Shown here: piece by piece, positions 1 to 36,032 of the stretch
Numbering within the stretch: position 1 is the stretch's first letter
Layout of the letters: every line of letters starts with the position of its first letter
Assembly: GCA_020723165.1 (NCBI GenBank)
Contig: DYJK01000027.1
Location: 1-36,032 of the forward strand
DNA: 36,032 nucleotides
Origin: Melioribacter roseus
GTDB taxonomy: Bacteria > Bacteroidota > Ignavibacteria > Ignavibacteriales > Melioribacteraceae
Reading direction: 5' to 3'
The notes under the pieces: model-generated
The model's input: only the letters and a program-made list of their open reading frames with translations
Told to the model about the DNA's origin: nothing
Database searches by the model: none
Program-made: the position numbers and the translations under genes

Positions 1-10
1 GAAGCTTGCT

Positions 11-46
11 TTCATTAACCCACGGCTTAAGCCGTGGGTTAATGAA
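11..46. repeat. Perfect 36-bp palindrome
   Basis: A perfect inverted repeat with 18-base arms and no spacer, centred between bases 28 and 29. Its core reads CCACGGC-TTAA-GCCGTGG. The same GGC-T(T/A)(T/A)A-GCC type of core recurs near 12241 and 12411. No T-run follows, so it is not a typical intrinsic terminator. It is most likely a copy of a short dispersed palindromic element, although the gene it would follow lies outside the window. Confidence 0.75.
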
Positions 47-62
47 TAAAAAAAACAAAATG

Positions 63-114
63 AAACCGTTTCACTTGTCCGACATTATTTTGGCGGAACG
101 GTTTACAAATTAAT
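63..114. repeat. Imperfect inverted repeat upstream of pepF
   Basis: AAACCGTT at 63-70 is matched by AACGGTTT at 107-114 across a 36-base spacer that carries shorter complementary pieces (TCCG/CGGA). It could be a long imperfect stem or an operator-like dyad. Further down, TTTACA (145-150) and TATACT (170-175) resemble -35 and -10 boxes, but their 19-base spacing makes this promoter call weak. Confidence 0.3.
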
Positions 115-218
115 TCACATAACCGGTGGATCTTTTATAAAATTTTTACATTAATTAGTGGAACTATGCTATACTTATTTCATAATTTTTACCCCAACAA
201 TTTTATGCTGTGGGTAAA

Positions 219-2099
219 ATGAAAAACCAAACAATCTTTTCACTAATCTTTACGGTGTTTATAATGACAACAAATGCTTTTGCTCAAAACATGGAGCGGA
301 AAGACGTACCCGAAAAACTAAAGTGGGATAATACACTTCTTTATAAAAATATTAATGAGTGGCAAAAAAATAGAACCGCCATCGAACAGCAGATCGAGAA
401 ATTAAACTCATTCAAAGGGAAGATGTGCGATAGTGCGGAAAGTTTTTACTCGGCTTTGCGTCTTTACTTCGATATCTATAAAAATTATTACAAACTTTCC
501 GATTATGCTTTCCGTAATGCCGATGAAGATATTCGCATCGGCGCAAACCAATCCGTGAACCAGCAAGCAACAACTTTGGGAACACACTTCGGCGAAGTAT
601 CATCTTTTATCAATCCTGAAATTCTTAAAGTAGGCGAAGAAAGAATTAAAAAATTCTTTGATGAGAAAAAAGAATTGAGCGAGTTTAAATTTTTCGTTAA
701 CGATATTCTCCGTTTGAAAGAACATACACTCACCGAAAGAGAAGAACAAATCTTAGCCGGCGCCGGTGCTATCTCTTCCACGATGAACGAAGTACATGCA
801 ATTTTTGATAACGCGGAAAAGCCGAATGCAAAAGTTAAACTTTCCACCGGCGAAGAAGTTGAACTGAGTTCTGCCGCATATTCAAAATACAGAGCCGTGC
901 CGGACAGAGAAGACCGCGAAAAAGTAATGAGTGCGATGCTTGATAATTACAAAAAATTTCAGAACACATACGGTGCTAATCTTGCCGGTAAAGTCCGTGC
1001 AGATTATTTCTATGCAAAGAATAGAAATTATAAAACTGTGCTTGAGCAGTCGCTCAACGCAAATAAAATTCCCGTTACTGTTTATGAAAATTTAGTTGAA
1101 CAGATACATAAAAATTTACCGACTATGCACCGCTTTCTAAAACTGAAAGCAAGAATGCTCGGTGTCGATCAACTTTATTATTACGATTTGTACGCGCCGA
1201 TGGTAAAAGATGTCGAGTTCAAATACACTGTTGAAGAAGGACAAAAATTACTCCTTGATGTTTTCGAACCGATGGGTGATGAATACGTATCAACCGTAAA
1301 AAAATCTTTCGATGAAAGATGGATCGATTACGTTGCAACCGCCGGTAAAAGAAGCGGCGCCTATTCATCCGGTGCGGCGTACGATTATCATCCCTATATT
1401 TTGATGAATTGGACGGACGATTTTGAATCTGTTTCAACACTCGCGCACGAACTTGGGCACACAATGCACAGTTATTTCTCGAACAAACATCAGCCGTTTG
1501 TTGATGCGCAGTATGCAACTTTTGTTGCGGAGATCGCTTCGACTATCAACGAAAATCTCCTCAACAATTTCATGGTGAAAAACGTAAAGACCGATGATGA
1601 AAAACTTTATCTGCTCGGCGAATATTTGGATTTATTACGCGCAACAATTTTTAGACAAGTTTCTTTTGCAGAGTTTGAATGGGAGATTCATAAAAAAGTT
1701 GAAGCCGGCGAACCGCTGACCGGCGTAGACATGAGCAAAATTTATTACGGCATCGTTAAAAAATATTACGGACACGATGAAGGCGTTTGCATCGTGCCGG
1801 ATTACGTTGCTTACGAGTGGGCATACATTCATCACTTTGTAAATTACACTTATTACGTTTATCAATATTCTACTTCGTTGATTTATGCGACGGCGCTTGC
1901 CGAAAAAATTGTGAAAGAAGGTCAGCCGGCAATTGATAAATATTATAGCATACTAAACGGCGGTTCTTCGGATTACCCGATTGAGCTTATTAAAAAAGCC
2001 GGACTCGATCCGCTCTCTTCCGAAGCGTTTGATTTAACAATTGCGAAGATGAACGGCGTGATGAATCAGATTGATGAGATTTTGAACAAGAAAAAATAA
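219..2099 (+). CDS. pepF: Exported M3-family oligoendopeptidase F
   Basis: This is a zinc metallopeptidase of family M3 (oligoendopeptidase F type), which cuts short peptides internally. From the ATG at 219 the protein has 626 aa. A GTG at 210 is in frame, but the ATG is preferred because it directly opens a clean signal peptide (basic KNQ start, hydrophobic core, cleavage near NAFAQ). The zinc site is HELGH at residues 410-414, with the third ligand E438 in the following helix (VAEIAST), the spacing known for M3. Length fits the PepF family at about 600 aa. Most PepF enzymes are cytoplasmic, so a signal peptide implies periplasmic work on imported or released peptides, alongside the S46 peptidases at 6.2-10.6 kb. 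It appears monocistronic, with a hairpin plus T-run just downstream. Family assignment is confident; substrate is not known. Confidence 0.93.
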   Translation: MKNQTIFSLIFTVFIMTTNAFAQNMERKDVPEKLKWDNTLLYKNINEWQKNRTAIEQQIEKLNSFKGKMCDSAESFYSALRLYFDIYKNYYKLSDYAFRNADEDIRIGANQSVNQQATTLGTHFGEVSSFINPEILKVGEERIKKFFDEKKELSEFKFFVNDILRLKEHTLTEREEQILAGAGAISSTMNEVHAIFDNAEKPNAKVKLSTGEEVELSSAAYSKYRAVPDREDREKVMSAMLDNYKKFQNTYGANLAGKVRADYFYAKNRNYKTVLEQSLNANKIPVTVYENLVEQIHKNLPTMHRFLKLKARMLGVDQLYYYDLYAPMVKDVEFKYTVEEGQKLLLDVFEPMGDEYVSTVKKSFDERWIDYVATAGKRSGAYSSGAAYDYHPYILMNWTDDFESVSTLAHELGHTMHSYFSNKHQPFVDAQYATFVAEIASTINENLLNNFMVKNVKTDDEKLYLLGEYLDLLRATIFRQVSFAEFEWEIHKKVEAGEPLTGVDMSKIYYGIVKKYYGHDEGVCIVPDYVAYEWAYIHHFVNYTYYVYQYSTSLIYATALAEKIVKEGQPAIDKYYSILNGGSSDYPIELIKKAGLDPLSSEAFDLTIAKMNGVMNQIDEILNKKK

Positions 2100-2104
2100 A
2101 CACA

Positions 2105-2151
2105 GACCTTGAAGGTTGTAGAAACCTTCAAGGTCGCAACAAATTTTTTTT
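2105..2151 (+). terminator. Hairpin with T-run after pepF
   Basis: Arms of 13 bases (2105-2117 and 2123-2135) pair perfectly around a GTAGA loop. A run of eight T follows at 2144-2151. The eight bases between stem and T-run make it a little loose for a textbook Rho-independent terminator, but it begins six bases after the pepF stop. The arm (GACCTTGAAGGTT) also resembles dispersed palindromes that I recall from this bacterial group, so it may be a repeat serving as terminator. Confidence 0.6.
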
Positions 2152-2159
2152 CGGGATTT

Positions 2160-2199
2160 GCCGGAGCTAAATTCGAAAACAAACAAAGATAGCTCCGGC
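2160..2199. repeat. Inverted repeat with 10-base arms
   Basis: GCCGGAGCTA (2160-2169) and TAGCTCCGGC (2190-2199) form a perfect 10-bp stem over a 20-base A-rich loop. No T-run follows on either strand. It lies just past the 3' end of the putative minus-strand ORF at 2222-2380. Confidence 0.55.
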
Positions 2200-2221
2200 T
2201 CTATTACTCGCAAGTAAAGTC

Positions 2222-2380
2222 TCAATTCAGATGGAGTTCGCGCAAAGCCATCCCGATTGCTGTCTCGATTGAATATCTCTGGTTGAGATAATCAACAACG
2301 AGATTCAAGAAAGATTTTTGATCTCTCTTCGGAATTAAAACCCCGTAAAATGCAGACGCTATTTCGAAAATTTTATTCAT
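2222..2380 (-). CDS. Possible 52-aa protein of unknown function
   Basis: Minus-strand ORF from ATG (2380-2378) to TGA (2224-2222). It begins MNKIFEIASAFYGV and ends ALRELHLN. Composition is protein-like, with alternating hydrophobic and charged residues that suggest two or three short helices. A weak purine stretch (GAGCG) precedes the ATG. No family was recognised. It lies opposite to its two plus-strand neighbours and is flanked by hairpins at 2160-2199 and 2443-2461, so it could be a remnant carried with repetitive DNA. It is short enough for chance to be a real alternative. Confidence 0.35.
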   Translation of the reverse strand: MNKIFEIASAFYGVLIPKRDQKSFLNLVVDYLNQRYSIETAIGMALRELHLN

Positions 2381-2442
2381 CGCTCAACAAAAAATCAAAT
2401 ATCTATCAATAGTTTTATAAATATCCATCCCTTTCGGCTGCG

Positions 2443-2461
2443 CCCTTCCCTTCGGGAAGGG
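2443..2461. repeat. Small hairpin with 8-base arms
   Basis: CCCTTCCC and GGGAAGGG form an 8-bp GC-rich stem around TTC. The sequence after it (ACGGGCTTTAACTT) looks like half of a GGGCTTTAGCCC-type palindrome as seen at 12411. No coding sense is visible from 2381 to 2532. Confidence 0.5.
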
Positions 2462-2532
2462 ACGGGCTTTAACTTATTATCGTAAAGTTTGATTAATTTT
2501 TGAGTGCCTAAAAAATAATTGTAAGGAATTTT

Positions 2533-3672
2533 ATGCAGTTGAACGAAGTCCGCAATCTTTTTCCGCATCTTAAAACCGATCAAATTTATTTTAATCATGC
2601 CGCTTTGGGACCGTGGAGTACGTTAGCGCTAAACAGAATTAACGAATACGCCGCACAAAGAAGCGGAGAGAAAATCGAAAACTATCCCTACTTCTTGAAA
2701 TGGAATCAAAGCGCAAAAGAGAAACTGGGTAAACTTATCGGCGCCTCAATTGATAGAATCGCATGGATTGATAATGTTTCCAACGCACTGAACATACTTG
2801 CAAACGGATTGGAATGGAAATCGGGCGATAGAATTATTTTGAATGATATCGAATTTCCTTCGAATGTTTATCCGTTCATGAATTTAAAGAAGCACGGAGT
2901 TGAAATTGATTTTGTGAAATCCCGCAATGGAATTGTTGATGTTGATGATATCGAAAAATTGATTACACCAAAAACAAAATTAGTTTCGATAAGTCTCGTG
3001 CAATTTCTTTCGGGTTACCGCGCCGATATCGATGCGATCAGTGAGCTCTGCAAAAAAAACGGAATAATTTTTTGTGTCGATGCAATTCAAGCGACCGGTG
3101 TTGTACAAATCGATGTGCAGAAATCCAATATAGATTTTCTGTGCGGCGGTTCGCAAAAGTGGCTCATGTCTTCGCAAGGTTTATCGTATCTATTTATTAC
3201 CGAAGAACTGCAGAAACGCGTCGATCAAAAATATGTTGGCTGGACTTCCGTGAAAGATGCGTGGAATTTGTTGAGTTATGATTTAACGCCGAAGGAAACT
3301 GCCGACTGCTACCAAAACGGAACTATGAATGCACTCGGCGTTGCAATCTTTGATGCCGTGCTCGATCTTTTTATTGAGTTCGGAATGGAGAATGTTGAGC
3401 ACAGAATTTTAGCGAACACAAATTACTTTGTTGAAAAACTGGAACAGATCGGCATCGAGCCGATTTTGAAAAATATTCATAAAAAAAACCGCGCCGCTAT
3501 CGTTACTTTCAAACATGAAAAAGCAAAAATGGTTTTTGATGAATTGGAAAAGAGAAGAATCTACACCGCAGTGCGCGAAGGAATGGTGAGAATATCGCCT
3601 CACTTTTATAATACGATTGATGAAATTGATCGGGTTATTGAAGTTCTGAGCGCTTCACTGTGTTCAGCGTAG
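2533..3672 (+). CDS. PLP-dependent class V aminotransferase (cysteine desulfurase / epimerase-like)
   Basis: A fold-type I PLP enzyme of aminotransferase class V, the group holding cysteine desulfurases, kynureninase and isopenicillin-N epimerase-like proteins. 379 aa, full length. It opens with YFNHAALGP, the usual N-terminal substrate loop of this class. D183 in CVDAIQATG would bind the pyridine nitrogen, and K209 in GGSQKWL is the Schiff-base lysine. A good ribosome binding site (AAGGA, five bases upstream) supports the ATG at 2533. I see no cysteine loop typical of IscS or SufS in the C-terminal third, and no Fe-S cluster genes are nearby, so a desulfurase role is not supported over another amino acid lyase or epimerase activity. 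It appears monocistronic. Confidence 0.87.
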   Translation: MQLNEVRNLFPHLKTDQIYFNHAALGPWSTLALNRINEYAAQRSGEKIENYPYFLKWNQSAKEKLGKLIGASIDRIAWIDNVSNALNILANGLEWKSGDRIILNDIEFPSNVYPFMNLKKHGVEIDFVKSRNGIVDVDDIEKLITPKTKLVSISLVQFLSGYRADIDAISELCKKNGIIFCVDAIQATGVVQIDVQKSNIDFLCGGSQKWLMSSQGLSYLFITEELQKRVDQKYVGWTSVKDAWNLLSYDLTPKETADCYQNGTMNALGVAIFDAVLDLFIEFGMENVEHRILANTNYFVEKLEQIGIEPILKNIHKKNRAAIVTFKHEKAKMVFDELEKRRIYTAVREGMVRISPHFYNTIDEIDRVIEVLSASLCSA

Positions 3673-3954
3673 ACTGCGTAAAGAACCTCTAAGTCAGTAC
3701 GTTCGAGATGATTCTGTTTAAAAGTAATTTTTAATAAAGAATAGAACGCGGATAACCCGCCAACAAACGGCGGGCAAGCTCTGATTTAGCGGATGTACGC
3801 TGATTTTTATTTGAATAATTTTTGAAATGATTGATTTGCTTATTGAAGACCCAAATACTCCATGCGACTCAGTAAAAGTGCTGTGAAGCATCACTAACTC
3901 GATATGTAGGAGATACTTCGCCCCGATTTCATCGGGGCCCAGTATTTAAAAAAG
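3673..3954. other. Intergenic region of decayed repeats and hairpins
   Basis: No convincing gene. It holds two hairpins: CCCGCC/GGCGGG (3756-3761 and 3769-3774) and CCCCGAT/ATCGGGG (3921-3927 and 3931-3937). Stretches such as AACGCGGATAA, GATTTAGCGGATGTACGCTG and GGAGATACTTCGC resemble dispersed intergenic repeats that I recall from Ignavibacteria-like genomes. This is the converging end of the aminotransferase and the 71-aa gene. Neither hairpin has a clear T-run. Confidence 0.45.
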
Positions 3955-4170
3955 TTACTCGTTCGGGTTGTAGGATAATTCTACTTTAATGTGGAAATCG
4001 GCACCGCTGAATAATGTGTATTTAACTTCGCCGATTGTGCATTTGTAATCTTCACCGACAAGCTCGCTTACAACTTTTGCAATTGCACTTTCCAATGCGC
4101 CGACACTCACGCCTTTCAGCTTGTTCTTCAATAATTTTTCAACGTCTATTGCTTTTTCTTGTTCAGCCAT
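3955..4170 (-). CDS. Small acidic protein of unknown function, 71 aa
   Basis: A 71-aa protein beginning MAEQEKAIDVEKLLKNKL, with a helical N-terminal half followed by a segment (CTIGEVKYTLFSG, HIKVELSYNP) that reads as beta strands, so a small alpha/beta domain is likely. An excellent ribosome binding site (AAAGGAG, six bases before ATG) makes expression credible. It lies 86 bases downstream of manB on the same strand and may be co-transcribed. No signal peptide or membrane segment. I do not recognise the family and infer no function. Confidence 0.72.
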   Translation of the reverse strand: MAEQEKAIDVEKLLKNKLKGVSVGALESAIAKVVSELVGEDYKCTIGEVKYTLFSGADFHIKVELSYNPNE

Positions 4171-4256
4171 TTTATTCTCCTTTAAAATTTCTTTCGCACG
4201 ATTTTAGACGATCTGTATTAACTTCAGTTCGTTGTAAAATTCAAATTGAAAATCGC

Positions 4257-5603
4257 TTAATTCCGTATAAAATTCAACAACTCATCCGTCTTTGCTTGCA
4301 TAAGTTTTTCATCGTTTCTCGCTTCAACATTGAGGCGGATGAGCGGTTCTGTATTGCTCATCCTAACGTTGAACCGCCAATCGGGATATTCAACACTCAC
4401 ACCGTCGAGCTCGCTGATTATTCCGTCCGAATATTTTTCTTTTATTGCATTTATTTTGCCAGCCGGATCGGCAATTGTGGAATTGATTTCGCCCGAACAC
4501 GGATATGCTTTCACCATTTCGCCGACAAGTTCGGAAAGTTTTGCATTTTGATCGGACATTAATTGAAGAATAAGCACAAAAGGAATCAGCCCGCTGTCGG
4601 AATAAAAATTATCACGGAAGTAATGGTGCGCAGACATTTCTCCGCCGTAGATTGCGTTTACTTCTCTCATTTTTTGTTTGATGAATGCGTGTCCGCTTTT
4701 TGAAAGGACTGCTTTGCCGTTTGCTTGTTCTACTTCTTCAATCGTATTCCATGTTAAGCGCGGATCGTGAATAATTTTTTCGCCCGGACTTGCTTTGAGA
4801 ATTGATTTTGCAAGCAGTGCAACAATGTAATACCCTTCGATAAAATTTCCTTCTTCATCAAAAAAGAAACAACGGTCGTAATCGCCGTCCCACGCAACAC
4901 CGAGATCTGCATTATGTTTTTTAATTGCATCTATTGTCGGCTGTCTGTTTTCAGGCAGCAACGGATTCGGAACACCGTTCGGAAAATTGGAATCCGGTTC
5001 GTGGAAAACTTTTATCAATTGTACCGGTAGAAATTTTTCAAGAACATCGAGTGCCGGTCCAACGCATCCGTTGCCGGCGTTAACAACAACTTTGAACGGT
5101 TTCATCTTATCTGCTTTGTAAAATTTTTGCAGACTATCGATGAACTCAACCATAATATCTTTACCGATAACTTTTCCTTTTTGAGCGGCAACTTCTCCGA
5201 GATCGTTTTGCAAAACCATCTTTTCGATTTCATTTAGCCCGGAATCGTAGCCCATCGGAACGGAACCTCTTTTTACAAATTTTAATCCGTTGTACTCCGG
5301 CGGATTGTGGCTTGCGGTAATCATCACGCCGCCGTCTGCATTCAAAAAAGGCGTGCCGAAATAAATCATTTCAGTTCCGCACAGACCGAGATCAAAAACA
5401 TCTGAGCCGGCATCGGTCAATCCTTTCGATAATGATTCGGCTAATTCAGGTGATGATTTGCGGACATCGCGCCCGATTACTACTGATTTGCATCCTAAAA
5501 ATTTTACAAGTGCTCTGCCGATTTTATAAGCAAGTTCTGCATTTAATTCGGATGGTACTTTCCCGCGTATATCGTACGCCTTAAAGGAAGAAATTTTATC
5601 CAT
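4257..5603 (-). CDS. manB: Phosphomannomutase / phosphoglucomutase
   Basis: Alpha-D-phosphohexomutase that interconverts hexose 1- and 6-phosphates, supplying mannose-1-P or glucose-1-P for nucleotide sugars and envelope glycans in the cytoplasm. 448 aa, the usual length. All four active-site segments are present: the phosphoserine loop TASHNPP with S98, the Mg site DGDYDR (D239, D241, D243), the sugar-specificity loop GEMSAHH (321-327), and the C-terminal phosphate loop SNTEPLIR (about 416-423). The FKAYDIRG opening and the GEMSAHH loop match the ManB/AlgC/CpsG type rather than GlmM. The region before the ATG (GGGAAAAAAGT) is a weak ribosome site. Substrate preference between mannose and glucose cannot be read from the sequence. 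Confidence 0.93.
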   Translation of the reverse strand: MDKISSFKAYDIRGKVPSELNAELAYKIGRALVKFLGCKSVVIGRDVRKSSPELAESLSKGLTDAGSDVFDLGLCGTEMIYFGTPFLNADGGVMITASHNPPEYNGLKFVKRGSVPMGYDSGLNEIEKMVLQNDLGEVAAQKGKVIGKDIMVEFIDSLQKFYKADKMKPFKVVVNAGNGCVGPALDVLEKFLPVQLIKVFHEPDSNFPNGVPNPLLPENRQPTIDAIKKHNADLGVAWDGDYDRCFFFDEEGNFIEGYYIVALLAKSILKASPGEKIIHDPRLTWNTIEEVEQANGKAVLSKSGHAFIKQKMREVNAIYGGEMSAHHYFRDNFYSDSGLIPFVLILQLMSDQNAKLSELVGEMVKAYPCSGEINSTIADPAGKINAIKEKYSDGIISELDGVSVEYPDWRFNVRMSNTEPLIRLNVEARNDEKLMQAKTDELLNFIRN

Positions 5604-5691
5604 ACTTTTTTCCCGGATTTTTGTTCATTAATCCCGGCAAAGATAAGAATTTCGAAATAATTAATCGGGAGGTACTGTATTAATTTTTGCA

Positions 5692-5720
5692 TAGACAGAA
5701 ACATTTCCAACTGCTATATT
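5692..5720 (+). promoter_or_regulatory. Sigma-70-like promoter for the zinc-ribbon gene
   Basis: TAGACA (5692-5697) and TATATT (5715-5720) each match the housekeeping -35 and -10 consensus at five of six positions and are separated by exactly 17 bases. Transcription would start near 5727-5730, a few bases before the GGGAGG ribosome site at 5737-5742. This supports the CDS at 5748 as a transcribed unit and argues against a start upstream of the promoter. Confidence 0.5.
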
Positions 5721-5747
5721 GCAGATACTTTTCTAAGGGAGGTTGAT

Positions 5748-6068
5748 ATCGAATCCAGTTCTACTGTTACGCATAAAAATAATTTAAAGTTTGCCCAGTG
5801 CAGCAATTCTAGATGCCAGTCAGTATTTATTTATGACATTTCAAAGAAATTTGTTGATACAAACTTTTTATGCCCGGAATGCCATGATAAATTACATACC
5901 CATCACATAGTTCAATGTAGTTATTGCCAGTCAATAATTAATTTCATAAAGGTTGAAGAGGGGGAAGAACCGGTTGTGTTTTATGTAAACAAATGCCATC
6001 ATTGTCACGGTTCTTTTGAAGATGAAAGAAGATTGCAGCCGTTTATTTATCCCGAACTTTTTATATGA
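5748..6068 (+). CDS. Double zinc-ribbon protein with a non-canonical start
   Basis: A 106-codon frame ending in TGA at 6066-6068. It carries four cysteine knuckles: C18-x4-C23 with C42-x2-C45 (CPEC), and C57-x2-C60 (CSYC) with C83-x2-C86 (CHHC), with numbering from 5748. This pattern predicts two zinc ribbons in a row, joined by a His-rich linker (HTHH). No ATG, GTG or TTG lies in frame near the 5' end. The only well-placed signal is AAGGGAGG (5735-5742) five bases before an ATC codon at 5748, so an ATC start is proposed. The alternatives are an ATT at about 5680 behind another GGGAGG, or a single-base sequence error near 5745. Between divergent manB and the S46 gene, with its own promoter. 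Zinc ribbons of this kind often bind nucleic acid or protein; the actual function is unknown. Confidence 0.7.
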   Translation: MESSSTVTHKNNLKFAQCSNSRCQSVFIYDISKKFVDTNFLCPECHDKLHTHHIVQCSYCQSIINFIKVEEGEEPVVFYVNKCHHCHGSFEDERRLQPFIYPELFI

Positions 6069-6180
6069 TATTTTGCAATTTCTATCGGGATAAAATTTGT
6101 ACCTACTAAACTTGGTTATAAGTCCTACCTATTATATTTTTCCGATATAACTATCAAATTATTCATCAATAAGGTGAGTT

Positions 6181-8310
6181 ATGAAAAAAATATTTTCGAA
6201 TTACAGATTATTAGTTTTTGCGGTAATAATATTTTCGATCAGTGTCAGTGCACAAAGCAAATTTGATCCTGATACAGTAAAAGCCCAAAAATTTGATACC
6301 GGTAAGATGTGGTCTTTCGATTATCCGCCTACTGAATATTTTAATGAAACATACGGTTTTGAAGCAACACAAGAGTGGTTCGATGATGTTCGTTTATCGG
6401 CACTGCGTGTGCCAGGATGCACTTCTTCATTCCAATCTGAAGATGGGTTGATGATGACAAACTACCATTGCGCAGAAGGGTTGGTAAAGAAAGTACAAAA
6501 AGAAGGTGAAGATTTAGTTACCAACGGCTTCTTTGCTAAAACCCTTGCAGAAGAAAGAAAAATTCCTGATTACTATACCGAACAATTAGTATTCATCAAA
6601 GATGTTACCCAGGAAATCAAATCAGCTGTTGATACTGCTAAAACAAATGAAGCAAAAATCAAATTAAGAGAAGAAAAATCGAAACAACTGGTTGAGCAAT
6701 ACAATAAAGAAACCGGTCTTAGTTGCCAATTCATTTCTTTGTTCAACGGCGGTAAGTTTTCTATTTATGGTTATAAGAGATATGATGATGTTCGTTTAGT
6801 ATTCGCCCCGGAATATCAAGCTGCTTTCTTTGGTGGCGATTATGATAATTTTACATATCCGCGTTACAATTTAGACTGTGCTTTCCTACGTGCTTATGAA
6901 AACGATAAACCGGTTAAAGCTGCAAATTATTTTAAATGGACAACAGACGGTATTAAACCCGGCGAGCCAATATTTACTGTTGGTAATCCCGGTTATACTC
7001 AAAGATTAAAAACTATTGCCTTCCTTGAATATACAAGAGACATTACTTATAAAAATCTTTCTTTTCAATACGATAACTTATTTAACGAATTAGAACGTCT
7101 TAAATCAGTTAATCCTTCTATGAAAGATAATTACGAAAAGATTAGAAGACGTATCGGCAATGCTCAAAAAGTTTATCATCAAGTTTATAAAGGTTTGACC
7201 GATCCATATCTTTTTGCTAGAAAGAAAGCTTTCCAAAAAGAGATTCAGGAAAAAGTATGGAATGACAGCGAATTGAAAGAACAGTATAGTTCTATCTGGG
7301 AAAATATTGAAAAAACTAGGGCCGAAATGAAAAAGGTTGGACCAAAATATGGGGCTTATACGTTGAATAATATTTTCAGTTCAAAATACTTTTTTATTGC
7401 CAAGAGTCTTGTTGAACTTGCCGGGCAGCTACAGAAACCGGAAGATCAGAGAGAATCAAAATTTAAAGCAGACAAATTAGATTCTACAATCAATGCGATA
7501 TACCCGGCAGACTTTGATAAATATTTAGAAGATACAAAACTCTGGATACAAGCGGATTTAATAAGGATGAATCTTGGCGATGATGATCCTATTGTAAAGA
7601 AACTTTTTGGTGATAATAAAGGAAAAGAGGCAGCAGAGTTTATTTTAGGAAATTCAGTTATAGATGATGTGGATGATATGATCGATCTTGCTAAAGAAGG
7701 TGCAGATGCAATTATGAATTCAGACGATCCGTTTATTTACTTCATAAAAGAAACGCAAGATAAAATACCCGGGTTTCAAAAACTTACAAAGGAAATAGCA
7801 TCAACCGAACAAGTTTATGATGATATGCTTGGACAAGTAGTGTTTAAAATTTATGGAACATCAATTCCACCGGATGCGAACTTCACTTTAAGAATCAGCG
7901 ATGGTGTTCTAAAAAGTTTTGATTACAACGGTACAATAGCCCCGACCGTTACAACTTTCCATGGAATGTATGACAGATATTATTCCTTCAATAAAGAATA
8001 TCCATGGAATTTACCAGATAGATGGGAAGACCCGGACGTTCTTGATCTTAGCACCCCGTTCAATTTTACATCTACTAATGATATAGTTGGCGGAAATTCC
8101 GGCAGCCCGGTAATTAACAAAAATGCAGAAGTAGTTGGATTGGCATTTGATGGTAATATGGAAAGCATTTATGGTAATTTTATTTTTATGCCGCACAACA
8201 ACAGATGTGTCTCTGTAGATGTACGCGGAATGATGGAAGCTTTTGAAGAAGTGTTCGATGCTGATCGGCTTGTTGAGGAATTGAAAGAAGGTAAGTTACC
8301 AAAGGAATAA
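6181..8310 (+). CDS. S46 family dipeptidyl-peptidase (DPP7-like), paralogue 1
   Basis: Serine peptidase of family S46, which releases dipeptides from the N-termini of oligopeptides in the periplasm of Bacteroidota and relatives. 709 aa, the usual length. It has a signal peptide (residues 1-25, ending SVSAQS), catalytic His96 in TNYHCAEG, the Asp segment GGDYDNFTYPR (D220/D222; D222 is the likely triad residue), and Ser640 in GGNSGSPV. In characterised enzymes the residue 18 after the serine sets specificity: Gly in DPP7 (hydrophobic P1) and Arg in DPP11 (acidic P1). Here it is Gly658 in AFDGN, so DPP7-like preference is inferred. AAGGTGA three bases before the ATG is the ribosome site. A strong terminator follows, so it is probably transcribed separately from its paralogue at 8466. 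Confidence 0.92.
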   Translation: MKKIFSNYRLLVFAVIIFSISVSAQSKFDPDTVKAQKFDTGKMWSFDYPPTEYFNETYGFEATQEWFDDVRLSALRVPGCTSSFQSEDGLMMTNYHCAEGLVKKVQKEGEDLVTNGFFAKTLAEERKIPDYYTEQLVFIKDVTQEIKSAVDTAKTNEAKIKLREEKSKQLVEQYNKETGLSCQFISLFNGGKFSIYGYKRYDDVRLVFAPEYQAAFFGGDYDNFTYPRYNLDCAFLRAYENDKPVKAANYFKWTTDGIKPGEPIFTVGNPGYTQRLKTIAFLEYTRDITYKNLSFQYDNLFNELERLKSVNPSMKDNYEKIRRRIGNAQKVYHQVYKGLTDPYLFARKKAFQKEIQEKVWNDSELKEQYSSIWENIEKTRAEMKKVGPKYGAYTLNNIFSSKYFFIAKSLVELAGQLQKPEDQRESKFKADKLDSTINAIYPADFDKYLEDTKLWIQADLIRMNLGDDDPIVKKLFGDNKGKEAAEFILGNSVIDDVDDMIDLAKEGADAIMNSDDPFIYFIKETQDKIPGFQKLTKEIASTEQVYDDMLGQVVFKIYGTSIPPDANFTLRISDGVLKSFDYNGTIAPTVTTFHGMYDRYYSFNKEYPWNLPDRWEDPDVLDLSTPFNFTSTNDIVGGNSGSPVINKNAEVVGLAFDGNMESIYGNFIFMPHNNRCVSVDVRGMMEAFEEVFDADRLVEELKEGKLPKE

Positions 8311-8334
8311 AATCTATTTTATTATTATCTATTG

Positions 8335-8365
8335 AAAAGCCCGGGTTACCGGGCTTTTCTTTTTT
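8335..8365 (+). terminator. Rho-independent terminator after S46 paralogue 1
   Basis: AAAAGCCCGG and CCGGGCTTTT form a perfect 10-bp stem (8335-8344 and 8349-8358) with a GTTA loop. The closing T-rich tail runs to 8365. This is the cleanest intrinsic terminator in the window. Confidence 0.9.
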
Positions 8366-8465
8366 GCAGAATTAACCGGAGCTCCATATTTTAGCGTTGC
8401 TGCTATACTAATAAAATAATGGGGGAAAATTCCTCGAGTCAATTAAATTTTATCCGGGGTAAAAA

Positions 8466-10601
8466 ATGAAATTAAAACCAGTTTTATATTTCGTGACTTT
8501 GTCACTCTGTTTATTTGTAACCGGGATACGTTCACAATCCATTTATGAACCAACCGACCTATCAAAAATTAAATCTTCAATTGAAGAAATGGGAAAGATG
8601 TGGACGTTTGATGCCGTGCCGGTAGATCAATTCGAGAAACTTTACGGTTTCCGTCCAACGGAAGAATGGCTGGATGATGTAATGAAATCAGCCCTCCAAT
8701 TTACAAACGGCTGCTCAGCAGCATTTGTTTCAGAAGATGGATTAATAATGACTAACCATCATTGCGGCAGAAATGTACTACCAGGTTTATCACCGGAAGG
8801 CGAAGATTATTTACAGGATGGCTATTATGCCGATTCATTTGAGAAAGAATTAAAAGTAAAAAATCTGTTTGTTGATCAGTTGATAATGATTGAAGACGTA
8901 ACAAAGGAAGTGATAGATGCGATGAACAGCGGAACATCGGATGTAGAGAAGATTCAGAATAAGAACAAGAAAATTGAAGAACTGCAGAAAAAATATTCCG
9001 ATGAAACCGGTTTGATGTGCCAGGTTGTTCAGTTATACAACGGCGGAAAATTTTCGATGTACGGATACAAACGTTATGATGATATCCGTTTGGTTATGTC
9101 GCCTGATTTCCAGATTGCCTCTACCGGGTGGGATTGGGATAACTTTACATATCCGCGCTACGAGCTGGATTTTATGTTCTTCCGTGCTTATGAAAATGAC
9201 AAGCCGGTTCATACCGATAATTATTTTAAATTCAGCAAGAATGGTGCAGTTGAAGGCGAACCTATTTTCACTGTTGGCAGACCGGGAAGTACACTTAGAC
9301 TTTTATCAGTTGCACAGTTAGAATATTTAAAAGAAAAAACATACAAATACTATCTGGCATTATTTAATGAAGTATATAAAGTTTATTTCGAATTGTTTGA
9401 AGCACACCCAGAGAGATATTCGGAACTATTAAACTCTGTTATGAGCTGGGGAAATGCTCGTAAATCATACGCCGGCCGGTTTATGGGATTGAATGATGAA
9501 ATAGTGATGACAAAGAAAAAAGATTTCGAGAAAAATCTTCGCGCGCAAGTTGAATCTGATCCTGGGCTAAAACAGAAATACGGCCATGTTTGGGATGCGA
9601 TCAAAACCAGTGTTGATGAATTAAAAAGTCTCACCGATGAAGAGATGGCATATAGCATACCAAATTTTTTCAAACCGGAATATTTTAAGATTGCTGAAAG
9701 AGTTATTAAATATGCCGAGCAAATGAAACTTACTGAAGATGAAAGAGAACCCGGCTATAAAAAGGATCAACTCGATTCTACAATTGCTTCAACTTTCCCG
9801 GGTAAGATAGATGTTGAACTCCAAAACAAATTGGTAAGGGCTCATATAAATTACGTAGTTGGAATTCTTGGCGGCGATCATAATCTCACAAAACGATTGT
9901 ATGATGGAAAGAAAGATGAGGAAGCGGCATTGTTAGTTCTTGGAAAATCATCGTTGACCTCTAAAGAACAAATTGACCGGTTGTTAAAAAAATCACCTGA
10001 TGAAATTTTAACAAGCGATGATCCTTTCATCTATTTTTTAAGGAACACACAAAAAAAATTGAATGAGATTCAAACAAAGACAAAAGAGATACGAAGCACG
10101 CTTGCAGTTTTAAATCAATTACTTGGAGAAGCAGCTTATAAGATCTACGGCAATCAAATTCCGCCGGATGCTACAAGTACATTAAGAATTTCGGACGGTG
10201 TAATAAAGGGCTATGAATACAATGGAACAATTGCGCCTGGCAAAACAACTTTCTTCGGTTTATATGATCGCTGGTATTCGTTTGGTAAGAAAGCATATCC
10301 GTGGGGATTGCATCCGCGATGGCAGCAAATTCCACAAGGACTGGATCTTTCTATACCGGTGGCGTTTGCTTCAACAAATGATATTGTTGGCGGTAACTCC
10401 GGCAGTTCTGTTATCAATAAAAATAAAGAAGTAATCGGATTAGTTCACGATGGCAATTTAGAAAGTCTTGCCGGCGATTTTATTTTTCTTGAATCGAACA
10501 ACAGAACTGTAGCAACCGATTCCTGGGGTTTGATGGAATCACTTAAACATGTGTTCAAAACAGAACGACTTGTTAAAGAACTAGAAAACGGTAGGTTGTA
10601 G
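8466..10601 (+). CDS. S46 family dipeptidyl-peptidase (DPP7-like), paralogue 2
   Basis: Second S46 serine peptidase, 711 aa, alignable end to end with the gene at 6181 (shared MGKMW/TGKMW opening, EDGL-MTN-HC, GGKFSMYGYKRYDD, DNFTYPRY, GGNSGS). Signal peptide at residues 1-23. Catalytic residues: His99 in TNHHCGRN, Asp in GWDWDNFTYPR (D223/D225, likely D225), Ser645 in GGNSGSSV. The position 18 after the serine is Gly663 (VHDGN), again the DPP7 type. Differences from paralogue 1 are GWD for GGD before the Asp, SGSS for SGSP after the serine, and an insertion after TNHHC (GRNVLPGLSPEG), so substrate choice may differ. A GGGGT stretch precedes the ATG. The pair is best read as an old tandem duplication with separate transcription. 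Confidence 0.92.
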   Translation: MKLKPVLYFVTLSLCLFVTGIRSQSIYEPTDLSKIKSSIEEMGKMWTFDAVPVDQFEKLYGFRPTEEWLDDVMKSALQFTNGCSAAFVSEDGLIMTNHHCGRNVLPGLSPEGEDYLQDGYYADSFEKELKVKNLFVDQLIMIEDVTKEVIDAMNSGTSDVEKIQNKNKKIEELQKKYSDETGLMCQVVQLYNGGKFSMYGYKRYDDIRLVMSPDFQIASTGWDWDNFTYPRYELDFMFFRAYENDKPVHTDNYFKFSKNGAVEGEPIFTVGRPGSTLRLLSVAQLEYLKEKTYKYYLALFNEVYKVYFELFEAHPERYSELLNSVMSWGNARKSYAGRFMGLNDEIVMTKKKDFEKNLRAQVESDPGLKQKYGHVWDAIKTSVDELKSLTDEEMAYSIPNFFKPEYFKIAERVIKYAEQMKLTEDEREPGYKKDQLDSTIASTFPGKIDVELQNKLVRAHINYVVGILGGDHNLTKRLYDGKKDEEAALLVLGKSSLTSKEQIDRLLKKSPDEILTSDDPFIYFLRNTQKKLNEIQTKTKEIRSTLAVLNQLLGEAAYKIYGNQIPPDATSTLRISDGVIKGYEYNGTIAPGKTTFFGLYDRWYSFGKKAYPWGLHPRWQQIPQGLDLSIPVAFASTNDIVGGNSGSSVINKNKEVIGLVHDGNLESLAGDFIFLESNNRTVATDSWGLMESLKHVFKTERLVKELENGRL

Positions 10602-10606
10602 AATAA

Positions 10607-10632
10607 TGTAGGACAGATTTCCAATCTGTCCT
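10607..10632 (+). repeat. TGTA-led 9-3-9 hairpin element
   Basis: TGTA (10607-10610), a 9-base arm (10611-10619), loop TCC, and a perfect 9-base complementary arm (10623-10631). This exact geometry recurs at 12269-12293 and 12336-12360 with different arm sequences. It is followed by TTAAAACTTTTTT and sits six bases after the S46 stop, so it may also act as a terminator. Confidence 0.7.
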
Positions 10633-10686
10633 TAAAACTTTTTTCCGGCGGCAGATGTTATAAGATAAAATGGGAAAGGATTATGA

Positions 10687-10887
10687 ATGCAGAATCAGCA
10701 AACACCGGAAACCGTTTCTCCGTGTAACGGAAAATGCGTGATGGATAGTAAAACAAATTTGTGTTCGGGATGTTTTAGAACTATTGAAGAAATTATTGGA
10801 TGGATATCATTTTCTGATAAACAAAAGTTTGAAATATTAACAAGTGTAGCCGAGAGAAAACGGAAATTATTACACAGTAGGAATTAA
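10687..10887 (+). CDS. DUF1289 small cysteine-rich protein
   Basis: A 66-aa DUF1289 protein. It has the family pattern SPCNGKC...LCSGCFRTIEEI-W, with C13, C17, C26 and C29 as a likely metal or Fe-S site and the family's conserved tryptophan after it. DUF1289 members are small cytoplasmic proteins without an established function. The ribosome site AAAGGA lies six bases before the ATG at 10687; another ATG four bases upstream opens a different, short frame. The stop is one base from the start of the corrinoid adenosyltransferase, so the two are co-transcribed, but the co-location alone does not prove a B12 role. Confidence 0.88.
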   Translation: MQNQQTPETVSPCNGKCVMDSKTNLCSGCFRTIEEIIGWISFSDKQKFEILTSVAERKRKLLHSRN

Positions 10888-10888
10888 T

Positions 10889-11425
10889 TTGAGCCGCAAA
10901 TTAGAGAAAGGTTTTATTCAACTTTATACTGGAAACGGAAAAGGAAAAACAACAGCCGCAATTGGGCAAGCTGTTAGAGCAGCCGGATATGGATTGAAAA
11001 CTTACATAGTTCAATTCATGAAAGAATATCCTTATAATGAGTTGAACAGCTTGAAAAATTTATCAGATTGGATAACCATTGAACAAGTGTGCAAAGACGA
11101 TTTTGTTTTCAGAAAGGAAAAACCACCGCAAGAAGAAATTGATAAAGCTGACAATGCGTTGATAAAAGCCAAAGATAAAATGTGCAGCGGCAGTTATGAT
11201 ATAATAATACTTGATGAGGTCTTCGTTTCAATATATTTCGGATTATTAAAAACAGATACTATACTTGAATTTATCAACGGCAAACCGGAAAATGCTGAAT
11301 TAATTTTAACCGGCAGATATGCACCTCAAGAAATAATCGACCAAGCCGATTTAGTAACCGAGATGAAAGAAATTAAACATTATTACACGAAAGGAGTTTT
11401 AGCAAGAAGAGGCATAGAATCATGA
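10889..11425 (+). CDS. cobO: Cob(I)yrinic acid a,c-diamide adenosyltransferase
   Basis: CobA/CobO/BtuR-type corrinoid adenosyltransferase, which moves the 5'-deoxyadenosyl group of ATP onto cob(I)alamin precursors to make adenosylcobalamin. 178 aa, typical for the family. The P-loop variant GNGKGKTT is at residues 15-22, a Walker B-like strand DIIILDEV at 104-111, and the C-terminal signature KHYYTKGVLARRGIE at about 164-177. The start is TTG at 10889, one base after the DUF1289 stop and behind AGGA. Its 3' end overlaps the HAD gene by four bases (ATGA). No other B12 gene or cobalamin riboswitch is visible, so salvage rather than full synthesis is possible. Confidence 0.92.
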   Translation: MSRKLEKGFIQLYTGNGKGKTTAAIGQAVRAAGYGLKTYIVQFMKEYPYNELNSLKNLSDWITIEQVCKDDFVFRKEKPPQEEIDKADNALIKAKDKMCSGSYDIIILDEVFVSIYFGLLKTDTILEFINGKPENAELILTGRYAPQEIIDQADLVTEMKEIKHYYTKGVLARRGIES

Positions 11426-12186
11426 ATCCATTATTGATTGACCTTGATGGTGTGCTGAGGATTAATAACCGTCCGGCGCCTAACGTAAAAGAATTTCTGG
11501 ATTTTATTACGGATAGAAAAATAAATGCATGCATTGTGAGCAACTCTACTTTATCTACCTCGGAAGATGTTTACGAGTTCTTTAAATTTTTCGGTATCGA
11601 AACAAAAATACCGATTATGACTGCATCATCCGCAGCAGCTATTTATGCAAAGCAGAATTACAAACATGTAGCAGTTTACTGTGAAGAAAGAGTAAAAAGA
11701 ATTTTTTATGAAATATTGGATTATAAAAATCCGGAAGCTGTTATTATTGGAGATTACGGCAAACGGTGGGATTTCAAAACGATGAATGAAATATTTGTGC
11801 ATGTTTTCAATGGTGCCGATCTAATAGCGATGCAGAAGAATCGTTACTGGGAAACTGCCGCCGATGGAATTCTACTCGATGCCGGTCCATTTGTTACTGC
11901 AATCGAATATGCTACTAATAAACAAGCCACGCTAATCGGTAAACCCTCACCGTTTTATTTTCATGCAGCTTTGAAAATTTTGGGATATCAGAAAGATGAA
12001 AAATTCATGATGATTGGCGACGATCTTGAAACTGATATTAAAGGTGCACAAGAATTAGGCAGCAAAGCGATGTTAATCTACACCGGAAAAACTAAGTATC
12101 CTCTTTCCCAGGCGGTAAAAACAAAACCGGATTTTGAAGCCATGAATTTGGCTGATGCAATGAAAATATTAGGATTGTTAGATTAA
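11422..12186 (+). CDS. HAD-IIA family phosphatase
   Basis: Haloacid dehalogenase-fold hydrolase of the IIA subfamily (NagD / LHPP-like). 254 aa. Motif I is DLDGV with nucleophile D7 and acid/base D9; motif II ends at S40 (IVSNST); motif III K174 (LIGKPSP); motif IV GDDLETD with D200, D201 and D205. The large type II cap lies between motifs II and III. Likely substrates are small phosphorylated metabolites; none can be named. Translation is coupled to the adenosyltransferase through a four-base overlap, making it the last gene of the DUF1289-cobO-HAD operon. Confidence 0.88.
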   Translation: MNPLLIDLDGVLRINNRPAPNVKEFLDFITDRKINACIVSNSTLSTSEDVYEFFKFFGIETKIPIMTASSAAAIYAKQNYKHVAVYCEERVKRIFYEILDYKNPEAVIIGDYGKRWDFKTMNEIFVHVFNGADLIAMQKNRYWETAADGILLDAGPFVTAIEYATNKQATLIGKPSPFYFHAALKILGYQKDEKFMMIGDDLETDIKGAQELGSKAMLIYTGKTKYPLSQAVKTKPDFEAMNLADAMKILGLLD

Positions 12187-12268
12187 ACAAAAATGATATT
12201 TATTATTACTTAAAATAAATTTGAATTCTAATAACTATCTGCTTTAGCAGACAGTGTAAAATTAAATC

Positions 12269-12293
12269 TGTAGGGCGATTCGCTGAATCGCCC
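12269..12293 (+). repeat. TGTA-led 9-3-9 hairpin element
   Basis: TGTA followed by arm GGGCGATTC (12273-12281), loop GCT, and arm GAATCGCCC (12285-12293). It has the same lead and the same arm and loop lengths as 10607-10632. It also has the same loop as 12336-12360. Confidence 0.75.
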
Positions 12294-12335
12294 ATGCTAA
12301 TATTCATTAAATTCACAATTGTATTTGCCCTAAAT

Positions 12336-12360
12336 GGTCGAAACAGCGTTTCGACCTACA
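12336..12360 (-). repeat. TGTA-led 9-3-9 hairpin element, reverse orientation
   Basis: Read on the minus strand: TGTA (12360-12357), arm GGTCGAAAC, loop GCT, arm GTTTCGACC. Compared with 12269-12293, the arms differ at several places, and each change is matched by a change in the opposite arm, so pairing is kept. It faces the other element across 42 bases. Confidence 0.75.
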
Positions 12361-12564
12361 ATTTTCACACAGTCTCTAAAGCAGACGGATAAAGACAGAA
12401 AAGAAAACACGGGCTTTAGCCCCCTCAATGCTAATGTTGTAGCTAAAACCAAAATATTATCGTTCTTTTTTTGGATTCTGTCAGTTTGGCGAAGCCATTC
12501 CTTCGGAAAAAACTGGCGGTAGGTTTTTAGTTTTAGCCGCATATTTTGTAACTGATGCAGCTAA

Positions 12565-13605
12565 TTACTTTTTCCTTTCGTACGCTAAATCAACAATCAT
12601 TTTTAAAGTTTTTCGATATGAATGCCCGGCGTGTTTTGCAGAGCGCATAAACCCGGCACCCTCTTGTAGATCAGGATTTGGATTTACTTCAAGCACATAC
12701 AGTTTATTGTCTTTTTGAGAGAGACGCATATCAACACGAGCATAATCCCGGCAGCCGACTGCTTTAACGCATTGCAAAGCCATCTGCTCTGCTTCTAATT
12801 GTATCTTTTCGGGTAATTGTGCCGGGCAAATTGGAATTGTTTTATGATATGCTTCATGATGCGGATCCCACTTTGCCTGAAAACTAACTATTGGATGAAG
12901 ATTATCGGGCATTTTTGAAAAATCGATTTCACTAATCGGTAAAACTTTTAATTCTTTATCACCGAAAACTGCAACGTTTAATTCTCTTCCTAAAATAAAT
13001 TCTTCTACCAAAGCCGGCTGTTTGAATGAGTTGAAAACATATTCTACACGTTTCTTTAACGCATCTACGTTATAAACGATTGCATCGTTGTCGATTCCTA
13101 CGCTAGCATCTTCCCACGCCGGTTTTACAATAAGCGGGTAGATCAAACCAAGCCGGAATGAACGATCCATAGTTTTAATTATTTTGTATCGCGGAGTTCG
13201 TATTCCAAGAGAACTTAAAATTCGTTTGGTCAAAGTTTTATTCTGGCACGTTCCCAATGCCATTGGGGGGGCACCGGTGTAGGCAACATTCAACAATTCA
13301 AGAAGCCCGGTAAAATTCATTTCGAGCCGGGGCTGGTCCTTGTAAAGTTCAACTAAGTTAAACACGACATCCGGTTTGTTTTTATCATAATCTTTTATAA
13401 ACACATTGATATTGTCCATTATATTCAAGGTATAAGCATCATAACCGGATTTTCTAAGTGCTGCCGCCATGGCTTCGAATTCTGTAATCGGGTCGATCCC
13501 TTCAAGGTCAAAATAGGGCTTAAATTCAAGGTCCACTCCTTTCTTTTTCTTCTTCTTTTTATAAATCTCCGGGTTGGCTTCGTTATAAACTATGGCGACT
13601 TTCAT
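12565..13605 (-). CDS. ATP-grasp protein, D-Ala-D-Ala ligase-like
   Basis: ATP-grasp carboxylate-amine ligase related to D-alanine-D-alanine ligase; it would activate a carboxylate as acyl phosphate and join it to an amine. 346 aa. The C-terminal metal and ATP site is visible as D292 (ARVDMR), E306 and N308 (LEVNPNP), and the nucleotide-binding strands as PLIVKPAWEDASVGI and PALVEEFILGRELNVAV. The N-terminus differs from true Ddl: it lacks the GG-SxEHxVS loop, starts MKVAIVYNEANPEIY and then has seven lysines (K16-K22). That argues against a housekeeping Ddl and for a dipeptide or peptide-modifying ligase. The gene is divergent from the C39-like gene at 13700 with 94 bases between them, so the two may share control. 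Fold certain, substrate unknown. Confidence 0.85.
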   Translation of the reverse strand: MKVAIVYNEANPEIYKKKKKKKGVDLEFKPYFDLEGIDPITEFEAMAAALRKSGYDAYTLNIMDNINVFIKDYDKNKPDVVFNLVELYKDQPRLEMNFTGLLELLNVAYTGAPPMALGTCQNKTLTKRILSSLGIRTPRYKIIKTMDRSFRLGLIYPLIVKPAWEDASVGIDNDAIVYNVDALKKRVEYVFNSFKQPALVEEFILGRELNVAVFGDKELKVLPISEIDFSKMPDNLHPIVSFQAKWDPHHEAYHKTIPICPAQLPEKIQLEAEQMALQCVKAVGCRDYARVDMRLSQKDNKLYVLEVNPNPDLQEGAGFMRSAKHAGHSYRKTLKMIVDLAYERKK

Positions 13606-13640
13606 TTTTACCCTAAAAATTTTTACTAAAGGTAAACAAA

Positions 13641-13674
13641 TTTGTTTTGCATTTCAAAAGTTTTGTTATTTTTG
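13641..13674 (+). promoter_or_regulatory. Bacteroidota-type promoter for the C39-like gene
   Basis: TATTTTTG at 13667-13674 fits the Bacteroidota -7 element TAnnTTTG exactly. Upstream TTTG copies at 13641-13644 and 13646-13649 lie 22 and 17 bases away, around the usual spacing of about 19-21. The untranslated leader would be about 20 bases, with TAGGAAG before the ATG at 13700. Confidence 0.5.
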
Positions 13675-13699
13675 CCCCGACCCGTAATAGGAAGATGAA

Positions 13700-14536
13700 A
13701 TGAGTTTTTATCCCCAGCCAAATAAATACCAGTGCGGACCGTTCGCATTGAAGTATGCTTTGGTGATGCTTGGAATTTTTAAAGACGAAGATCAACTTGG
13801 AATTATTGCCGGCAGTACATGGTGGGCTGGTACAGATGAATTTGGTTTGGCACGCGCTGCACGCCGGTTTGAATGTAAGATGAAACATTTTCAATCGAGC
13901 AATCCTAACGATGCTCGCCGTATGGTAATGAATGAACTTAAGAAAGGTCATCCTTGCATTTTGAGTGTTAAGAATTGGGAACACTGGAATACGGTGGTCA
14001 GTTATCAAAAAGGGAAGTATGTTGTTATCGACAGCGAACTCGATAAAGTTGTTTCGGTGCAGACATCTACGCAGCTTTTAAGAAACTGGAAGTATATTGA
14101 AAAGGGAACGGACATTCGCAGTTACGACGGCTATGCATTAATACCCAAATTTAAAGTAACAACACGTGCTAAGTTTACACCTGAAAAAGCAAAGTATTTG
14201 ATGTACGATAAGAACGAAGACCTCGCAAAGAAATTTGATCAATATACAAACGATTTAATAAACATTTGTAATCCACGTACAAAATTGAGTTTTAACTTTA
14301 TAACGTTTTCGGAATTTCTCAGACGCAACGAACAGAACCTGATTAAACGTGTCGCCAACTGGCACGGTGAGCCGACATATTCCGAACTGAAAAAAATTCT
14401 TACCAATATGAAATTTGTTGCCGATGTGTATGATTTGATTGTCCCCGAAGATGAAGAAAAGAAAGCTGCGATAGATGTAGCATCTCTGCTTATGATGTAT
14501 GCTTGCGGCAAATACGGAATGACGCCGATTTATTGA
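13700..14536 (+). CDS. C39-like papain-fold protein
   Basis: A 278-aa protein whose first 120 residues match the peptidase C39-like papain fold. The oxyanion Gln and nucleophile are Q11 and C12 in YQCGPFALKYAL, the His is H95 in NWEHWNTVV, and D111 (VVIDSELD) fits the third position. No leader, signal peptide, membrane segment or ABC domain is seen, so it is a free cytoplasmic protein rather than a bacteriocin transporter. Residues about 150-278 form a helical extension I do not recognise. It has its own TAnnTTTG promoter and GGAAG ribosome site. It is divergent from an ATP-grasp ligase, which suggests the pair makes and cuts, or makes and modifies, a peptide or isopeptide bond; that link is inference. 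Catalytic activity is likely because the residues are intact. Confidence 0.78.
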   Translation: MSFYPQPNKYQCGPFALKYALVMLGIFKDEDQLGIIAGSTWWAGTDEFGLARAARRFECKMKHFQSSNPNDARRMVMNELKKGHPCILSVKNWEHWNTVVSYQKGKYVVIDSELDKVVSVQTSTQLLRNWKYIEKGTDIRSYDGYALIPKFKVTTRAKFTPEKAKYLMYDKNEDLAKKFDQYTNDLINICNPRTKLSFNFITFSEFLRRNEQNLIKRVANWHGEPTYSELKKILTNMKFVADVYDLIVPEDEEKKAAIDVASLLMMYACGKYGMTPIY

Positions 14537-14558
14537 TTTACGAATTGTTAATCTTTTT

Positions 14559-14596
14559 CTCTGTGTTTCTCTGTGAATACTTTGTGATACTCTGTG
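14559..14596 (+). repeat. Short tandem CTCTGTG-type repeats
   Basis: Four copies of CTCTGTG or CTTTGTG start at about 14559, 14569, 14580 and 14590, that is every 10-11 bases. An A-run follows. They lie in the 196-base gap before the isochorismatase gene. I recall similar CTCTGTG-rich intergenic stretches in many environmental bacterial genomes. No gene is visible in the rest of the gap. Confidence 0.5.
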
Positions 14597-14732
14597 AAAA
14601 AAATTCCTTAACAATGGCTAGAGAGAAATTTTAAATACACGTTGATTGAGTCTCCAATATTTAAATATAGCTCCACCGTTAGTATGAAAAACCAGAAACA
14701 ATTAGGCCATTTAACAATAGAACAACTCAACC

Positions 14733-15290
14733 ATGATTAAACACTCAAGACTATTACAAAAAGAAAACACTGCTCTGCTTGTTATCGATATCCAGGAAAG
14801 ACTCCTCCCGGTTATTCACGAAAGTGAACGTGTAATTCAGAATACGATTAAATTGATTAACGGATTTAAAATTCTAAATTCACCTATCTACTATACCGAA
14901 CAATATCCAAAAGGATTAGGTGAAACAGAGAAAAGAATAAAGGAAGCATTGGGAGAAACTAAAGCATACACAAAAATGAGTTTCAGTTGTTCCGGCGCTT
15001 CCGGATTATTTGAGGAGTTGGAACAAAATAATATTAAGCAAGTTGTTGTATGCGGAGTGGAATCGCATGTGTGTGTTATGCAGACCGTTCTCGATTTAAT
15101 TGCCAATGATTTTTTAGTTTACATTGCATCGGACGCAGTTTCATCGCGTAGAGAATTTGATTGCCGCGTCGCGTTGAACAGAATGGAAAGAAACGGGGCG
15201 GAAATTACGCTTACTGAATCAATCCTTTTTGAAATGCTTGAGGTTTGTGGTACAGATGAATTTAGAGCTATATCTAAACTAGTGAAGTGA
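14733..15290 (+). CDS. Isochorismatase-family cysteine hydrolase
   Basis: Cysteine hydrolase of the isochorismatase superfamily, 185 aa, cytoplasmic. The D-K-C triad is complete: D19 in VIDIQERL, K81 in YTKMSFS, and C114 in GVESHVCVMQT. The family covers nicotinamidases, isochorismatases, N-carbamoyl hydrolases and many of unknown substrate; the zinc-binding D-x-H set of nicotinamidases is not apparent, and the sequence resembles the YcaC-like or generic hydrolase group. No enterobactin, menaquinone or NAD genes are near. The ATG at 14733 lacks a clear ribosome site. It ends four bases from the stop of the convergent PAP2 gene. Confidence 0.88.
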   Translation: MIKHSRLLQKENTALLVIDIQERLLPVIHESERVIQNTIKLINGFKILNSPIYYTEQYPKGLGETEKRIKEALGETKAYTKMSFSCSGASGLFEELEQNNIKQVVVCGVESHVCVMQTVLDLIANDFLVYIASDAVSSRREFDCRVALNRMERNGAEITLTESILFEMLEVCGTDEFRAISKLVK

Positions 15291-15294
15291 TGTG

Positions 15295-16128
15295 TTATAA
15301 TTTTAAGTTTACAGACATTCCCAATAAATTACCGCCGCTGAAAAAATTTAAATGATGAAGAAATCCTTCGGTATCCCCACAACAGTTGTTGTAGACAATC
15401 ATAGAGATCAGGGTACCAACAGCCGCGCCTACAACTACATCGCTTAAATAATGTTTCTTGTCGCGGATTCTGCTATAGCCAACATAACCAGCCCATCCGT
15501 AAAGCGTGGAAAACGATACGACATTAAAAGTAGTTTTCAGAAAAGGATTATCTTTTGTTAAACTCCAATTGTCGTACAAATCGTTCAGCTCGAGAAATAA
15601 GTAAGTAGATGCTGCAAAAGTTGTGGATGTATGACCGCTGAAAAAACTTCTGTTGTCGCTCCCGTCGGGTCTTTCACGGTTGGTAATACTTTTTACTATC
15701 TCGGTAATAGTGTAAGTATAAATCAACGATTTCTGGAATAAGAAAATTCTTTTGTAATCTTCTTGGGTAATGTCTGTATTTGTAAAAATGTTTAGAGATG
15801 CGGTAACAAATAATCGCGAGTAGAAAACCGTACGCGGAAAAATGTCTTGATCGATGCTGCCGAAAGATTCGCTTCCGTTTAATCCAACCGTTTGTGAAAA
15901 ATTTTTTTCAAATGAGGAAGGGCTTATAACCAACTGCTTATTAAAATCATTTCTATAAATATATGCTGCTGCAATAGGGATATCATACCATTTAACTACA
16001 GACTGCAAAGCGCCGGTAATATTATCAGAAGTGTTTGAAAGTCTTTCAGTAAAATGATTACTCTGTGCAATTAATTGAACATTAAATGCTGTTGAAAAAA
16101 CAACGACAGATATCAAATACTTCTTCAT
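15295..16128 (-). CDS. PAP2-family membrane or periplasmic phosphatase
   Basis: Phosphatidic acid phosphatase type 2 superfamily enzyme, 277 aa from the ATG at 16128. A longer in-frame opening to 16185 would run into the upstream CotH gene, while the chosen start gives a signal sequence (MKKYLISVVVFSTAFNV). The three PAP2 motifs are present: K146-x6-R153-P154, S164-G165-H166 (FFSGHTS), and S219-R220-x5-H226-x3-D230 (SRIRDKKHYLSD). H166 and H226 would be the catalytic pair, with the site facing the periplasm. The substrate may be a lipid phosphate, a small phosphate ester or polyprenyl diphosphate. It is the last gene of a three-gene operon, one base after the CotH stop. Confidence 0.9.
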   Translation of the reverse strand: MKKYLISVVVFSTAFNVQLIAQSNHFTERLSNTSDNITGALQSVVKWYDIPIAAAYIYRNDFNKQLVISPSSFEKNFSQTVGLNGSESFGSIDQDIFPRTVFYSRLFVTASLNIFTNTDITQEDYKRIFLFQKSLIYTYTITEIVKSITNRERPDGSDNRSFFSGHTSTTFAASTYLFLELNDLYDNWSLTKDNPFLKTTFNVVSFSTLYGWAGYVGYSRIRDKKHYLSDVVVGAAVGTLISMIVYNNCCGDTEGFLHHLNFFSGGNLLGMSVNLKL

Positions 16129-16129
16129 T

Positions 16130-17260
16130 CTAAAAACCCTGGTATGAATTAATATTATCCCTGAAATATTTTCTTCTCTCAACAATATAGTTTTTTAGTT
16201 TTTGAATTTCATCATCAAAAATGTATCTACCTTTACCAAGATAAGAATCTAAGTTATACGCATCCTTTATTACCGCGGCGGTAGAATCGATAGCCGGGAA
16301 AATATTTTGCTCGGTGTAGACAGTCTCTGTTAACAAATAAGCGAGTTCTTTGTAACGCTGTAATAAATTTTGGCTGGTAAAAAGTTTTGTAATGATTTGG
16401 TTGTACCCGGCTAATGGTGCTGTTGATGGGCGTGTAAAGCATTTGTCGAAATCCCACGGTATTACTTTGAACGGTGATGTGGGTGATTCTTTAACTAAGA
16501 AAAAATTATTTGTGAATCCATCACTGTTGAACATTAGCGACGTTAAAACATGGTACTCGAGATATTTATCAATATCTATGAATTTGCTCAAAGAACTTTC
16601 GAGCACGTTGCTTTTGCTTGTATCCCGTGCAAGGATAAATTCTATCAAGGAATTGAAATTATTATCATCCGGAATTTTTTTCTCAAAGGAGAATTGCGGG
16701 TAGTTTGTTTCTTCAAAGGAAAATCTGGCATCAAAACTTAATTTGAATAATTCCGATACCCGGGCTCCTCTCTTGATAAAGAAATTTTCATCAACCCGCT
16801 CCAGCATAGGATATAAACCGTAATCCTTACCATTAATCTTTACAAAGACATGTCTTGAAAAGAAGGTTGGAAAACCGAGCTGCCGGTATAAATGTGAAGC
16901 GACTGTTGTGTACAGACCGGTTGGATCATAAGCTTGGGCGCTCAAATTAAATTCGTTTAAACCTTCGATTAATTTCCCGTTCAATAATTTCAAACGAAAC
17001 GCCCATTTGTCAAGGTAACGCGAGCCGGCACCGGAAGCAGAAATTATAGCTTCGTAAATTTCTCCGTTATAAGATAAACGGCAGCTCGTTTCAAAATCTA
17101 CAATTTTATTTGAAAGCAGCTCTACATATTCTTCTTGTGGAATTTGTATCTCCATCAACGGAATTGTTCTTAATCTATCCGATGGTGTGTTTATCACATC
17201 TTCATCACACGAGGAGAAAATAAGGAGTGAAATCAGCAGTATGTTTCTAATCTTTTTCAT
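16130..17260 (-). CDS. CotH-kinase family lipoprotein
   Basis: A 376-aa protein of the CotH family, whose studied spore-coat member CotH is an atypical protein kinase. Signature segments are the late active-site motif VIPWDFDKCF and an earlier ASGAGSRYLDKWAFRLKL strand like that of the CotH N-lobe, plus LMFNSDGFTNNFFLVKE in between. It begins with a lipoprotein signal: LIFSSC with lipidated C18, followed directly by D-E-D. Acidic residues just after the cysteine resemble the surface export signals described for Bacteroidota lipoproteins, so it may face outward. Its ATG overlaps the stop of the porin by four bases and it ends next to the PAP2 gene, so the three products are made together. A kinase next to a phosphatase suggests phosphate transfer on an envelope protein; target unknown. 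Confidence 0.85.
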   Translation of the reverse strand: MKKIRNILLISLLIFSSCDEDVINTPSDRLRTIPLMEIQIPQEEYVELLSNKIVDFETSCRLSYNGEIYEAIISASGAGSRYLDKWAFRLKLLNGKLIEGLNEFNLSAQAYDPTGLYTTVASHLYRQLGFPTFFSRHVFVKINGKDYGLYPMLERVDENFFIKRGARVSELFKLSFDARFSFEETNYPQFSFEKKIPDDNNFNSLIEFILARDTSKSNVLESSLSKFIDIDKYLEYHVLTSLMFNSDGFTNNFFLVKESPTSPFKVIPWDFDKCFTRPSTAPLAGYNQIITKLFTSQNLLQRYKELAYLLTETVYTEQNIFPAIDSTAAVIKDAYNLDSYLGKGRYIFDDEIQKLKNYIVERRKYFRDNINSYQGF

Positions 17261-18267
17261 TCGAACGTCATTTGTATTTGCAGATTAAGTCTCGAATCTT
17301 GCGTGCTGTAATCCGAGTTGTATTGATTTTTTGTAAGACGCAAATCACCATTAATTCTCGCCCTAACTTTTTTGTGCAGATAAAAATTTGCACCGGTAAC
17401 TAACTGAATTACCTGGTTGTCTGTAACATCCGTATCAGGGGTGAATGAGCTAAGCAAGATTACCGGTTCAATCCCTTTTAAAAATTCTTCGTCCATTTCA
17501 AAAAAGTAAGAAGCAGAAATTTTTCCGCCGAAGGAGAAAACTTTTTCATCATTACCCAGTAATTTTCTTCTGTTGCTTTCGAACGGATCTTGTACAAGAA
17601 ACAATTCCATACTTGCATTAAGATCATTACTTTCGGTAAATATACCTCCGCCAAAACCGTACGTTGAAATTTTGTAATCTCCGCCTTTGTTCTCGAACAT
17701 GTAATTCAAACCGATCCCAAACTGATCGATATGATACTCAAACCGGGACACGATTCCGGTAAACAATGAGTTATCTCTAAATATGGATAAGTAATAAGAG
17801 AATGGAAATTCGGGATGCTTATCAGAATATTTGTGATATGCCATTAAACTGACTGCACGCCCACCGTAGCCGTATTCAGCCAAACTTTCTTGTACGTAAC
17901 TTCTTTCAATTGGTATTAATTCCTCTTCGTTTACTAGATATTCATAACCAAACGGCTTTTTAATATTGCCGACTTTTAAATTCAGGTAATCGCTTATCTC
18001 AAATTTTATTGTTGCCTCGCGTAATTTCATAGAATTATCAACTGAATTGCCGCGCAGATCCAACTGTCCTTCAATCTTTTTGCTGAACTCAATATCGGCT
18101 TGGATTTTACCTTCGTAATAAGTTTCTTGATTGTAGTGGTTTAGTACAAGACGGTTATAGTATTTGTAACCAACTGCGCCATAGCCGCTCCAATTATTTT
18201 TTTGTGCATAGTTAATTGTTGATATAATCAAAAGCAGAATCAGAAATAATAGATTTTTCTTCAGCAT
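17257..18267 (-). CDS. Outer-membrane beta-barrel, phosphate-selective porin O/P-like
   Basis: A 336-aa outer-membrane barrel. Signal peptide MLKKNLLFLILLLIISTINYAQ, then repeated amphipathic strands with aromatic girdles, ending in aromatic F-E (LNLQIQMTFE). Strand content and the segment LREATIKFEISDYLNLKVGNIKKPFGYEYL match the phosphate-selective porin O/P family (like OprO/OprP), where the strand after the KPFG turn is conserved. Anion selectivity is not shown by the sequence. First gene of the porin-CotH-PAP2 operon with ATGA coupling to CotH. GAGAAAGAG precedes the ATG. The promoter should lie in 18268-18400, but I could not pick one with confidence. Confidence 0.78.
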   Translation of the reverse strand: MLKKNLLFLILLLIISTINYAQKNNWSGYGAVGYKYYNRLVLNHYNQETYYEGKIQADIEFSKKIEGQLDLRGNSVDNSMKLREATIKFEISDYLNLKVGNIKKPFGYEYLVNEEELIPIERSYVQESLAEYGYGGRAVSLMAYHKYSDKHPEFPFSYYLSIFRDNSLFTGIVSRFEYHIDQFGIGLNYMFENKGGDYKISTYGFGGGIFTESNDLNASMELFLVQDPFESNRRKLLGNDEKVFSFGGKISASYFFEMDEEFLKGIEPVILLSSFTPDTDVTDNQVIQLVTGANFYLHKKVRARINGDLRLTKNQYNSDYSTQDSRLNLQIQMTFE

Positions 18268-18644
18268 CTCTTTCTCAAAGTATATTTTAATTGCTGTGAA
18301 GATATTAAAAAAGCGTGTGTTGTGAAAGAAACGTAAACTTTAATGCAGAAAATTTAAGTTCGGGAATTTATTTCTACACCTTAAAATCAAATAACTATTA
18401 TACCATGAAAAAAATGATCCTTTTGAGTAAGTTCTTTTAATTCTGGATCCCGGCTCTGAGCCGCATCGAAGAGTCGGGACGAAGAATCTCTATTCATTTT
18501 TATCCGCATTGAATTAGTATTCTTATCGACAAAATTTATTATCTACGACTTACTATCCTTTATGTAATAAAAAAGGAATTGCTTTTGTTATTTCTACTTG
18601 CGAAATTGTTTGTAGAATGTTAAAGCAAAGAAAGGAATAACAAA
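18268..18644. other. Divergent intergenic region with a nested hairpin
   Basis: No gene seen. Bases 18448-18479 form a nested stem: outer arms TCCCGGCTC and GAGTCGGGA (one wobble), with inner arms CGGCTC/GAGCCG at 18451-18463 as an alternative pairing. The surrounding text (GAAGAATCTC) resembles dispersed repeats I recall from Ignavibacteria-like genomes. The region must hold promoters for the porin operon and for the gene at 18645, whose ribosome site is AAAGGA at about 18631. Confidence 0.5.
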
Positions 18645-19874
18645 ATGAACTTAAAAAAATTACTATTGTTACTTCTAACTAGTTCATTGTTGTTCGTGAA
18701 ATGTGATAACCCGAGCGAACCAATTGATAACGAAGATATTGTACCACAAATAGATATCCCCTGGCCTTCTTTAGGTAATACACCATGGCCCATGCACCAC
18801 CACGATCCCCAATCCACCGGAAGAAGTAAATATAGTGGACCTCAAACCGGTGTTATTGCAAAAAAAGTTTATGTCGGTATGAGCTACAGTGGTATTTCAA
18901 TCGGGTATAACAGTTCCGCTTTTATAGGTACATTTTATCCTTATGATTTTTATTCGCTTGATTATGAAGGGAATATTAAATGGAAGTATTCATCATTATT
19001 CTGTTATACCACCCCTCTCATTAGTTCAGATAGTATTATTTATGCAGCGGGGAACCAATCATTTTTTGCATTTACGCATAGTGGTGATACGCTTTGGAAA
19101 AAAAATCTAAGCACACTTGATAAGATTGTTAGTGTTGGGATTAATATAGACAAAAATGGGAATATATATTACATCGATTATAATAATACGCTAACAGTAC
19201 TTGATAAAAACGGTAACATAAAATGGAAATTGAGAGACGAAAGATTTCTTAACTGGACTGATGCAGCCCCAACTTTCTCGCCAGATGGAAACACACTATA
19301 TGTACAAGGTATTAGTGTATCGGTAATAGCTGTTGATATAAATAATAAAACTGTTAAATGGATATTCGGAGATAAACGATTATTATCATCACCGGTTATA
19401 GATAATGCTGGCAATATTTATATAATACCTGGCGAACAATGGTTTTCAAATCAAAGAAGTATTTATTCATTAAATCAGCAAGGTGTAGTTAATTGGAAAT
19501 ATGATTTTATTGCAGAAACTCTCTGGGACAATACAGAACCGACGATAGATTTTGATGGTAATGTTTATTTTGGAACTGACACTTTATATTCTATAACAAA
19601 TGGTGGAAAACTAAGATGGAAGAAATCATTGAATGGGACTGAAATAGTGTCTCCGTTAATTTGTGATAAAGATAATGTGATCTATTTGGGAGTTCAGGAC
19701 CCTGATAATGGTGATAATAAAATAATCGCTGTCAAAGGAAATGGTGAAATAAAATGGGAAATCATTGACACAATTGAAAGGGAACTTGGAGTCTCACCGG
19801 CACTTACAGAAGAGGGGACATTATTTTATCCTACCTGGAATAATGAAATAGGTAACTTTTTTATCATAAAGTAA
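18645..19874 (+). CDS. PQQ-like beta-propeller lipoprotein
   Basis: A 409-aa secreted protein with an N-terminal lipoprotein-type signal (lipidated C20 after SSLLFVK; Lys at -1 is atypical). After a PWPMHHHDPQSTGRS segment, common at the head of this kind of protein, come seven copies of a turn-W-(K) motif: GNIKWK, GDTLWK, GNIKWK, KTVKWI, GVVNWK, GKLRWK and GEIKWE. That count predicts a single seven-bladed PQQ-type propeller. Residues that bind quinone or metal are not evident, so it is probably a structural or binding propeller, not a dehydrogenase. It is followed 14 bases later by the T9SS cargo gene, so both are likely co-transcribed. The A/T-rich codon use differs slightly from the manB region. 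Confidence 0.8.
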   Translation: MNLKKLLLLLLTSSLLFVKCDNPSEPIDNEDIVPQIDIPWPSLGNTPWPMHHHDPQSTGRSKYSGPQTGVIAKKVYVGMSYSGISIGYNSSAFIGTFYPYDFYSLDYEGNIKWKYSSLFCYTTPLISSDSIIYAAGNQSFFAFTHSGDTLWKKNLSTLDKIVSVGINIDKNGNIYYIDYNNTLTVLDKNGNIKWKLRDERFLNWTDAAPTFSPDGNTLYVQGISVSVIAVDINNKTVKWIFGDKRLLSSPVIDNAGNIYIIPGEQWFSNQRSIYSLNQQGVVNWKYDFIAETLWDNTEPTIDFDGNVYFGTDTLYSITNGGKLRWKKSLNGTEIVSPLICDKDNVIYLGVQDPDNGDNKIIAVKGNGEIKWEIIDTIERELGVSPALTEEGTLFYPTWNNEIGNFFIIK

Positions 19875-19888
19875 AAGTTGGATTAACA

Positions 19889-22366
19889 ATGAAAAAGATC
19901 ATACTGATTACTTTTTACCTCTGGAATACTATAATGTTTGCACAAATAAGTAGCTCATTTTTAGTAACGCCAGTTGAAATTTATCTTTTAGCAAAAAACT
20001 CTTCTAACCCTAATGGAACAACTATATTTACTATGCAAGCTGTAAGCACTGTGTGGGGTGGCAATTCAACTGGGGGATCGACACCGGAAGAAGCATACTT
20101 AAATTCTTATACGTGGTTATCAAATGATTATGACTTTATGACTTATGAGGCTATAAATGATGAACAGGTGCATTCGGGTTTTGAATTTGTTGCGTCAAAT
20201 GATTGGAATGCACCTATGTATGGTTATGGTAAATACAAACTAAGTGTTGGTGACAGCTATTTTTATTTAGACTATAGAGATGATTATTGTGGATACTACC
20301 CACCCCTAGAAACTACCGGCCACCCAATAGATATGTGGATTAAATATGACCATGACAATAATACCTTTAACATAAATTCTTATTCGGGTAACCCAACTGA
20401 TCCTCATTGGGTAGTTGTAGAAAATAATGGTGATATAAAATCAATTTGGGAACTGAAAGGAATCGGAGAAAGAAGTACTGACAAGTTTGAACCGTACCCT
20501 CCACAAAATTTATCTATTACACTTGATAACGGAAAACCAAAATTAACGTGGCAGCATCGTTCACCGGCTGATGACTATTGGAAAGGATATAAAATATATA
20601 GATGCATTACGGTTAATAATGAACCACCTACTAATTTTGTTGAAATTGCTACTGTTGGAGAGTATACAACTACTTTCACTGACAATAGTTTGTGCTTTGC
20701 AAACTGGAAAAATATACACTATAAAGTAAAAACTAAGAATATATTGAAGGATTCAGACTATTCAAATGAAGTACAAATAAGTCTAACTGAAGAAATAATA
20801 AATTGTAATTTGAACTTTACCTCAGACCTCACAGTCCCTTCCGGTAAAACGTTAAAAATTAACCCTGGTGTAACGCTTACTTTCTCAAACGGAGCATCAC
20901 TTGTAGTAAATGGTACTCTTAATGCAATCGGCACTTCTGTACCAGGAAGCAATATTAGTTTAACATCAACTTCCGTTGACTGGGGCGGAATCAGATTTAA
21001 TTCTGGTAGCAGTGGTACACTTGACTATTGTAATATAATCAATGCATCAACTGGAATTTATTTATATAATTCATCTCCATTAATAAAACATAGTACCATC
21101 GACGATTGTTCAAGCATAGGGATTTTTTGTGATTACTACTCAAGCCCAAGATTAATAGGGAATAATATTAGGCTTAACGATACTTACGGACTTCGATGCA
21201 ATTCATACAGTTCACCAAACTTAACCGATTATGGATATCCGGGTTTAAATGTTATCAGAGACAACGAATCATGGGGTATTAATGTAACATACAATTGTAA
21301 TCCTAATCTAAATGGTTACGGTACATCAGGGAATAGTGTTTTTTATAACGCTTCTTGCAACGTAAGAGCAGAAAATCAATGTATAGTATATGCACAGAGA
21401 GTCTGGTGGGGGCAATATCCGCCTAATTACTATATGTTTTGTGAGGGTGCTAGCTCTACAATAGACTGGAGTAATCCATTGCAATCAAATCCAAACCCAG
21501 GAAGAAGAATCGAATCCCCTGAAATTACAGATAAAGAGCCAATCCATGTCACAATGAGTATTCAGATAGATGAACTCGAATTAGCAGAACAGTACCAAAA
21601 CGAAGGTAAATATGACGAAGCTATAAATCTGTTCTTGGAAGTATTTAAAAAAGAGATGAACACATCAAGAGGGAGATATGCACTTATAAAAATAGAAGAA
21701 TGTTTTACCCAAACAAAAATGAAAGACTTTATTGATTTTTCAAGAAAAGAACTTAGACCACTGTTCAAGGAAGAGAACGAATTATTTGTAGTGCTGCTTG
21801 AATTAGAAACACATCAACTATACAATCTTGGATTTGATGATCAAGCTATGAATAACTTAAAAATGATACTTAACAAGTACAATTTTAATGAGGCAATTGA
21901 AAAACAGACGCTCTATAGAATAGGTGCGTTTTATCTTGACATATATAATGATAAAGTAAGTGCACAAAAAACATTTGATGATCTCGCAGCAAAATATCCT
22001 GATGATGAACTTCTGAGATATGCAAATCAAATGTTGAATGAAGATCGATTTAATTCACAAAAATCATTTAACCAAAACTTTCAAACCATTGATGAAGTTA
22101 AGTCCAGAGAAGAAAATCTTTCAAATTACCCGAATCCTTTCAATCCAACAACAAAAATATTATTCACCTTGTCATCAAAAGATAATGTTAAATTAAAGGT
22201 TTTTGATGTTCTAGGAAGAGAAGTAGCATTACTTGTAGATGGAGTGTTTGAAATCGGTAGTCATGAGATAATATTTAATGCAAGTGAGTTACCAAGCGGC
22301 GTATATTTCTATAATCTTACAACTTCTACAAACTCGATTACAAGGAAGATGTTGCTGATCAAATAA
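19889..22366 (+). CDS. Multidomain secreted protein with T9SS sorting domain
   Basis: An 825-aa cell-surface or secreted protein. Domains in order: signal peptide (1-19); an N-terminal domain of about 180 aa that I do not recognise; a fibronectin type III-like domain (about 200-300, PPQNLSIT...LTWQHRSP...YSNEVQIS); a right-handed parallel beta-helix (about 310-520, rungs such as SSPLIKHSTIDDCSSIGI and SSPRLIGNNI); a helical TPR-like segment (about 557-700, YQNEGKYDEAINLFLEVF); and a type A T9SS C-terminal domain (about 743-825, NYPNPFNPTTKI...VFDVLGREV...LPSGVYFYNL). The last implies export by a type IX system encoded elsewhere. TPR repeats between a beta-helix and a T9SS domain are unusual. 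Beta-helix proteins often bind or cleave polysaccharides; no catalytic residues were identified. Confidence 0.85.
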   Translation: MKKIILITFYLWNTIMFAQISSSFLVTPVEIYLLAKNSSNPNGTTIFTMQAVSTVWGGNSTGGSTPEEAYLNSYTWLSNDYDFMTYEAINDEQVHSGFEFVASNDWNAPMYGYGKYKLSVGDSYFYLDYRDDYCGYYPPLETTGHPIDMWIKYDHDNNTFNINSYSGNPTDPHWVVVENNGDIKSIWELKGIGERSTDKFEPYPPQNLSITLDNGKPKLTWQHRSPADDYWKGYKIYRCITVNNEPPTNFVEIATVGEYTTTFTDNSLCFANWKNIHYKVKTKNILKDSDYSNEVQISLTEEIINCNLNFTSDLTVPSGKTLKINPGVTLTFSNGASLVVNGTLNAIGTSVPGSNISLTSTSVDWGGIRFNSGSSGTLDYCNIINASTGIYLYNSSPLIKHSTIDDCSSIGIFCDYYSSPRLIGNNIRLNDTYGLRCNSYSSPNLTDYGYPGLNVIRDNESWGINVTYNCNPNLNGYGTSGNSVFYNASCNVRAENQCIVYAQRVWWGQYPPNYYMFCEGASSTIDWSNPLQSNPNPGRRIESPEITDKEPIHVTMSIQIDELELAEQYQNEGKYDEAINLFLEVFKKEMNTSRGRYALIKIEECFTQTKMKDFIDFSRKELRPLFKEENELFVVLLELETHQLYNLGFDDQAMNNLKMILNKYNFNEAIEKQTLYRIGAFYLDIYNDKVSAQKTFDDLAAKYPDDELLRYANQMLNEDRFNSQKSFNQNFQTIDEVKSREENLSNYPNPFNPTTKILFTLSSKDNVKLKVFDVLGREVALLVDGVFEIGSHEIIFNASELPSGVYFYNLTTSTNSITRKMLLIK

Positions 22367-22475
22367 TCCAGAATCCATCATTCGGTGTTCATTATTCTTT
22401 TTTAATGAACGATTAACTAAGAGAACCACCTTCAAATCATTTGCATAGTTATACCAATCTTATTATTTTTTCGGC

Positions 22476-22515
22476 GCCATTACCCGCTATTAGGCGGGCG
22501 ATGGCAATTTTTTTT
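22476..22515 (+). terminator. Terminator before greA
   Basis: Arms 22476-22487 and 22494-22505 pair over 12 positions with one mismatch and one G-T wobble, and a six-base loop. Eight T follow at 22508-22515. It separates the T9SS cargo gene from the greA operon. A weaker stem (GTTCATTA/TAATGAAC, 22387-22410) sits nearer the cargo stop. Confidence 0.8.
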
Positions 22516-22545
22516 GTATCATGTAATAATTAAGGAGTCTTAGAA

Positions 22546-23016
22546 GTGACCAATTTAGTTTATCTAAGTAAAGAGAAAGTCCGTGAAGTTGAAAAAGAAT
22601 TAAACGAACTTAAAACTAACGGAAGAAAGCAAATGGCAGAACGTATTGCAGAAGCTCGTTCGCACGGCGATCTATCGGAAAATGCAGAGTATGATGCAGC
22701 TAAAGAGGAACAAGGACTTCTCGAACTAAAAATTAGTAAACTTGAAGAATTGCTTTCGCGCGCACGTGTAATTGACCTATCAAATATGCCGAAAGATCAG
22801 GCACATATACTTTCTACCCTGACTGTAAAAAATTTGAACAATGCGAAAACTTTTAAATATACGCTTGTTTCTCCCGAAGAAGCCGACCTGGAAAAAGGTA
22901 AGATTGCCATTTCATCACCGGTTGGACAAGCATTAATGGGTGTTAAAGTAGGACAAGTAGTTCAGGCAAAGGTACCGGCCGGTCTAATAAAATTTGAGAT
23001 ATTAAACTTAGAGTAA
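22546..23016 (+). CDS. greA: Transcription elongation factor GreA
   Basis: GreA enters the secondary channel of RNA polymerase and stimulates cleavage of backtracked RNA. 156 aa, normal length. The N-terminal coiled coil carries the tip motif GDLSENAEYDAAKEEQ, with the key acids D42 and E45. The C-terminal FKBP-like domain has ISSPVGQALMGVKVGQVV. The start is GTG at 22546, set by AAGGAG (22532-22537) eight bases before it. First gene of the greA-ribD-tilS-hpt-ftsH-kinase operon, two bases from ribD. Confidence 0.95.
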   Translation: MTNLVYLSKEKVREVEKELNELKTNGRKQMAERIAEARSHGDLSENAEYDAAKEEQGLLELKISKLEELLSRARVIDLSNMPKDQAHILSTLTVKNLNNAKTFKYTLVSPEEADLEKGKIAISSPVGQALMGVKVGQVVQAKVPAGLIKFEILNLE

Positions 23017-23018
23017 TC

Positions 23019-24110
23019 TTGCTCGATGAATCCTACATACAGATTGCAATTGAACTTGCAAAAAAGGGAAAAGGAAAAGTTAGTCCCAAACCATTAGTTG
23101 GTGCTTTATTAGTAAAAAATGATAAAATTATCGGCGCTGCTTACCGCAACACTCCAACCGAAGAAAGCACGGAATTAATCGCGATAAAAAATTCTAAAGA
23201 GAGTACCGAAGATGCTGTTCTCTATACCAATATAGAACCTTGCACACTTGAACCGGGAGATTCCGATTGTATAGATCTATTAGTACAATCAAAAATTAAG
23301 AGAGTGGTTATTGGTTCTGTTAATCCCCATCCTCAATTTGGCGGAAGTGCGATTAAAAAAATTAAAAAGTCGGGGATAGAATTAAAAATTGGCGTACTTG
23401 AAAAAGAATGTTATGAATTGAATAAATTTTATTTCAAACAGCAGACCACTTTACTGCCTTATGTTACACTGAAGATGGCTGTAACACTAGATGGCAAGAT
23501 TGCCGATCCGGAAGGGAATTCCAAATGGATAACCTCGGTAGAATCCAGAAGTTTTGTCCACGAATTAAGAAGCGAGTATGATGCAGTGTTGGTAGGTTTT
23601 AATACGGTTAAAATAGATCAGCCGCGCTTAACTGTTAGATTGGTCGAGGGAAGGAATCCGAAAAGATTAATCCTTGATGCTGATCTGCAAATGAAACATA
23701 ACCACGATTTAATAAAAAATAACTGCGATAAAAATCTTTTCATAATAACATCAAAAAAGAACAAAACAAGAAAGAAAAAGCTGAATAAACTTGATGAAAT
23801 GGGAGTTAACATAATTTTTGCATCGGAAAAAAAGAACGGCAAAATTGATTTAGCAGATGTTATGAAAAAATTAAATCAGAGAAATATTAATTCGCTACTG
23901 GTTGAAGGAGGCGGAAGAGTTTTTTCAGATTTTCTGAAAAATAAAATTGAGGATGAAGTACTGATTTTTATAGGGCCCAAATTTTTAGGCAGCGGGATAT
24001 CGCTTACAGATAATCTTGGTGTCAAAAATTTACAGAAAGCATATAAATACAGCATCAGGGACATAGATAAGATTGGAGAAGATGCGCTGATTCGGCTTGT
24101 CCGGCGTTAA
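23019..24110 (+). CDS. ribD: Riboflavin biosynthesis protein RibD with altered deaminase site
   Basis: Bifunctional RibD (deaminase then reductase of the pyrimidine intermediate in riboflavin synthesis), 363 aa, starting at TTG 23019. The reductase half (about 145-363) is intact: TLKMAVTLDGKIA, SKWITS, LVEGGGRVFSDFL. The deaminase half keeps C75 and C84 and the catalytic E52, but the zinc ligand that is His50 in E. coli RibD (HAE) is Ser50 here (STE). The substrate motif PNP at 23-25 is PKP. The histidine after EPC is also missing (EPCT). Cytidine-deaminase-fold enzymes need this first zinc ligand, so the deaminase is probably inactive or uses a different ligand. Encoded between greA and tilS without other rib genes. 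Confidence 0.9.
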   Translation: MLDESYIQIAIELAKKGKGKVSPKPLVGALLVKNDKIIGAAYRNTPTEESTELIAIKNSKESTEDAVLYTNIEPCTLEPGDSDCIDLLVQSKIKRVVIGSVNPHPQFGGSAIKKIKKSGIELKIGVLEKECYELNKFYFKQQTTLLPYVTLKMAVTLDGKIADPEGNSKWITSVESRSFVHELRSEYDAVLVGFNTVKIDQPRLTVRLVEGRNPKRLILDADLQMKHNHDLIKNNCDKNLFIITSKKNKTRKKKLNKLDEMGVNIIFASEKKNGKIDLADVMKKLNQRNINSLLVEGGGRVFSDFLKNKIEDEVLIFIGPKFLGSGISLTDNLGVKNLQKAYKYSIRDIDKIGEDALIRLVRR

Positions 24111-24117
24111 CAATTCC

Positions 24118-25482
24118 ATGAAAAAGATCGAACAAAAAATAATTCAGTTTGTTGAGCAGAATGAGCTGATTAATCACGGCGATAAAATTCTTATAGCTTT
24201 AAGCGGCGGTCCCGATTCCGTTTTGGCGCTTCATTTCTTTTCGAAATTCAGAAAAAAATTTAAGGTTGGTCTTCTCGCTGTTCATTTTAATCACCAGTTG
24301 CGTGGAAAAGAAGCGGATAAAGATGAAGCTTTCTGCGAAAAATTTTGCGAACAAATTAATATCCCTTTTTACAGTTCAAAACTCGATGTAAAGGGTTTCG
24401 CTAAGAAAAATAAATTATCTATTGAAGAAGCTGCACGAAAACTCCGGTATCAAAACCTTGAAGAGATTGCAATTGATTTTAATTGTAACGAGATTATAAC
24501 AGCACATAATAAAAGCGACAACACAGAAACCGTTCTATTAAACTTATCATCGGGTACCGGTATAAGCGGATTGAGCGGAATACCAATAAAACGCGGAAAA
24601 ATTATCCGTCCGTTACTCTGTTTATCCAAACCGGAAATTACTGAGTATTTGAAATCCAACGGAATCTCTTACAGAGTTGATTCATCTAATTTGAGCAATG
24701 ATTTTAAAAGAAATTATTTGAGAAATGAGATTATCCCGGAGTTAGCTGCTAATGTTAACCCGAAGATTGACGATGCCGTTTTTCGGACTTCAAAAACTTT
24801 AGAAAAGTTTGTACCAGGAATCGAAAAGAAAATTAGTCGCCTAATCAAAAAATATTTATTGATCGGTACAAACCGCGTTGTAATCAAACAAAAATTGTTT
24901 GGGACCGAGCCGGATAATATTATAGGTGAAATTCTAAAAAAAATATTGCTTACAAAATTTAACTATGAATTTAAATACAGTGACCTATTGAGTATAAAAG
25001 GATTAACAAACAAACAAAAGGGAAAGGGTGTTCATTTATCATCTGATTTGTATGTTATAAAAGAAACGGATAGTGTTGAGATAATTGAAAAGAAAGTAAC
25101 AAGTAAAACTATTAATTATAAACTTACACCGGGGAAAACTGTTGAAATTAACGGTAAGAAAGTTGGAATAACAAAAGTCCCGCGAAGCAAAGTTAATTTT
25201 ACTCACCCGGGAGAAACCGAGTTTATAGACGCAGATAAATTGGATGATATATTTATATTACGTAAGTGGAAAAGCGGCGATAAGTTTTTTCCGCTTGGAA
25301 TGAATTCAAGTAAAAAGCTGTCGGATTTTTTAACCGACTTGAAAATCCCTTCTTCCGGAAGGAAAGATATATTAGTTCTTACTAACCGGAACAAAATTGT
25401 GTGGGTTATCGGTTTAAGGATCGACGATAGGGTAAAACTAACTAACGAAACAAAAGAGATTTATAAATTATGGATAAAATAA
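24118..25482 (+). CDS. tilS: tRNA(Ile)-lysidine synthase
   Basis: TilS joins lysine to C34 of the CAU anticodon of tRNA-Ile2, changing its decoding to AUA; it is essential in most bacteria. 454 aa from the ATG at 24118. An in-frame TTG at 24097 lies inside ribD and is less likely. The PP-loop ATP site SGGPDS is at residues 29-34, followed by HFNHQLRGKEADKDE and the INRxxLRN-like region FKRNYLRNEIIP. The C-terminal tRNA-recognition domain is complete (KSGDKFFPLGM...KKLSDFLTDLKIP...GLRIDDRVKLT). Overlaps hpt by 13 bases; the order tilS-hpt-ftsH is the same as in Bacillus subtilis. Confidence 0.94.
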   Translation: MKKIEQKIIQFVEQNELINHGDKILIALSGGPDSVLALHFFSKFRKKFKVGLLAVHFNHQLRGKEADKDEAFCEKFCEQINIPFYSSKLDVKGFAKKNKLSIEEAARKLRYQNLEEIAIDFNCNEIITAHNKSDNTETVLLNLSSGTGISGLSGIPIKRGKIIRPLLCLSKPEITEYLKSNGISYRVDSSNLSNDFKRNYLRNEIIPELAANVNPKIDDAVFRTSKTLEKFVPGIEKKISRLIKKYLLIGTNRVVIKQKLFGTEPDNIIGEILKKILLTKFNYEFKYSDLLSIKGLTNKQKGKGVHLSSDLYVIKETDSVEIIEKKVTSKTINYKLTPGKTVEINGKKVGITKVPRSKVNFTHPGETEFIDADKLDDIFILRKWKSGDKFFPLGMNSSKKLSDFLTDLKIPSSGRKDILVLTNRNKIVWVIGLRIDDRVKLTNETKEIYKLWIK

Positions 25483-26033
25483 AAGATACATCGGCAAACG
25501 AGATTTTAATCGGCACTGAAAAATTTGTTCCTATGATTTCAGAAGCCGAAATTCAAAAGAGAATAGAAGAACTCGGCAAACAAATTTCTGAAGAGTACAG
25601 AACAAAACTGCCGATCTTTATCGGAATTCTAAACGGGTCGTTTATGTTTATGACAGACTTGATGAAAAATATTGATATAAATTGCGAGATTGATTTCTTC
25701 AAACTGTCGAGTTACGGCGATGAAAAAATCTCTTCCGGTAAAGTTAAATTAGTCAAGGATTTAAATGCAGATATTAAAGACCGGCATTTGGTGATAGTGG
25801 AGGATATAGTCGATTCCGGTCTGTCGATCAAGTATGTTGAAGAAATGATTCAATTCAATCAACCGGCAAGCATGAAGGTTGTTTCGCTTTTGATGAAGCC
25901 GGAGAGCCTGAAATATGACGTTAAAATTGATTATATTGGCTTCAAAATTCCTAACAAATTTGTTATTGGTTACGGTCTTGATTACGCGCAAAAGTACCGC
26001 AATCTCAGATCGATCTATGTTTTAAGCGAATAA
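25470..26033 (+). CDS. hpt: Hypoxanthine(-guanine) phosphoribosyltransferase
   Basis: Purine salvage enzyme converting hypoxanthine or guanine and PRPP into IMP or GMP. 187 aa. PRPP-binding motif EDIVDSG at 111-117 (preceded by HLVIV), the N-terminal ILNGSFMFM loop, and the KLSSYGDEKISSG flexible loop region are all recognisable, and the C-terminal FVIGYGLDYAQKYRNL is the base-binding segment. The ATG lies inside the end of tilS, so translation is coupled. ftsH begins 16 bases after the stop, behind AAGGGGGA. Confidence 0.95.
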   Translation: MDKIKDTSANEILIGTEKFVPMISEAEIQKRIEELGKQISEEYRTKLPIFIGILNGSFMFMTDLMKNIDINCEIDFFKLSSYGDEKISSGKVKLVKDLNADIKDRHLVIVEDIVDSGLSIKYVEEMIQFNQPASMKVVSLLMKPESLKYDVKIDYIGFKIPNKFVIGYGLDYAQKYRNLRSIYVLSE

Positions 26034-26049
26034 GGGGGAAAGAGATTAA

Positions 26050-28146
26050 ATGTTTGATAGATTAAATAAATTATTTATGGCAGATTCCGAAAATCCAAAA
26101 AATTCCAAGAAACCTTTTGGCAGCGGATCACAGAAACCAGATGGTGATTTCGATTGGTCGAAAATTATAAGAACTGTCTTTAGCTGGGGTGCTGTAATTA
26201 TTGTTGCTGTTATTATTATGCAGTTCATGCGTTCCGGTCAATCCAATTCTACCGAAATAGATTTTACTGTTTATGAAAAATTACTTGCCGATGGAAAAAT
26301 AACAGAAATTAAAATTGTTAAATCCGATGTTAACGATTACCGTATCGATGGAACTCTATCCGTAAAAGAGAAATTGCTTATTAACGGTAACTACGTAGAT
26401 GTTAAATCATTTTATGTAATCTTTGATCAATCGTTGATTAATGAAAGTATTAAGATATGGAAAGAGAAGAATATAAACTTCACGTTTGTTAAAGAATCGA
26501 ATGAATGGCTTACAGTTCTTCTCGGATTTATCCCGTGGGTAATAATATTTGCGGTTTGGATTCTACTTTTCCGCAGAATGCAAGCTGGTGCCGGCGGAAC
26601 ACGCGGTATTTTTAATTTCGGTAAAAGTAAAGCAAAATTAATTTCAGAATCGGCAACAAAAGTTACATTTAAAGATGTTGCCGGTGCAGATGAAGCAAAA
26701 CAAGAACTCGAAGAGATAATAGAATTTTTACGCGAGCCAAGTAAGTTTCAAAAGTTAGGCGGAAAAATTCCCCGTGGTGTTTTGTTGTTAGGTCCTCCAG
26801 GAACCGGTAAAACATTGTTGGCACGCGCAGTTGCCGGTGAAGCCGGTGTTCCGTTCTTCTCAATTTCCGGTGCTGACTTTGTTGAAATGTTTGTTGGCGT
26901 TGGTGCAAGCCGTGTACGCGATCTTTTTGAACAAGGTAAGAAAAATGCACCATGTATAATTTTTATTGATGAAATTGATGCTGTCGGTCGTCATCGCGGT
27001 GCCGGACTTGGCGGCGGACATGATGAACGCGAACAAACACTAAATCAATTATTAGTTGAGATGGATGGATTCGAACAAAACAGCGGTGTGATTATTATTG
27101 CAGCTACAAACCGTCCCGATGTTTTAGACCCGGCATTGTTAAGACCCGGCAGATTTGACCGCCAGGTTGTTGTTGATCGTCCCGATGTTAAAGGTAGGGA
27201 AGGAATTCTTAAAGTTCATACAAGAAAAATTCCGCTCGATACCGATGTTGAATTAGCAGTATTGGCAAAAGGTACACCGGGGTTAGCCGGTGCTGAACTT
27301 GCCAACATGGTTAATGAAGCTGCGCTTTTAGCTGCCCGTAAAAATAAAAAGAAAGTTTCGATGGAGGATTTTGAAGAATCAAAAGATAAAGTGATGATGG
27401 GTATGGAACGTAAGAGTATGATAATATCCGAGGAAGAGAAAAAAGTAACTGCTTATCATGAGATCGGTCATGTACTAGTTGCAAAAATGCTTCCCGAAGC
27501 AGACCCGGTTCATAAAGTAACAATCATCCCTCGCGGTAGGGCACTTGGTGTTACAACATATCTGCCGGTAGACGAAAAGCATACCTACTCTAAAGATTAT
27601 TTGGAAGCAATGATTACTTATGCACTGGGCGGCAGAGCGGCTGAGAAAATCATATTCAACAAATTTACTACCGGTGCCGGTAATGATATTGAAAAATCTA
27701 CTAACATTGCTCGCAAGATGGTTTGTGAATGGGGCATGAGTGAAAAATTAGGTCCGCTTGCCTATGGAACAAGAGAAGAAGAAATTTTCTTAGGACGTGA
27801 GATTACAAAACATAAAGATTACAGCGAACAAACTGCCGAGGATATTGATAACGAAGTAAAATCAATTGTATCTGGCTGCATGGTAAGGGCAGAAAAAGTT
27901 TTAAAAGATAATATTGAATTCCTTCATAAATTATCCAAAGAGTTATTGGAACGGGAAATTCTTGATTCGGATGAAATAGATAAGATAATTAAGGGGGAAG
28001 AACTTCCACCTCTTAAACGTAACGGTTCCGAATCGGACAAAAAAAATAATGCTGAAGCCGTTCCGGATCATGTAAAAAAAATGTTAGAAGATAGACAAAA
28101 AAGAGATTCTGTAAAGCACGCTGAAAAGGCAGATGGTAGCAACTGA
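26050..28146 (+). CDS. ftsH: ATP-dependent zinc metalloprotease FtsH
   Basis: Hexameric membrane AAA protease for quality control of membrane and short-lived cytoplasmic proteins. 698 aa. Two membrane segments flank a periplasmic loop (about 38-58 and 156-174). Walker A is GPPGTGKT at 248-255, Walker [12 protein letters not shown] region [19 protein letters not shown]. The zinc site is HEIGH at 470-474, where most FtsH have HEAGH, with the third ligand D546 in [10 protein letters not shown]. The N-terminus has a short hydrophilic extension before the first membrane helix (about 35 aa, [10 protein letters not shown]), and a charged tail ends the protein. It overlaps the kinase gene by 14 bases. 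Confidence 0.96.
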
Positions 28147-28801
28147 TCGTGCAACAATAGATTACCAAAGTGAGGTTTTAAGAAAAGCCATTCATCTTTG
28201 TTCACTGTCAATTCCCGTTGTATATTATTTTATTACAAGGGAACTTGCACTTTTTATTCTTATCCCACTTACAATCCTATCATTATTTTTAGACCTCGGA
28301 AGATATTATATCAAACCATTAGGCGATTTTATTTATAAATATCTTGGATTCCTTCTCCGCAGACATGAGAGGGATGAAAAGAGAAAAAGTTTGAACGGTG
28401 CTACTTATGTGCTCATTTCTGCGGTTGCTGTTATAATTCTTTTCCCTAAAGTATTTGTTGTTACCGGCTTTGCTGTTTTGATTATTGGTGATATCGCCGC
28501 AGCACTGATCGGCAGAAAATTTGGGCAGACACAATTTTTATTTAAAAGTTTGGAAGGAACTCTTGCATTTTTTGTGTTCTCTTGCATAGTGGTTCTATTT
28601 ACACCTAAGATTCAAGGCAGTTTAACTGAATTTATAATTGGATTTGTATCCGTTGGTGTTGGGGCTATTGCGGAAAATGTTTCAGTCGGGTGGGCTGACG
28701 ATAACTTAACAATACCGGTAAGCATTGGTATAACAATGTGGATTTTGTATGCAATATTTCTTCCTAACCTTGCCCTTGTATTACCGAATGTTCCAAATTA
28801 A
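28133..28801 (+). CDS. Dolichol kinase / CTP-dependent diacylglycerol kinase-like membrane protein
   Basis: Polytopic membrane protein of the SEC59/DGK1/VTE5 family, which phosphorylates polyprenols, phytol or diacylglycerol, commonly with CTP. 222 aa and about six membrane segments. The N-terminal signature E-x2-RK-x2-H is present (EVLRKAIH, R17, K18, H21), as are the cytosolic basic loop [19 protein letters not shown] and the C-terminal motif [13 protein letters not shown]...[11 protein letters not shown] phosphatidate cytidylyltransferase is the main alternative, but the small size and RK-H motif favour the kinase group. Starts within ftsH (14-base overlap) and ends the operon. The lipid substrate cannot be told. 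Confidence 0.8.
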
Positions 28802-28871
28802 GATGTGAAACTTTAACATCGTATTTTAGTATAAAAGAAAATTTATTATGAAATAATTTTACTGTTTTAAT

Positions 28872-29963
28872 ATGAAAAAAAAATTTTATCTGCTCGTTCT
28901 AATTTTATCTGCCATGATTATTATATCATGCGACAATGCCAGGAAACCGGCATCGGGACAAGAAGATGAATTGATTGTCTTCGCTGATTCTGCCGAGTTC
29001 TACAATCTTGAAAATTCTCTGATCACAGTTTTTGGAAAAGTTATTTATACTCCTCAACCCGAAAATTTGTTTTATCTAACCAGGAAAGACCTTTCGGAGT
29101 TCGAAAAATATAAGGATAGAAAGAATATAATTTTTATTGCACCGCTTGGCTCACAATCTAAAGTATCCAAATTCATTGAAGATATAATTAGTCCCGAAGT
29201 AAAAAATTTAGTAAATGAAGATTCAATCTCGGTTATTAATAAGTATGATCTGTGGGCTAACAACCAATTGGTAATGGTAATTACATCATCGAATCTGGAA
29301 AAACTAAATAAGAATATTCTTAAAGAGCACGAAAACCTTTTGCATTATTTTCAAAAAATTTCTGATGAACGTCTCTTTCAGAGTTTGTATAATGAACGAT
29401 TTGAACAGAAGAAAATAGAAGCCGGTTTTCTGAAAGATTATGAATGGATGATTTATGTACAAACCGATTTTTACCTTGCTAAGAATGATCCGGAAGGAAA
29501 ATTTGTGTGGCTGCGGAGATCACCCGGTTCCGACATGGAACGCTGGATCTTTGTTCACTGGATCGATAACGCGTCACCTATGCAGTTAAACCGGGATTCG
29601 GTTTATGCTATACGTAATAATTTAACTCGTAAATATTTCAAATCGTCGGACGACTCCAGCTATGTTGGGATATCAAATGATTTTAAAACTACAACTGAAG
29701 TAAACTTTCTCAATCGTTATGCACTTTTTACCCAGGGTTTGTGGAGAATGGAAGATGGTTCAATGGGCGGTCCATTCATCAACTATACGTTTTTTGATGA
29801 GAAGACGAAACGATTATATATGCTCGATGGTTCTGTTTACGCGCCAAAATACTATAAGAAAAAATTGATCCAGCAAGTCAATGTTATCATGCAGTCTTTT
29901 TTAACCGGTAGGGAAGTGAAACCGGAAAAAAGAGAAGAACTGATGGATGAACTGGAAGACTAA
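28872..29963 (+). CDS. DUF4837 family lipoprotein
   Basis: A 363-aa lipoprotein with lipobox IIISC (C20) followed by DNARKPASGQEDEL. The body matches DUF4837, a family of uncharacterised envelope proteins, mainly of Bacteroidota: the strand-rich segment LFYLTRKDLSEFEKYKDRKN, WLRRSPGSDMERWIFVHW, and the hallmark TQGLWRMEDGSMGGPFINY near residue 300. No catalytic residues are known for the family. It stands 70 bases behind the greA operon on the same strand, with no clear terminator between, so read-through is possible. Function not inferred. Confidence 0.82.
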   Translation: MKKKFYLLVLILSAMIIISCDNARKPASGQEDELIVFADSAEFYNLENSLITVFGKVIYTPQPENLFYLTRKDLSEFEKYKDRKNIIFIAPLGSQSKVSKFIEDIISPEVKNLVNEDSISVINKYDLWANNQLVMVITSSNLEKLNKNILKEHENLLHYFQKISDERLFQSLYNERFEQKKIEAGFLKDYEWMIYVQTDFYLAKNDPEGKFVWLRRSPGSDMERWIFVHWIDNASPMQLNRDSVYAIRNNLTRKYFKSSDDSSYVGISNDFKTTTEVNFLNRYALFTQGLWRMEDGSMGGPFINYTFFDEKTKRLYMLDGSVYAPKYYKKKLIQQVNVIMQSFLTGREVKPEKREELMDELED

Positions 29964-30028
29964 CTTTTTTAAATCCTTATAACCATAATTTCAAAATGCT
30001 GGATCTACATTAAATCTAAGAGGACAAT

Positions 30029-30385
30029 ATGAACAGCATAATGGTGACAAAAGATTTGCTTTCAAAAACAATAATAACAGTATTAAACAGCATCGGTATT
30101 ATTTATTTCTTTTTAGGTTTAGTTGGGGGGGCAGCATTGTTGTTTACTTCAGTAAAGGAAGTTTATGTTCCTCCTAGCGGCCTTTTTGAGCAAGGGACCT
30201 ATAAAACTGTCATTAATAATTCTTTTGTCGTCTACGGCATTATGGGTATCATCTCCAGCATAGTAGTTTGGGCTATATGTTTTGGGATAGCAAGAATAAT
30301 CGAACAAAATATATACCTTATTCAAAAGGATAATCCTTTAGTCAAAACTTCACAAGGAATTGCTGATAATCCTAGAGTAAAATGA
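30029..30385 (+). CDS. Small membrane protein, two transmembrane helices
   Basis: A 118-aa protein with two predicted membrane spans (about 15-41 and 68-93) separated by an external or cytoplasmic loop of about 25 aa (VKEVYVPPSGLFEQGTYK). It ends in a hydrophilic tail. AGGA precedes the ATG at a good distance (four bases). I do not recognise the family. It lies 65 bases after the DUF4837 gene on the same strand and before a convergent gene. Confidence 0.65.
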   Translation: MNSIMVTKDLLSKTIITVLNSIGIIYFFLGLVGGAALLFTSVKEVYVPPSGLFEQGTYKTVINNSFVVYGIMGIISSIVVWAICFGIARIIEQNIYLIQKDNPLVKTSQGIADNPRVK

Positions 30386-30436
30386 ACCACGGAGTGTATA
30401 TTCAGGGATGATCCCTTAATTACTTGTGGAGATTTT

Positions 30437-30562
30437 ATGATAAGTAAGATACTAAAAAAGGAAAATTTCACAATTCTAAAATTGAAATTACGAATTAAGG
30501 TAAAACACAACATCGTCATTTCAACCCAGATATTTGATTTGACGAAATATTGTGGAGAGTAA
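30437..30562 (+). CDS. Doubtful 41-aa basic ORF
   Basis: ATG at 30437 with GGAG five bases upstream, ending in TAA at 30560-30562. The product is lysine-rich (ISKILKKENFTILKLKLRIK) and strand- or helix-forming. Its start signal is better than most chance ORFs, but composition is also what A-rich noncoding DNA gives. A 13-bp odd palindrome AGGGAT-G-ATCCCT lies at 30404-30416. The rest of 30386-30644 shows nothing. Confidence 0.25.
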   Translation: MISKILKKENFTILKLKLRIKVKHNIVISTQIFDLTKYCGE

Positions 30563-30644
30563 TCTTCATAAAATTTAAAACTTCACACCTTATTTATCTT
30601 GACCGAAGTTACATTATTGATTATCAAACCCTTATCAGACCATT

Positions 30645-32570
30645 CTAATTATAAACCTTAGCGAGCAGTTCTTGCTGTATCATATATTTTGAGAAGTCAT
30701 TTCTAATTTTATCTAAGTATAATTTTGCTCTCTCCTTTTTGTTGAACATCAGTTCATAGTTAGCGCGATAAACAAGCATTGTGCAAACAGCGTTGTAAAT
30801 AAATTCATTGTACTTATTGGGATTTTTTGGAAAACGAATTTTAAAATCTGGGTCCGGTGCCGAAACATATTCATTGCCTTTTACAACTTTGAATAAAAAT
30901 AAGTGGGGAACAATCTGAAATCCTTCGGGCAGATTAAATTCGCCGCGCTGCATTTCATTTTGAAATAACTCAAACCCGATGTAGTAATTTCGTCCCTGGT
31001 AATTTTCCGATATTAGTTTTGTCATTATTGTTCTATAGTACAACTCAAGTTTAGCCGGATCAAAATTTTCATCCCGTTCAAATGGTTCTAAAGCGGTTAG
31101 AAAATTATCTATATCAGCTTTAAGGTTTTTAATTACAGCCGGATGATTTCTTTTCAGTTGATTATAATACCATGAACGACGAAGTAATTCTTTATCAATG
31201 ATTATAGCGTCCTTTCTAAAATTTTCTACTTGCTGAAAGTAATAAGAAGCGGAGACGAAATAATCCCATTGATAGGAAAAAATGATCGAATTTTTTTCCG
31301 TACTGTTTATGAGCGCTTTTGTGTAATCTTCAAATGTGTGTTGATCGGATTGATCAACCTTTGAGAAGTTAACCGCTAATGAGATTATTACAATAACGAG
31401 TGCCGTGATCAGTAAATATTTACTATCAATATTCTTTTGTTTGGCTAACTTAAAAATTAATTTAAGACCAAAGCTGATAAAAAGCGATATCATGAAATAG
31501 GAAGCGAGAAAGTATGAATCGATATCGACTATATCGTAATTTATCGCATAACCAATCGATAGAATTAACGTTACAAGTATTGTCCAAAATATTTTTTTTA
31601 AACATTTAAATAATTCAACTAATCCGAATAGAAAAATTATCAAACCAGTGTAAGCAAATTCTGCCGGGAGATTTTGAAAATAATAGCCAAGCTGTTTTTT
31701 AGCCGCATCCATTGAAGCAAAGAGCCATACCTGGTATTGTTTGCCGGTAACATGACGAATAAAATTTTCAAAATTAATCGGGTTACCCCAGTTTAATGTT
31801 GGATTTGAGGATGCACGTAAGGGAAGATATAAATAAAATAACGCAATGGTTAAAATTAGAACTGATAGCAAAACTCCCAGCTTTTTGATTAATGACAGGT
31901 TAAATTTTTCTTTTGTAAAAAATAAAATTGCAGAAAAGGGAATTATTAACATTGTTGTCATGTGATTTGAAAAACCAAGACCGAATGAAATAGCAACAAA
32001 GATCCAATCCATATATTTATTTTTATCAGAGTAAAATGCTTTTAAAGTTGTAAATACAATCAGTGAGAATAAAAATATTTGTAGTGAATATACTTCAACC
32101 GAAGTTGATTGGACCCAAAATGTTTTGGATAATCCAAGTAATAATCCACCAACGATTGCACTTATTAGAATCAAATATTTCCCATCTTCATTTTTAGCTG
32201 TTACCGGTTGCTGTTTTTTCATCTTCACTTTTTTTTCAGGCAGAACCGGTCGGGAAATATTTGTTAGTAATAGTTGTAATGATTTTATGAATAACATTAC
32301 TCCGGCAGAACACCAAAAAGCCGCTAACAGATTTGCCGAGTATATTTTTGTGAATGGAAGCGGCAACAAAAGAAATAAATATCCTATGATAGTAAACAAT
32401 GGGTAACCGGTAGGATGCGCAATACTGGCTGTCGTTTGCACCGTTACAAGTTCACCTGAATCGATTTGCACTATACCCGGTGCTAACGTAAATATGTAAA
32501 TGATAAATATTGCTAATCCGCTTATGTAGGGAGAGTGCTTTTTTAACAGTTCAAGATTTTTAGCCGACAT
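30645..32570 (-). CDS. DUF2723 membrane glycosyltransferase
   Basis: Large integral membrane protein, 641 aa from the ATG at 32570 (a TTG at 32579 is also in frame). About ten hydrophobic segments fill the first 400 residues, followed by a soluble tail of about 240 aa. Its N-terminal region holds the DUF2723 signature: DSGEL at 37-41, where the Asp and Glu are the likely metal or glycosyl-donor residues of this GT-C fold, and AHPTGYPLF at 51-59. The eukaryotic relative TMEM260 is a protein O-mannosyltransferase, so a lipid-linked sugar donor and periplasmic protein target are plausible. The start lies inside the last codons of glnE, so translation is coupled, though no functional tie to glnE is apparent. 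Confidence 0.85.
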   Translation of the reverse strand: MSAKNLELLKKHSPYISGLAIFIIYIFTLAPGIVQIDSGELVTVQTTASIAHPTGYPLFTIIGYLFLLLPLPFTKIYSANLLAAFWCSAGVMLFIKSLQLLLTNISRPVLPEKKVKMKKQQPVTAKNEDGKYLILISAIVGGLLLGLSKTFWVQSTSVEVYSLQIFLFSLIVFTTLKAFYSDKNKYMDWIFVAISFGLGFSNHMTTMLIIPFSAILFFTKEKFNLSLIKKLGVLLSVLILTIALFYLYLPLRASSNPTLNWGNPINFENFIRHVTGKQYQVWLFASMDAAKKQLGYYFQNLPAEFAYTGLIIFLFGLVELFKCLKKIFWTILVTLILSIGYAINYDIVDIDSYFLASYFMISLFISFGLKLIFKLAKQKNIDSKYLLITALVIVIISLAVNFSKVDQSDQHTFEDYTKALINSTEKNSIIFSYQWDYFVSASYYFQQVENFRKDAIIIDKELLRRSWYYNQLKRNHPAVIKNLKADIDNFLTALEPFERDENFDPAKLELYYRTIMTKLISENYQGRNYYIGFELFQNEMQRGEFNLPEGFQIVPHLFLFKVVKGNEYVSAPDPDFKIRFPKNPNKYNEFIYNAVCTMLVYRANYELMFNKKERAKLYLDKIRNDFSKYMIQQELLAKVYN

Positions 32571-35340
32571 ATTTTTCAAATAATTGGATGTTGGATTTTA
32601 TTATTGAATTTAGTTCTTTATTTAATTCGTCGTTCTCTTTTACTTTTAGAAATGAAGCTAGCAACCGGTATTTTTCGTCTGTTAGCCGGACATTAACATT
32701 ATTTGTGTTGTAAATGTTTTGCAGAGAAAATTCTATTGAACGCAGCCGGTCGTAATTATTCTGTAAAGTTTCAAAATCTTTAGAAACGCTTCTGCCTAAA
32801 AAACTGAAGATCAATTTCGTTTTGTTACCTATAGCATTTTTAAGTATTACATGATCACTTAAAAGGATCGATTGAATTATGAAATCGATCGTTGATAAAC
32901 CGCCGCGCTGTTTTTTAATATTAAAGGAATCTGTACCGCTGATTAATTCCCTTTGAATTGTATTCTGCATCTTTTTGATATCTGCTTTAACAATTTCGGG
33001 TTTTAATTTTTTTATGCAGCCGGTAATCTCTTTTTTTATTTCGCCGAATAATTTTTTGTCGCCGTAGATAAATCTCAGTTTTGTTAATGCCTGGAATTCC
33101 CAAATCCTGGCACGTGAATTTAAATATTCTTTGTACTCTTTAATACCCCATGCAAGCGGAGAATTTTTACCTTCCGGGCGTAAACGGAAATCAATTTCAA
33201 ACGGTTTTATTTCTTGCTGTAGTTTGGTTGTTATCGTCTGAAAGTTTTTTTGTACATCACCATTCTCAGTGATCTTATCGATAACAATTATTAAATCTAT
33301 GTCAGAAGAGAAATTCATACTAACGGATCCATAGCTTCCAAGAGCCGCAATAAAATATTTGCAATGTATTTTGTGATCGGAGAAAAGTTTATTTACCCGG
33401 TAATCGAAATAACTGCCTAAAATTTCCGAAACCTTGTAATGATCAATCATACCAATAGCAAATTGAACGGCAGTTATAAATAAAACCCGGATTGTAGTGA
33501 GAGAATTGAAACTTTCTTTATTTAATTTTGTGAGAACTTTGCGGGTTAGCAAAAGTTCGGAACAATATTTATCCGATAGTAAAATTTCGACCGCCTTTTC
33601 CGAGTAAGAACAAATATTCAAAAAGATTGTAAAGAAATCTTTATCTAAAAATTCGTTGTACCAGATCGAAGGGAATTGTGAGATTCGAATTACCTTTACA
33701 AAGTTTTCAATTACTTTATCGGGTGCAGCGGATTTCTCAAGGTATTTCACCAAACCGGGCTCTATCTGGCTGAAAAGATTTATTGTTCGTGTGTCAAATT
33801 CTTTTTGATTTAGCAAACCGATTCCGGAACGCAAATATTTAATATTTTTTTCTGCACGATTATTATCCTTAAAAATAATTTTGTTGTAAGGATTTATTTC
33901 GGTTTGATCTTCGCTCTTGAGTATATCATCATAAATTTGTCGTACGGATTTGCGATATGAATTTAATTTATCCTTAAAATCTGGTGTTGATTGAATTCCT
34001 AAATAATTGGTCAGTTTGCTGAGTAATTCTCCTTCTTCCGGTATAAGATGAGTTTGACGGTCGTTCATCAACTGCAAAAAGTGTTCTATCCTTCTGTAAA
34101 AAATGTATGCTTCGTTAAGAATATCATGTTCATTTTGTGATATAAGATTATGTTCTTTTAATATCGGCAAAGCCGAAAGCGAATTGCCAGTTCGCAGATC
34201 TTTTATCTTCCCGCCGTTAATAAGTTGCAAAGCTTGAATTGTGAATTCGATATCACGGATTCCGCCGCTGAATAATTTTACATTCTCCCTCTCTTTGTTG
34301 CTTTGCTCTATATTGAATTTCATTTTTTTAATTTGCTCTTTAAGCGGTGAAGAAAATGTTAACGGGAAAATGTATGGTCGGAGAAAATCATAAAATTGTT
34401 TGTATAGATTTTTATTGCCCGTAACAAAATCCAATTTGATCAGCATCTGACGTTCCCAATCCTCGCCGCGCGTTTCGTAGTATTTGATATACTCGACTAA
34501 AGTTCGGCAAAGAGGAGAGTATAATCCATCCGGACGCAAACGGAAATCAACACGGTAAATATATCCGCGGTCAGTTATCTCGGTAGATGATTTAACAAAA
34601 AGGAGAGTTGTCTCAACTAATATTTCCTGGTAATATTTTTTTATTTGATCTATGTGGAAATCTGTTTCGAAGAACAAAAGTAAGTCAACATCGGAACTGT
34701 AATTCAACTCAACGCCGCCAAGTTTTCCGAGTGAACATAAACAATAATCTCGTTTCTCTAATTTTAGATTATACTTGTTCAATATTTCGTCAAAGCATAA
34801 ATCAAAAAGGATGGCATTGAGGGAAGCCGCTAAAAATGATAATTGCCCGGTGATTGATTTTAATTGATCGATTCCAAGTATATCTGTCAGACCAATTTTT
34901 AATGTATATCTTTTTTTTATCTGCTTTAGAAAATTCAATTTTGCCTGAAATGTAGAATATTTTTTTACTCCGCTTTCAATCTCGGTTTTCAACTCATCCA
35001 GTCCAAGTTTCCGTTCAAGATATTCTTGATCGAATACCTGGTAGAGATATTCAGGATTACGTACTATGATATCGGTTAAGTAATTACTGCTTGCTGATAC
35101 TGCAATTAAAATTTCTACATGATGCGGATATTTTAGAAGATCATAAAAAAATGCTTTGCGGTCGTATAATGAATTTATTGTCCGTAACAGATTTGCTTCC
35201 GAACTGCTTGTGAAATGGTATTTGTCTGCTTCCGTTTCCAATGACTTTATCATCTGCTCAAATAACTCAGAGGAGATCAACCCTTCCGAGTGTTCGATCA
35301 TCTTTGCAATAAAATTATTTGAAAAGGAAAAACTATTCAC
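32560..35340 (-). CDS. glnE: Glutamine synthetase adenylyltransferase-like protein (GlnE)
   Basis: 926 aa with two nucleotidyltransferase modules, the layout of GlnE, which adds and removes AMP on glutamine synthetase in response to PII. The first (adenylyl-removase) site is canonical: LGKLGGVELNYSSDVDLLLF with D217 and D219, then RVDFRLRPDGLYSPL and GGIRDIEFTIQALQL. The second (adenylyltransferase) keeps the acids D680 and D682 (SSDIDL) and IDFRLRPEGKNSPL, but the usual GKLGG turn is GSYGS (ALGSYGSVSMNF). Length is close to the E. coli enzyme. No glnA, glnB or glnK is in the window. Overlaps the DUF2723 gene. No clear ribosome site precedes the ATG. Confidence 0.87.
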   Translation of the reverse strand: MNSFSFSNNFIAKMIEHSEGLISSELFEQMIKSLETEADKYHFTSSSEANLLRTINSLYDRKAFFYDLLKYPHHVEILIAVSASSNYLTDIIVRNPEYLYQVFDQEYLERKLGLDELKTEIESGVKKYSTFQAKLNFLKQIKKRYTLKIGLTDILGIDQLKSITGQLSFLAASLNAILFDLCFDEILNKYNLKLEKRDYCLCSLGKLGGVELNYSSDVDLLLFFETDFHIDQIKKYYQEILVETTLLFVKSSTEITDRGYIYRVDFRLRPDGLYSPLCRTLVEYIKYYETRGEDWERQMLIKLDFVTGNKNLYKQFYDFLRPYIFPLTFSSPLKEQIKKMKFNIEQSNKERENVKLFSGGIRDIEFTIQALQLINGGKIKDLRTGNSLSALPILKEHNLISQNEHDILNEAYIFYRRIEHFLQLMNDRQTHLIPEEGELLSKLTNYLGIQSTPDFKDKLNSYRKSVRQIYDDILKSEDQTEINPYNKIIFKDNNRAEKNIKYLRSGIGLLNQKEFDTRTINLFSQIEPGLVKYLEKSAAPDKVIENFVKVIRISQFPSIWYNEFLDKDFFTIFLNICSYSEKAVEILLSDKYCSELLLTRKVLTKLNKESFNSLTTIRVLFITAVQFAIGMIDHYKVSEILGSYFDYRVNKLFSDHKIHCKYFIAALGSYGSVSMNFSSDIDLIIVIDKITENGDVQKNFQTITTKLQQEIKPFEIDFRLRPEGKNSPLAWGIKEYKEYLNSRARIWEFQALTKLRFIYGDKKLFGEIKKEITGCIKKLKPEIVKADIKKMQNTIQRELISGTDSFNIKKQRGGLSTIDFIIQSILLSDHVILKNAIGNKTKLIFSFLGRSVSKDFETLQNNYDRLRSIEFSLQNIYNTNNVNVRLTDEKYRLLASFLKVKENDELNKELNSIIKSNIQLFEKYVG

Positions 35341-35581
35341 TTGTAATAATAGATTTGTTTACAAAGGCTAAAATAGTCGATGGTTGGATAAATATCAGCA
35401 TTATAAAATCATAGATAAAAAATAATTCATATTGCTATTGATGACCATTCCTTGAGAGTAAAATAGTTTAATCTATCATAGAGAGTTTGCTCACCGTAAA
35501 TTTTTTGGGGTAGGTTCCCAACATACGAGGAATTAATCTGGAAACTATTTTGCTTATTAAAAATAATGATGCTGTTTGGAT
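35341..35581. other. Gap between the serine hydrolase and glnE
   Basis: Non-coding and A/T-rich. It should hold the glnE promoter on the minus strand, but I could not place one. A 43-codon minus-strand stretch without stops exists (includes YGEQTLYDRLNYF), but it has no start codon and is judged chance or decayed DNA. No hairpin with T-run is seen after the hydrolase stop. Confidence 0.4.
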
Positions 35582-36032
35582 TTAATTAACGTATTTAGCT
35601 AGGAGTTCAAAAATTATATAAGTGGATTTTGTAACATTCCATTTAGAAGTATTGACGATAACCATGTTTAACCTGGGAATAATAATTAAGAATTGCCCTC
35701 CCCAACCGGCAGCAAGATATGATTGGTATTTCCCGAATTTCCGTGTATGCCATTGATAACCATACCCACCGATTTGCGGAAAGCCGTCGAAATATTTTTT
35801 TGTTGATTTGTCAATCCATTCTTTGCTTACTATTTGCTTTCCTTGCCATTTTCCATCTTGCATCATAAGCAAACCTATTTTTGCTAAATCGCGCGGAGTC
35901 AAAAATAGTTCCGAGTTACCCATTTCATTTCCATCTTTAGACTTAGACCATTGTACATTTTTGATCCCGAGTGGAGCGAACAAATATTTTTTTGCGAATT
36001 CAAGTGTATTCATACCGGAATACTTTTTTATC
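35582..36032 (-). CDS. Class C beta-lactamase-like serine hydrolase, C-terminal part
   Basis: C-terminal 150 residues of a serine hydrolase of the beta-lactamase class C / penicillin-binding protein family; the gene runs off the right edge. An ATG at 36013 is in frame, but the frame stays open to the window end and the residues before it (KKYSG, then MNTLEFAKKYLFAPLGI) continue the family pattern, so that ATG is internal. Visible features: YLFAPLGI, the LTPRDLAKIGLLMMQDGKWQGKQI helix region, GYGYQWHT, and AAGWGGQFLIIIP, the segment at the KTG/HTG position of these enzymes. The S-x-x-K and Y-x-N motifs would lie in the missing part. Probable esterase, peptidase or transpeptidase-like role; resistance activity cannot be claimed. 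Confidence 0.85.
   Translation of the reverse strand, partial: IKKYSGMNTLEFAKKYLFAPLGIKNVQWSKSKDGNEMGNSELFLTPRDLAKIGLLMMQDGKWQGKQIVSKEWIDKSTKKYFDGFPQIGGYGYQWHTRKFGKYQSYLAAGWGGQFLIIIPRLNMVIVNTSKWNVTKSTYIIFELLAKYVN

Follow-up and report, generated by a model that had tools for sequence, protein, structure and literature searches.

Within the window, the whole stretch of 36,032 nucleotides of Melioribacter roseus DNA analysed here, one open frame on the forward strand raises the question of where its translation begins. The frame read from position 5748 encodes a double zinc-ribbon protein with the cysteine pairs CSNSRC, CPEC, CSYC, and CHHC (cysteines at residues 18, 23, 42, 45, 57, 60, 83, and 86) and an acidic stretch near its C-terminal end, and the gene is single-copy in the genome. 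After the in-frame upstream stop at 5658, ATG, GTG, or TTG occur in this frame only at GTG 5976 (residue 77) and TTG 6033 (residue 96), and the first of these comes after six of the eight cysteines. Among 27 non-overlapping frames of the window with at least 120 aa, it is the sole one without any of the three codons in its first third. A preliminary description made from sequence alone had claimed real coding at 5748 from the eight paired cysteines, the absence of a standard in-frame start ahead of them, and a Shine–Dalgarno (SD) sequence five bases ahead of an ATC. All three claims held, all eight cysteines being invariant in an alignment of 46 members of the family, and the reading of the ATC as the start is supported by the start codons of the homologues. 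The features of the locus are collected in Table 1.

Table 1. Features of the zinc-ribbon locus (positions in the window).
Feature	Position	Strand	Remarks
Divergent phosphoglucomutase/phosphomannomutase gene	4257..5603	-	Pfam PGM_PMM domains
Conserved promoter box TTTTTGCATAG, -33-like	5684..5694	+	Upstream of most of the 46 homologues (by eye)
TAnnTTTG-like -7 box TATATTGC	5715..5722	+	Similar boxes at the equivalent place in homologues (by eye)
Shine–Dalgarno AAGGGAGG	5735..5742	+	Five bases (TTGAT) before the ATC; pairing energy -12.0 kcal/mol
Double zinc-ribbon protein gene	5748..6068	+	106 codons (5748-6065) and TGA (6066-6068)
Start codon ATC	5748..5750	+	AUH at the matching site in homologues
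UAC element, +15 to +17 from the start	5762..5764	+	TAC in 60/67 and 37/37 named loci
Peptidase S46 gene, downstream	6181..8310	+	Pfam Peptidase_S46

Searches for homologues of the zinc-ribbon gene gave matches in 55 of 79 genomes for the family, in 48 of 58 for a mixed set of relatives, in 36 of 197 for the class, and in 26 of 296 for the phylum; these sets overlap, and in the class and phylum sets the matches from outside the order came from just one family of the class. A hand tally over the family, mixed-relative, and class sets gives 84 different genomes with a homologue. The 46-locus set comprises the best-scoring homologues (the closest relatives) from the family and mixed-relative searches, the start codon not being a criterion, and the 67-locus set adds 21 more, whose starts were assigned by eye. 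In addition, 37 named loci, mostly MAGs titled Ignavibacteriales, Ignavibacteriota, Ignavibacteriaceae, Ignavibacterium, or only Bacteroidetes (e.g. CP053447.1 and CP070637.1), share 75–98% identity with one query, one locus being partial; they are not independent, because they are close relatives of that query and at least five seem to be shared with the other genome set. The surroundings of the gene are also conserved. In the window, it sits between the divergent mutase gene and two peptidase S46 genes; the sugar-phosphate mutase lies beside it in the same divergent orientation in 81 of 83 loci, and in 65 of 83 a peptidase S46 relative follows on the strand of the zinc-ribbon gene.

At the site matching the ATC, AUC, AUA, or AUU (collectively AUH) stands behind an SD sequence in all 46 best-scoring homologues, 13 codons ahead of the first cysteine in 39 of them and 10 to 17 codons ahead in the others; where two AUH codons adjoin, the one fitting the alignment was taken as the start. 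ATC is the start in 37 of 37 named loci, and an intact gene with AUH occurs in 67 of the 84 genomes (43 ATC, 19 ATA, and 5 ATT). The comparison of N-termini and start codons proposed in the preliminary description therefore favours AUH, and an ATG at the matching site, named there as a refuting observation, is met in one genus (five genomes), perhaps in genome G094, and nowhere else. The divergent mutase served as a control: 5 of 104 loci lack the motif, and of the 99 that have it, 96 begin the mutase with ATG at a single fixed position.

The exceptions fall among the lower-scoring homologues, outside the 46-locus set. The 17 genomes not counted as intact with AUH are the five of genus g2, with an ATG start; six of family f13, with a TTG start judged by SD position, five of which also carry an ATG two codons ahead of the first cysteine; two of genus g26, whose start is short and TTG-like, with an internal stop in one of them; G086 and G099, where the reading of the start is ambiguous; and G094 and G028, described next. 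AUH is thus not indispensable and can be lost, since one genus uses ATG and one family TTG. In G094 (L100), the in-frame ATG that serves as the start directly follows an ATCGAA lying out of frame, which might capture a change from AUH to AUG in progress, if it is not an indel error. Broken copies were also observed, one in G050 (L112) and one in G028 (L116), the latter with a frameshift and a stop, yet with its SD and ATC intact. Taken over all homologues, the zinc-ribbon gene is in all likelihood genuine and begins at AUC; initiation at this codon with fMet is inferred, in the absence of expression data.

The SD sequence of the zinc-ribbon gene in the window pairs at -12.0 kcal/mol, against an average of -3.3 kcal/mol for 25 other frames of the window, each taken at its first ATG or, in one case, at a TTG. 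Among those other frames, the strongest SD (-11.3 kcal/mol) belongs to 26049-28143 on the forward strand. All 67 loci and 34 of 37 named loci have an SD core within 16 nt of their AUH, and the gap between core and AUH is 4–6 nt in 42 of the 46 best-scoring homologues. Over 104 zinc-ribbon loci the mean energy is -8.8 kcal/mol, compared with -6.5 kcal/mol at 96 neighbour starts, and 91% of the zinc-ribbon loci versus 74% of the neighbour starts reach -6 or below. The SDs of the neighbour are decent too, and a quarter of the zinc-ribbon loci, at -6.4 or weaker, are no better than the neighbour median.

Upstream of the SD, the conserved pair TTTTTGCATAG and TATATTGC is taken to be a Bacteroidota-like promoter. 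A looser form of the first box, TTTnCATnn, is found in 51 of 67 loci, in 49 of these at 57–71 bases ahead of the AUH, and the position of the TAnnTTTG-like box implies a leader of about 20–25 nt for the zinc-ribbon mRNA. The sigma-70-like promoter described previously (TAGACA-17-TATATT) fared less well: its hexamers are present, but such matches are no rarer in shuffled sequences (3 found, 3.2 expected), and the reading is better replaced by the conserved Bacteroidota-like promoter, as recognized by eye. Eight exact copies of TTTTTGCATAG occur in the genome and none of the reversed pattern; five of the seven copies elsewhere fall within open frames of 324–587 codons. As a genome-wide regulon box it was rejected, no other copy showing a promoter and SD context. 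Furthermore, RNAalifold on 46 start-anchored sequences from -28 to +30 gave no conserved pair, and a hairpin hiding the SD was also rejected, the mean folding energy (-5.8) not being below that of shuffles (-6.4).

Retention of AUH in most relatives across the order points to deliberate translational control of the zinc-ribbon gene. The best tree built from the 67 proteins requires at least 13 changes among C, A, and T in the last base of the start codon; none is to G, although AUG would be the best start. This evidence for selection against AUG is merely indicative, because AUH was the criterion for including the 67 rows, and good support is limited to 20 of the 62 inner branches, which by themselves require just three changes each for ATC and ATA.

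Downstream of the start, a UAC is anchored at +15 to +17. Codon 5 ends in T in 61 of 67 loci, against 34.8 expected from codon use elsewhere in the genes (z 7.0), although it specifies 11 different amino acids. The UAC is retained in six of the eight members whose distance from start to first cysteine is other than 13 codons. Codon 4 of the zinc-ribbon genes gives z 3.2 in the same third-base test, and the codon 5 controls show no effect (z 0.7 for the neighbour and 1.6 for infC). A z near 3 means little, because other control codons reach z 3.1, and relatedness among the loci inflates all of these values. Because codon 6 usually encodes Thr, the A and C may be driven by the protein, an explanation that is plainly ruled out only for the T. 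None of the 11 members from the ATG genus and the TTG family, with starts assigned by eye, has TAC at the equivalent position. No pairing partner for the UAC was found. The start-anchored UAC is described as a new element, its U exceeding the expectation from codon use, and as a candidate initiation element it is directly testable. Positions +15 to +17 are about where mRNA enters the 30S subunit. A bolder reading, offered only as a possibility in all its parts, would take the extended SD, AUH, 11 nt, and UAC as one composite initiation signal; the ribbon protein or the ribosome might read the UAC, licensing or repressing initiation at a codon that IF3 otherwise rejects, and the gene might be a second, non-infC, order-wide reporter of initiation fidelity.

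The protein itself remains without a close counterpart in the collections searched. Ten weak Pfam matches to the window protein were obtained, none over the curated cut-off and none at E 0.01, and NCBIfam gave no match at E 0.01. The generic Pfam zinc ribbons (DUF7129, DZR_2, and DnaJ_CXXCXGXG) likewise carry paired C-x2-C or C-x4-C motifs. DUF7129, the most frequent Pfam match, hits 5 of 46 members (best E 8.8e-5), whereas the window protein is unmatched at E 0.01. Among proteins of solved structure, the best sequence match (E 0.031) is not significant; Foldseek gave no match at E 0.001, and no Z of 2 or more was reached among 329 chains. The fold comparison is weak, because the structure model is modest (pLDDT 69.9, pTM 0.56). 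A double zinc ribbon with an acidic stretch could fit a regulator binding nucleic acid, polymerase, or ribosome, which is a guess. In the leading results of a search of the open-access literature, there was no paper on the zinc-ribbon gene and none for Ignavibacterium together with start codon.

The frame, the conserved AUH, the SD, the promoter box, the synteny, and the parallel with infC are shown. The explanation that suits them best, probable rather than proven in the absence of ribosome profiling, proteomics, or mRNA data, is an order-wide start discriminated by IF3 that throttles a small double zinc-ribbon protein. In such a mechanism, the gene's own promoter would drive expression of the protein of roughly 100 aa, and the extended SD would select AUC as its start, this initiation with fMet being inferred. 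As a poor start codon that, by inference, IF3 rejects, AUH would be maintained by selection throughout the order. Output would then be low and may rise when IF3 discrimination falls, as for infC, which is likewise an inference. The protein may be a low-abundance regulator whose dose tracks the translation state, and its binding to nucleic acid, ribosome, or RNA polymerase is a guess. IF3 repression of such starts has precedent in the results on sigR and infC (PMC5472188).

Among the rival explanations, autogenous control is unlikely, and it is compatible with IF3 discrimination rather than exclusive of it. In this alternative, translation does start at the AUH, the zinc-ribbon protein represses its own synthesis by binding the SD/AUH/UAC region, and IF3 is incidental. 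The excess of the start-anchored UAC over codon-use expectation speaks for it, as does the lack of UAC in all examined members of the ATG genus and TTG family; in general, RNA is often bound by zinc ribbons. Against it, there is no conserved RNA fold from -28 to +30, and the UAC is dispensable for AUH starts as such, because infC has AUH without UAC.

It is also improbable that a poor start simply keeps expression constitutively low, without response to IF3 or to the state of the cell. Some support comes from Staphylococcus reporters, in which non-canonical starts yielded roughly 10% of the output of AUG in poor medium (PMC13009471). For ccpN, the output reached up to 30% in rich medium (PMC13009471). 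However, a weaker SD would be a simpler means, yet the zinc-ribbon SDs are strong on average, and strong SDs also accompany sigR (PMC5472188) and cvfC1, ccpN, and infC of Staphylococcus (PMC13009471).

Very unlikely is a third alternative, in which the AUH merely encodes an internal Ile of a longer product with a normal upstream start, or is entered by a programmed frameshift. Some in-frame ATG, GTG, or TTG lies upstream in 33 of 67 loci, and in 15 of the 37 named loci and 12 of the 67 others a canonical codon that overlaps the SD stands in frame four codons 5' of the AUH, so a start at this place is conceivable in some members. Frameshifts are also known to be stimulated by SD-like sequences, as in prfB. 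On the other side, there is no such codon between the upstream stop and the AUH in 34 of 67 loci, the window included, and 32 of these 34 have none before the first cysteine either; in 18 of 67, a stop lies within seven codons upstream with no canonical start between. With the promoter box about 60 nt upstream, there is little room for a leader. An upstream in-frame start was rejected for the 34 loci without any and remains possible for some members. With respect to frameshifting, 33 of 67 loci have no out-of-frame frame that begins within 45 bases upstream and reads past the AUH; an out-of-frame ATG, GTG, or TTG at -5, the place of the TTG noted previously, opens a frame running past the AUH in 12 of 67 and no more. 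Programmed frameshifting was rejected for lack of a conserved out-of-frame frame, only starts within 45 bases being considered.

That the assembly is wrong here or the gene is decaying in this genome, as suggested by the earlier caution about a base error or frameshift at about 5745 with its preceding TTG and by the existence of the two broken copies, is all but excluded: the idea failed on the homologues, being refuted as a local accident because the arrangement is common to homologues of the same genus and of the whole order and recurs in the assemblies of dozens of species, with all eight cysteines invariant.

Under the preferred reading, an IF3-discriminated start, a family that holds AUH across most of an order while drifting among AUC, AUA, and AUU offers natural evidence of selection for a weak start as such. 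Genes are usually called only from ATG, GTG, or TTG, so genes with AUH starts are missed or given wrong N-termini. The zinc-ribbon gene and infC together hint at a small group of genes coupled to IF3 discrimination.

The closest known system is infC, whose AUH start mediates autocontrol of IF3 in E. coli (PMC5472188). In the lineages studied here, an SD with AUH is found in 43 of 45 infC loci (30 ATC, 8 ATT, and 5 ATA), read from 30 of 55 matches of one search and 15 of 17 of another, in the order and a sister family (L047-L076 and L189-L203). The two exceptions (L072 and L073) belong to one genus, where AUH is apparently lost, and in L062, L201, and L202 an in-frame canonical codon lies just upstream of the infC start, overlapping the SD. 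The infC AUH start is also present in the ATG genus and the TTG family of the zinc-ribbon gene. Second infC-like copies occur at G121:C70 and G148:C9, both in family f13. The zinc-ribbon gene is not infC itself, TIGR00168 (IF3) matching the genome only at C158. The two genes share an AUC, AUA, or AUU start after a purine-rich SD; the zinc-ribbon gene differs in that its product is not a translation factor, its promoter and synteny are its own, and it carries the UAC from +15. It meets the criteria of the infC-type class, namely no AUG, GUG, or UUG at the site, an AUH after an SD at normal spacing, and a start class conserved among orthologues (46/46, 37/37, and 67/84), with losses in one genus and one family. 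Because infC uses AUH in the same lineages, the zinc-ribbon gene is a second conserved user of this start class. The link to infC-type control drawn in the preliminary description is thereby supported by analogy and not by experiment.

Two further systems are comparable. Streptomyces sigR starts with GTC in 32 of 34 species and with GTT in the other two, and IF3 represses it (PMC5472188). Like the zinc-ribbon gene, it combines a conserved non-canonical start with an extended SD (AGGAGGTG in sigR), but the codon is GTC rather than AUH, the product is a sigma factor, and the arrangement concerns one genus. In Staphylococcus, AUH starts are used by infC (AUA), cvfC1 (AUU; 61 aa, a putative zinc finger), and ccpN (AUA), and extended SDs accompany conserved non-canonical starts (PMC13009471). 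Both cvfC1 and ccpN resemble the zinc-ribbon gene in their conserved AUH and extended SD, and cvfC1 in being a small putative zinc finger too, without any claim of homology; they differ in phylum, length, and operon. The zinc-ribbon gene is therefore of the same kind as infC, sigR, cvfC1, and ccpN, and what is new is the other phylum, the order-wide breadth, and the additional UAC.
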